Assembly: GCA_945883795.1 (NCBI GenBank)
Contig: CAMCYC010000008.1
Coordinates: forward strand, 1 to 58,392
Source of the DNA: Sulfurimonas crateris
GTDB lineage: Bacteria > Campylobacterota > Campylobacteria > Campylobacterales > Sulfurimonadaceae
DNA length: 58,392 nt
Reading direction: 5' to 3'
The notes below the pieces were generated by a model. It saw only the letters and a list, made by a program, of their open reading frames with translations, did no database searches and was not told the DNA's origin. Each line of letters starts with the position of its first letter. Position 1 is the stretch's first letter. Below are positions 1 to 58,392 of this stretch, one piece after another. The position numbers and the translations under genes are program-made.

Positions 1-37
1 TTATGTTCGTTGTGTCAGGGCAGGACAGTAACTTTGA
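1..37 (+). repeat. 37-bp direct repeat, left copy
   Basis: Identical to 58177-58213, about 58 kb away in the same orientation. It covers the C-terminal codons and stop of a DUF1566-type gene. Both copies are followed, after a short divergent stretch, by TTGCTCTT, so the relatedness extends slightly past the exact repeat. Upstream extent is unknown because the window begins inside the repeat. Confidence 0.9.
2..31 (+). CDS. 3' end of a DUF1566-type protein (partial)
   Basis: The first bases read in frame as YVRCVRAGQ followed by a stop. This is the same C-terminus as the complete DUF1566 protein that ends at 58207. Positions 1-37 match 58177-58213 base for base, which takes in the stop codon and 6 nt beyond it. 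The remainder of the gene lies left of the window, so whether this is an expressed paralogue, a variable repeat or a non-coding template repeat of a DGR-like system cannot be decided here. Confidence 0.6.
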   Translation, partial: YVRCVRAGQ

Positions 38-312
38 TTTTTGCTCTTTTTCTCTCGTTCCCACGGTCTTCGTGGAAACCATCGCCATTCATGGTGGTGA
101 TGAAAGCGGAAATATGCTAAACTTTCATTTGACGAAAACCAAGTCAAAATGTTTTTATTCAAAACAATTCAAATGCGGTAGGAACTACCGTTTAAGCTTC
201 TTAATATCGTAACAATAGTTAGGAGTTTCTAGGAAGCTCTGTCATTTATGGCGGTGCAGTTCACTTTGGATACAATTTTATTGGTAAAAAAATTAAAAAA
301 TTGGAGATAAGA
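38..312. other. Non-coding stretch rich in small hairpins
   Basis: No convincing gene is present. Several inverted repeats lie in series: 57-65 with 71-79 (one mismatch, loop GTCTT), 85-88 with 91-94 extended imperfectly, CGGTAG/CTACCG around 177-191, and AGCTTC near 197 with GAAGCT near 232. The first resembles the short REP-type hairpins with a CCACG/CGTGG stem seen in many genomes. The stretch may be a 3' UTR, a REP-like cluster or a structured RNA downstream of the repeat. The end carries a GGAG ribosome-binding site for the next gene. Confidence 0.4.
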
Positions 313-633
313 ATGAAAAGTTTTAGTAAAAAACTAGCTCTTATTACATCATTTGTAGTTGGAATTTCGGTTTTTGATGGTTGTGCAAGAGTTGGAAATG
401 ATTTTAATGCAAGTCATGTCTATCAAATTAAAATTGGACAAACAACAAAAAATGATATTTTAGGCATGTTTGGTTCACCATGGCGTGTAGGTTTGGAAAA
501 CGGTGTTACTATGTGGACTTATGGCAAATATACTTATCGTGCAATAGGCGAAACAGATACTAAAGATTTGGTAATAAAATTTACAAATGACGACAGAGTA
601 AAATCTTATACATTTAATCAAACCACAGATTAA
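313..633 (+). CDS. SmpA/BamE-like small lipoprotein
   Basis: A 106-residue protein with an N-terminal hydrophobic signal and a cysteine at the end of FDGC. That is a loose lipobox, because Phe and Asp are unusual in it. The mature part has the pattern of the SmpA/OmlA (BamE) fold: IKIGQTTKNDILGMFGSPWR followed by a Trp-Thr-Tyr strand, typical of small outer-membrane lipoproteins that support beta-barrel assembly or the cell envelope. The start at 313 is chosen over the TTG at 301 because GGAG at 303-306 sits 6 nt upstream of it. It stands alone and is closed by a strong terminator hairpin. Confidence 0.7.
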   Translation: MKSFSKKLALITSFVVGISVFDGCARVGNDFNASHVYQIKIGQTTKNDILGMFGSPWRVGLENGVTMWTYGKYTYRAIGETDTKDLVIKFTNDDRVKSYTFNQTTD

Positions 634-640
634 AAATTGA

Positions 641-680
641 AAAAATAGCTTCAATGTTAAAATTGAGAGCTATTTTTCAT
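641..680 (+). terminator. Rho-independent terminator after the small lipoprotein gene
   Basis: Positions 641-655 pair with 662-677, with one bulged G at 667 and a 6-nt loop. The 3' arm ends in TATTTTTC, supplying the U tract. It begins 7 nt after the stop codon at 633. Confidence 0.8.
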
Positions 681-763
681 CTCTTCTACAATACACCTTT
701 AATATAAACATCTCTAAAGAGATGGCAAAAAAAATCATTCTTATGCAAATTCAAATCAATTTA

Positions 764-772
764 TGCTATATA
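764..772 (+). promoter_or_regulatory. Candidate extended -10 promoter for frdCAB
   Basis: TG, one base, then TATATA (767-772) forms an extended -10 element about 70 nt before the frdC start, in an AT-rich intergenic region. There is no convincing -35, which is common for the major sigma factor in Campylobacterota. Assigned by pattern and position only. Confidence 0.35.
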
Positions 773-844
773 GCAAAGAGAGAATAGAAAAGGTAATTTT
801 AATGCTCATGGCAGAAGTTATTGACAAAAAAATTTGGAGGAAAA

Positions 845-1576
845 ATGAAAAAAACAATAGACAAAATTCCAGCAAGGTTGGATTTTTTACAAAGTGTTAC
901 AGGGCTTATTTTGGCTGTGTTTATTATGGGGCATATACTTTTTGAAGCAAGTATTTTAATCTCTAACGAGATGATGTACAAGGTCACTCTCATGTTTGAG
1001 GGGTATTACTTTTTTGGGGAACGCTATCCAGGGATTATCTCTTTTTTAGCAGCAGCAATTTTTGTAATCTTTATACTCCATGCGGGTATTGCTATGAGAA
1101 AATTTCCTGCGAGTTATAAACAATATAAAATCATGAAAGAGCATAGTACAAGAATGAAACATGAAGATACCTCTTTGTGGATGATTCAGGTCATTACAGG
1201 TTTTATGATGTTTTTTATAGGTTCGGTGCATTTGTATATTATGATGACACAACCTGAAAATATTGGACCATTTGCAAGTTCTAGCCGAGTGGTTGATGAA
1301 TTTATGGGACCTTTATATTTTATGCTTTTACTTGCAGTTGTTTCTCATGCGTTTATTGGGCTTTACCGTTTGGCTTTAAAATGGGGTTTTATGGAGGGAA
1401 AAAATACAGAGCGTTCTCGAAAGATTTTTAAACTTTTGATGAAAACCATGATAGCTGTTTATATTATTATTGGTTTGGCATCTTTGGCAAAATATACTTA
1501 CATCGGGATAACACATGATTTTAGTGATGGCGTAAAATACCAATCGCAAACTATAAAATTTGAGGAGCATAAATAA
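845..1576 (+). CDS. frdC: Fumarate reductase cytochrome b subunit (diheme)
   Basis: Membrane anchor of the menaquinol:fumarate reductase; it binds two b hemes and oxidises menaquinol. The 243-residue protein has about five hydrophobic helices. His30, His79, His129 and His168 correspond with a constant offset of 14 to the four axial heme ligands of Wolinella succinogenes FrdC (44, 93, 143, 182), so both hemes should be present. The ATG at 845 is preferred to an upstream one because GGAGG at 836-840 precedes it. It is the first gene of frdCAB; frdA starts immediately after its stop. In this lineage the complex is often bidirectional and may also serve as succinate dehydrogenase, which is an inference here. 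Confidence 0.95.
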   Translation: MKKTIDKIPARLDFLQSVTGLILAVFIMGHILFEASILISNEMMYKVTLMFEGYYFFGERYPGIISFLAAAIFVIFILHAGIAMRKFPASYKQYKIMKEHSTRMKHEDTSLWMIQVITGFMMFFIGSVHLYIMMTQPENIGPFASSSRVVDEFMGPLYFMLLLAVVSHAFIGLYRLALKWGFMEGKNTERSRKIFKLLMKTMIAVYIIIGLASLAKYTYIGITHDFSDGVKYQSQTIKFEEHK

Positions 1577-3565
1577 ATGAAAATAATCTATACTGATGTT
1601 TTAATCATTGGTGGTGGTTTAGCAGGGCTTCGAGTAGCAACTGGAGTAAAGCAAAGAGGGCATGACGCAGTAATTCTTACACTTGTCCCACCCAAACGCT
1701 CCCACTCAGCAGCCGCTCAAGGCGGTATGCAAGCTTCTTTGGCAAACTCTAAAATGGGTGAGGGGGATAATGAAGATATTCATTTTTCAGACACCATAAA
1801 AGGAAGCGATTGGGGTGCTGACCAAGAAGTAGCAAGAATGTTTGTGCATGTTGCTCCAAAAGCAATAAGAGAACTCTCCGCTTGGGGCGTTCCATGGAGT
1901 AGAGTACAAAAAGGTGAGCGAACAGCAATTATTAATGCTCAAAAAGTAAAAATTACCGAAAATGAAAATGCTCATGGACTTATAACTGCGAGAGATTTTG
2001 GAGGTACAAAAAAATGGAGAACTTGTTACACTTCTGATGGAACAGGGCATAGTATGCTTTATGCGATGGACAATAAAGCACATCAAGATAAAATAGAAAT
2101 CCATGAAAGACTCGAAGCGATGAGCCTCATTGTAGATGAGGGGCGATGTTATGGAGCTATTGCAAGAAACCTCATGACAGGTGAACTTGTAGCGTATGTG
2201 GCAAAAGCAACAACCATGGCAACGGGTGGTTATGGGCGAATTTATAGTGTTTCAACTAATGCAATTATTTGTCAAGGAACAGGTCAAGCTCTAGCTCTTG
2301 AAACAGGAATTGCAACTTTAGGCAATATGGAAGCGATTCAATTTCACCCAACAGCTATTGTTCCAGTTGGAATTTTAACAACAGAGGGTTGTCGTGGAGA
2401 TGGAGGATTATTACTCGATAAAGATGGGTATAGATTTATGCCAGATTACGAACCAGAAAAAAAAGAACTCGCCTCACGAGATGTGGTAAGTAGAAGAATG
2501 ACCGAACACATAAGAAAAGGAAAAGGGGTAAAAAGCCGTTATGGTGACCATTTATGGCTTGATATTACTATTTTAGGACGAGCGCATATTGAGAAAAATT
2601 TGCGAGAAGTCAAAGAGATTTGTGAGAACTTTTTGGGGATTGACCCAGCGGTAGATTGGATTCCAGTGCGTCCTACACAACATTATTCTATGGGTGGAAT
2701 TCGTACAAAATATACAGGAGAATCTCAAACCCTCAAAGGGCTTTATTCATGTGGAGAAGCTGCTTGTTGGGATTTGCATGGATTTAACCGACTTGGTGGA
2801 AATTCTGTGAGTGAAACGGTTGTTGCTGGAATGCTTGTTGGAGAATATATAAGCGATTTTTGTGATTCGCATGAGAGTTCAATTCATATCCATTCTTCTA
2901 AAATTGAGATGGCTTTGAAAAAAGAAAAAGATAAACTCGAAACTCTTTTGACCAACACAAAAGGGGAAGATGCGTATGTACTTCGCCGCCGCATGGAAGA
3001 GATTATGATGGACAAAGTTGGAATCTTTAGAAATGGCAAAGATTTACAAGATGCAGTTGATGAACTTGAACAACTTTATAAAAGAAGTAAAAATATAGAG
3101 GTTTTTCGCTCTAAATCTCGTGCTGCAAACCCTGCACTTGTCAATGCTTATAGAACCCAAAAAATGCTCAAAGTTGCTCTCACTGTGGCTTATGGAGCAT
3201 TACTAAGAACCGAAAGTAGAGGCGCACATTCAAGAGAAGATTATCCTGAGAGAGATGATGCCAATTGGCTCAAAAGAACAATTACTTCATGGTCAAATGA
3301 GGGGCAAAGTTTGCCAACTGTAAGTTATGAAGAGATTGATATAACTTCGATGGAACTGCCTCCTGGATTTCGTGGATATGGAAAAGATTTGACAAAACAC
3401 CATCAAGACACACCAAAAAGGGTGGAAAAAGTGGAAGCAATAACGAAAAAACTTGAAGCTGAAGGTGCAAACCGTTTTGAGATTCAAAATGCACTCATGC
3501 CATTTTTGGATAAATTACCAAAAAAATACCGCAATAAAAATGAAAGATTGGGAGAAAATATATGA
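1577..3565 (+). CDS. frdA: Fumarate reductase flavoprotein subunit
   Basis: Catalytic subunit that reduces fumarate to succinate in the cytoplasm using covalently bound FAD. The 662 residues begin with a Rossmann dinucleotide site GGGLAGLR (12-19). His43 in [10 protein letters not shown] is the covalent FAD attachment site, at the same residue number as in Wolinella. The substrate region [23 protein letters not shown] and the [10 protein letters not shown] motif are intact. Length is close to the 656 residues of Wolinella FrdA. The start follows the frdC stop without a gap, with GAGG in the frdC tail as ribosome-binding site, and the 3' end overlaps frdB by 4 nt, so translation is probably coupled. 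Confidence 0.97.
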
Positions 3566-4305
3566 GCGAAATAGAAAAAGGGAGAATTTTAAAAATTAAT
3601 GTTTTACGGTTTGACCCAAATGACCCAAGCAACTTACCACATATGCAAACTTTTGAGATAGAAGAAGCATACGGCATGACGCTTTATATTGTACTCAACA
3701 TGATTCGAGAACATCATGACAACTCTTTGATGTTTGATTTTGTGTGTCGTGCTGGAATTTGTGGGAGTTGTTCTATGCTTGTCAATGGTCGCCCAACTCT
3801 GGCTTGTAGAACGCTGACTTCAAAATTAGGTCAAAATATTACCCTTGCACCTTTGCCACTTTTTAAATTGATTAAAGATTTGTCTATTTATACTGGCGAG
3901 TGGATGCGAGGGCTTAATGAAAGGCTTGAAACTTGGATTCATGATAAAGAGCAAGAATTACATATTGATAAACTTGAAGAGCGAATGGAACCTGCTTTGG
4001 CAGATGAGATTTATGAACTTGATAGATGTATTGAGTGTGGGTGTTGTGTAGCAGGTTGTGGCACAATTCAGATGCGACCAAACTTTGTGGGTGCAGTTGG
4101 ACTCAATAAAATTGCAAGGTATCATCTTGACCCACGAGATAAAAGAGGTGATGAAGATTATTATGAACTCATAGGGGATGAAGATGGTGTTTTTGGGTGT
4201 ATGACCCTTTTGGGATGTGAAGATGTGTGTCCAAAAGATTTACCTTTACAAAGTAAGATTGCATATTTAAGACGCATGATGGTAAAAACAGCGTTAAATA
4301 ACTAA
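3562..4305 (+). CDS. frdB: Fumarate reductase iron-sulfur subunit
   Basis: Carries electrons from FrdC hemes to FrdA flavin through [2Fe-2S], [4Fe-4S] and [3Fe-4S] clusters. The N-terminal ferredoxin domain has [10 protein letters not shown] and a later Cys in LACR. The C-terminal part has [11 protein letters not shown] and a second cysteine group ending in [10 protein letters not shown]. The length of 247 residues is near the usual 240. The start ATG overlaps the frdA stop as ATGA. gdhA follows after 9 nt and may be co-transcribed, although it is functionally separate. Confidence 0.96.
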
Positions 4306-4314
4306 GGAAAAAGA

Positions 4315-5670
4315 ATGTCAATAGCAGAGATGGAAATAAAAAAATTTGAAAAAACGGGTTGTGCAGAAAATGATGTTTTTTATCAGGCAATGGAGGAGGT
4401 GATTTATTCGATAGCACCACTTTTAGAATCTGATGTAAAATATACAAAAAATGCAGTTTTAGAACGATTGATAGTTCCTGATAGAATCATAAAGTTTAAA
4501 GTTACATGGTTTGATGATAATCAAAATATTAAAGTAAATACTGGTTATAGAGTGCAATTTAACAATGCACTTGGACCCTACAAAGGGGGACTTCGTTTTC
4601 ATCCATCTGTCAATGAGGGGATTTTAAAATTTTTGGGATTTGAGCAAATACTCAAAAACTCTCTCACGGGTTTAGCTCTTGGTGGTGCAAAAGGGGGAAG
4701 TGACTTTGACCCAAAAGGGAAAAGTGACTTTGAAGTGATGAAGTTTTGTTCTGCATTTATGACTGAGTTGCATAAATATATTGGTCCTCGCATCGATATT
4801 CCTGCTGGAGATATTGGAGTAGGTGCTAGAGAAATTGGATTTTTGTTTGGAGAATACAAAAAAATCACCTCTTCGTATGAGGGAGTTTTAACGGGTAAAC
4901 CTTTTATGTTTGGAGGCTCACTTATGCGTCCAGAAGCAACAGGATATGGAGTGGTTTATTTTACAGAAAGAATGTTAGAACTAGAAAAAAAAGAACCACT
5001 CAAAGGAAAAATTTGTACAGTGAGTGGTTCGGGAAATGTGGCACTTCATGCCATAGAAAAATTACAACAAATTGGAGCTATCACAGTGTCATGCAGTGAT
5101 TCTAGCGGAACTTTGTATGACCCACGAGGTGTAGATATTGTACTTTTAAAAGAGTTGAAATTAGTTAATAGAGGTTCTTTAACGGAGTATTTAAAAACCT
5201 ATCCAGATGCAAAATATATCCCAACTTCAGACTATCCAGAGGGTGGACATGCAGTGTGGAATATTCCATGTTATGCAGCGTTTCCATGTGCTACACAAAA
5301 CGAACTTACAGAAATTGATGCACAAAATCTGATTAAGAATGGGTGTGTGAGTGTCAGTGAAGGGGCAAATATGCCATCAACTGCACAAGCTACAAATTTA
5401 TTTTTATATAACAAAATATGTTTTGCACCTGCAAAAGCTGCAAATGCTGGTGGTGTGGTTGTGAGTTCCTTTGAGATGAGTCAAAATGCTGCCATGGCAC
5501 GATGGACTTTTGAAGAGGTAGATGAAAAACTCAAAATTACCATGCAACAAATTTGTACAAGAGTCGCACTCACTGCAAAAGATTATGGAGTTGAGGGTAA
5601 TTATGTTGATGGTGCGAATATTGCAGGATTTAAAAAAGTAGCCGATGCCATGATGGCTGAGGGTATTTAA
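4315..5670 (+). CDS. gdhA: NADP-type glutamate dehydrogenase
   Basis: Catalyses reductive amination of 2-oxoglutarate to glutamate in the cytoplasm, assimilating ammonium. The 451 residues match the bacterial hexameric class in length. The substrate region GPYKGGLRFHPSVN includes Lys90. The catalytic lysine is Lys126 in LALGGAKGGSDFDPKGKSD. A dinucleotide-binding glycine motif (GSGNVA) lies in the second half, and the C-terminal NAGGVVVSSFEMSQNA motif is typical of the family. An AAGGA ribosome-binding site overlaps the frdB stop region. The cofactor assignment to NADP rests on family resemblance only. Confidence 0.95.
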   Translation: MSIAEMEIKKFEKTGCAENDVFYQAMEEVIYSIAPLLESDVKYTKNAVLERLIVPDRIIKFKVTWFDDNQNIKVNTGYRVQFNNALGPYKGGLRFHPSVNEGILKFLGFEQILKNSLTGLALGGAKGGSDFDPKGKSDFEVMKFCSAFMTELHKYIGPRIDIPAGDIGVGAREIGFLFGEYKKITSSYEGVLTGKPFMFGGSLMRPEATGYGVVYFTERMLELEKKEPLKGKICTVSGSGNVALHAIEKLQQIGAITVSCSDSSGTLYDPRGVDIVLLKELKLVNRGSLTEYLKTYPDAKYIPTSDYPEGGHAVWNIPCYAAFPCATQNELTEIDAQNLIKNGCVSVSEGANMPSTAQATNLFLYNKICFAPAKAANAGGVVVSSFEMSQNAAMARWTFEEVDEKLKITMQQICTRVALTAKDYGVEGNYVDGANIAGFKKVADAMMAEGI

Positions 5671-5675
5671 AAGAG

Positions 5676-7511
5676 ATGATAAAAAAGTTCTTTATTATCT
5701 TGTTTATATTTTTTAGCATAACACTTCATGCAGAAGAATATACTAAGTTTATTGAAGAACAAATGGAGTATTTGCATCAGATGAATGATGTAAATATCAC
5801 AAAAGAGAATATGCAATCACTTGTAAAAAATCAAGAACAAAGTTATCTAGCTGTTTTAGACTATATCATGAGCAATAAACAAGAGTATTTAGATGAACCG
5901 CTTTTATATAGTTCTGAGATTGTAACGCTCAAAAAGATGATAAAAATTAATGAAAGGGCTAGAAATAAATATTCAATTATGCGAGATGAGGTGCAACTCA
6001 AATCATACATGATTTTGCGTAATCAACAAACCATGATAAAAGATGTTTTGATAGCACTCAATACTTTGGATATGAAAATTTTCAGAGAAACACTCAATAA
6101 TGTTGTTGTAAAAAATCAACTTGAAAACAACAAATACATGGATATAGATTATCGAGCATTACTAGAAACTGATGAAGATAAAATGCCAACGACCCTTAAA
6201 ACAAATATTCAAGAATTTTATGATTTACTTGATATTAACACAGATGTCATCACGCATTTATATACTTTTGAAAAAAAGATGTATAGGCTTAATAAATACT
6301 CAAAATATCATTTGATAGGGAGTGTTATTTATGTTAATCAGACAGAGTTTGGAAAGTTGGTAAATCCCTATTTAGAAAAAGTAAATCTTAGTGTGATAAA
6401 AATAGGTGCGATATTTGTTCTTTCTTTGACTCTTTATTTATTGAAAATTGTTTTACAATTTTTGGCAACAAAATTATTTGGCAAAATAGATGGATTAGAA
6501 AAGTATTCAGAAGATATTATAGAACAATCTACAAGTCCCATAACATTTTTGTTAGCGTTTATAAATATGGAATTTGTAATTTATATTTATAATGACTTTA
6601 TTAGCATCGACAAAGTTGGAATGTTTTTTAATATTGTTTATACAGCTTTGTTGGTGTGGTATATTTACAGAATTTTAAACATTATGACAAACAAAAAAAT
6701 AGACGAGATAGAACAATTTAATAAACAAATTAAACATGAACTGATTAATGTTGGTAGAAAAATCATGAATTTTCTTATCATTTTAATAGGTGTATTATTA
6801 ATACTTTATCTTGGCGGTGTTGATTTAACAGCAGTTCTCTCAGGTCTTGGAATTGGTGGTTTGGCGGTTGCTTTGGCAGCAAAAGAGAGTTTGTCTAACT
6901 TTTTTGGAACACTTTCAATTTTGCTTAGTGATGTTTTTTCACAAGGAGATTGGATAGTGGTAAATGGTGAAGAGGGCGTTGTTATCGAAATTGGTTTGCG
7001 GGTGACAACGCTAAGAACTTTTGATAATGCACTTATAGCAATTCCAAATGCAACTTTGGCAAATAACGATGTCAAAAATTGGAATAAAAGAACGCTTGGG
7101 CGTAGAATAAAAATGAATTTGGCGGTAAAATATAGCTCAAAATCTGAAGATATAAAAAATGCAGTCAATGAGATTCGTATCATGTTAGATGCTCATCCAC
7201 AAATTGCCACAAAAAATACAAAATTTACTTACCGCTCATTACATGGAACAAGATTGGTTTCAAAAGATGATTTACAAGGTGTTAAGAAAAATTTACTTGT
7301 TTATCTTGATGAGTTTTCAAGTTCTAGTATTAATATTCTGGTGTATTGTTTTACAAAATCAGTAGATTGGGAAGAGTGGCTCCAAACAAAAGAGGATGTA
7401 ATGCACAAAATCATGGCAATCTTTGAACAAAATAATTTAGAGTTTGCTTTTCCTTCTATGTCAATTTATCATGAGAATAAGATAGAAGAGTCTGTCAATA
7501 GCGATTTATAA
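5676..7511 (+). CDS. MscS-family mechanosensitive channel with long N-terminal region
   Basis: A 611-residue membrane protein that should act as an osmotic release valve in the inner membrane. It begins with a signal-like segment ending near LHAEE, followed by a periplasmic, charge-rich region of about 200 residues. Several transmembrane helices follow. The core has the MscS pore and beta domain: LSGLGIGGLAVALAAKESL, then FGTLSILLSDVFSQGDWI, GVVIEIGLRVTTLRTFDNALIAIPN. It is longer than Escherichia coli MscS (286 residues), as in the extended MscK/YbdG-like members. The start is 5 nt after gdhA, so it probably shares that transcript. Confidence 0.88.
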   Translation: MIKKFFIILFIFFSITLHAEEYTKFIEEQMEYLHQMNDVNITKENMQSLVKNQEQSYLAVLDYIMSNKQEYLDEPLLYSSEIVTLKKMIKINERARNKYSIMRDEVQLKSYMILRNQQTMIKDVLIALNTLDMKIFRETLNNVVVKNQLENNKYMDIDYRALLETDEDKMPTTLKTNIQEFYDLLDINTDVITHLYTFEKKMYRLNKYSKYHLIGSVIYVNQTEFGKLVNPYLEKVNLSVIKIGAIFVLSLTLYLLKIVLQFLATKLFGKIDGLEKYSEDIIEQSTSPITFLLAFINMEFVIYIYNDFISIDKVGMFFNIVYTALLVWYIYRILNIMTNKKIDEIEQFNKQIKHELINVGRKIMNFLIILIGVLLILYLGGVDLTAVLSGLGIGGLAVALAAKESLSNFFGTLSILLSDVFSQGDWIVVNGEEGVVIEIGLRVTTLRTFDNALIAIPNATLANNDVKNWNKRTLGRRIKMNLAVKYSSKSEDIKNAVNEIRIMLDAHPQIATKNTKFTYRSLHGTRLVSKDDLQGVKKNLLVYLDEFSSSSINILVYCFTKSVDWEEWLQTKEDVMHKIMAIFEQNNLEFAFPSMSIYHENKIEESVNSDL

Positions 7512-7549
7512 AACTATTTCGTACATTTAAATATAAAAAAGGGGATTTC

Positions 7550-7954
7550 ATGAAACAGTTAATTTACATTAGCAAAGCTACTTTGAGTATTGATTTTGTT
7601 GTAATCACAGATATATTGATGTTTGCAATTCCAAAAAATCATGATAAAGATATAACTGGGATACTTGTTTATGACGGAGTTTATTTTATACAAGTTTTAG
7701 AGGGTGATGAAAATGTTCTTTTATCACTTTTTGAAAAAATTAAAACTGATGCACGACATCACGATATAAAACTTTTTGGGATGAAAGAGATAGAAGAAAG
7801 AGATTTCAAAGTTTGGAACATGGGTTATATCAATAATTTTACGATGATTAAAGAGATACTTTTAGAAGTAAAAAAAAGTGAACTTTTTAACCCCTTTGAT
7901 TTTACTTATGATGAAATTTTAGAGATGTTAAAAAAATTAAGTCATAGACTTTAA
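7550..7954 (+). CDS. BLUF-domain blue-light sensor, single domain
   Basis: A 134-residue protein with a complete BLUF domain, which binds FAD and senses blue light through hydrogen-bond rearrangement. Tyr6, Asn30, Gln48, Trp89 and Met91 align with a constant offset of 15 to Tyr21, Asn45, Gln63, Trp104 and Met106 of AppA, so the photochemical residues are all present. The ITGILVYDGVYFIQVLEG core is typical. There is no output domain, only a short helical tail of about 35 residues, so signalling would need a partner protein. AGGGG lies 6 nt or so before the start. The partner is not evident from the neighbours. Confidence 0.92.
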   Translation: MKQLIYISKATLSIDFVVITDILMFAIPKNHDKDITGILVYDGVYFIQVLEGDENVLLSLFEKIKTDARHHDIKLFGMKEIEERDFKVWNMGYINNFTMIKEILLEVKKSELFNPFDFTYDEILEMLKKLSHRL

Positions 7955-7994
7955 AAAAAGGTTTTTACAGTATTAAAATTACAAGGAAAATAAA

Positions 7995-8351
7995 ATGAAA
8001 AAAAGTATAGTAATAGCATGTTTAGTAGTTGCTTCAACATCTGTTTTTGCTGAATTTGTAGGAACAACTCAAGGTGGATTTACAGGTCCTAGCATGCTAA
8101 AAACAACTGTAGAACAAGCAAAAACATTTAAAGATGATGCACATGTAGTCTTAGAAGGAAATATCGTTGAGAATTTGGAGAAAGAGAAATATCTATTTCG
8201 TGACTCAACAGGAAATATTACTATCGAAATAGATAACGATAATTGGAGAGGTGTTAATGTATCACCAGAAGATATTATTATAATTCATGGTGAAATTGAT
8301 AAAGAATGGAACTCTATTGAAATTGATGTGGATATGATTATAAAAAAATAG
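7995..8351 (+). CDS. YgiW/YdeI-family periplasmic OB-fold protein
   Basis: A 118-residue secreted protein with a clear signal peptide (positive MKKS, hydrophobic core, cleavage after VFA). The mature part GGFTGPSMLKTTVEQAKTF, then VVLEGNIVENLEKEKYLFRDSTGNITIEID, is the bacterial OB-fold (BOF) domain of the YgiW/YdeI stress-tolerance family. Such proteins respond to peroxide, metals or envelope stress; the ligand is unknown. AAGGAAAA precedes the start. It is the last gene before a long gene-poor region. Confidence 0.85.
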   Translation: MKKSIVIACLVVASTSVFAEFVGTTQGGFTGPSMLKTTVEQAKTFKDDAHVVLEGNIVENLEKEKYLFRDSTGNITIEIDNDNWRGVNVSPEDIIIIHGEIDKEWNSIEIDVDMIIKK

Positions 8352-8502
8352 ACTTTTTTAAAACTAAATATAGAATATAACTAAAAATAATAAAATATAA
8401 GCTTTATTCATTCCAATACTCTGCGTCATTGCCATTAAATTAAGCTTTTTGTTACGGCAAGTTGGCGTGAAGTAATCTCATTTTTTCGATTTTTTTATAA
8501 AA

Positions 8503-8705
8503 AACCTGAGTTCGACAGTTTTTCTTTATTAAATCCCAAAATATAGGGACTTAAAAATATAGTAAAATACAATTAAGTTTAATTTAAGTTAAAATCTTCA
8601 TTTCACAATGTATTTATTATAATAAAAAATATATAAAAACATGTAAAGTTTAAATAACTCTACTAAATCCCTAAAAATAGGTTTTTATTCTGTCGAACTC
8701 AGGTT
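8503..8705. repeat. Segment bounded by 16-bp perfect inverted repeats
   Basis: AACCTGAGTTCGACAG at 8503-8518 is the exact reverse complement of 8690-8705. The 171 bp between them is AT-rich and non-coding. The size and structure suggest a MITE or the two ends of an internally deleted insertion sequence. I could not find a convincing target-site duplication on the flanks, so the boundaries and origin are uncertain. A long-range RNA stem is the alternative. Confidence 0.6.
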
Positions 8706-8858
8706 ATTATTACTTATCGGCTCCCAACTTCATAATATAGGGAAAATTCCAATTAGGAACTTAAAACAAATATTTCTACCCATTTAGGTGACAAAATAGT
8801 GTGAATAATTCTCTCTTCATAAGGTTTCGTTATAGACTATTTTGGGTATGAATATTTT

Positions 8859-9059
8859 TTATAGATTCCTTATAAAAACTAGTTTTTTGAGTTTACTTGA
8901 GTATAGTTTAGTCTCAATATATTTGTAAGAAAATGTGCTACCTTTTTTAAAGTCAACATAAATATCTAGTTTTTTATTTTCTACATTAAAGTCAATATTT
9001 GTAACAAACCATGGGTCTGTTATGTTGAGTGCCATTTGAAAAAGTTCTTGAGTTATCAT
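8859..9059 (-). pseudogene. ISL3-family transposase, N-terminal fragment
   Basis: The 66 codons from the likely ATG at 9059 read MITQELFQMALNITDPWFVT, then IDFN, KKLDIYVDFKKGSTFSY. This matches the start of ISL3-family transposases (alpha-helical LF..AL, DPW.V..IDF, ..LDIYIDFKRGS.F). The frame stops where the family would continue for roughly another 330 residues with the zinc-binding and DDE domains. An upstream in-frame ATG at 9077 exists but is less likely. It cannot encode an active enzyme. Confidence 0.72.
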
Positions 9060-9364
9060 TTTATAGTTAGGATTCAAAATTAAATAATTAATAAAATTTT
9101 AGCTCTCTATTTTTGTTTCTGGTTGAAATATTTCATGAGAGTATAGTTGAAGCTACACGATGATTAAAATATTTTGAGCAGAGATAAAAAGAGAAAATAA
9201 AAATTATTGGTTATTTAATTTCCATTCCTTATTTTAGCAAAAATTGACTTAGCCATACTCTTTTTTAGAAGAAACCACTTTTATGTAAAAACAGGTATTT
9301 TTAGAAAAATAGACGAATTATTGAATTTTGAAACCCCTATATTACGGATTTTTAGAGCCTATTT

Positions 9365-9381
9365 GGGTGCTGAATGGTTAC
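9365..9381 (+). repeat. 17-bp IS66-like terminal sequence, copy 1
   Basis: GGGTGCTGAATGGTTAC occurs here and again at 9535-9551 in the same orientation. Read on the other strand it begins with GTAA, as IS66-family terminal inverted repeats do. This copy directly abuts the transposase remnant. Confidence 0.65.
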
Positions 9382-9534
9382 AAAATTTCAGGCACTATTG
9401 CTTCTCAAAGAGGCGATAAATACTTTGCTAGAATTCGTGGATACATCTCTACAGTTAAAAAACAAGGACATCGCGTTCTGGAAGAACTCAGGAATGCACT
9501 TGATGGTAACCCATTCATGCCTCAAATTGCTTAG
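9382..9534 (+). pseudogene. IS66-family transposase, C-terminal remnant
   Basis: About 50 codons reading KISGTIASQRGDKYFARIRG, then YISTVKKQGHRVLEELRNAL and NPFMPQIA, then a stop. This is the conserved extreme C-terminus of IS66-type transposases (RIR.YISTxxKxGxxVLxAL, PF.P). The rest of the transposase and its accessory genes are missing. The fragment begins directly after one IS66-like end sequence and is followed by a second copy, suggesting rearrangement of tandem or nested elements. Confidence 0.75.
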
Positions 9535-9551
9535 GGGTGCTGAATGGTTAC
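9535..9551 (+). repeat. 17-bp IS66-like terminal sequence, copy 2
   Basis: Exact second copy of 9365-9381. It immediately follows the stop codon of the IS66 transposase remnant, the place expected for the right end of the element. No 8-bp duplication matching the other flank was found. Confidence 0.65.
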
Positions 9552-9633
9552 TGCATGAGAATAATGAATGAAAACTTGAGACAAATCTTAGGAATATGAT
9601 AAAGATTTCAGCTATTTCAACTGATTAACTTTA

Positions 9634-9639
9634 TATAAT
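9634..9639 (+). promoter_or_regulatory. -10 element upstream of surE
   Basis: A perfect TATAAT lies 24 nt before the surE start codon. The -35 region is not recognisable. It would serve surE and tcdA, which overlap. Confidence 0.5.
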
Positions 9640-9663
9640 CCGAGATTTAAATCTGGATATTTT

Positions 9664-10446
9664 ATGAAAACTAAGTACAAAATTTTAGTGACAAATGATG
9701 ATGGTTATGAGGCAAAAGGGCTTTTATCGCTTGTGAGTGCTCTTAAAGAGTTAGAAGGTATTGAGGTGATTGTTGTAGCTCCTGCAAATGAAAAGTCTGC
9801 ATGTGGACATTCTCTTACAATTGTTCGACCTTTGCGGTTCATAAGTGTTGATGATGACTTTTTTAAGCTTGATGATGGCACACCTGCTGATTGTGTATAT
9901 CTCTCTTTGAGTACCATGTTTGCTAACAAAAAGCCAGATTTGCTTATTAGTGGCATTAATCGTGGCTCTAACATGGGGGAAGATATTACATATTCAGGAA
10001 CAGCAGCTGGAGCTATGGAAGGGGTTTTACATGATGTTCCCTCAATTGCAATCTCTCAAGTGATGGATTTTACAAATCCTGATGGAGATTTTTCTCTTGC
10101 TTGTGAGACGATAAAAAAGTTGGTGATAAAAATAAAAGAGGGTTCATTTCCACTACCTCACAGAGAGTTTTTAAATGTCAATATCCCTGCTGATGTAAGC
10201 GAAGCGGAGATGCGAGTTACCTATGCAGGATATAGGTTTTACGCAAATGATTCTCATGTACATCAAAATCCTCGTGGAGAGGAATACCATTGGTTAGGAT
10301 TGCATCCTCTAAATTTTTCCCCTCGCAAAGGTGTTGATGGAATAAGTGATTATGAGGCAATTCAAGCTGGATATATTTCAATCACCCCAATTATGCTTGA
10401 TTTAAGTGCATATAAAAGCATGCAAAGATTAGAAGAGTGGTTATGA
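9664..10446 (+). CDS. surE: 5'/3'-nucleotidase SurE
   Basis: Survival protein SurE, a metal-dependent phosphatase acting on nucleoside 5'- and 3'-monophosphates. The 260-residue protein has the N-terminal metal site ILVTNDDGYEAKGL, the APANEKSACGHSLT segment and the SGINRGSNMGEDITYSGTAAGAMEG signature of the family. Length agrees with bacterial SurE. The ribosome-binding site is weak, but the start agrees with the family N-terminus. The stop overlaps the start of the next gene (ATGA), indicating a two-gene unit. Confidence 0.95.
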   Translation: MKTKYKILVTNDDGYEAKGLLSLVSALKELEGIEVIVVAPANEKSACGHSLTIVRPLRFISVDDDFFKLDDGTPADCVYLSLSTMFANKKPDLLISGINRGSNMGEDITYSGTAAGAMEGVLHDVPSIAISQVMDFTNPDGDFSLACETIKKLVIKIKEGSFPLPHREFLNVNIPADVSEAEMRVTYAGYRFYANDSHVHQNPRGEEYHWLGLHPLNFSPRKGVDGISDYEAIQAGYISITPIMLDLSAYKSMQRLEEWL

Positions 10447-11081
10447 AACATCACCGTATAAAACTTTTATTTCAAGATGATTTTAGTAAATTTAAGAATG
10501 CAAAAATCATTCTTTTAGGTGTTGGTGGAGTTGGGAGTTTTTGTCTGGATTGTTTGTTTAGAAGTGGTTTAGAAAATATTACAATTGTAGATTTTGACAC
10601 TTATGATATAACAAATCAAAACCGTCAGATGTGGTCGGAGCTACATGAGGGTGAAATAAAAGTTGAGGCTTTGCAAAAACATTATCCAACTGTACAGATA
10701 ATAAATCAACGCATTGATGAACAATGGGTTTGGGATTTTGATTTTGAGACTTACGATTTAGTTTTAGATGCGATAGATGACACAAAAGCCAAATTAGCGC
10801 TTGCTCAAAAATGCCACAAAAAGCTAATATCCTCATTTGGAAGTGCCAAAAGGGTTGACCCAACACAGATAAAAGTGGATGATATTTGGAAAAGTTATGG
10901 CGATAGATTTGGTGCAAAAATTCGTTATGAACTTAAAAAACGGGGATTTAAGAAAAAATATAAAGTAATTTTTTCTTCAGAAGAGGCACAAGTAAAAGAA
11001 AAAGGAAGTTTCATGGCAGTGACTGCTTCATTTGGGCTTACCATGTGTGCTGAAGCAATTAAAAAAATAGTGGTCTCATAA
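10443..11081 (+). CDS. ThiF/TcdA-type E1-like adenylating enzyme
   Basis: A 212-residue member of the ThiF/MoeB/TcdA superfamily. The nucleotide-binding loop GVGGVGSF (about 23-30), the VDFDTYDITNQNRQ motif with the adenylate-contacting Asn-Arg pair, and LDAIDDTKAK are visible. Resemblance is strongest to TcdA, the tRNA threonylcarbamoyladenosine dehydratase that makes cyclic t6A, though it is shorter than the roughly 270-residue Escherichia coli protein. The ATG at 10443 is chosen over the GTG at 10437 because it overlaps the surE stop as ATGA. The exact substrate is inferred from family resemblance. Confidence 0.8.
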   Translation: MKHHRIKLLFQDDFSKFKNAKIILLGVGGVGSFCLDCLFRSGLENITIVDFDTYDITNQNRQMWSELHEGEIKVEALQKHYPTVQIINQRIDEQWVWDFDFETYDLVLDAIDDTKAKLALAQKCHKKLISSFGSAKRVDPTQIKVDDIWKSYGDRFGAKIRYELKKRGFKKKYKVIFSSEEAQVKEKGSFMAVTASFGLTMCAEAIKKIVVS

Positions 11082-11230
11082 ATAGAATTAAAAAAAACTA
11101 TCTTGCTTTATGTCAGACAGCTTTTGTCAGTATATTTTTCAGTAAAATCATGATACATTGAGAAATAAAGAGTTGAAATTGGATAACTTTATTTAATTTT
11201 AATTTCTTAATTTTCTTAATTAGGATTTAT

Positions 11231-12349
11231 GTGAAAATAGTACATTTTAGTGATACTCATTTGGGTTACAACGACTTAGATATTTTAAATGCTCAAAATA
11301 TTAACCAGAGAGAAGCGGATTTTTATGACTCTTTTTCTCAAGTAGTGGAGCAAATTAAACTTATAAAACCTGATTATATAATTCATACTGGAGACCTTTT
11401 TCACCGTTTTAACCCATCAAATCGTGCTATTATATTTGCTCTTGAGCAGTTTAAAATGATAGATTCTCTTAATATTCCATTTATTCTTATAGCGGGTAAC
11501 CACTCCACTCCAAGGAGCAATCTTGTGAGTCCTATTTTAAAAATATTTGAAAACTTTAAAAATGTTTGGGTTTCATACAACCAAAAGTATCAAAAAGTGG
11601 AGTTTGATAGTGTAATTTTTCACACTATGCCTCATATGCATGACGATTCTATAGCTCTTTCTCAGATAGAAGTTTGTGAGGCAAATATTGATGACTCGAA
11701 GAAAAATATCATGATGATGCATTGCTCGGTTGCAAAGCATTATCTCATGCAAGAGTTTGGCGAATGGGTTTATCCAAAAGATAAAGAGTATTTGTTTGAT
11801 AAGATGGATTATGTGGCACTTGGGCATTGGCATGGGTTTGGGCAAGTGGCTAAATATTCAAATGTCTACTATAGCGGTTCGACTGAACGCACAAGTTTAG
11901 GTGACAAACGCAACTCAAAAGGTTTTGCCTTGATTTGGCTCGAAGAGAAGCTAAAGGTTGAGTATAAAGAGATAAGAATCCGCCCTATTGTAGTAAAAGA
12001 GATAGATTGCGAAGCGTATGAAAGTTCGCTAGAAAACATAAATACAGACGATACTTTAAACGCTATTGTGGAAGTAAAACTTAAAAATTTAACTCGCTTA
12101 CAATCCCTAGATATTCAAAACTTTGAGATACAAAAACATTTTAAAAATGCCATGAGCGTAAGTGTCAAACGGGAATTTAAACAGGATGTGAATTTGAATA
12201 ATCTAGATGATACGCAACCTCTTAGCTTAGAACGGTATTTTTTGGACCATCTCAAAGCGAACTCCCATGAAACAGAGTACAAGAGACTAGAACGAAAAGT
12301 TCAAGAGCTGTTTGGAAATTATGAGGAGAATGTCAATGACACTTACTAG
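11231..12349 (+). CDS. sbcD: DNA repair exonuclease SbcD/Mre11 family
   Basis: Metallophosphoesterase nuclease subunit that with SbcC trims DNA ends and hairpins during break repair. The phosphodiesterase motifs appear in order: FSDTHLG, HTGDLFHRFNP, AGNHSTPR, MMHCSV and GHWHGFG. The 372-residue length is normal. A GTG start is used, because the nearby ATG at 11229 is followed directly by a stop in its own frame; AGGA lies 7 nt or so upstream. The stop overlaps the sbcC start by 14 nt. Confidence 0.9.
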   Translation: MKIVHFSDTHLGYNDLDILNAQNINQREADFYDSFSQVVEQIKLIKPDYIIHTGDLFHRFNPSNRAIIFALEQFKMIDSLNIPFILIAGNHSTPRSNLVSPILKIFENFKNVWVSYNQKYQKVEFDSVIFHTMPHMHDDSIALSQIEVCEANIDDSKKNIMMMHCSVAKHYLMQEFGEWVYPKDKEYLFDKMDYVALGHWHGFGQVAKYSNVYYSGSTERTSLGDKRNSKGFALIWLEEKLKVEYKEIRIRPIVVKEIDCEAYESSLENINTDDTLNAIVEVKLKNLTRLQSLDIQNFEIQKHFKNAMSVSVKREFKQDVNLNNLDDTQPLSLERYFLDHLKANSHETEYKRLERKVQELFGNYEENVNDTY

Positions 12350-14708
12350 ACTTCATTTGGAAAATTTTAAAAAATATACCACATTCGATATAGAGTTTGG
12401 CGAGGGATTAGTCGGTATTATTGGTAAAAATGGAAGTGGAAAATCGACTCTGTTTGAAGCGATTCTTTTTGCACTTTATGGGGAGTTGCAAGAGAGAGGC
12501 AATAAAGAACTCGTGAAAAATGTGAAGGCTGAAATAACAGACTCGGTAGTTGTAAAACTAGAGTTTGTATTTGATGACATGACGCTTTATAAAGTAGAGC
12601 GTGGGTTTCGTGCAAAAGCAATGAGTGCGTATGCAAGACTCTACAAAAATGGTGAACTCACAACTTCTGGTGCAAAAGAGGTCACAAACGCTATTGCAAT
12701 GCTTACAAAAATGGGTAAAGAGGCTTTTAGGCATACACTTTTTGCTTCTCAAAAAGAGCTTACAAGTCTAAGTTCTCTCAAAAATGAAGATAGAAAAAAG
12801 ATGATTCGCCGTCTTTTGGGGCTTCAAAAAATAGATTTTATTGAAAAAGAGTTGAGTGAAAAAAGCAAAGAGCTAGGTAAAGATATAAAAACCCATGAGC
12901 AGTTTCTTTTGAGCGAAGTAGATGCAAAAGAAAAACAAGAGAAAATTCAAGAGGATAAAAATACTCAAGAGGCGTTAGCCAAAGATGTGGAGCTAAAAAC
13001 TCAAGAGCTGGTGGATATTAAAACTGATGAGCAAACACTTAAAAAAGAGCTACTCATCTTCAGTAAAATTAAAGAGGAGAAACAAAAACTTTTCTCAACC
13101 CTTGAACTCATCAAAAACACCAAAAGCTTAGAGCTTCTAAACGAAGTAAAACTTATCGCTCAAAATCATGAGCTTGAGCATAAAGAGAAAAAATTCAAAG
13201 AGTTTATAGAGTTCAAAAATGAGTATTTATTGACTCAAGAGGCGCTAAAAGTCCAAGAGAATCTCAAAGAATTCCACCTCAAAAAAGAGGGTCTTAACAA
13301 AGAATTGGTGCAACTAAGAGTGCAGTACACCAAAAGTAAATCGGATATTAAAGAGCTAGAAAAAGCATGTGAAAAATATGATGAGTTTCTTTTAAATGAG
13401 AAAAATCTAAAGAGCAATATCACCCTATTAAATGAAAATATAAATAGCAAACGCAATCTTGAAAACGGATTAAAAGCTCAAATTACAGCAGAGCAAAGGC
13501 AGATAGAAATCACAAATGCAAAAATTGAAAAACTCAAAAAGCTGGGAAGCGATTCAGCATGTCCTATTTGTACCAGACCACTTCTTGAAGAATATGATAA
13601 TGTGATAAATTCACTTGTATGCGAAGTCAATGACATACATCAAAAAAAGATAGATGAGCTTGAAAAAATACTCCAAAATGTGCGTATCGAAAAAAATGTG
13701 TTAGAGGTGCAAATAAACTTAAAAGAGAAAGAAATTTCCGAGCTTTCAAACACCATTAAAGTGATTGAGAGTAAATTAAAAGACTTTGAAAATGCAAAAA
13801 AATATTTTGAACAAGTGAAAAAAAATGGGCTTATAAATAACGAGGAGCTGAAAAAACTAGAGCAATACTCTTATGATGAAAAGTACCATGAGGGTCTAAA
13901 GGTGCGTTTTACAAGGCTTGAATCACAATACAAAGATGCTATAAGACTAGAAGCGGAGCTAAAACGCTTACCAAGTGTAAAAGAGGAACTAGCAAGTATC
14001 ATTCAAAAAATAGAAGATTTGAGTGTTGAAGAAAAAGTCAAAGAAACAGAGTTTCACTTCGTAGTTTACGAAGAAGCAAATCATAAACAAGCGTTAGCAA
14101 AACATGAACAAATACTTAAAATAATAGACTCAAAAACAACTATAGCAAATGATATAAAAGTGCAAATTGCAAGAGTAGAAGGGGAGATAAAAAATATACA
14201 AAATATCCTCGACAACAACGAAGTACAAAAGAAAAAAAGTGAAATAAAAAAAGAGGATTTGAGAGATTACGAAAAAATAAAAACAAGTCTAGCAGAGTTC
14301 AAAACCAAACTTAATGCAACAGTTGCCCCGCGTATCTCTGTATTAGCCTCAGAGATGTATTCTCAAATAACAAAAGGTAAATACCAACATATAGAAGTGA
14401 GTAACGAATTTGATTTTTTTATCTATGACGATGGCAAAAAATATCCAATAGAAAGATTTTCAGGCGGAGAGATAGACCTTGCAAACTTAGTGCTACGCAT
14501 CGCCATTTCAAAAACACTCACCGAACTCAGCGGAACGAGCAACATAGGCTTTTTGGCGTTTGACGAGGTATTTGGAAGTCAAGATGAGGCGAGAAGGATG
14601 CAAATAATCGAAGCTTTTCATACTATTAAAGAGCAATACAGACAGATATTTCTTATAAGCCATGAGACAGAGATTAAAGAGATGTTTGAACGGGTTATTG
14701 AGTTGTAA
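12336..14708 (+). CDS. sbcC: DNA repair ATPase SbcC/Rad50 family
   Basis: SMC-like ATPase partner of SbcD. Walker A is GKNGSGKST near residue 33. Two long coiled-coil arms flank a zinc-hook CPIC (in SACPICTRPL) near the middle of the 790 residues. The C-terminal lobe has the signature FSGGEIDLANL and a Walker B FLAFDEVFG. The ATG at 12336 is preferred to 12330 because GAGGAG at 12323-12328 then has a 7-nt spacing. The overlap with sbcD suggests translational coupling and a stoichiometric complex. Confidence 0.9.
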   Translation: MTLTRLHLENFKKYTTFDIEFGEGLVGIIGKNGSGKSTLFEAILFALYGELQERGNKELVKNVKAEITDSVVVKLEFVFDDMTLYKVERGFRAKAMSAYARLYKNGELTTSGAKEVTNAIAMLTKMGKEAFRHTLFASQKELTSLSSLKNEDRKKMIRRLLGLQKIDFIEKELSEKSKELGKDIKTHEQFLLSEVDAKEKQEKIQEDKNTQEALAKDVELKTQELVDIKTDEQTLKKELLIFSKIKEEKQKLFSTLELIKNTKSLELLNEVKLIAQNHELEHKEKKFKEFIEFKNEYLLTQEALKVQENLKEFHLKKEGLNKELVQLRVQYTKSKSDIKELEKACEKYDEFLLNEKNLKSNITLLNENINSKRNLENGLKAQITAEQRQIEITNAKIEKLKKLGSDSACPICTRPLLEEYDNVINSLVCEVNDIHQKKIDELEKILQNVRIEKNVLEVQINLKEKEISELSNTIKVIESKLKDFENAKKYFEQVKKNGLINNEELKKLEQYSYDEKYHEGLKVRFTRLESQYKDAIRLEAELKRLPSVKEELASIIQKIEDLSVEEKVKETEFHFVVYEEANHKQALAKHEQILKIIDSKTTIANDIKVQIARVEGEIKNIQNILDNNEVQKKKSEIKKEDLRDYEKIKTSLAEFKTKLNATVAPRISVLASEMYSQITKGKYQHIEVSNEFDFFIYDDGKKYPIERFSGGEIDLANLVLRIAISKTLTELSGTSNIGFLAFDEVFGSQDEARRMQIIEAFHTIKEQYRQIFLISHETEIKEMFERVIEL

Positions 14709-14791
14709 GCAAAAGAGATGAAAAGTCTTGAAAAGTTATCTAAAGACTCTTTTGATAAAATCGTTTTCTAAAATTTTATTATGGAAAAACA

Positions 14792-15895
14792 ATGTCTTTG
14801 ATTCAGTTAGATACTAGTAAATGTGTGCGTTCTTTATCTAAAGAGAGTGCATGTAATAAATGTGAAATTATCTGTCCTACGGCTGCTATTGTTGTAGCAG
14901 ACAATCCTCTTCCAAAAATCAATTATTCTGCATGTGTGGGTTGTGGCGGTTGTGATGCTGTTTGTCCAAATGAAGCACTTTCTTTGGATGATTTTAGCTC
15001 TACAAACTTCTTTTTTGATTTTTTACAAGATGAGCAAAATATTATCTCATGCCGTAAAAATGTTCCATGTATTGCGGCTTTGAGTGTTGAAAATATTATC
15101 TCTATGAGCGTTATGAAAAAAGAGATAATTTTTGATATTGGGTATTGTAGCGGATGTGATATAGCACACACTTGCCATCCTCAGATACTCAAAAATTATG
15201 AAGAGGCTTCTTATATTTTGGAGGCTATGGAAAATAAAGCAAGTTTGAAACTCGAAAATCTTTGTTATAAAAATATAGAAGAGCCAAAAAGCGATAGAAG
15301 AGATTTTCTTCGTGCCATAAATTTAAAAAGTGTTGCAAAAACAAAACATGCCTTTGAAAATGAAGTGAAAAAAGCGAGTGATGAACTCATAGAGCATACT
15401 TTACAAAAAGCAGATATAGCACTGCTGAAGAAAAAACGGATACCAGAAAAACGAAAGATATTTTTTACAGCTATTAAAAGAGTTGAAAAACCTTTACAAT
15501 ACCATAGAATAGATGCAAATGAGATTAGTTTTACCTCGCAAAAAGTGATGCATGAAGAGTTGTGTACTGCATGTCAGATGTGTTATCGGGTGTGTCCAAC
15601 GGGTGCGCTTACTTCTGACATGAGAAACTCAAAAATTGATTTTGACCCATTTTTATGTATCAAATGCCATATTTGTCATGATGTATGTGAGCCTGACGCA
15701 CTTACACTTTCCCCAGCGTACAATATCAAAGAGTTTTTTCAGCCAGTGGTGCAAAACTTGATTACATTTAATGTAAGAAGATGTGATGAGTGTAATAGTA
15801 TTTTTAGTACAAATTCAGATGATAAATTATGCTACAGATGTAAAATAGAAGATGAAGAAGCCCGAGAACTTTGGGGAATAAAGGAGAAATATTAA
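14792..15895 (+). CDS. Multi-cluster 4Fe-4S ferredoxin-like protein
   Basis: A 367-residue soluble protein with several cysteine groups: ACNKCEIICPTAAI, CVGCGGCDAVCPNEAL, CSGCDIAHTC, CTACQMCYRVCPTGAL and CIKCHICHDVCEPDAL. That is about four classical 4Fe-4S motifs in two bacterial-ferredoxin-like pairs, separated by a charged middle region. A zinc-ribbon-like CDEC...CYRC closes the protein. It should relay electrons, but no catalytic domain is visible and the partner is unknown. Its stop shares one base with the start of the AroE-like gene (TAATG), so the two are probably co-expressed. Confidence 0.8.
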   Translation: MSLIQLDTSKCVRSLSKESACNKCEIICPTAAIVVADNPLPKINYSACVGCGGCDAVCPNEALSLDDFSSTNFFFDFLQDEQNIISCRKNVPCIAALSVENIISMSVMKKEIIFDIGYCSGCDIAHTCHPQILKNYEEASYILEAMENKASLKLENLCYKNIEEPKSDRRDFLRAINLKSVAKTKHAFENEVKKASDELIEHTLQKADIALLKKKRIPEKRKIFFTAIKRVEKPLQYHRIDANEISFTSQKVMHEELCTACQMCYRVCPTGALTSDMRNSKIDFDPFLCIKCHICHDVCEPDALTLSPAYNIKEFFQPVVQNLITFNVRRCDECNSIFSTNSDDKLCYRCKIEDEEARELWGIKEKY

Positions 15896-16665
15896 TGAAT
15901 GAAGCAAATCAAATATCACAGCAAACAAAACTCTACGGTTTTATAGGTGAAGAAGCGGGAAAAAGTAGCTTGAGTGCTACCATGAACCGTTTGTTCAAAG
16001 CTAACAATAAAGATGCCATGACAATTCCTATGAATATTAGAGAGGATGATTTTTATTTTACCCTTTCAAATATGAAAAAATCTCATGTCAATGGTGCAAT
16101 TATCTCAAATGAATATGTGCGTCAAGTGGTTGAATTATTGGATGAATCTAGCGAAGCCGTGAAGCAATCTGGCATGTGCGATATTCTTGTGCGAAAAGAG
16201 CAAATGCTCAAAGGGGATATTTTTAGTACAAAAGTGTTCATAGAGTTTTTAAAATCCAATAATGTTAAAGAGATAGCCCTACTTGGTACAACACCTCATG
16301 CAAAAGCATTTAGTTTTTTATCCCGTGAGCATAATTTTAACATCAGTTATTTTAATGATGATTTGGAAAATTTAATGAATTTTACACAAGAGATGCAAAT
16401 ACAAAATCCAGATATAAACCGCATATCTTCCAACATGTGTATCAATTTTTCCCCATTTGATGCAGTAATTGATTTTTCAGAGATGACAAATTTTGAGATG
16501 GTGGAACAGTTTTCAAAGCTTAATTTAGACATGAAACAAAAAACGCAGTTTTCACCACTTAAAAAAATAACAAAAGAGTTGGGAGCTTTTTATACTTCTT
16601 ATGATGATTTATTGGTTGAACTAGCTAAAGGTGCTGCTGATTTTTTCGATAAAGAACTTATTTAA
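15895..16665 (+). CDS. AroE-like protein without the catalytic lysine motif
   Basis: A 256-residue protein whose N-terminal third follows the shikimate dehydrogenase substrate-binding fold: KLYGFIGEEAGKSSLSATMN, then a strand and a GAII segment. Where AroE has VT.P.K with the catalytic lysine, this protein has AIISNEYV (about 68-75). The later ALLGTTPHAKAF could be a weakened nucleotide-binding loop. It is therefore probably not a shikimate dehydrogenase. AAGGAG lies 8 nt before the ATG at 15895, which is favoured over 15871. The tight coupling to the ferredoxin gene suggests a shared role that I cannot name. Confidence 0.6.
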   Translation: MNEANQISQQTKLYGFIGEEAGKSSLSATMNRLFKANNKDAMTIPMNIREDDFYFTLSNMKKSHVNGAIISNEYVRQVVELLDESSEAVKQSGMCDILVRKEQMLKGDIFSTKVFIEFLKSNNVKEIALLGTTPHAKAFSFLSREHNFNISYFNDDLENLMNFTQEMQIQNPDINRISSNMCINFSPFDAVIDFSEMTNFEMVEQFSKLNLDMKQKTQFSPLKKITKELGAFYTSYDDLLVELAKGAADFFDKELI

Positions 16666-16707
16666 AAATGCTCCAAATTTCATTGGATTGACCTAGCTTT
16701 TTCTTTT

Positions 16708-19700
16708 TTATGGTTTTATTTTATAAACTACTGCATAGAGTAATGGAACATAAATGAGATTCAAAATAGTTGCCCATGCTATCCCAAATCCCAACGAAAC
16801 TGCCATAGGTTGAAGTATCAAAGCTTGACCTGAGGCAAAGAAAATCAAAGTCAATAATCCTAAAACTGTTGTTAAAGAGGTAAGAAAGATTGGTCTTAAA
16901 CGGTGTTTTGCTCTTTGCATTAAATCCTCTGTATTTCGGGCATTTTTGATAAAACTTACCATGATAAGACCATCATTTACAACAACTCCAGCCAAACCAA
17001 CAATACCTATCATCCCAGTCATTGTCATATTTAATCCCATGACCAGATGCCCAAAATAGACACCAAAAATCACCAACGGAATAGTGCTAATTACAATCAA
17101 AGATTTTTTTATAGAATCAAAAAGCCACACTAAAGTAATGAAAATCAAAAATATTGCAATTAAACCTGATTGTATCATTTCAATTTTATTTTTATTATTT
17201 TCTTTCTCTTCACCCTTAATATCTACCGTAAACCCATCATTTCTAAGCTTCTCAAATACTGGTTGCATACTATTCATAACTTCAGTAGAGGTAATTATTT
17301 TTTTCTCCAATGAAGCGAAAATACTGCGGATTCTCACACCATCCTCTTTTTTAATTTCAACGAAACCTTGAATCATCACAAAATCACATACATCTTTGAG
17401 TGAAATAAATTGATTTGTAGAGGGAATTTGAATCTCAATTGTGTTAATAGAGTTTAATTTTTCATTCATGCTACTCTCAATTTTCATGCGAACTAGCCCT
17501 TTTTCATTAAACATTTTTCCATACTCACCTTTGAGATAATAGGCACGAAGTTCATTTGAAACAATTTCTTCATTAAATCCGAGTTGCTGTCCATATTGAT
17601 TTACACGCAATTTGAGTTCTTTTTCTCCAATATCTGCATCGTCGGTAATATCTTTTACTCCAACTATTTTACCCAATTCCTGTTTGAGATATTTTATCCC
17701 TTCTAATATGATTGTTTCATCTTTTCCACTCAAACTTACCTCTATATCATGAGCAATAACACCTGTTCCTGGAGTTTTTACAACGAGTTCTTCATATACT
17801 AAACTTCCATTTTCTTTCAAATCTATTATAGGGTTAATCATTCCTTCAATAATTGTTGCTATCTCTTTAGCATCTTTTTGGCGTGTTAAAATATCTCCAT
17901 CGTATCCTATAGAAAAAATTGGGCTCATATATTTATCGAAAAAATTTGTCGGTGCTTTTTCATGTAAATCTACAAAAATATGAAAGAAATTTTCTCCAAG
18001 TTCTACTCTATTTTTTGAATCCATGCGAAATCCAATCACAGAAGTAATTGAAGAAACTTCTGATTCACCAAGCTTATTAATCAATAATTTTTCCACTTGC
18101 GCAACATTTTTTTCGGTATCTTCTAAAGTACTATTAATATTTACTTTTCCAATCACATATACTTGTGTTGTATCGAAATCAGGAAACAGTTGAAATTTTG
18201 AGTTTTTTACCAAAACAAAAGTCAAACCAAAAATAGTAACAACCATGACAATAAGTGAAGTCCATTTTCTCTTAAAAAAGAAGTGTAAAGTTTTACTATG
18301 CCACCCATTAAGTTTAGTCCAAAGTTTTTTTGTAAAACTTCCATCTTTGGAAACTTTTAAAAAATCGTGTGCATGTAAAGGTAAAAAATAAAAAGCTTCA
18401 AACAAAGAGGATAAAAGTAAAACAGTAATCATAATAGGGATAATTTTGATAAAAGTACCCATCTCTCCACTAAGTAAAAGCATAGGTAAAAAAGCAAAAA
18501 CTGTCGTAAGAGTTGCCGTCAACACTTCAGGAAACATCTCCGTAGCACCTACAATTGCAGCTTCTCGTGCTTCCATTCCCTCTTCTAAATGTCTATAAAT
18601 ATTCTCAGCAACTACTATTGCTTCATCTACAAGCATACCAAGAGCGATGAGTGCACCAAGTAAAGATAACATGTTAAGACTATGTCCAAGTATTTCACTT
18701 ACAATCAGACCAATCATAAAACTCACAGGAATACCAAGAGCAACTACAAAAGCAATCCCACGATTAATAAAAATAAGCATCGCAAGAGCTACAAGAATAA
18801 GCCCAAAAACAATATTTGAAAAAACAATATTAAGACGATTTTTAATCCACACGGAAGTATCTGTATAAATTTCATATTTTAAATTTGGATGTTTAAGAGT
18901 ATCTTCTTTAAGTATTTCTCGAATATCTTTTACTAAAGAAATTGCATTCCCCTGTTCAGATTTTGTGACATTGATGGAAACATTTCTTTGTCCATTAAAA
19001 TGTGATATTTCAAATACATCTCCAAGTTCAAACGATACATTTGCAATATCACCAATACGAACTCGAGAACCTCCAATATTTACAATAGTATCTTCAACAC
19101 TCTCTTTTGTTTTTTCCCCATTAAAAGTGGATATATAAAGATGCGAACCTTTTTCTTTTATGGTTCCTATTGGAAAAATAGAGCTAATTTTTTGAAGTGC
19201 TGAGATTGCTAAAGTGGGAGTCAATCCATACGCTTGAAGCTTTTGCTCATCAATAGTCACAACCAATTCTTCATCAGAATCACCACGAATAGAGATGTCA
19301 CTTAAATCTTTAAGTTTACTCAGTTGTGAGACTAATTCATCTGCTCGAATAAGCAGTTCTTCTTTCTTGACATCCCCTGCTAATGCAATAAGTACAAGTG
19401 GGAAAGCATGCGTTTTGAGTTTTGCAATAGGTTCTGCCATATCTGCGGGCAAGTCTTTTCTCACACCACTAATAATATCTTTGACATCATTCAAAACACT
19501 TACATTATCTGCTCCAACTTTAATATCCACCGTTATAGAAAAAGAACCATTTTTTATACTTGTAGTTATTACATCCAAATCATCTATATTTTGAAGCTCA
19601 TCTTCTATACTCTCAACAACCATCTTGTCCAAAACATCTGCTGAAGTGCCTACATATCCACCAGTTATAAGCACTTTATCCATGTTCATTGGAGGAAATA

Positions 19701-19812
19701 TCTCTTGCGGAATATTAATGTAGGCAAAAATTGATAATAATAAAATGAAGCCTAAAAGCATATGATTAAGTAATGGTTTATCAATAGCAAATTCTATAAG
19801 TTTACGAATCAT
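16708..19812 (-). CDS. RND-superfamily transporter (AcrB/HAE1-like)
   Basis: A 1034-residue inner-membrane pump of the resistance-nodulation-division type. It has the expected N-terminal helix, two large periplasmic loops and two sets of helices. The TM4 proton-relay motif reads GMLVDEAIVVAENI, with Asp-Glu in place of the usual Asp-Asp, and TM10 has GLAGVVVNDGLIMVSF without the lysine of AcrB. It belongs to the broad COG0841 group rather than the classical drug pumps. No membrane-fusion protein or TolC-like channel gene is adjacent, so it either borrows partners or acts alone. It starts 9 nt after the FtsB-like gene. Confidence 0.88.
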   Translation of the reverse strand: MIRKLIEFAIDKPLLNHMLLGFILLLSIFAYINIPQEIFPPMNMDKVLITGGYVGTSADVLDKMVVESIEDELQNIDDLDVITTSIKNGSFSITVDIKVGADNVSVLNDVKDIISGVRKDLPADMAEPIAKLKTHAFPLVLIALAGDVKKEELLIRADELVSQLSKLKDLSDISIRGDSDEELVVTIDEQKLQAYGLTPTLAISALQKISSIFPIGTIKEKGSHLYISTFNGEKTKESVEDTIVNIGGSRVRIGDIANVSFELGDVFEISHFNGQRNVSINVTKSEQGNAISLVKDIREILKEDTLKHPNLKYEIYTDTSVWIKNRLNIVFSNIVFGLILVALAMLIFINRGIAFVVALGIPVSFMIGLIVSEILGHSLNMLSLLGALIALGMLVDEAIVVAENIYRHLEEGMEAREAAIVGATEMFPEVLTATLTTVFAFLPMLLLSGEMGTFIKIIPIMITVLLLSSLFEAFYFLPLHAHDFLKVSKDGSFTKKLWTKLNGWHSKTLHFFFKRKWTSLIVMVVTIFGLTFVLVKNSKFQLFPDFDTTQVYVIGKVNINSTLEDTEKNVAQVEKLLINKLGESEVSSITSVIGFRMDSKNRVELGENFFHIFVDLHEKAPTNFFDKYMSPIFSIGYDGDILTRQKDAKEIATIIEGMINPIIDLKENGSLVYEELVVKTPGTGVIAHDIEVSLSGKDETIILEGIKYLKQELGKIVGVKDITDDADIGEKELKLRVNQYGQQLGFNEEIVSNELRAYYLKGEYGKMFNEKGLVRMKIESSMNEKLNSINTIEIQIPSTNQFISLKDVCDFVMIQGFVEIKKEDGVRIRSIFASLEKKIITSTEVMNSMQPVFEKLRNDGFTVDIKGEEKENNKNKIEMIQSGLIAIFLIFITLVWLFDSIKKSLIVISTIPLVIFGVYFGHLVMGLNMTMTGMIGIVGLAGVVVNDGLIMVSFIKNARNTEDLMQRAKHRLRPIFLTSLTTVLGLLTLIFFASGQALILQPMAVSLGFGIAWATILNLIYVPLLYAVVYKIKP

Positions 19813-19821
19813 AATATCTCT

Positions 19822-20100
19822 TTAAAATAGTGTGTCTAGGATTTGGTTTTTGTAACGAATCTCTTCTACTGAGGTTTTGATAAGCCTATTTTCTTCTTTG
19901 AGCATATCGTATTCAGACTTTAATTTAGCAATATCTCTACTTTTAAAATAAATTTGCTGTTGTATATAAATTTTTGGAAATAGCAAGATACAAATAAAAG
20001 AAAGAATAAATAGTACATATAAAAAGTAACTTAAATCTAACTTTTTCTTTGAATATATAATAGGTTCTACTTCATCAAGTAAGTCGATTTTATCACCCAT
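19822..20100 (-). CDS. FtsB/DivIC-like membrane coiled-coil protein
   Basis: A 92-residue protein with a short cytoplasmic N-terminus, one transmembrane helix (about 23-45) and a coiled coil (about 53-85, AKLKSEYDMLKEENRLIKTS). This architecture is that of septum-formation initiator proteins FtsB/DivIC. It could scaffold the divisome, but small size and low complexity limit certainty. It directly precedes the RND gene. A MITE-like insertion ends 14 nt upstream of its start codon (13 nt between), and one copy of the duplicated target provides the GATGGATA that may act as its ribosome-binding site. Confidence 0.6.
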   Translation of the reverse strand: MGDKIDLLDEVEPIIYSKKKLDLSYFLYVLFILSFICILLFPKIYIQQQIYFKSRDIAKLKSEYDMLKEENRLIKTSVEEIRYKNQILDTLF

Positions 20101-20113
20101 TCAAGTATCCATC

Positions 20114-20247
20114 GTATCCCCTCTAAATTTAATGGTAAAACAAATTTTTCTTGCAAAACAAATTAATAGTAAGTCCTTAATACAGGCAGTTCTAAACGAA
20201 TGTTAGCTTTTTAATTTTAGATTTACTATTAAATTTATAGGGGATAC
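20114..20247. mobile_element. 134-bp MITE-like element with 8-bp target duplication
   Basis: Terminal inverted repeats of 26 bp (20114-20139 and 20222-20247) match at 24 of 26 positions and start with GTATCCCC. The element is flanked immediately by TATCCATC at 20106-20113 and again at 20248-20255, a perfect 8-bp target-site duplication. It contains no coding capacity. This is the signature of a non-autonomous transposon mobilised in trans. The parent family is not assigned; several families make 8-bp duplications. Confidence 0.88.
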
Positions 20248-20460
20248 TATCCATCTTCCAAAAATAATTTACGCGATTATACTTTATTTTACAGAATATA
20301 AATATAAAAGATAAATCCATAACTAAAAGTCAGCCCATCTCTTGTAAAAAATATTGAACACTTAGGCTAAAAAATTTATTAATAAAGCTAGATGTAGTTT
20401 ACTTGGTGCTTACAAAAATATTACTATTTTAATAATGTCTTATTTCTGTGAAGTTGGTTT

Positions 20461-20492
20461 TATTAGCATGAAAATATTTTTTCATGCTAATA
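20461..20492 (-). terminator. Hairpin at the 3' end of the rpoBC transcript
   Basis: A perfect 14-bp stem (20461-20474 with 20479-20492, 4-nt loop) lies 20 nt downstream of the rpoC stop. On the minus strand it is not followed by a U run, so it may be a 3' stabilising stem or a factor-dependent end, not a classical terminator. Confidence 0.5.
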
Positions 20493-20512
20493 AAAAAGTT
20501 TAATTGATTTTT

Positions 20513-29162
<8,650 letters not shown>

Positions 29163-29291
29163 CTACCTCGATGAGTTGTTAATTGGGAGCTTAATTGCAA
29201 AAATCAAGCGTATATTATTACCTAAGCGTCCTTAGGTAAATTTTGAGCTCTTAGATAGAGCTATTTTTTACAGTGCTTATAAACGACATAA

Positions 29292-29334
29292 GGGCACTTT
29301 TACAATAAGACAAAATCTTATTGTAAAAGCGCCC
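29292..29334 (-). promoter_or_regulatory. Long hairpin in the rplL-rpoB intergenic region
   Basis: A 19-bp stem with a single mismatch pairs 29292-29310 with 29316-29334 around a 5-nt loop. On the transcript it lies downstream of the terminator-like hairpin at 29343-29372. There is no U tract after it. By analogy with the RNase III site between rplL and rpoB of Escherichia coli, it may be a processing stem. Confidence 0.6.
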
Positions 29335-29372
29335 AAAAAATCAGAGTTACAGAGAAAAAACTCTGTAACTCT
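29335..29372 (-). terminator. Attenuator-like terminator after rplL
   Basis: A perfect 12-bp stem (29343-29354 with 29361-29372, 6-nt loop) begins 14 nt past the rplL stop and is followed on the transcript by GA and a run of six U. It sits upstream of rpoB inside one operon, so partial read-through is expected. That would set the ratio of ribosomal protein to polymerase mRNA. Confidence 0.7.
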
Positions 29373-29385
29373 AAAATAGAAATGA

Positions 29386-29754
29386 TTATTTAATTTCTAC
29401 TGTAGCACCAGCTTCTACAAGCTCTTTTTTAGCTGCTTCAGCAGTTTCTTTATCTACACCCTCTTTAATTATTGATGGCAATTTTTCACTTGCATCTTTT
29501 GCTTCTTTAAGACCTAAACCAGTAAGTGCACGAATAACTTTAATTACACCTATTTTTTTAGCACCAGCATCTGTTATAACAACATTAAACTCAGTTTGTT
29601 CTTCAACAGCTTCAGCTACAACAGCACCGCCAGCCATAGCTACAGGCTGAGCAGAAACACCAAATTTTTCTTCAAATTCTTTCACTAATCCAGAAAGTTC
29701 TAATACAGAAAGTCCTGATATAAATTCTAATACATCTTCTTTAGTTATTGCCAT
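29386..29754 (-). CDS. rplL: 50S ribosomal protein L7/L12
   Basis: Stalk protein of the large subunit that recruits translation factors. The 122 residues show an N-terminal dimerisation helix pair, an Ala/Val/Glu-rich hinge ([15 protein letters not shown]) and the conserved C-terminal domain [20 protein letters not shown]. Length is typical. It follows rplJ by 73 nt and precedes the attenuator-like region before rpoB. Confidence 0.97.
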
Positions 29755-29827
29755 TTGTAATCCTTATTTTTTATATTTTTTAAGAAATAAATTCTTTAAT
29801 TTATCAAAAGTTTGAGTAATTTTTAAA

Positions 29828-30307
29828 TTACTCAGCCTCTTTTTTTTGTCTTAAAGCATCGAGACCAATTGTGAAATTTGTAATTGGCGCCATCCATGTA
29901 GCAGCAAGCATTGCAAGCAATTGCTCACGACTTGGAAGTTTAGCAAACGCTTCAACTTTATCAGCATTAGATGCTTCACGATCAATATATGCAGATTTGA
30001 TTACAAATTTTTCGTTCTTTTTAGCAAAGTCAGAAACTACTTTAGAAGTAGCAATAGAATCTTCACCCCAAACTAATATATTTGTATCTTTTAGCACAAC
30101 ACCAGTTAATTCAACATTAGTCAATGCAATTGTTGCTAAAGTATTTTTAACAACTTGTACTTTCACTTCTTTCGCACGAGCTTCTTTTCTTAAATTTTCT
30201 AATGCAGAAACTGTCAATCCTTTGTATTCACAGAATACTACGGTTTGAGCAGCTCTAAATTCTTCAGAAAGTACTTTAATAATATCAGCTTTTTGTGTTT
30301 TTGTCAT
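29828..30307 (-). CDS. rplJ: 50S ribosomal protein L10
   Basis: Base of the ribosomal stalk, binding L7/L12 dimers and 23S rRNA. The chosen 159-residue form begins MTKTQKADIIKVLSEEF. AAGGAG lies 9 nt before this ATG, whereas the longer reading to 30334 has no comparable signal. The family core CEYKGLTVSALENLRKEAR and VVKNTLATIAL is present, as is the C-terminal helix that carries L12. The 185-nt leader upstream may be the site where L10-L12 represses its own synthesis. Confidence 0.95.
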   Translation of the reverse strand: MTKTQKADIIKVLSEEFRAAQTVVFCEYKGLTVSALENLRKEARAKEVKVQVVKNTLATIALTNVELTGVVLKDTNILVWGEDSIATSKVVSDFAKKNEKFVIKSAYIDREASNADKVEAFAKLPSREQLLAMLAATWMAPITNFTIGLDALRQKKEAE

Positions 30308-30492
30308 AGAGTATATCTCCTTTCTAGACAACACTTCAAATAGGCAAGGAAACTTCCCAATATTAAGCTCACGCCCCTATTATCTTTAGTCCATAAAATG
30401 CAGTTACAAAAGTAAATTTAAGTAACTTTGTAATATTTTATATTTAAAATATTACAAAATCACTTTGTGAGCAGATATGCCCACAAATAAAA
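30308..30492 (-). promoter_or_regulatory. rplJ leader region with hairpin
   Basis: The 185-nt gap between rplA and rplJ contains an AT-rich 14-bp stem (30427-30440 with 30445-30458, loop 4). In many bacteria this leader is the L10-binding autoregulatory RNA. I cannot confirm the kink-turn that defines it by eye, so the assignment is by position. Confidence 0.4.
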
Positions 30493-31185
30493 TTATTTAA
30501 TATCTAATAATTCCATAGTATCAATTTTAACAGCAGGACTCATAGTTAACGAAAGAGCTGCGTTTTTGATATAACGCCCTTTAGCGGCTGCTGGCTTTTG
30601 TTTATTAATTGCAGCTACAAATGATGCTAAATTTTCACTAATTTTAATAGCATCAAAGCTTGCTTTACCGATACCAGCATGAATGTTACCTTTTTTGTCA
30701 ACACGAAATGTAACTTGACCACCCTTAACATTTTTAACTGCAGTAGCAACATCTGGTGTTACTGTACCAGTTTTAGGATTAGGCATTAAACCTTTTGGTC
30801 CTAAAATACGACCTATTTGACCAACTAATCCCATACAATCTGGTGCAGCAACAACAACATCAAAATTGAATATGCCATCTTTAATCTGTGCTACTAAATC
30901 ATCGGTACCAACAATATCAGCACCCGCCGCTTTAGCTTCATCAGCTTTAATACCTTTAGCAAAAACAGCTACACGAACTACTTTACCAGTTCCATGTGGA
31001 AGAACTACTGCACCACGAACCATTTGATCTGCATGTCTTGGATCAACATTTAAGTTCATAGCAATTTCAACTGTTTCATCAAACTTTGCACTTTTTAAAT
31101 CTAATACAGTTGCTGTAGCTTCGGCTACAGAATACGACTTATTTGTATCAATTTTTTCTAATAATTGTTTGTATCTTTTACTCAT
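30493..31185 (-). CDS. rplA: 50S ribosomal protein L1
   Basis: L1 stalk protein binding 23S rRNA and often its own mRNA as repressor. The 230-residue form starting [13 protein letters not shown] is chosen because AGGAG lies 8 nt upstream of this ATG; the longer reading to 31212 covers that signal. Conserved parts include [31 protein letters not shown] and [19 protein letters not shown]. Confidence 0.96.
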
Positions 31186-31270
31186 TCCAAATTCTCCTGT
31201 AAATTCTGCCACAAAATTTTAAATCATTGTGGTCGATGATTTTAGACTTTAAAAATAACTTGAGTTATTT

Positions 31271-31696
31271 TTAATCAACAACTTGAATACCCATTGAACG
31301 AGCAGAACCTGCTATACTATGTGCTGCCATTTCTCTGTTATCAGTGTTCATATCTTCAATTTTTTGATTAACAATTTCCATTAATTGTGCACGAGTAATC
31401 TTACCAATAATATTTTTCAGTGGATTATCTGTACCTTTTGTAATTCCTGCCGCTTTCATAATAAGTGCAGATGCAGGTGGTTGTTTAACAATGAATGAAA
31501 AACTTTTATCTGTGTATACTGTGATTACAACAGGAACTTTAAATCCTGCTTTATCTTTTGTTTTTTCATTAAATGCTTTACAGAATTCCATAATATTAAC
31601 ACCCCTCTGACCCAATGCTGGACCTACTGGTGGCGCTGGAGTAGCTTTAGCAGCTGCGATTTGTAACTTGATATAAGTCATGACTTTTTTTGCCAT
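31271..31696 (-). CDS. rplK: 50S ribosomal protein L11
   Basis: GTPase-centre protein binding the 1070 region of 23S rRNA. The 141 residues have the N-terminal thiostrepton-region [20 protein letters not shown] and the C-terminal RNA-binding [10 protein letters not shown]. It lies between nusG and rplA in the usual order. Confidence 0.97.
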
Positions 31697-31721
31697 TTTT
31701 TTTCCTTTTGATTAGTTAAAT

Positions 31722-32249
31722 TTAGATTATTTTTTCAACTTGAGTATATGCTATATCTACAGGTGTCGCTCTACCAAAAATTGATACATTTAATTTTAAT
31801 GTACCATGTTCTAAGTCATATTCGTCAACTGTACCTGTAAAGTTTGCAAACGGTCCATCAACAATACGAACGGTTTCACCGTTATCAAAATATACTTTTG
31901 GTTTTGGTGCTGCACGATTATTTACACGATCAAGAATTACCTTAATATCATGCTCACTTAAAGGTGTAGGCGTATTTGCTTCACCAATAAAACCAGAAAC
32001 TTTTGGCAATGATTGTATTAAATGCTGTATCTCAGTATTTAAATCTATTTTTGCAAATACATAACCAGAATAAAGTGACCTTTCAGTCACTTTTTTTATT
32101 CCATCTTTTATTTCAATAACATCTTCTGTAGGAACGATTACTTCTTCTATAAAATTTTGTAAACCCATTTCTTGAATTACATTTAAAATTGCAAGACGGA
32201 CTGTTCTTTCATTTCCATAGGTTTGAATAGAGTACCATCTGTGTGCCAT
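31722..32249 (-). CDS. nusG: Transcription termination/antitermination factor NusG
   Basis: Binds the RNA polymerase clamp and couples it to Rho or the ribosome. The 175 residues begin with HRWYSIQTYGNERTV, the NGN domain. The C-terminal KOW domain contains GETVRIVDGPFANFTGTVDE. It is preceded by secE and followed by rplK, the canonical order. Confidence 0.96.
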   Translation of the reverse strand: MAHRWYSIQTYGNERTVRLAILNVIQEMGLQNFIEEVIVPTEDVIEIKDGIKKVTERSLYSGYVFAKIDLNTEIQHLIQSLPKVSGFIGEANTPTPLSEHDIKVILDRVNNRAAPKPKVYFDNGETVRIVDGPFANFTGTVDEYDLEHGTLKLNVSIFGRATPVDIAYTQVEKII

Positions 32250-32258
32250 GTTCTTTTC

Positions 32259-32438
32259 CTAACCTAAAATAGTTGATACAAGCGAAGACATAATCAAATC
32301 AACTAGTGCTAGAAAAGTGGCAATTACACTAACTACAATAATAACAGCTATATACGCTTGTTTTACTTGCCCTTTAGTAGGAAAGATTACTTTTGTTAGC
32401 TCTGTCCTTGCATTTTTAATATGTATGTTTAAATTCAT
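32259..32438 (-). CDS. secE: Preprotein translocase subunit SecE
   Basis: A 59-residue single-span membrane protein translated as MNLNIHIKNARTELTKVIFP, then TKGQVKQAYIAVIIVVSVIA and a short tail. The amphipathic helix followed by W/FPT-like turn and one transmembrane helix is the minimal SecE found in most bacteria. GGGGAAG lies about 5 nt before the start. Its place between tRNA-Trp and nusG is standard. It clamps SecY in the translocon. Confidence 0.93.
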   Translation of the reverse strand: MNLNIHIKNARTELTKVIFPTKGQVKQAYIAVIIVVSVIATFLALVDLIMSSLVSTILG

Positions 32439-32504
32439 TATTACTTCCCCATAACTGCCTATTTATTATAAATAAAGCCCTAAAGCTTTACTAATAACAA
32501 ATAG

Positions 32505-32580
32505 TGGCAGGCGTGGAGGGATTCGAACCCCCAACACCCGGATTTGGAATCCGGTGCTCTACCATTGGAGCTACACGCCT
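32505..32580 (-). tRNA. tRNA-Trp (CCA anticodon)
   Basis: A full cloverleaf on the minus strand: acceptor AGGCGTG/CACGCCT, D-arm with TAGCTC, anticodon loop TTCCAAA with anticodon CCA, T-loop GGTTCGAATCC, and an encoded 3' CCA. It lies between rpmG and secE, with a terminator hairpin touching its 5' end. Confidence 0.97.
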
Positions 32581-32605
32581 AAAAAAAACCAGCAAAAGCT
32601 GGTTT
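32581..32605 (-). terminator. Terminator between rpmG and tRNA-Trp
   Basis: Stem AAACCAGC (32586-32593) with GCTGGTTT (32598-32605), AAAA loop on the plus strand, followed on the minus transcript by eight U ending exactly at the first base of tRNA-Trp. It begins 10 nt after the rpmG stop. Confidence 0.8.
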
Positions 32606-32614
32606 AAAACTTTA

Positions 32615-32767
32615 CTATAACTTCATCTCTTTATGAACAGTATGCTCACGACAGAATTTACAATATTTTTTTACTGAAAATTTTTCAGTATGTGTCTTTT
32701 TATTTTTACTAGTGTGATAGTTACGACGAGTACACTTTTCACATCCTAGATGGATTGTTTCACGCAT
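32615..32767 (-). CDS. rpmG: 50S ribosomal protein L33
   Basis: A 50-residue zinc-ribbon-type ribosomal protein, translating as MRETIHLGCEKCTRRNYHTS and continuing to KKYCKFCREHTVHKEMKL. The two CxxC pairs (CEKC, CKFC) mark the zinc-binding C+ form. It lies between tuf and tRNA-Trp, as is usual in this group. Confidence 0.96.
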   Translation of the reverse strand: MRETIHLGCEKCTRRNYHTSKNKKTHTEKFSVKKYCKFCREHTVHKEMKL

Positions 32768-32805
32768 TTTCTTAACCTTTTATTTTGTAATTCGGATAAT
32801 CCGAA

Positions 32806-34005
32806 TTACGCAAGAATTTCAGCTACGACACCAGCACCAACAGTTCTTCCACCCTCACGAATAGCGAACTTAGTACCTTTTTCCATAGCAATTGGATGAA
32901 TTAATTCGACAGTAATACTTACATTATCACCAGGCATAACCATTTCAGTACCTTCTGGCAAAGTAATAGCACCAGTTACATCTGTAGTACGAACATAGAA
33001 TTGTGGACGATAGTTACTAAAGAAAGGTGTATGACGACCACCCTCATCTTTACTTAAAACATATATTTCAGCTGTAAATTTTGTATGTGGTGTAATTGTC
33101 TTTGGCTTACAAAGAACTTGACCACGCTGAACATCATCTTTACCGATACCACGAACAAGAATACCACAGTTATCACCTGCTTCACCTTGTGTCATCTCTT
33201 TACGGAACATCTCAATACCAGTAACTGTAGTAGTTTTTGTATCACGGATACCAACTATTTCAATACTATCACCAATCTTAACAAGTCCACGCTCAATACG
33301 ACCTGTTACAACTGTACCACGGCCAGAAATTGAAAATACATCTTCAACTGGCATTAAAAAATCTCTATCTATTTCACGAACTGGTTGAGGAATATAATCA
33401 TCAACAGTTTTCATTAGTTTTTGAATTTTAGCTGACCATTCGCCTAAAACACCAGTTTTTGCTTCTGCAAGAGCCAGAGTAGCAGAACCTGTAGTGATTG
33501 GAGTATCGTCACCTGGAAAATCATACATATCTAAAAGTTCACGAATTTCCATTTCAACTAGTTCTAATAATTCTTCATCGTCAACCATATCTTCTTTGTT
33601 CATGAAAACAACAATATATGGAACACCAACTTGTTTCGAAAGAAGAATATGCTCACGAGTTTGTGGCATCGGACCATCAGCTGCAGAAACAACAAGAATA
33701 GCACCATCCATTTGCGCAGCACCAGTAATCATGTTTTTAACATAATCCGCATGGCCTGGACAGTCTACGTGTGCATAGTGACGCTTATCTGTTTCGTATT
33801 CAACATGTGAAGTTGAAATAGTAATACCGCGTTCTCTTTCTTCAGGTGCATTATCGATTGCATCATAGTCCATCAGTTTTGCACCGTTTGTTACTGCAAG
33901 TACTGCTGTAATAGCTGCTGTTAAAGTAGTCTTGCCATGGTCAACGTGACCAATTGTTCCTATGTTTACATGTGGCTTATTACGTTCAAACTTTTCTTTT
34001 GCCAT
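32806..34005 (-). CDS. tuf: Elongation factor Tu
   Basis: GTPase that delivers aminoacyl-tRNA to the ribosome. The 399 residues include [15 protein letters not shown] (P-loop), the switch I region [22 protein letters not shown] and NKEDM, plus domains II and III ending in [15 protein letters not shown] (CGGAGGACACA) precedes the start. It follows tRNA-Thr(GGT) directly, in the classical tRNA-tuf arrangement. Confidence 0.98.
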
Positions 34006-34102
34006 TGTGTCCTCCGACTTTAATTATGAATTGAAATGGAATTATATCCAAAAATCATTCAATTATTGCTTAAGTAAAATCAATTTCATAAATTGCTACT
34101 AA

Positions 34103-34177
34103 TGGAGCTCACGAGCGGATTTGAACCGCCGGCCTCTTCCTTACCAAGGAAGTGCTCTACCCCTGAGCCACGAGAGC
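34103..34177 (-). tRNA. tRNA-Thr (GGT anticodon)
   Basis: Minus-strand cloverleaf with anticodon loop TTGGTAA, T-loop GGTTCAAATCC and encoded CCA. The acceptor stem has one T-T opposition at the fifth pair, otherwise complete. It is the last tRNA before tuf and has its own likely promoter directly upstream. Confidence 0.95.
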
Positions 34178-34189
34178 ATTGATGTTTAA

Positions 34190-34218
34190 TTTATAATAAA
34201 CACAAATAAAATTGTAAA
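34190..34218 (-). promoter_or_regulatory. Sigma-70-type promoter for tRNA-Thr(GGT)-tuf
   Basis: On the minus strand TTTACA (34213-34218), a 17-nt spacer and TATAAA (34190-34195) precede tRNA-Thr by about 12 nt. The spacing is ideal. It would give tuf and rpmG transcription independent of the upstream tRNA promoter. Confidence 0.65.
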
Positions 34219-34359
34219 ATAAGCAATAATTGAATAATTCTTTTTTTAGTGAAATATTAGTTGTTTAGGATAGATAAAAGCTATATAGATACTTAAAAAA
34301 TATTATATATTATGAAGTTAATTTTATTGAAATTGTACTTCAGCTTCCAGAATTTCCAA

Positions 34360-34436
34360 TGGAGCGGGTGAAGGGACTCGAACCCTCGACCCTCAGCTTG
34401 GAAGGCTGACGCTCTAGCCGACTGAGCTACGCCCGC
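34360..34436 (-). tRNA. tRNA-Gly (TCC anticodon)
   Basis: Minus-strand cloverleaf: acceptor GCGGGCG with a closing strand ending CCCGC, anticodon loop CTTCCAA with TCC, T-loop GGTTCGAGTCC and encoded CCA. Third of the Thr-Tyr-Gly group. Confidence 0.96.
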
Positions 34437-34450
34437 ATGTGTCATTGAAA

Positions 34451-34535
34451 TGGTGGTGAGAAGAGGATTCGAACCTCTGAACCCGTAGGGAGCGGATTTA
34501 CAGTCCACCGTCGTTGGCCACTTGACTATCTCACC
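34451..34535 (-). tRNA. tRNA-Tyr (GTA anticodon)
   Basis: An 85-nt class II tRNA with a long variable arm, anticodon GTA in ACTGTAAATC, T-loop GGTTCGAATCC and encoded CCA. It lies 14 nt before tRNA-Gly on the transcript. Confidence 0.97.
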
Positions 34536-34593
34536 ATGTGCATATAAAATGCATAATCTGGTCTAACACTGTTTCTAATATTCTCGCATTCAA

Positions 34594-34670
34594 TGGTGCC
34601 GACACGAGGATTTGAACCCCGGGCCTGCTGATTACAAATCAGCTGCTCTAGCCAACTGAGCTATGTCGGC
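34594..34670 (-). tRNA. tRNA-Thr (TGT anticodon)
   Basis: Minus-strand cloverleaf with acceptor GCCGACA/TGTCGGC, anticodon TGT in ATTTGTAATC, T-loop GGTTCAAATCC and encoded CCA. It is the first gene after the consensus promoter at 34688-34716. Confidence 0.97.
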
Positions 34671-34687
34671 ATTGAATTTGAGCCAGA

Positions 34688-34716
34688 ATTATAGTAAAAA
34701 ATATTTTCAATGTCAA
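34688..34716 (-). promoter_or_regulatory. Perfect consensus sigma-70 promoter for the tRNA-tuf operon
   Basis: On the minus strand TTGACA (34711-34716), a 17-nt spacer and TATAAT (34688-34693) match the consensus at all twelve positions. Transcription would start about 10 nt before tRNA-Thr(TGT). The promoter begins 10 nt after the stop of the GAF/HD-GYP gene. Confidence 0.9.
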
Positions 34717-34725
34717 GTGTTTTTA

Positions 34726-36651
34726 CTAGAAATTTATAATTTCATTATCTTTTAATATTATAGGCTCCCATTTTCCTTTATATTGCTCTATTTCATTTTT
34801 CATTTTATCTATAAAACTAGGTTTAATATGATTAATAAATAAAGAAATATCATCTCTTTTAAGTGGTGCTAATTTTTCAAATAATAATTGTGGGGTTAAA
34901 TGCTTACTTTCTTTTGCTAAATTTTTCATACTTGATGGAAAGGAACACTCTACTATTATTTTATGTATATCTTCTCTAGCGTCAATAATTTCTATCACAT
35001 TATCAAGTGAATAAGTATCTGCCGTAATTAACATAGATTTCTTATTCTTTGTGACTATATATCCACAACTTGGTACTGTATGATCTGTTGGAAATGCTTC
35101 TATAGTTTCGTTATTGCCTATATCATATTTCACACCAAACTCTATTTCAGTATATGTAACAGCTTTATCTTCAGATGCATGCATATTGATTATTGAAAAA
35201 TCTGGCCATATAATATCGTTTAAGTAATGTTTTTTAATTGCTTTAATTGTCTCTGGAAGTCCTATGAGATTTAAGCTTTTATTTCGAAGAATAAAATAAT
35301 TATCTATAATATATGAAATATCAGAGATATGGTCTAAATGGGAATGTGTCAACCAAATATTTTCTATTTTTGCACTTTTTTCTTCCAATGGCTCCAATAA
35401 ATTCCCAGCATCTATCACATTTTTTTCATTTAAATAAAAAGCACTCGTTCCAAAACCTTTTGCTTTTGTACCATACGCTCCAAGTATAGTAATTGAATCC
35501 ATTTTTTTTTCTGGTTTTTTTTGTCCTACTTCTTCAAAAGTGTCTTTAAAAGTTTCTCGAATCTCCAAAAACTTATTTAAATTATCAAAAAATATATCTA
35601 TCAACTTAGGGTCAAAATGTTCTCCCCTTTCCTCTCGAAAAAGATTAAAAATTCGTTCATCATCCCAAGCCTTTTTATAACACCTATCAGAACCAAGTGC
35701 ATCAAACACATCTGCTAAAGCTGTAATACGCCCATATATATGTATCTCTTCAGCTTTGAGACGATTAGGATATCCTGTCCCATTCCATTTTTCATGATGT
35801 TCGTAAGCAACAATTGAAGCCGCTTTTAAAAGTGGTCTGTCCGATTTTTTTAACATTTCGTAGCCTAAAGCTGCATGCGTTTCCATAATAACTCTTTCAT
35901 GAGCATCGAAACGACCAGGTTTATTGAGGATTGAATCGGGTATCGCAACTTTTCCAATATCATGCATAGGACTTACTTGCTTGAGTGTTTCTGCCTCTTT
36001 TTCACGTAAACCATACGCTAATGCTAAAATTTTAGAATACTCAGCAACCCTTTTTACATGGTTCCCTGTTTCTTTAGATCTACTTTCTCCAACTGCACCC
36101 ATGGTAAAGATAACTTCTCTTTGAGTTGCTTCAATCTCTTGAGTTAATTTTGCTGAAACTAAAGTCTCTGCAGCATAAGTACTTGCCAGCATCAAGCGTT
36201 GCATGTCATCTTGATCAAAGACACCGCTTGAACCTTGGTGATTAATCACTTGAAATGCACCTATAATTTCATCATCATTGTCATACATCGGTATAACCAT
36301 CATGCTTTTAGTGGTGTAACCAGTCTTTTTATCAATATCTGGATTGAATCTACTATCAGAATAAACATCATCAATAATAATTTTTTTACCATTTACAATT
36401 GAGTGTCCAACAATTCCTGAATTGATTGGTAATTCAATAGCATCCATTCCATGAGCGACCTTTGTCCATATCTTAGTTTTTGCGTCATTTACAACCCAAA
36501 GAGTACATCTATCAGAACTTGTCAACGCTCTACCCATATTTGCAAGAACCATAAGAATCTCGTCATAATTTCTTAAAGAAGAAACTTCTGTCAAATATAC
36601 AAATACCAATTGCAAAATCTCATGTGCATCTAAAGTTCTCGCATGTTTCAT
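34726..36651 (-). CDS. GAF / HD-GYP / metallo-beta-lactamase fusion, putative cyclic-nucleotide phosphodiesterase
   Basis: A 641-residue cytoplasmic protein of three parts. A GAF sensor domain spans about 10-165. An HD-GYP domain spans about 180-370 with MHDIGK (229-234), YEHHEKWNGTGYP (283-295) and a conserved tail, so it should hydrolyse c-di-GMP. A metallo-beta-lactamase-fold domain from about 385 to the end carries THSHLDH (435-441) and a later TDHTVPSCGY; it resembles class II cyclic-nucleotide phosphodiesterases of the CpdP type. HD-GYP with a GAF is common, but the added MBL part is not. The combination suggests cross-talk between two second messengers. The substrate of the MBL part is inferred. 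Confidence 0.85.
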   Translation of the reverse strand: MKHARTLDAHEILQLVFVYLTEVSSLRNYDEILMVLANMGRALTSSDRCTLWVVNDAKTKIWTKVAHGMDAIELPINSGIVGHSIVNGKKIIIDDVYSDSRFNPDIDKKTGYTTKSMMVIPMYDNDDEIIGAFQVINHQGSSGVFDQDDMQRLMLASTYAAETLVSAKLTQEIEATQREVIFTMGAVGESRSKETGNHVKRVAEYSKILALAYGLREKEAETLKQVSPMHDIGKVAIPDSILNKPGRFDAHERVIMETHAALGYEMLKKSDRPLLKAASIVAYEHHEKWNGTGYPNRLKAEEIHIYGRITALADVFDALGSDRCYKKAWDDERIFNLFREERGEHFDPKLIDIFFDNLNKFLEIRETFKDTFEEVGQKKPEKKMDSITILGAYGTKAKGFGTSAFYLNEKNVIDAGNLLEPLEEKSAKIENIWLTHSHLDHISDISYIIDNYFILRNKSLNLIGLPETIKAIKKHYLNDIIWPDFSIINMHASEDKAVTYTEIEFGVKYDIGNNETIEAFPTDHTVPSCGYIVTKNKKSMLITADTYSLDNVIEIIDAREDIHKIIVECSFPSSMKNLAKESKHLTPQLLFEKLAPLKRDDISLFINHIKPSFIDKMKNEIEQYKGKWEPIILKDNEIINF

Positions 36652-36692
36652 AATTTACTCCTACTATAATAAAGAATTTTATGATAAAAAAT

Positions 36693-37661
36693 TTAAATTT
36701 TACCAACTAAATCTTGTTTGATATCTCTTAAAAGTGTTTCCCTTAAGTATTTATCACTAGGAATCATAAAATTATTTTGTATTTTTTCATCCCCAACACT
36801 TTTCCATCTTTTGGAACTTGCAAATAAACTATCAGCAAAAAATGTCATAGTTGCAGTACCGACCAACGAAGCAAGATGATATGTTCCTGTTGAAGTACTC
36901 ACAAAAAGTTTAAAATTACTTATTAGTTTTGCAAAATATATTAAACCATCAAGAGAAAGATAAAAAACAACATTCATCGATACAAATCTATTTTGCATCT
37001 CTTCATAAAGATTTACCTCATCTGGTCCAAAAGTTAGAACAACTTGATACTTATTTTGTTTGAGCACTTCTTTTATGATAACTTCATACTCATCAAGAGT
37101 CCAATTCGCATCACTAGAACCACCAAAGCCAATGTGAAAAGCTATCACCTCTTTTTCTATCTTGTTATTTGAACAAAAAACTTCATAGACTTTTCTAGCA
37201 TCTGCAAACTCTAAAAGAGGTTTTCTGTACTCCAAATGTATATCCCTAAACAGAGTTTTGACAAGTTGCAAATTATATTCAAATTCTGCCATTTTCACTT
37301 CACTTCGTCTTTGTGTCACTCGATGTGTGTAAAAAATTTGTGCTATTTTTGTAGCTGGAGCTATCCGTTTTGGAATTTTGGCTAAAAACTGTGCGATAGC
37401 TACACGAGTATTCGAAAAAAGGGTTATTGAAATATCTATTTGCGCATCATGTAATTGTTTGGCAAATGCAAAAATACTACTTTTTCCATCATCAACTATC
37501 ACCTCATCAATAAAATCACATGACAATGCCAAAGCTTGATTAAGTGGAGCTACACATGCAATAATTTTATTGAGAGGATTATATTGCTTTAAAATATACA
37601 TGGAAGGAAGTGCTGTTATAAAATCACCAAGTTTATCGGTCCTCACCACTAAAATATTCAT
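36693..37661 (-). CDS. GT9 family heptosyltransferase
   Basis: A 322-residue ADP-heptose:LPS heptosyltransferase-type protein. The N-terminal ILVVRTDKLGDFITALPS and the C-terminal FVSTSTGTYHLASLVGTATM segment, where ADP-heptose binds, are typical. It transfers heptose to the growing LPS core at the inner membrane. It resembles the WaaC/WaaF group but which position it adds is unclear. The ATG at 37661 is preferred to the TTG at 37664; it overlaps the stop of ligE by one base. Confidence 0.82.
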   Translation of the reverse strand: MNILVVRTDKLGDFITALPSMYILKQYNPLNKIIACVAPLNQALALSCDFIDEVIVDDGKSSIFAFAKQLHDAQIDISITLFSNTRVAIAQFLAKIPKRIAPATKIAQIFYTHRVTQRRSEVKMAEFEYNLQLVKTLFRDIHLEYRKPLLEFADARKVYEVFCSNNKIEKEVIAFHIGFGGSSDANWTLDEYEVIIKEVLKQNKYQVVLTFGPDEVNLYEEMQNRFVSMNVVFYLSLDGLIYFAKLISNFKLFVSTSTGTYHLASLVGTATMTFFADSLFASSKRWKSVGDEKIQNNFMIPSDKYLRETLLRDIKQDLVGKI

Positions 37662-38482
37662 CAATCTTTTCGCACTCTTACAAATGAAGTAAACTTTGGT
37701 TTTTTATTTTTTGTAAAACCAAAATATTTAAAAGTTATAATAGAACCTAATTCTGGTGGATTTTTTCTATCATAGTTACTAAAGCCAGTTCCAATATTGA
37801 ATATAATACCATCATTCAGTACGACAATCAAACTTCCCATCATCCCCTTAAATTTTCCAGTGCCCTCTTTATAACCCATAACTTTGCCTTCCATGTCTTG
37901 TCCAAGTTTTACTTTTAAAACAGAGTTACTTCTCCCCTCAAAATAATCTTTTGAACCATCTTTAATCATAACACCCTCACCGCCTTTAGCTATAATATTT
38001 TTCAAAAATTCATCAAGTTGTTTTTTAGTATGGCATATTTTTTGTTCTATGATTCGCACATGAGATAAATTATTTTGAGTAATATATATTTGTGCCTTTT
38101 CAAGCCTACTCAAAAAATCTCCTTTGGCATGGGGAACTTCAAAAATATTATAAGTGATTTGCTCCCATGGAGTTTCTGAGATTTCATCTAAGACAATAGA
38201 CTGTACATTTTCAAAGTCACCCCGTTTACTCCAAAGCTCACCATCGAGTTCAAATGGGGGAAAGTTTTTTATAAATGAAGCAGGAGGATGAAAAACTTTG
38301 TCTTGCCTTGTAACTAACTTTTTACCGTCCCAATATGCTCTAATACCATCAAGTTTTTCTGACATCAACCAACCTGAAATATTTTGGTCTTTATAAATTA
38401 ACGCTTTTTGTAATGTCAAAGCATTTAAATTAAGTAAAATCAAAAAGATAAATACAAAAAACTTAGGTAGTTTTATTTTCAT
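37661..38482 (-). CDS. ligE: Periplasmic ATP-dependent DNA ligase (LigE-type)
   Basis: A 273-residue minimal ATP-dependent ligase with an N-terminal signal peptide (MKIKLPKFFVFIFLILLNLN, cleavage near the ALT that follows). The nucleophile motif is EKLDG, Lys43, followed by FELDGELW (motif III), GGEGVMIKD (motif IV) and VLKVKL (motif V), then an OB-fold. The export signal is the mark of Lig E, thought to seal incoming DNA in the periplasm during natural transformation. It overlaps a heptosyltransferase gene, which looks like operon packing without functional link. Confidence 0.88.
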   Translation of the reverse strand: MKIKLPKFFVFIFLILLNLNALTLQKALIYKDQNISGWLMSEKLDGIRAYWDGKKLVTRQDKVFHPPASFIKNFPPFELDGELWSKRGDFENVQSIVLDEISETPWEQITYNIFEVPHAKGDFLSRLEKAQIYITQNNLSHVRIIEQKICHTKKQLDEFLKNIIAKGGEGVMIKDGSKDYFEGRSNSVLKVKLGQDMEGKVMGYKEGTGKFKGMMGSLIVVLNDGIIFNIGTGFSNYDRKNPPELGSIITFKYFGFTKNKKPKFTSFVRVRKD

Positions 38483-38712
38483 CGCTATCCCATTTGTGTA
38501 AAATACACACCATTTACAATTCTTACAAAACCTATACGAATTACCGATATTTTCATTTTCTCATTATCCGCCATTTTTTGATTGAGGATTTTACATTAAA
38601 AAGGATATAATTTTACTTACAAATATAAGGAATTATTATTGCATTTTCACAATCAAAATAGACAATTTATTTCAGCAAATTTTTTTAGCTTTTTTTTGTT
38701 AATGAGCCAAAA
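38483..38712. other. Divergent intergenic region between ligE and the glycosidase-like gene
   Basis: 230 nt separating oppositely transcribed genes. It is AT-rich with T-tracts. Promoters for both directions must lie here, but no element was distinct enough to call. Confidence 0.4.
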
Positions 38713-39990
38713 TTGAAAATACCGTTTGAATGGGATAATTACTCCGACCAGCCCTACCAAATTAAAGACAAAAACTATAAAAAAAGAATGCGTAAAAAAG
38801 AGTTATTTTCGCTCATAAAAACTTTTTTATTAGCACTTTTCATACTCCCTATTTCACTTATCATGATGCCATTTGTGAGAAGAAAAGAGATAAATTCAAG
38901 CACTTTTTTTTCACTTGGTGTTGATTTTCAAAGAGAGCCAAAAATCACTTTAGAACTTTTAGAAGAACTTCAAGTTGAGAGGATTGTAATCCGTTTTAAA
39001 CTTTGGGAGATAGAAACTTTAGCAGAATTGCTAACTTTTGTTTTAGCTAGTAAAGAAAAAAAAATCACCCTTAAAATCCTTCAAGATAGAGAACATATAG
39101 AAGATTTAGCACTTTTAGAAAAAGATTTACGAACTATTTTTACAGCACTCAATGGACTTATAGAAATTTATGAGATTGGCTCAACTATCAACAGAGCAAA
39201 ATGGGGATTTTTTAGTGTTGATGAATATAGCCGTTTTTACCAAATTGCTTATAATTTAAAAAAACTTGAATTTCCAGATGTAAAGCTTATTGGAAGTGGC
39301 GTAATAGATTTTGAGTACCATTTTACTACACATACACTTTTTAATTTTTTCAAATACCGCTATGACGGAATTGCATCACTTCTTTATGTAGACAGAAGAG
39401 GCGCACCTGAAAATATGCAGATGGGATTTGCTTTATCCGATAAAATTGCACTTCTTAGTACAATGGTTTGGATAAGCCCAAAAACAAAAAATATTTTGCA
39501 CATTACTGAAATAAATTGGCCACTTTCAAACACTGCACCTTATGCGCCAACAAGTGAACATGAATGTGTTAGCGAAGACATATATGCAGATTACATGCTT
39601 CGTTATTATTTACTAGCTTTTGCATCCCAACAAGTAGATTCTGTTTCGTGGCATCAGCTCATCGCAGCTGGTTATGGACTAATAGATAATAGAGAAACAC
39701 TCAAAAAACGCCCAGCATTTTATACTTATAAAAACATGATAGAACATCTTAGAAATGCTCAATTTCTACGCATGGATATAATAAGAGGGTATTATATTCT
39801 TCAATGTTTAGTCGACAACAAACTTTTACAACTCCATTGGTCACTCTCTCCAACAACACTTCAAAATGAATCTTATTTTGAAGTGTTTTCTCGTGATGGA
39901 GAAAAAATAGAAAAAGAAATTTTAGAGATTGGCTCCTCGCCAATTTATATCTATATTATAGATAAGGTAGAAGCAAATGATAAAAAATAG
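38713..39990 (+). CDS. Membrane-anchored glycosidase-like protein, possibly inactive
   Basis: A 425-residue protein with one N-terminal transmembrane helix (about 34-54), then a periplasmic part that follows a TIM-barrel clan GH-A outline. EIGSTINRAKWG (154-165) sits where such enzymes have the acid/base motif GNE; Ser157-Thr158 replace Asn-Glu. ITEINWP (264-270) carries a plausible nucleophile Glu266. It may therefore be a non-classical or binding-only glycosidase homologue. The TTG start at 38713 is the only one covering the N-terminus and has a weak ribosome-binding site. It overlaps the PAP2 gene by 14 nt. Confidence 0.6.
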   Translation: MKIPFEWDNYSDQPYQIKDKNYKKRMRKKELFSLIKTFLLALFILPISLIMMPFVRRKEINSSTFFSLGVDFQREPKITLELLEELQVERIVIRFKLWEIETLAELLTFVLASKEKKITLKILQDREHIEDLALLEKDLRTIFTALNGLIEIYEIGSTINRAKWGFFSVDEYSRFYQIAYNLKKLEFPDVKLIGSGVIDFEYHFTTHTLFNFFKYRYDGIASLLYVDRRGAPENMQMGFALSDKIALLSTMVWISPKTKNILHITEINWPLSNTAPYAPTSEHECVSEDIYADYMLRYYLLAFASQQVDSVSWHQLIAAGYGLIDNRETLKKRPAFYTYKNMIEHLRNAQFLRMDIIRGYYILQCLVDNKLLQLHWSLSPTTLQNESYFEVFSRDGEKIEKEILEIGSSPIYIYIIDKVEANDKK

Positions 39991-40645
39991 ATTTTTAAAT
40001 GTACCATTTTATATATGGCTCTCTTTTATAGTTTTATCTTTAATTTTCGTTTTTCTCCCAGAAATTGATATTTTTGTATCTAATTTATTTTATGATGGTA
40101 CAATATTTACAGCAAAACACACATTTTTAGAAGAGTTTTTTTACCGCTCTGTACAACCACTTATCTTACTATTTTCAATTATAACTATCCTTATTTTTTT
40201 CTACAATCTATTTATGAAGAAAACGCTCTTAAATATCAATGCAAAAAAATTTTTATACCTATTTTTAGTTTTAAGTATTGCCCCTGGACTTATTGTAAAT
40301 GTCATATTAAAAGACAACTGGGGAAGACCTCGACCAGCTCAAACTACGAAATTTGGTGGAGAGATGAGTTTTAAGCCTGCGTTTATACCAAGTAACCAAG
40401 ATGGATACTCTTTTTCCTCAGGTCATGCCGCTGCTGCTTTTTCACTTATGGGTTTTGCACTTTTAGCAAAGCGAAGAAAAAAATTATGGATAGGTCTTGC
40501 TTTAACTTATGGAACTTTTGTAAGTGTTGCAAGAATTGCGTCTGGTGGGCATTTTTTTAGTGATGTTGTAACCTCATTTTTTTTAGTTTATATTTTCACA
40601 CATATATTTTATAAACTTATTTTTAAAGAAGATAGTAATGTATAA
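39977..40645 (+). CDS. PAP2-family membrane phosphatase
   Basis: A 222-residue inner-membrane protein with about six helices and the three-part phosphatase signature: KDNWGRPRP, SFSSGHAAAA and RIASGGHFFSD. Members act on lipid phosphates such as undecaprenyl pyrophosphate, phosphatidylglycerol phosphate or the lipid A phosphates (LpxE/LpxF). Its place among LPS-core genes favours an envelope lipid substrate. It overlaps both neighbours, by 14 nt and 8 nt. Confidence 0.87.
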   Translation: MIKNRFLNVPFYIWLSFIVLSLIFVFLPEIDIFVSNLFYDGTIFTAKHTFLEEFFYRSVQPLILLFSIITILIFFYNLFMKKTLLNINAKKFLYLFLVLSIAPGLIVNVILKDNWGRPRPAQTTKFGGEMSFKPAFIPSNQDGYSFSSGHAAAAFSLMGFALLAKRRKKLWIGLALTYGTFVSVARIASGGHFFSDVVTSFFLVYIFTHIFYKLIFKEDSNV

Positions 40646-42551
40646 AAATCAATTTACTCAAATTATATCAATCCTATTTTTGAGCTTTTTAACACTCATG
40701 GCAATTAGAATTACACTGTATAACTTTTATCAAGAGGATTTTTCTGACCTCACAAATAAAGAGTTTTATGCCTCACTTTTTATGGGTTTTCGGGTAGACA
40801 TGATTACCATTTTTACTTTTTCATCTCCATTTATTTTATTACTTATTTTTACTCTCAAACCCAAACATAGAGGTATTATTGGAACTCTCTGGGCTAGTAT
40901 CTTAAGTATTATTTTTATACTTAGTTTTAGTGATGTTCTTTATTACGACTATATTCATAGACATATCTCAAATGAAATTTTTAATCTCAAAGATGATTTT
41001 GATATTATTGTTGGTATGCTATTTGGTTCTATGCTCCGCTATACAGTTGGAGCAATTATTTTTACTATTTTATTTTTATATATTGTTTATGTAATATTTA
41101 TTCATAAATTGCAAAACTTCATCATAGGGAAAAAGCTTTTTATCTTCACGCTCATAACAATTGCTCTTGTCTTTATAGGGATACGCAATAATTTTGGAGG
41201 AAAAAGTTTTGGCAGTAGTGATGCGTATGCAGTGAATAAAGTGAGTAGTGGCAATTTAGCACTGAATGGTTTTTTTACTATTTATCGAACAGCAAAAGTA
41301 ACACAAAAACATAATCTTCTCCCTTTGGATGAGGCAATAAAAATAACACAAGATGCTATGCGTTCACCCAACACCCCTTTTACAAATGATAAATACCCAC
41401 TTCTTCGCTCTTACCAAAAAAAAGATATTCCAAAATATAATGTTGTAATAGTTTTACTTGAATCTTTTGGTGCAGAACATTTAGATGGTTTTACCAAATA
41501 TAAAGAATTAAATGTCACCCCATATTTTAAAAAACTCTCTCAAGAAGGGCTTAAATTTACAAACTTTTATTCTAACGGATATAGGTCTATTTTTGGCATT
41601 ACTTCTATTTTTACAGGAATTACAATTCCATCAGGATTTGAATATCTCGGTAAAGGCTTAGAACTTTCAAATTTGAGCTATCTTGGTCAAGTTGCTAAAA
41701 ATAATGGATATTCAACCATCTCCATGCAAGCAGCAAATCGCCGCTCTTATAGAGTTGATGCTGTAAGTGCTTTAGCTGGATTTGATGAATATTATGGTGC
41801 GCAAGATATGCCAAATGTGGAAACAATAGACAAAGGTAGAGAACCATTAACTGGTACTTATGACTTTAATATGTTTGATTTTTATCACAAAAAATTAAAT
41901 ACCTTAAAAGAACCATTTCTAGGGTTTGCTTTTACCGATTCGACACACTCTGATTTTCATCTCCCTAGTGTAAAATTTGAACGATATCCGCATGATTTAC
42001 AAAACTATAATGGTTCTTTGAATGCCTATATTTATACTGATGATTCTATAAAAAGATTTATGGAAAGCGTTAAAAAAGAGCCTTGGTTTGAAAGAACAAT
42101 TTTTATCTTTACATCTGACCATGGAAGTGGCGATGCATTAAATCCTATTGCAAAACAATACCGTCACAATGATAAACCAATAGCGTCAATAGAGCATTTT
42201 AGAATTCCACTTATTATTTATGCGCCAAAAATTTTTCAGCCTGAAGTAATTACAACTTTAGGGTCTCATAATGATATTTTCCCTACAATAGTAGATATAC
42301 TTGGATGGAAGGCAGATATTACGACTATGGGAAGTTCTTTATTTGATACAAATGTGAGTGAGAGATTTTCGTATTTTTTTGCTGGTAATTTAATAGGTCT
42401 TGTTAGTGATGATGGATATATCAAATATAACTTTAAAAATATTGTTGAAACCTCAGCAGATGAAAACAAAACGCAAAAAATGAAAAAATTACTTTTTTCT
42501 GTTGATACCGCTGAAGCTACACTTTTACAAAAAAATAGTTGGACCAAATGA
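40638..42551 (+). CDS. LTA-synthase/sulfatase-superfamily phospho-head-group transferase
   Basis: A 637-residue protein with five or so N-terminal transmembrane helices (about 1-190) and a periplasmic alkaline-phosphatase-fold domain. The metal motifs VIVLLESFGAEH, the nucleophile region NGYRSIFGITSIFTG and FTSDHGSGD are present. Family members transfer phosphoglycerol or phosphoethanolamine from phospholipids to glycans (LtaS, OpgB). In a Gram-negative envelope cluster it probably decorates LPS or a periplasmic glycan; the donor is not known. Its stop overlaps waaF as ATGA. Confidence 0.8.
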   Translation: MYKNQFTQIISILFLSFLTLMAIRITLYNFYQEDFSDLTNKEFYASLFMGFRVDMITIFTFSSPFILLLIFTLKPKHRGIIGTLWASILSIIFILSFSDVLYYDYIHRHISNEIFNLKDDFDIIVGMLFGSMLRYTVGAIIFTILFLYIVYVIFIHKLQNFIIGKKLFIFTLITIALVFIGIRNNFGGKSFGSSDAYAVNKVSSGNLALNGFFTIYRTAKVTQKHNLLPLDEAIKITQDAMRSPNTPFTNDKYPLLRSYQKKDIPKYNVVIVLLESFGAEHLDGFTKYKELNVTPYFKKLSQEGLKFTNFYSNGYRSIFGITSIFTGITIPSGFEYLGKGLELSNLSYLGQVAKNNGYSTISMQAANRRSYRVDAVSALAGFDEYYGAQDMPNVETIDKGREPLTGTYDFNMFDFYHKKLNTLKEPFLGFAFTDSTHSDFHLPSVKFERYPHDLQNYNGSLNAYIYTDDSIKRFMESVKKEPWFERTIFIFTSDHGSGDALNPIAKQYRHNDKPIASIEHFRIPLIIYAPKIFQPEVITTLGSHNDIFPTIVDILGWKADITTMGSSLFDTNVSERFSYFFAGNLIGLVSDDGYIKYNFKNIVETSADENKTQKMKKLLFSVDTAEATLLQKNSWTK

Positions 42552-43522
42552 AAATTTTAATAATACTCCCAAACTGGTTAGGTGATGCAATCATGGCAAC
42601 TCCTGCAATAGAACTCTTGACATACAATTTTCCAGCTGCAAAGCTTACACTTTTGGGGAGTCATGTAAGTATTGAAGCCCTAAAATACCATCCTCATTGT
42701 GAAAGAGCAATAGTAGATGAAACAAAAAAAGGGTTTAATCGATTTCTTGCAACCTATAAACTTGCACGAAAACTAGGAAAATTTGACTTAGCAATCAATT
42801 TTAGAAATCAAGTTTATTCCTCATTATTACTTCGATTAACCAAAACTGTCGTTTGCGTTGCAAGGCGTTCATGGCATTCGAGATTTTTACTCTCTCATAC
42901 ACCAATAATGCCACCTAATCTCCATCTTGCAATCCAATATGCCAAACTTGCCATGACAAATGCAAGTAGTTTTAATGCATTTGTACCAAATTTAAAACTC
43001 TATATAGAGCCAAAACAGTTCGAAAAACCTATGCTTGGAATCAATGCGGGAGCAACTTATGGAAATGCAAAAAGATGGTATCCAGAGAGATTTGCCGCTG
43101 TGGCAAAAGAGTATTCCAATAGATTTGATATTCTTATTTTTGGTGGTCCAAATGAGGTAAAAATGGCTCAGGAGATTGAAGAGCATTTACTCTCTTTGAA
43201 TGTACAAAATTATACAAATCTAGCTGGAAAAACAAATATAAAAGAACTTTGTGAAAATATTGGAGGATGTTCTTTATTTATCACAAATGATAGCGGACCT
43301 ATGCATGTAGCAGCAGCCTATCAAGTGCCTACAATCTCCATCTTTGGACCAACAAACCATAAAGAAACTTCTCAATGGAATAATGAAAAAAGTAGGATTG
43401 TTCGCCATGACATAGAATGCGCACCATGCATGAAAAGAGAATGTCCACTTAAACACCATGCATGTATGCAAGAGATTACCGCTGACAAAGTGATAGAAGC
43501 TGTAGAAAAACTAGCAATTTAG
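42548..43522 (+). CDS. waaF: LPS heptosyltransferase II-type
   Basis: A 324-residue GT9 enzyme adding the second inner-core heptose. The N-terminal ILIILPNWLGDAIMATPAIE is characteristic of WaaF, and the C-terminal FITNDSGPMHVAAAYQVPTI, then SIFGPTNHKETSQW, is the ADP-heptose site. The ATG at 42548 overlaps the preceding stop, so the reading from 42539 is not needed. The 3' end overlaps the opposite-strand hldE by 4 nt, leaving no space for a bidirectional terminator between them. Confidence 0.92.
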   Translation: MKILIILPNWLGDAIMATPAIELLTYNFPAAKLTLLGSHVSIEALKYHPHCERAIVDETKKGFNRFLATYKLARKLGKFDLAINFRNQVYSSLLLRLTKTVVCVARRSWHSRFLLSHTPIMPPNLHLAIQYAKLAMTNASSFNAFVPNLKLYIEPKQFEKPMLGINAGATYGNAKRWYPERFAAVAKEYSNRFDILIFGGPNEVKMAQEIEEHLLSLNVQNYTNLAGKTNIKELCENIGGCSLFITNDSGPMHVAAAYQVPTISIFGPTNHKETSQWNNEKSRIVRHDIECAPCMKRECPLKHHACMQEITADKVIEAVEKLAI

Positions 43523-44949
43523 CAATATTGCCCTTGTATTTTTTCTATGGTTCTTGTGGTACTTTTACCATCTACGAAATCAACAAGTTTTAATTCTCCT
43601 GCAAATTCAGTCCCTATAACCTCTTTTCCTTCATAATCGCCACCTTTAACAAGTACATGTGGTCGTATCATTTTGATAAGCTCATAAGGGGTATCTTCAT
43701 TGAATGGAACAACATAATCAACTGCTTCAAGTGCAGCTAATAAATAGGCTCTATCTTCTGCAATATTTACAGGGCGAGTTGGACCTTTGAGCCTTGTAAC
43801 TGATGCATCCGAGTTAAGACCAACTATTAAAATATCCCCAAAACTTTTTGCAATTTGAAGATATTTAACATGTCCAACATGTAAAATATCAAAACATCCA
43901 TTAGTAAATACAATTTTTTTTCCATTACTTACACAACGATATACAATTGCATTTATCTCCTCAAAACTCTTAATATGTGCATCTGAAGTACTTTTATGTA
44001 AAGAGGCTTCATACTCTTCTATTTCAGTCAAACTCACAGTTGCTGAACCAATCTTGCCCACAACAACTCCCGCTGCCAAATTTGCAAATGCTGCCGCTTG
44101 TTCTATATTCTTTCCAGCACTCAATGCAAAAGCTATAGACGCAATTACCGTATCACCTGCACCTGTAACATCAAAAACTTCTTTTGCAACAGTTGGAAAA
44201 ATTTCAAGTTCATGGTCATAAGTGGCAATCCCATCTTCAGAAAGAGTAATCAAAGATATTCCCAAATCACACTCTTTTTTGAGTTTTAGTAACGCCTCTT
44301 TGAGAGTTTCTTGATTAGTGATAGTAATATTTGTCGCAAGCATTGCCTCTTTTTTATTTGGTGTTAAAAGATATGCACCCTTATACTTGCTAAAATCTAC
44401 CCCTTTTGGGTCAACTAAAACTCTCACACCATGACTTTTTGCAAGTGTTATAATCCCTTGACACAACGCATCTGTTAAAACACCTTTACCATAATCAGAC
44501 AAAATAACAATATCATACTCAGCTATACTCAAAGTCAAAGCATCCAAAATTAATGCAACAGAAGAATTTAAAACATTCTCTTTACTCTCTTTATCGTATC
44601 GTAATACTTGTTGATTAGAGGCAATCACACGACTTTTTTTAGAGGTATATCTCCCTCTTTGTTTGATGATATTTTGACTATCTACACCAATTTTGTGTAA
44701 CATGCTAATAAGTTCTTCACCAATAATATCATCGCCAATAACACTGCAAACGCTCACATGCGAACCTAAAACATTTAAGTTGTTTATCACATTTCCAGCA
44801 CCACCGAGTACCGTTGTTTCTTTTGTAATATCTACAATCTGAACAGGTGCTTCAGGGGAAATTCTCTCACAACTTCCCCACAAATAATGGTCTATCATCA
44901 AGTCACCCACAACAAGGATTTTTGGATTAAATTTTTTCAAAACTTGCAT
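43519..44949 (-). CDS. hldE: Bifunctional heptose 7-phosphate kinase / heptose 1-phosphate adenylyltransferase
   Basis: A 476-residue fusion that makes ADP-D-glycero-D-manno-heptose. Residues 1 to about 320 are a ribokinase-type kinase with VGDLMIDHYLWG, GGAGNVINNL and the DVTGAGDT catalytic motif. Residues from about 340 are a cytidylyltransferase-like domain with FTNGCFDILHVGHVKYL, whose HVGH is the nucleotidyl-transfer site. It directly follows hldD on the minus strand with no gap. Confidence 0.96.
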   Translation of the reverse strand: MQVLKKFNPKILVVGDLMIDHYLWGSCERISPEAPVQIVDITKETTVLGGAGNVINNLNVLGSHVSVCSVIGDDIIGEELISMLHKIGVDSQNIIKQRGRYTSKKSRVIASNQQVLRYDKESKENVLNSSVALILDALTLSIAEYDIVILSDYGKGVLTDALCQGIITLAKSHGVRVLVDPKGVDFSKYKGAYLLTPNKKEAMLATNITITNQETLKEALLKLKKECDLGISLITLSEDGIATYDHELEIFPTVAKEVFDVTGAGDTVIASIAFALSAGKNIEQAAAFANLAAGVVVGKIGSATVSLTEIEEYEASLHKSTSDAHIKSFEEINAIVYRCVSNGKKIVFTNGCFDILHVGHVKYLQIAKSFGDILIVGLNSDASVTRLKGPTRPVNIAEDRAYLLAALEAVDYVVPFNEDTPYELIKMIRPHVLVKGGDYEGKEVIGTEFAGELKLVDFVDGKSTTRTIEKIQGQYC

Positions 44950-45957
44950 CTACTTCACTTCTTCTTTATAAATTCTTTGAATTTCACTTACATATGCCTT
45001 GATTCCATCTTCCATCTCAAATCTTGGTTCATATCCCAAAATCTCTTTTGTAGTTGTAATATCCGCCTCTGTATGAAATTGATAACTTCCAACAAATGGA
45101 TTTGGAATATATTCACAAACAAAACTTGTACCTAACTCTTTTTGTAAAATATCTACAATATCTTGAAAACTTCTAGCTTTGCCTGTTCCAACATTATAAA
45201 TTCCACTTTGTTTTGGATGCATCGCTTTAATATTAGCTTGAATAATATCTTCTATATAAATAAAATCACGCAAAATTTTATCACTATTTTCAAAAAGACG
45301 AGGATTTTTTCCAGCCAAAAGTTGATGTCCAAATTGTAAAATCATAGACGCAGTAGAGTTTTTAAAATACTCTCTTGCACCATAAACATTAAAATATCGG
45401 AGTCCTACTATAGAAATATCACTCTCTTTCATGTACTCTCTACTTATATTATCCATACTCAATTTTGAAAATCCATACACATTATTTGGAGATTCCCTCC
45501 CTACTCTTTGAGGAGATGAAGCATTTCCATAAGTTGCAGCCGAAGAAGCATAAATCATATTTGCTCCATGTGAGCGTGCTAAATGTAGCAAATCTTTATA
45601 AGCGTTTACATTTGTTTTTATCATCAAATCTTGTTCAAGTGCTGTTGTATCAGAAATAGCAGCTTCATGAAATATATAATCAAAATTATAATTTACCTCT
45701 AAATCCAAAAGTAAATCTTTGTCATTAATATCACCACTTATAATTTCTCCACGAAAACCTATAAGATTTTTAAAATGCCCAAAACTTTTTAAATTACCAT
45801 TTGAAAGCTTCTCTCCACTTCTAAAGCTATCCAGAATTACCACTTTTGCCTCAGGATGATTTTCCTGAAAATAAAAAGCTAAATTTGAACCAATAAACCC
45901 AGCTCCACCTGTTATTAAAATCGTTTTACCCTCGAGAGTATCTTCTATGTACTTCAT
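44950..45957 (-). CDS. hldD: ADP-L-glycero-D-manno-heptose 6-epimerase
   Basis: Short-chain dehydrogenase-type epimerase finishing the ADP-heptose precursor. ITGGAGFIGSN binds NADP and YGFSK contains the Tyr/Lys pair. The 335-residue form starting MKYIEDTLEGKTILITGG is chosen because it matches the N-terminus of known epsilonproteobacterial HldD/WaaD; ATGs at 45969 and 46014 extend it without family support. TATAAT on the minus strand at 45988-45993 would be a suitable promoter. Confidence 0.94.
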   Translation of the reverse strand: MKYIEDTLEGKTILITGGAGFIGSNLAFYFQENHPEAKVVILDSFRSGEKLSNGNLKSFGHFKNLIGFRGEIISGDINDKDLLLDLEVNYNFDYIFHEAAISDTTALEQDLMIKTNVNAYKDLLHLARSHGANMIYASSAATYGNASSPQRVGRESPNNVYGFSKLSMDNISREYMKESDISIVGLRYFNVYGAREYFKNSTASMILQFGHQLLAGKNPRLFENSDKILRDFIYIEDIIQANIKAMHPKQSGIYNVGTGKARSFQDIVDILQKELGTSFVCEYIPNPFVGSYQFHTEADITTTKEILGYEPRFEMEDGIKAYVSEIQRIYKEEVK

Positions 45958-45987
45958 TTTAACATCCATAATATTATTTTCTTTAAT

Positions 45988-45993
45988 ATTATA
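45988..45993 (-). promoter_or_regulatory. -10 element for hldD-hldE
   Basis: A perfect TATAAT on the minus strand, about 30 nt before the chosen hldD start. The -35 is not recognisable. It lies back to back with the cytochrome promoter. Confidence 0.45.
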
Positions 45994-46034
45994 GTACCTT
46001 AAATTCATTAACATCTATTTAAGACTCAAATCAA

Positions 46035-46040
46035 TATAAT
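46035..46040 (+). promoter_or_regulatory. -10 element for the cytochrome c-553 gene
   Basis: TATAAT 30 nt before the cytochrome start, in an AT-rich stretch. AGGAA at 46061-46065 is the ribosome-binding site. Confidence 0.5.
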
Positions 46041-46070
46041 ATGCGTCAAATTTTAATTTAAGGAAATAAA

Positions 46071-46358
46071 ATGAAAAAAATCGTAATCGCTTCAATAGCT
46101 GCATTAACTGTAGCATCAAGCTTAATGGCAGAGGTAAATGGTGCTTCTTGTACAGCTTGTCATGGTGCAAGTTTTGAAAAAAAAGCTCTTGGTAAATCTA
46201 AAGTTGTTTCTGATATGACACATGCTGAAATTGCAACTGCACTTAAAGGTTACAAAGATGGAAGCTACGGTGGACCAATGAAAGGTGTTATGAAAGGTCA
46301 AGTTGCTAAATATTCTGATGCTGAGTTAGATGCTTACGCACAAACAATCGGTAAATAA
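46071..46358 (+). CDS. Cytochrome c-553, class I
   Basis: A 95-residue periplasmic electron carrier. A signal peptide ends near LMA. The mature part carries the heme motif CTACH and the distal methionine in GGPMKGVMKGQ, as in class I cytochromes of this phylum. It would shuttle electrons between the quinol-oxidising complexes and terminal oxidases or reductases. It is a single-gene unit between its own promoter and a strong terminator. Confidence 0.93.
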   Translation: MKKIVIASIAALTVASSLMAEVNGASCTACHGASFEKKALGKSKVVSDMTHAEIATALKGYKDGSYGGPMKGVMKGQVAKYSDAELDAYAQTIGK

Positions 46359-46373
46359 TTTTTATCTTTTTTT

Positions 46374-46408
46374 CAAGTTGCCTAAAAAGGCAACTTGTAT
46401 TTTTTTTC
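46374..46408 (+). terminator. Rho-independent terminator after cytochrome c-553
   Basis: CAAGTTGCC (46374-46382) pairs perfectly with GGCAACTTG (46389-46397) around a 6-nt loop, followed by TATTTTTTTT. Confidence 0.92.
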
Positions 46409-46454
46409 TACATTTTTAAAAACTCTTAAATAGCTTTTATTTATAATAGTTTTG

Positions 46455-47018
46455 CTAAGTTCTCAGTTTATAGATATAACTCACATAACCATGCATCATA
46501 CCACTAAATCTATATTCAATATTATTAATACTGTTTTTAGCATTAAGGTCCATGTATCTTACACCTAATTCTAAATCACTATTTTCAGCTAAATGGAAAT
46601 TAAAACCAACATCGCCACCAAAATAAGAATCAGATAGCGTACGATATTTATCGCCAGATGGAGTATATTTAATATTTGCTACTCCCACATTTGCACCAAA
46701 ATAAAAATTTGCAGATTGAGAAAAATTCACTAAATATTGTAATTCAGCCCCATAAGTAGTTATATAATCAAAGTCAGCCCCAGTAAAATAGCGAACACTA
46801 GCAAACACTCTATAATTCTCATTTTGAGCACCTAATTTAAAACCCGCAGAAGGGAGATTAGTTGTACTACCACTCACTCCACTTTTGTTAATATTTATAT
46901 TACTATAACCACCTTCAACGCCTATTAGTGAGTAAGTATCATCTTCTAGCGAACTTGCCACAAGCGAAGCTGTTGATAAGAGTGTTGCAAGTGCCAATTT
47001 ACTTAATTTATTTTTCAT
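46455..47018 (-). CDS. Small outer-membrane beta-barrel protein
   Basis: A 187-residue secreted protein with a signal peptide (cleavage near LVASS). The mature sequence alternates hydrophobic and polar residues in strands rich in Gly and aromatics, ending in GYVSYIYKLRT, consistent with an eight-stranded OmpA/OmpW-like barrel. No binding motif is apparent. It follows the Ig-repeat lipoprotein gene after 14 nt, so the two may form an export or adhesion pair. Confidence 0.75.
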   Translation of the reverse strand: MKNKLSKLALATLLSTASLVASSLEDDTYSLIGVEGGYSNININKSGVSGSTTNLPSAGFKLGAQNENYRVFASVRYFTGADFDYITTYGAELQYLVNFSQSANFYFGANVGVANIKYTPSGDKYRTLSDSYFGGDVGFNFHLAENSDLELGVRYMDLNAKNSINNIEYRFSGMMHGYVSYIYKLRT

Positions 47019-47032
47019 GTTTTTCCTTTTTT

Positions 47033-50000
47033 TTAAAATTCATTTGCTGGTAAAATATTTGTTAATTTAAGAGTTCCTGAACTTGCCGATGCTGTAATAT
47101 TAATATCCACATAAGCAACACCGTTATTTAGACAAGAAGTGATATTATTATTCATTGATGTACCAATAAGAGTAGCACCATTACCATCTCCAGAAATTTC
47201 AAAATCAAATCCAAAATTTGCATTTGTATAAAATTCAGGTGTATTGGAGATATGGAGATTTAAGCGTTTCACACCTGTTGTTCCAGCAGGAAAACTATAA
47301 GAATCTCCATTTAAACCTAGACCTCTAAGTGTAACTTGTCTTCCAAGTCCTACTTTTGCTTGTGTATTATTACTTTCACCAATCAAATTTGTCCACAAAA
47401 CAGTGCTTTTTCCAACTAAATAATAGTCATATTCCACTTGAACAATTATACTACCAGTTGCATCTAAAATATTATTACCACCTTCTGCATAAACATTTGC
47501 TACAGCAGGAGTTCCACTACAAGTTTCATTTCGAAAGTTGTGTCCTACTGCATATCCCAATCCACTTACATTTGTCCCATTGTAATTATCTTTTAAAGAT
47601 AATATTCTATTCGTTGTATCAACTGTATCAATATCCCATTTTCCATAAGTATCAAAAATATATCCTGTGCCACCAAATAAGACCAATTTGTCATTCACTA
47701 AATCTATATTTCCAAACACTGCTTGAGAAGAAGTAAAAGTATCTATTGTATTATTTGTCAAATTACCATCATTTATTGCTGAATCATAATAAAGATAATT
47801 AGCTTGATTTGTCGTTAAACTAGAACTTTGAGCATAACCTGTAATCATTCCCATTGAAACGGCTGGTGTTGTATTAACAAGATTATTATACTTATCAGTT
47901 ACAGTTAGAACCCAATTTTCAATAAATTTTGCTCGTGTTGCGTCTTGTTGTGTACTTACATATGATAAACTCATAGCTGTTGGAGGACCAGAAAGCACCA
48001 CAATATTAAATACTTGAGTTAAAATTTGCGTATTATTGTTTGCATCTTTAAATGTTGTAGTAACTCTAATAGGCAATATACCTGAGAGTGTATTTGTTCT
48101 AACATTCATCTGTACATTATTTTTATTATTAAGAGTTAAGCTTGTACCTGTAGCACCACTACTATCTTCAAGTGTCCCTAAAATTGGATTTAAAAGTGTG
48201 ACTACCATTGAAACAACATTTGTATCAGTAACTTTTACTCCTTTATCATCTATTACAAAAAAAGTCATCTGTTTTGTAATATTTAAACCCATAGTTGTTT
48301 CATAGAGAGCATTTAGAACATAATTATTTAAAACAACTTGATTTGCTTCAGGCACAATGCTTATATTTAAGTCTGTTGCAGAAAGAATAGGTTGCACATC
48401 ATGATAAAAAGTAAAGACAATCGTATCGTTTCCATCTAATGGATTTGGAGCGGTATACTTAAAAGATGCTTTTCCATTTGCAACTGCTACACTTGAAAAA
48501 TCAAAACTACCAACATTTTTACCATTTAAAATCTCACTTGGATATTTAATTTTAATATTTCCATCTGGATAAGGAGAGTTATCTGCATTATAAACACTCA
48601 TCCCAACAGTCACTGTCTCACCATTTTTTGTAATTGTAATATTTGAATTATTTAATACTATTTTTGGAATTGCAGGAACATAATTTACTGTTAGAGTTGT
48701 GCTTACTGATGTATTTTCTTTATAAACAAAAGTAAAATTCATACTTTCTATTGATGTTAGAGGATTTGGTCCTACAAAATTAAAAGTCGCCGCTCCATTA
48801 CTAATTGCAACTTCACTTTGAGTAAAATGTCCACCAGATACACCGCCATTTATAATTTGAGTTGGGTATCTCACAACTATCGTTCCGCTATTAAATGGCT
48901 CATTGTTTGTATTAAATGCTAAAACCTTTACACTCATATTTTCATTATTTGTTGTAAGCGTTATTGAACTATTTTCAACTCTAATTGTTGGTAAATTTGT
49001 AACACTTGGACTTACAATAAATCGAACAATATCTGTTTTGCTAATATCTCCATCTAAAGTAAATGTCATATTAAAATCTAGCATACTTGAAATAGTATTT
49101 GGGGACAAGTAGCTAAAAGCTACATGCCCGTTTACATCTGTTGTTCCACTAAACTGATTCATGCTTCCTTTTGAACCATCAAAATAGCTTAAATTTACTA
49201 TTTCATTCACTACAGGTTTATGTGTACTGCTATCTGATACATACAAATCAATCACTTCTGCTTGTGAAGCTTTTGTAATAGTAATAGTTCCATCTGGAAT
49301 TGCATTTAAAACATAGTTTTGATATTTGGTATCTACTTGTGTAGTTGCATTAAATACAAGTGTTAAAGTGTCTTTTTTAGTGACATCACCATCAAGGCTA
49401 AAAGATAATGTATGATTCGCTAATCCTGTTATATTTATTGGTGCTGTGTAGCTAAAAGCAATATGACCATTTGCATCTGTTGTTCCACTAAACTTATCCA
49501 TGATTCCTTTTGAACCATCAAAATAGCTTAAATTTACTATTTCATTCACTATAGGTTTATGTGTACTTTTATCTGATACATACAAATCAATCACTTCTGC
49601 TTGTGAAGCTTTTGTAATAGTAATAGTTCCATCTGGAATTGCATTTAAAACATAGTTTTGATATTTGGTATCTACTTGTATACTACTGTTAAATGTAATT
49701 GTAGTTGTTGCTAATTTGGTTGTGTCATTATCCAATTTAAATGTTATAGTATTATTTAGCAAATTACTTAAATTAGGTGGTGCAGTATAAGTAAAAGCAA
49801 AATGTCCATTTGTATCTGTAATACCATTATAACTATTCATAGTTCCTTTTGAAGGATCAAAATATTCAACTGAAACATTTTCATCCGCAATAGGCTTTTT
49901 CAATGTACTATCTGCTACATACAAATCAATTACTATTGATTGTCCTGATTCTGTAATATTCAAACTTCCATTTGCAACTGCACTAAGTGCATAACCACTA

Positions 50001-50125
50001 TACTTAGCAGAAGTTGTCGCTGCTTCATCTACGATAGGAGACTCGCTATTACTCCCCTCGCATCCACTGAATACAAATAAACTAAAAAACAATAAACCAA
50101 ATAAAATAACCTTACTTATATTCAT
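47033..50125 (-). CDS. Large lipoprotein with tandem Ig-like repeats
   Basis: A 1030-residue surface lipoprotein. The lipobox FVFSGC gives a lipidated Cys near residue 22. The N-terminal half has three homologous units of about 113 residues each, with a beta-sandwich pattern like bacterial Ig-like (Big-1/invasin) domains: YVLNAIPDGTITIT, VIDLYVSD, NGHFAFTYTAP. Two further, more divergent repeats and a different C-terminal region follow. No enzymatic motif was seen. The ATG at 50125 is chosen since GGGGAA lies 6 nt before it; the ATG at 50131 is too close. A role in adhesion or surface attachment is inferred. Confidence 0.72.
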   Translation of the reverse strand: MNISKVILFGLLFFSLFVFSGCEGSNSESPIVDEAATTSAKYSGYALSAVANGSLNITESGQSIVIDLYVADSTLKKPIADENVSVEYFDPSKGTMNSYNGITDTNGHFAFTYTAPPNLSNLLNNTITFKLDNDTTKLATTTITFNSSIQVDTKYQNYVLNAIPDGTITITKASQAEVIDLYVSDKSTHKPIVNEIVNLSYFDGSKGIMDKFSGTTDANGHIAFSYTAPINITGLANHTLSFSLDGDVTKKDTLTLVFNATTQVDTKYQNYVLNAIPDGTITITKASQAEVIDLYVSDSSTHKPVVNEIVNLSYFDGSKGSMNQFSGTTDVNGHVAFSYLSPNTISSMLDFNMTFTLDGDISKTDIVRFIVSPSVTNLPTIRVENSSITLTTNNENMSVKVLAFNTNNEPFNSGTIVVRYPTQIINGGVSGGHFTQSEVAISNGAATFNFVGPNPLTSIESMNFTFVYKENTSVSTTLTVNYVPAIPKIVLNNSNITITKNGETVTVGMSVYNADNSPYPDGNIKIKYPSEILNGKNVGSFDFSSVAVANGKASFKYTAPNPLDGNDTIVFTFYHDVQPILSATDLNISIVPEANQVVLNNYVLNALYETTMGLNITKQMTFFVIDDKGVKVTDTNVVSMVVTLLNPILGTLEDSSGATGTSLTLNNKNNVQMNVRTNTLSGILPIRVTTTFKDANNNTQILTQVFNIVVLSGPPTAMSLSYVSTQQDATRAKFIENWVLTVTDKYNNLVNTTPAVSMGMITGYAQSSSLTTNQANYLYYDSAINDGNLTNNTIDTFTSSQAVFGNIDLVNDKLVLFGGTGYIFDTYGKWDIDTVDTTNRILSLKDNYNGTNVSGLGYAVGHNFRNETCSGTPAVANVYAEGGNNILDATGSIIVQVEYDYYLVGKSTVLWTNLIGESNNTQAKVGLGRQVTLRGLGLNGDSYSFPAGTTGVKRLNLHISNTPEFYTNANFGFDFEISGDGNGATLIGTSMNNNITSCLNNGVAYVDINITASASSGTLKLTNILPANEF
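49165..49340 (-). repeat. 176-bp near-identical tandem repeat, copy nearer the 3' end
   Basis: Matches 49504-49679 with only three differences by my count. The offset is 339 bp, or 113 codons, equal to the Ig-like unit. Adjacent parts of the unit are more divergent, which suggests recent gene conversion of this portion. Confidence 0.88.
49504..49679 (-). repeat. 176-bp near-identical tandem repeat, copy nearer the 5' end
   Basis: Partner of 49165-49340. It covers the end of one Ig-like unit and start of the next in the lipoprotein gene, such that slippage or recombination could change unit number. Confidence 0.88.
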
Positions 50126-50210
50126 GAACATTTCCCCAATTATTTTAGATAATTTATTAAAAAAAGATATTACTTAATTCTCAATGAATTTCAACTAAAG
50201 TTTTTTACTT

Positions 50211-51032
50211 TTACAACCAAATATTATCAAGTAATCTAGTAGTTCCAACTTTTACCTCTACTAAAATAATAGAATTACCAATTTCTACTTGTTTTATAAT
50301 TTCAAACTCTCTACTAAGTATTTCTACATAAACAACTTCTAATGGTTCTAAAATTTCTCTCATTTGTTTTATAATAAGCTCTGATTCTAAAATATTTTTG
50401 CTCACCATGATACCTGCTCCATGAAGTGAAGATGGAATTTTTAAAGCTTCTTTTCTTTGTGTTTCATTTAGATACACATTTCTACTACTCAAAGCCAAAC
50501 CATCACTTTGTCTGACTGTATCAACTGGTATGATATTCACACTCATAAAAAGTTGCTTTACCATCAAAGAGATTAAATTAAGTTGTTGTGCATCTTTTTT
50601 TCCAAAATAAGCATTTGTTGGATTTACAATATTAAGAAGTTTCATGACAACAGTTAAAACACCATTAAAATGAGAAGGTCTACTTGTTCCTTCTAAAACA
50701 TAACCTCTTACATGAGGTGCTTGAATGCTAACCTCATCTGTTCCATACATGTCTTGAACCTGAGGAAAAAATAAAATATCTACACCACTAAGCTCACATA
50801 TTTTTTTATCTGCCTCATCTTTTTTTGGATATTTATCTAAATCTTCCCCTTTTAAAAATTGTGTAGGATTTAAAAAGATAGAAACAACAACAAACTCATT
50901 TTCACTTTTTGCTTTTTTGATAAGTGAGATATGACCTTCATGTAACGCACCCATCGTAGGAACAAAACCAATAGTCTGCCTTTTATCTTTTAAATAATTT
51001 TTTAGTTCATGCGGAGAAGAAAGAATCGTCAT
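50211..51032 (-). CDS. panC: Pantothenate synthetase
   Basis: Joins pantoate and beta-alanine with ATP to make pantothenate for coenzyme A. The 273-residue protein has FVPTMGALHEGHISL with the HxGH motif, FLNPTQF, the FGKKDAQQL segment and SSRNVYLN. Length is standard. It is transcribed divergently from prfB. Confidence 0.95.
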   Translation of the reverse strand: MTILSSPHELKNYLKDKRQTIGFVPTMGALHEGHISLIKKAKSENEFVVVSIFLNPTQFLKGEDLDKYPKKDEADKKICELSGVDILFFPQVQDMYGTDEVSIQAPHVRGYVLEGTSRPSHFNGVLTVVMKLLNIVNPTNAYFGKKDAQQLNLISLMVKQLFMSVNIIPVDTVRQSDGLALSSRNVYLNETQRKEALKIPSSLHGAGIMVSKNILESELIIKQMREILEPLEVVYVEILSREFEIIKQVEIGNSIILVEVKVGTTRLLDNIWL

Positions 51033-51049
51033 TTTAAGCCTCTATTTAA

Positions 51050-51055
51050 TATAAT
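51050..51055 (+). promoter_or_regulatory. -10 element for prfB
   Basis: TATAAT 33 nt upstream of the prfB start within the short panC-prfB divergent gap. No distinct -35. Confidence 0.4.
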
Positions 51056-51088
51056 TCCTACAATTATACAATACTTGGATTACAAAAT

Positions 51089-52186
51089 ATGGACAACTAC
51101 GAATATACAGAATTGCTCAAAAATATAGAGATTAAAATGAATAATATAACAGGTGTTATTGAGCCAGACAAAATAAAAAGAAAGCTCCAAGAAATTAACG
51201 AGATGGAAAAGGTTCAAAATTTTTGGGACGATGCTGAAAATGCTGCCAAAATACAAAAAGAAAAGACCCAACTTCAAAGAAAACTAGAAAAATACACTAA
51301 AGCAAAAAATGCTGTTGATGATGCTGGTGAGCTTTATGAAATGGCAAAGGACGAAAATGATGAAGAATCAATACAAGCACTTTATCATGATGTACCTTCA
51401 CTAGAAAAATTAATTCGGAAAATGGAAGTTGAAGTTTTACTCAGTGGCGAAACTGATGCCAATAATGCGATTCTTTCTATTCATCCAGGTGCGGGTGGTA
51501 CAGAATCTCAAGATTGGGCAGAAATACTTTTAAGAATGTATAAAAGATTTGCCGAGAGACGAGGCTTTAGTATAGAAATTCTTGACTATCAAAATGGTGA
51601 AGAAGCTGGAATAAAAGATGTTTCTATCCTTGTAAAAGGGGAAAATGCTTATGGTTATTTAAAAGTTGAAAATGGTATTCATAGACTTGTCCGCATCTCC
51701 CCTTTTGATTCAAATGCAAAAAGACATACATCATTTAGCTCCGTCATGGTTTCCCCTGAAGTTGACGATGATATAGCTATTGTTATTGATGACAAAGATA
51801 TACGCATTGATACTTATAGGTCGAGTGGTGCTGGTGGGCAACATGTCAATAAAACGGAATCAGCAATAAGAATCACACATATAAAAACAGGTGTTGTTGT
51901 TCAATGTCAAAATGACAGAAGTCAGCATAAAAACAAAGCTACAGCGATGAAAATGTTAAAATCTCGTCTTTACGAACTAGAACTCGAAGCACAAAAAGCA
52001 GAAAAAGACGGTATCCCAAAAAGTGAAATTGGTTGGGGACATCAAATCCGCTCCTATGTCATGCAACCATACCAACAAATAAAAGATACAAGAAGTAATG
52101 AAGCATATACCAATGTAAATGCAATTTTAGATGGTGACATAGATAAAATGATTGAAGGTGTGCTTATAGCACTCAATAGAAGTTAA
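51089..52186 (+). CDS. prfB: Peptide chain release factor 2
   Basis: Recognises UGA and UAA and triggers release of the finished peptide. The 365-residue protein shows the tripeptide anticodon region [15 protein letters not shown] with SPF, and the catalytic [14 protein letters not shown] loop with GGQ. The reading frame is continuous: there is no in-frame UGA or shifty CUU UGA near codon 25, so the autoregulatory +1 frameshift of many bacteria is absent. Its stop codon is part of the terminator stem. Confidence 0.96.
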
Positions 52187-52217
52187 CCCTGATTAAGTTC
52201 AGGGTTTTTCTTTTTTC
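52185..52217 (+). terminator. prfB terminator embedded in the ends of two convergent genes
   Basis: AACCCTGA (52185-52192) pairs with TCAGGGTT (52199-52206) around a 6-nt loop, then TTTTTCTTTTTT. The stem uses bases of the prfB stop codon on one side and the last codons of the minus-strand gene on the other. Confidence 0.88.
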
Positions 52218-52522
52218 ACAAAACTGTACCCCAAAAATACAGCACCTAGTAACATGGCAATTATTTTAAGATATTCCATCTGCTTTTCTTGATTCTTTTT
52301 TAATTCTTCAAGATAATCGTTTGCAGAAGACTCTACTTTTTTCTCACTTTTACCATCACTTTTTACTTTCGCTTCCATTCTAGCAACATTAGCCGCTGCT
52401 ATTTCAATTTCACTCACACCTTCTTTTGGAGTCGACCAAAATTGTAAGCTAAACCCAATAACTAACATAGACAACCCAATAAACCGTAATGCAACTTTTT
52501 TATATTTTAAATAAAATTCCAA
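52199..52522 (-). CDS. Small membrane protein of unknown function
   Basis: A 107-residue protein with a hydrophobic helix near 12-29, a charged coiled-coil-like middle (about 43-80, rich in Glu/Lys) and a second helix near 86-102, ending in a lysine-rich tail. I do not recognise the family. It is convergent with prfB and divergent from bpt. The clean boundaries and coding pattern support a real gene. Confidence 0.6.
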   Translation of the reverse strand: MEFYLKYKKVALRFIGLSMLVIGFSLQFWSTPKEGVSEIEIAAANVARMEAKVKSDGKSEKKVESSANDYLEELKKNQEKQMEYLKIIAMLLGAVFLGYSFVKKEKP

Positions 52523-52565
52523 AATCTACCTCCTCTATTAACGCAAATTATGGCAAAATCCCACT

Positions 52566-53279
52566 ATGAATTTACTTAAAGAATTTTTTATTGAAGACAA
52601 TTGTTCTTATTTAAAAGAGAATATACAAAAAACACATTATAAAGTTATAGATAATTGTGAAGATCAAGAATGTCAAGACTATATAGAACGGGGCTATAGA
52701 CGGTTTGGAAAAATGTATTTCAGACCAATTTGTGAAACTTGTCATGAATGTCAAAGTATAAAAATTGATGTTGAAAACTTTACATTTTCTAAATCTATGC
52801 GAAGAATCATGAATAAAGGTGCAAATATTAAAGTGTATATTCAACACCCTTCCCTCACACAAAGCCATTTGGAACTCTTTAAGAAATATCATCTTCATAT
52901 GAAAGATAAAAAAAAGTGGGAATACCAAGAAGTAACCTCACAAAGTTATTATAACTCATTTGTAAATGGCCACAATGATTTTGGATACGAAGTGCTTTAT
53001 TATGACTCAAATAAACTTATTGGCGTTGATTTAGTTGATATGCTTAAAGATGGTGTATCTTCTATCTATTTTTATTATGACCCAGATTATAAACAATATT
53101 CATTAGGGAAATTGTCACTTTACAATCAAATCAAATTTGCCCAAAAAAGTGCAAAGAAGTGGATTTATTTAGGATATTATGTTCAAGAATGTGCCTCATT
53201 AGCATATAAATCTGAGTATAAACCTTATCTAACACTCAATGGAAGACCAAATTTGCATGAAAATTTTGAATGGAATTAA
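52566..53279 (+). CDS. bpt: Aspartate/glutamate leucyltransferase
   Basis: Transfers Leu from leucyl-tRNA to N-terminal Asp or Glu, marking proteins for ClpS/ClpAP degradation in the N-degron pathway. The 237 residues contain the family signature GYRRFGKMYFRPICETCHEC, a Cys-rich N-terminal part and a GNAT-like fold ending YKSEYKPYLTLNGRP. This is the Bpt group of the ATE family; specificity for leucine is inferred from the bacterial setting. Confidence 0.9.
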   Translation: MNLLKEFFIEDNCSYLKENIQKTHYKVIDNCEDQECQDYIERGYRRFGKMYFRPICETCHECQSIKIDVENFTFSKSMRRIMNKGANIKVYIQHPSLTQSHLELFKKYHLHMKDKKKWEYQEVTSQSYYNSFVNGHNDFGYEVLYYDSNKLIGVDLVDMLKDGVSSIYFYYDPDYKQYSLGKLSLYNQIKFAQKSAKKWIYLGYYVQECASLAYKSEYKPYLTLNGRPNLHENFEWN

Positions 53280-53292
53280 ATAATTCAAAATT

Positions 53293-53961
53293 TTATTGCC
53301 CATTTTCTAATTCTTTTTTTTGCTCTTGAATTATCTCAACTTTTTTTCTTGAAATATCTTCTTCAAGAAATTTTTTAAGATTTTCATGTTCTTGCAAATC
53401 TTTTTCTCTTATCCGTTTAATTTTAGCTTCTTGTATCTTTTTTTTATTCAACTCTTTTTCTACTTGAGACTTTTTTTGTTGTAGTAATTTTGCATCTTTA
53501 TCAAGTAACTCTTGAATAACTCCTCTCTTGTCTATCTCCTGAGAATGTGTTACATAATAGTCTATAATCTTTTTTTTATGAGTTTTGATGTCTAATAATC
53601 CAGAATTCACAAGTTGAAAAAAAAGTTTATTATCCTCATTTTTCATAGCTAGTTCAAAACTTTTTTGTACACTTCGTATAAAAAAATCATTTATTACAGA
53701 AAGTTTTCTTAATTGCTTAAGATATTCCATTTTATTATTAGTATCATTAGGTAGTATAGTATTACCTAACTGTTTTGTTTTATTTACATCTAAAAAATAT
53801 TGTTGCAAAGTTTTTAGATATTGATTAAAAGATGGTATTTCTTGAAGTTTAACAATTTTATCTGCATTATCATATATTATATTGCCCAATGTGGAATATA
53901 TTTTAGGATTTTGTGCAATTAGAAGTGTGGCAAAAAAGGAGATTAAAAAAAACTTTTTCAT
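53293..53961 (-). CDS. Secreted coiled-coil protein of unknown function
   Basis: A 222-residue protein with a signal peptide (MKKFFLISFFATLLIAQ). The mature part is helical, and the last 80 residues are a strongly charged Lys/Glu coiled coil (LLQQKKSQVEKELNKKKIQE). No domain was recognised. It lies downstream of fusA on the same strand but past a hairpin that may end the str operon transcript. Confidence 0.6.
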   Translation of the reverse strand: MKKFFLISFFATLLIAQNPKIYSTLGNIIYDNADKIVKLQEIPSFNQYLKTLQQYFLDVNKTKQLGNTILPNDTNNKMEYLKQLRKLSVINDFFIRSVQKSFELAMKNEDNKLFFQLVNSGLLDIKTHKKKIIDYYVTHSQEIDKRGVIQELLDKDAKLLQQKKSQVEKELNKKKIQEAKIKRIREKDLQEHENLKKFLEEDISRKKVEIIQEQKKELENGQ

Positions 53962-54025
53962 TTAGTAGCCTATTTATTTCTCATTGAATAATGAAAAGTT
54001 TTAAAAAAATTCTACTATTCTAATT

Positions 54026-54057
54026 TTATACTTCCCTTTGATGGGAAGCATAAAAGA
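54026..54057 (-). terminator. Probable terminator after fusA
   Basis: 54026-54038 pairs with 54045-54057 (one mismatch, 6-nt loop TTTGAT), 7 nt past the fusA stop. A run of seven U follows only after about 15 nt on the minus transcript, so termination strength is uncertain. Confidence 0.5.
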
Positions 54058-54064
54058 GTTTTTA

Positions 54065-56155
54065 CTAGCCGTTACGCTTTTTAATAATTTCTTCAGAAAC
54101 ATTTCTTGGAACTTCTTCATAATGATCAAATTCCATAGAATATGTAGCACGACCTTGAGTAGAAGAACGAAGGTCAGTTGAATAACCAAACATCTCAGCA
54201 AGTGGAACAAATGCATCAACAATTTTGTTTCCTGAACGGTCACTCATGTTGTTTATTTGACCACGACGACGGTTAAGGTCACCGATAACATCACCCATGT
54301 AGTCTTCAGGAACTTCAACTTCAACTTTCATCATTGGCTCTAAAATAGCTGGTCTAGCTTTTCTACATCCCTCTTTAAAACCCATTGACCCAGCAAGTTT
54401 AAATGCCATCTCATTTGAATCCACATCATGGTATGAACCATCATATAATGAAACATCAATATCTTCCATTGGATAGCCCGCAAGAACACCATTTGACATA
54501 GCTTCTCTACACCCTTTTTCAACAGCAGGAATATACTCTTTTGGAACAGTTCCACCTTTAATATCATTGTGAAAAACAAATCCTGTTCCAGCATCACCTG
54601 GCTTAATTGTAAGGAAAACATGCCCGTATGCACCACGACCACCAGATTGTTTAGCATATTTATGTTCTTGCTTTACTGTATCTTTGATTGTCTCACGGTA
54701 AGAAACCTGTGGAGCACCAACTTCAGCTTCTACTTTAAACTCTCTTTTCATACGGTCAACAAGAATTTCAAGGTGTAACTCACCCATTCCTGAGATAATC
54801 GTTTGACCAGTTTCTTCATCAGTATTTACTCTAAAAGATGGATCTTCAGCAGCTAATTTACCTAGAGCAATACCCATTTTCTCTTGATCAGCTTTTGTTT
54901 TTGGCTCAACTGCAACAGAAATAACTGGTTCTGGAAATACCATTCTCTCTAACACAACTGTATCATCTGGGTCACAAAGAGTATCACCAGTAGTTGTATA
55001 TTTAAGACCAACAACTGCACCGATTTCACCCGCATAAATCTCTTTAATCTCTTCACGCTTGATAGCATGCATCTTAACAATTCGACCTATACGCTCTTTT
55101 TTATCTTTAGTCGAATTATGAACAAATGAGCCTGCTTCTAATGAACCACGATAAACACGAATAAAAGTTAATGTTCCAACAAATGGGTCAGTCATAATTT
55201 TGAATGCTAATGCTGCAAATTTACCATCATCCGTTGATGGAACGATAACTTCAATCTCTTCATCATCCATCATCGTTCCTTTGATAGGAGCACATTCTGT
55301 AGGAGCTGGAAGATAAGCAACAACAGCGTCAAGTAAAGTTTGAACACCTTTGTTTTTAAATGCAGTACCTGCAGTCATTGGAACAATATGCATACCAAGA
55401 GTAGCAGCTTTAATACCAGCAATAATTTCATCTTCAGTTAATGCTATACCCTCTAAATATTTTTCAGCGAGTTCTTCATTTCCATCAACTTCAGAAATAG
55501 ATTCAATCATTTTTTCACGGTATTCTTGAGATTTTTCAAGCATATCAGCTGGAATTTCTTCAACATGGTAATTAGAACCCATCTCTGCATCAACATCCCA
55601 AACTATTGCTTTCATTTTAACAAGGTCAACTATACCTTTAAAAGTATCTTCTACGCCAATTGGTAATTGAATTGGAACTGGATTACCTTTTAGACGAGTA
55701 CGAATTTGCTCTTCAACTTGGTAAAAATTTGCACCTGTTCTATCCATTTTATTGACAAATACAATAGATGGTACGCCATAACGATTTCTTTGTCTCCATA
55801 CTGTTTCCGATTGAGGCTGAACACCACCAACAGCACAAAACACTGAAACTGCACCATCAAGAACACGCATTGAGCGTTCAACTTCAATTGTAAAGTCAAC
55901 GTGACCCGGAGTGTCTATGATATTAATTTGCTTTCCATCCCACTCACAAGTTGTAGCAGCAGAAGTGATTGTAATACCTCTTTCTTGCTCTTGCTCCATC
56001 CAGTCCATAGTAGCAGCACCATCATGAACCTCACCAATTTTATGCTCAACGCCAGTATAGAAAAGAATTCTTTCTGTTGTTGTAGTTTTACCTGCATCAA
56101 TATGCGCAGCAATACCTATATTTCTTACATCTTCTAATTTATGTGATCTTGCCAT
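54065..56155 (-). CDS. fusA: Elongation factor G
   Basis: GTPase driving translocation on the ribosome. The 696-residue protein has [15 protein letters not shown] (P-loop), [14 protein letters not shown] (switch I), DTPGHVDFT and NKMDRTG, then the five-domain EF-G layout with [14 protein letters not shown] and RRGQINNM. It is the third gene of the str operon after rpsL and rpsG; tuf lies elsewhere in the window, so this operon lacks it. Confidence 0.98.
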
Positions 56156-56193
56156 TTTTTTTAATGCCTTAAAGTTATTTATTTAGAGAGTTG

Positions 56194-56237
56194 GACCTCT
56201 TTTATAAAAAGGCTTTTACCTATTTATAAAAGAGGTC
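56194..56237 (-). promoter_or_regulatory. Intercistronic hairpin between rpsG and fusA (1)
   Basis: A perfect 15-bp stem (56194-56208 with 56223-56237, 14-nt loop). There is no U tract, so it is unlikely to be a terminator. A processing or stabilising element is plausible. Confidence 0.6.
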
Positions 56238-56246
56238 ATCAGAGGA

Positions 56247-56278
56247 ATCCTAACTAACTAATTAAGTATAGTTAGGAT
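56247..56278 (-). promoter_or_regulatory. Intercistronic hairpin between rpsG and fusA (2)
   Basis: ATCCTAACTA (56247-56256) pairs with TAGTTAGGAT (56269-56278), 12-nt loop, just before the first hairpin on the transcript. Confidence 0.6.
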
Positions 56279-56301
56279 AACGAAAATTGATTACTTAAAT
56301 G

Positions 56302-56769
<468 letters not shown>

Positions 56770-56940
56770 CTATTTTTTCCTTCTTCAATTTTTTCAAATT
56801 TACTCAAAACAATTATGTTCTTTAAAAAACTTTCTAACGAACATAGTAAGTCCTGCAGTTAGCTTGAATATAAAGGCGACTAAACGCCTACTCTATAAAT
56901 TTGTTTGTGCAAATTTTCTGTTTTTTGTAAAAAAGTTTGA

Positions 56941-57321
56941 CTATTTTTTAGCTTTAGCTTTTTTAGTCCCGTATTTAGAACGAGAAACAGTACGATTAGC
57001 AACACCAGCAGTATCTAAAGCACCACGAACGATATGATACTTAACACCCGGTAAATCTTTGATACGACCACCACGAACAAGAACGATAGAATGCTCTTGA
57101 AGGTTATGACCCTCACCACCAATATATGAAATAACTTCGAAACCTGAAGTTAAACGAACTTTAGCTACTTTTCTTAAAGCTGAGTTTGGTTTTTTTGGTG
57201 TAGTTGTGTAAACACGAGTACAAACACCACGGCGTTGTGGACACGAAACAAGCGCTGGTGATTTTGATTTTTTAACCACAGCTCTACGCTCATTACGAAT
57301 CAATTGATTGATTGTAGGCAT
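56941..57321 (-). CDS. rpsL: 30S ribosomal protein S12
   Basis: Decoding-centre protein of 126 residues. [32 protein letters not shown] and [16 protein letters not shown] are diagnostic. Lys at the [10 protein letters not shown] site is the streptomycin-sensitive form. First gene of the str operon; a candidate promoter lies at 57378-57383. Confidence 0.98.
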
Positions 57322-57377
57322 ACAATTCCTTTTTTAAATATGTTCCAGTAGAATTTAATTCCCTAAAATTTCAGAGA

Positions 57378-57383
57378 ATTATA
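57378..57383 (-). promoter_or_regulatory. -10 element for the str operon
   Basis: TATAAT on the minus strand, 56 nt before rpsL. The expected -35 position is AT-rich without consensus. Confidence 0.45.
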
Positions 57384-57580
57384 AACGCGGAATCTTATAG
57401 AAATAGTGATTAAAGTTAGCTTATTTAAGTGTTTATTAATAATTGTTCTTACTCATCCTTCAATCTCTGCGATTGAGAATAAGCAATTTAATTAGCGAGA
57501 ATTTATCAAAATAGTTATTTTTGAGTATTTTCAAGCAACAAAGAGATAAAATAAATTCAAAATTTTAAAAAGGCAACTCC

Positions 57581-58207
57581 ATGAGTAACACAAACCTCCC
57601 AGCTCTGCGACCAGAGACTCAAGCAATTTTGGGTAAATCAAAAAGGCTTTTAGCCATTACTAATAAAATTCTTGCCAACAAAGTGGTAAAAAAAACACCG
57701 CCACCACCAAAGGTTGTGCATAAAATTAGCACCGACCAAAACAAAGCAATAGAGTTTAGCGACAATATAGAAGCTTGGATAGATACCGATACAGGTTTAA
57801 TGTGGGAAGTTAAAACAAAAGAAAATATTGGACATTACTATGTTTGGAGCAAAGAATATATTGAAAAAGCTTATTTTCCAGAAAAATTAACCGATGATGT
57901 GAAAGATGCTTTTTCGTATGCCCAGAAGTTAAATGCAAACAACCATGCAGGATTTAGTGATTGGAGAGTTCCAACACACAAAGAACTAAAAACAGTTCTT
58001 ACAAAAGAGAAAAATAACGGTTATTATATAAAATATCCTTTATCAAAAAATACCGCAAATACCGCCTCTAGCCATTACTGGAGTTCTACTACCGATGCGA
58101 GCTATACCGGCGGTGCGTGGATTGTCTACTTCAGCAATGGCACTCAGGACAACTTCGGCAATAAGACGGGTAGCAATTATGTTCGTTGTGTCAGGGCAGG
58201 ACAGTAA
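57581..58207 (+). CDS. DUF1566-domain protein with a DGR-like variable C-terminus
   Basis: A 208-residue protein. Residues 1-35 (LPALRPETQAILGKSKRLLA) form a short helical lead, followed by a Pro/Lys linker. The DUF1566 domain (about 58-207) starts IEAWIDTDTGLMWEV and continues with FSDWRVPTHKELKTVL. The last 45 residues (YWSSTTDASYTGGAWIVYFS, then NYVRCVRAGQ) have the C-type-lectin-like end that diversity-generating retroelements vary. The DNA here is about half G+C against about a third in the first part, and many codons are NNC or NNT, as expected from adenine mutagenesis of AAC/AAT. No reverse transcriptase lies in this window, so activity is unproven. Confidence 0.75.
   Translation: MSNTNLPALRPETQAILGKSKRLLAITNKILANKVVKKTPPPPKVVHKISTDQNKAIEFSDNIEAWIDTDTGLMWEVKTKENIGHYYVWSKEYIEKAYFPEKLTDDVKDAFSYAQKLNANNHAGFSDWRVPTHKELKTVLTKEKNNGYYIKYPLSKNTANTASSHYWSSTTDASYTGGAWIVYFSNGTQDNFGNKTGSNYVRCVRAGQ
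58070..58207 (+). repeat. Candidate variable repeat (VR) of a DGR-like system
   Basis: The C-terminal coding segment of the DUF1566 gene differs in base composition from its own 5' part and from flanking DNA. The last 31 bp, through the stop codon, are shared exactly with the window's left edge, which would serve as the invariant homing end. Boundaries on the 5' side are estimated from the composition change. Confidence 0.5.
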
Positions 58208-58213
58208 CTTTGA
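58177..58213 (+). repeat. 37-bp direct repeat, right copy
   Basis: Identical to 1-37. It includes the last codons of the DUF1566 gene and six bases beyond its stop. Confidence 0.9.
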
Positions 58214-58249
58214 CCCTTTGCTCTTATTAAAAAAATTTAAAGGAAAAAA

Positions 58250-58392
58250 ATGCACCAAATATTAAAAAGATTAGAACTGATAAAAACAAGCATTGCTATA
58301 GAAGATATAGAGATTATTGAGTTGCAAATTGCTAAATTAAGCGGTTTGGATGGTGAGGTTGCAAATATTTTGCAAATGCTCAAAAATCAAGA
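58250..58392 (+). CDS. Start of an unrecognised gene after the DUF1566 gene (partial)
   Basis: AAGGAAAAAAATG gives a good ribosome-binding site and start. The visible 47 residues, MHQILKRLELIKTSIAIEDI then EIIELQIAKLSGLDGEVANI, are a strongly helical, Leu/Ile-rich, amphipathic segment that continues beyond the window. No family could be assigned. It is 42 nt downstream of the DUF1566 stop on the same strand and is probably co-transcribed. Confidence 0.65.
   Translation, partial: MHQILKRLELIKTSIAIEDIEIIELQIAKLSGLDGEVANILQMLKNQ

Follow-up and report, generated by a model that had tools for sequence, protein, structure and literature searches.

The window analysed here is one complete contig (G000:C8, 58,392 bp) of the draft genome of Sulfurimonas crateris, which totals 2.41 Mb in 126 contigs with a marker-based completeness of 99.85%. 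The contig encodes rpsL and EF-G and is therefore probably chromosomal; a cluster of five tRNA genes lies on its minus strand at 32508-34670. At its right end there is a short gene for a C-type-lectin-like protein of the Lcl_C (DUF1566) family, followed at once by the start of another gene, and the last 37 bp of the lectin-gene tail reappear at the very beginning of the contig. The features of the two ends are as follows:

57581-58207, plus strand: Lcl_C (DUF1566, C-type-lectin-like) gene of 208 aa, probable DGR-type target (PF07603, E 3.4e-26)
57581-57715, plus strand: N-terminal adaptor-like segment, residues 1-45, ...SKRLLAITNKILANK; 41-53% identity to the N-termini of LRR and WD40 proteins
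57710-58060, plus strand: Lcl_C body, residues 44-160; closest relatives L110, L111 and L097 (35-41%, BLAST)
58070-58176, plus strand: putative variable-repeat (VR) core, differing from the consensus of template repeats (TRs), at TR-agreed columns, solely at adenines
58177-58213, plus strand: IMH-like constant 3′ end, ending ..GGACAGTAACTTTGA, identical to 1-37
58250-58392, plus strand: start of a predicted J-domain partner gene, which runs off the contig; 50% identity to residues 12-60 of a 308-aa partner, E 6.6e-6
1-37, plus strand: 3′ end of another putative VR of this type, from a gene truncated by the contig edge; ends GGACAG
61-75, plus strand: hairpin CCACG-GTCTT-CGTGG (DNA fold), 23 bp past the left IMH-like end

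The Pfam match agrees with the lectin-like DUF1566 assignment made in the first-pass annotation, which had also described a tail with a G+C content of about one half in an AT-rich gene and an enrichment of NNC/NNT codons in that tail. Both descriptions were borne out by measurement: G+C is 0.496 in the last 45 codons of 57581-58207, as compared with 0.342 in the gene body and 0.329 in the window, a tail value reached by just 0.35% of 135-bp windows, and NNC/NNT codons make up 80% of the 35 variable codons versus 47% in the body. DUF1566 and DGRs reportedly occur together in published work. An AlphaFold model of the target, based on a 12-row alignment, was too poor for use (pLDDT 43), and the lectin fold is otherwise taken from the Lcl_C match.

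The constant end extends beyond the stop codon of the target gene and is identical to the first 37 bp of the window at 37/37 positions, with a chance expectation of about 1e-11. The exact recurrence that had been noticed earlier is thus real, but the suggestion of two cassette copies 58 kb apart has to be modified: one full copy lies near the right end, while the other is a 3′ end cut by the left edge of the contig, where it sits because the window is the whole contig. A circular-overlap artefact was considered and rejected, as the sequence past the 37 bp differs between the two places. The string TATGTTCGTTGTGT of the IMH-like end is common to VRs and TRs of relatives, and so is a 14-bp core. 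Both window copies end in GGACAG, which is the VR form in most lineages (the exception being G341, with GGAGAG in its VRs), so that neither copy looks like a TR. The 70 bp folded as DNA at the left copy gave -7.1 kcal/mol (z -2.0), and hairpins are likewise found after many VRs; no clear hairpin was detected downstream of the right copy (DNA fold, z +0.7). In BPP-1, efficient homing needs a hairpin downstream of the VR (PMC3240598). Among the complete DGRs described below, the hairpin is weak or missing after several VRs as well.

A DNA search for similar tails in 60 relatives revealed clusters of them in one genome of the same genus (G008) and one of the same order (G047), in each case with a reverse transcriptase (RT) between them. 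These are complete DGRs, each starting with a large Lcl_C target, which is followed by Avd, TR, RT (RVT_1) and a second Lcl_C target; the Avd is bAvd-like, and its Pfam matches stay below the curated cut-off, in some cases by little. Differences between VR and TR fall on TR adenines in 18/19, 20/21, 10/11 and 19/20 cases; the VRs end in GGACAA and the TRs in GGAGAA. We also observed decayed DGRs that have kept a TR and/or VR next to a fragmentary RT at L150 (G313:C6), L149 (G341:C41), L142 (G150:C58) and L151 (G317:C127), with a GIY-YIG endonuclease-like frame located in G313 between the TR and the second target.

For comparison with the window tail, a consensus was built from ten TRs of relatives in the order, this genome's own TR not being among them, and columns were kept where at least 75% of TRs agree. 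The tail differs from this consensus at 14/39 adenine columns and at 0/53 non-adenine columns (p 1.2e-6, which, like the other p-values, is indicative because the tails are related); the check proposed in the first-pass annotation, whether differences fall on template adenines, was thus answered positively with the templates of relatives. In a larger alignment the counts are 15/41 and 0/53, placing the window tail among the cleanest of all tails. The VRs of complete DGRs show the same adenine pattern, while the non-DGR Lcl_C tails of L110, L111 and L137 differ at adenine and non-adenine columns alike. With single TRs as the template, the adenine bias is seen for most of them (e.g. G008, p 4e-4), and it vanishes when VRs are substituted for TRs. 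The window VR is longer by one codon than every TR seen. Two other tails were noted in the same genome. A more diverged VR-like Lcl_C tail on contig C41 (14811-16900, L053) differs at 16/39 adenine and 3/53 non-adenine columns and has an IMH-like end GGACAA with a hairpin after it; as this end is a different one, the tail probably represents a separate DGR lineage. The tail on C97, with 21/42 adenine and 9/54 non-adenine differences, is more decayed. Judging by its sequence, the window gene is very probably a DGR-type target, with a C-type-lectin-like domain ending in a VR and an IMH-like constant end.

No RT or template repeat had been seen inside the window at first reading, and the same holds for the entire draft, the smallest contig of which is 3022 bp. 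On contigs of at least about 3 kb we found no RVT_1 domain, no match to DGR RTs by tblastn down to E 10 and no TR copy; the sole Avd match in the same contigs, inside a 312-aa frame, is insignificant (E 0.04). A search for an RT and an Avd-type gene near the copies, as had been suggested, accordingly yielded no RT and, at best, this Avd match. Of the original proposal of a candidate DGR target, the DGR-type VR with its adenine-limited divergence is supported, but these results for RVT_1, RT, TR and Avd lend no support to a DGR that is currently active in the genome. Since the draft has no contigs below about 3 kb and both VR copies are at contig edges, the lack of an RT does not refute the DGR reading.

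We give an even chance to the explanation that a DGR is present but was missed, with Avd, TR and RT on contigs of less than 3 kb, split off at the VR/TR repeats and then discarded, and with a target that is still live. The left edge of the contig falls exactly within the VR end, and the right edge lies 180 bp beyond the other VR; in G008, Avd, TR and RT span merely about 2 kb between two VRs, and a repeat-flanked core of this size would be lost in just such an assembly. The complete lack of non-adenine differences also speaks for a live target, as it indicates little neutral decay. The high marker-based completeness of the draft, and the fact that DGRs of other drafts were retained on longer contigs, weigh against such a loss.

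Rather short of even, in our estimate, is the probability that the gene is a fossil target, its tail once diversified or acquired from a DGR target, with RT and TR since lost and an ordinary lectin-like gene left behind. Such an outcome agrees with the failure to find RT, TR or a convincing Avd in the draft, with the missing hairpin after the window VR, and with the state of DGRs in the order, where RTs reduced to fragments are common (G313, G150, G341, G317:C127 and L133); the VR most similar to that of the window (77%) is the one in G317:C127, whose Avd and RT are remnants. It is harder to reconcile with the 0/53 non-adenine differences, as opposed to 9/54 in the decayed-looking C97 tail of the same genome, and the search on which it draws was made in a draft from which contigs under 3 kb are missing. 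Ordinary recombination among Lcl_C paralogues, with a retroelement never involved, could account for 37 bp being identical at two places and for the RT not being found in the draft, but would not confine differences to template adenines, and we regard it as very improbable. Recombination that grafted an already diversified VR is possible, and is compatible with our main reading of the gene as a DGR-type target.

Separate BLAST searches with the three parts of the gene revealed different affinities. The LRR and WD40 proteins with N-termini matching residues 1-45 come from Methylococcales and Campylobacterota, where they adjoin a J-domain gene. The closest relatives of the body, L110, L111 and L097, are Lcl_C genes with tails that do not resemble a VR, according to the adenine test for L110 and L111 and by eye for L097; the latter has an N-terminal segment that looks similar by eye but did not appear among the BLAST matches to residues 1-45. 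The variable-repeat core is up to 65% identical at the amino acid level to VRs of complete DGRs (BLAST). These matches show the gene to be a mosaic, a new finding of this analysis, made up of a J-linked N-terminus, a body of the kind found in Lcl_C genes without a VR, and a DGR VR tail. It thus looks as if the tail had been added to a sensor gene from a different family.

The frame beginning at 58250, which is 71% identical over 34 aa to a partner in L067, is visible for its first 47 residues only, and the J domain itself would lie past the contig end; in relatives, the 308-aa partner carries a J domain (PF00226). The partner gene adjoins an LRR or WD40 adaptor gene in relatives, and the same layout is found in L059, L060 and L097; LRRs were assigned by Pfam in L059 and L060, and WD40 repeats and the LRRs of Campylobacterota were named by eye from the translations. 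Several LRR/WD40 genes with the same N-terminal segment stand beside J-domain genes at L060 (735-3985) and L059 (5222-6135) of a Methylococcales MAG and at L097-L099, and some of the J-domain genes at these loci are themselves fused to repeats. Sel1-like proteins of about 400 aa, encoded in a conserved neighbourhood in another family of the order (L073, L077 and L079), begin with a stretch that corresponds to the first 45-75 residues of the J partner; this part is possibly a separate domain.

No relatives of the target were found in phage records and viral contigs, and the viral contigs likewise contained no relative of the J partner. On plasmids, the target matched DUF1566 genes of conjugative plasmids, over residues 49-205 at best and without the N-terminal segment, and the plasmid J-domain matches were stand-alone annotated DnaJ genes. 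PADLOC gave no match. Among the genomes searched, none combines an RT, a VR and the J-domain partner, and the open-access literature yielded neither an account of a DGR with a J-domain partner nor one concerned specifically with the DGRs of Campylobacterota.

In comparison with known systems, the window gene resembles the C-type-lectin targets of BPP-1-type DGRs (PMC3240598) in that a lectin-like domain carries the VR at its C-terminal end, in the IMH-like end and the adenine-specific divergence, and in the presence of Avd-TR-RT in its relatives; it is unlike them in that no RT or TR was found in its genome on contigs of at least about 3 kb. The extra codon of its VR and a body different from that of the usual targets set it apart from the DGRs of its relatives. 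In the DGR-diversified sensors of putative conflict systems, FGE-type lectins are combined with MoxR/vWA/VMAP proteins, STAND NTPases or proteases as partners (Kaur 2020, PMC7159879; Dore 2024, PMC10907252); like them, the window has a variable domain with a predicted lectin fold, an N-terminal adaptor-like part and an adjoining partner gene, but the partner is a predicted J-domain protein, the variable domain is Lcl_C, and no known effector domain was seen. With the J-domain partner module of Methylococcales and Campylobacterota, the window shares the N-terminal segment and the start of the partner gene, although its other members have LRR or WD40 repeats, and the one with Lcl_C, L097, lacks a VR. 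To our knowledge, this module with LRR and WD40 adaptors has no name.

We propose that, in the past, an Avd-assisted reverse transcriptase made adenine-specific errors in copying a TR RNA, and that homing of the cDNA into the tail changed about a dozen codons in the part that binds the ligand; the tail would have been transferred to a gene of a different type. The N-terminal segment may tie the sensor domain, elsewhere LRR or WD40 and here Lcl_C, to the J-domain partner encoded alongside, with the diversified lectin domain serving as the ligand sensor of the adaptor-partner pair. Tentatively, the gene could be viewed as a DGR-diversified lectin sensor within an unnamed two-gene module, in which the J-domain partner is constant, the sensor slot is occupied by LRR, WD40 or Lcl_C, and one branch has been mutagenised by a retroelement. 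By analogy with other DGR-diversified sensors, for which such a function was proposed, a defence role of the target and its J-domain partner is conceivable, and we advance it with similar reserve.

In the BPP-1 target-transplant experiments, a DGR variable tail was grafted by design (PMC3240598); the mosaic described here suggests that natural processes, too, can attach such a tail to a gene from a different family. It further points to a J-domain-linked bacterial module with exchangeable sensor domains, a candidate for a role in defence, and, if an RT acts on the target, the J-domain protein would represent a new kind of partner for the known DGR-diversified putative conflict systems.
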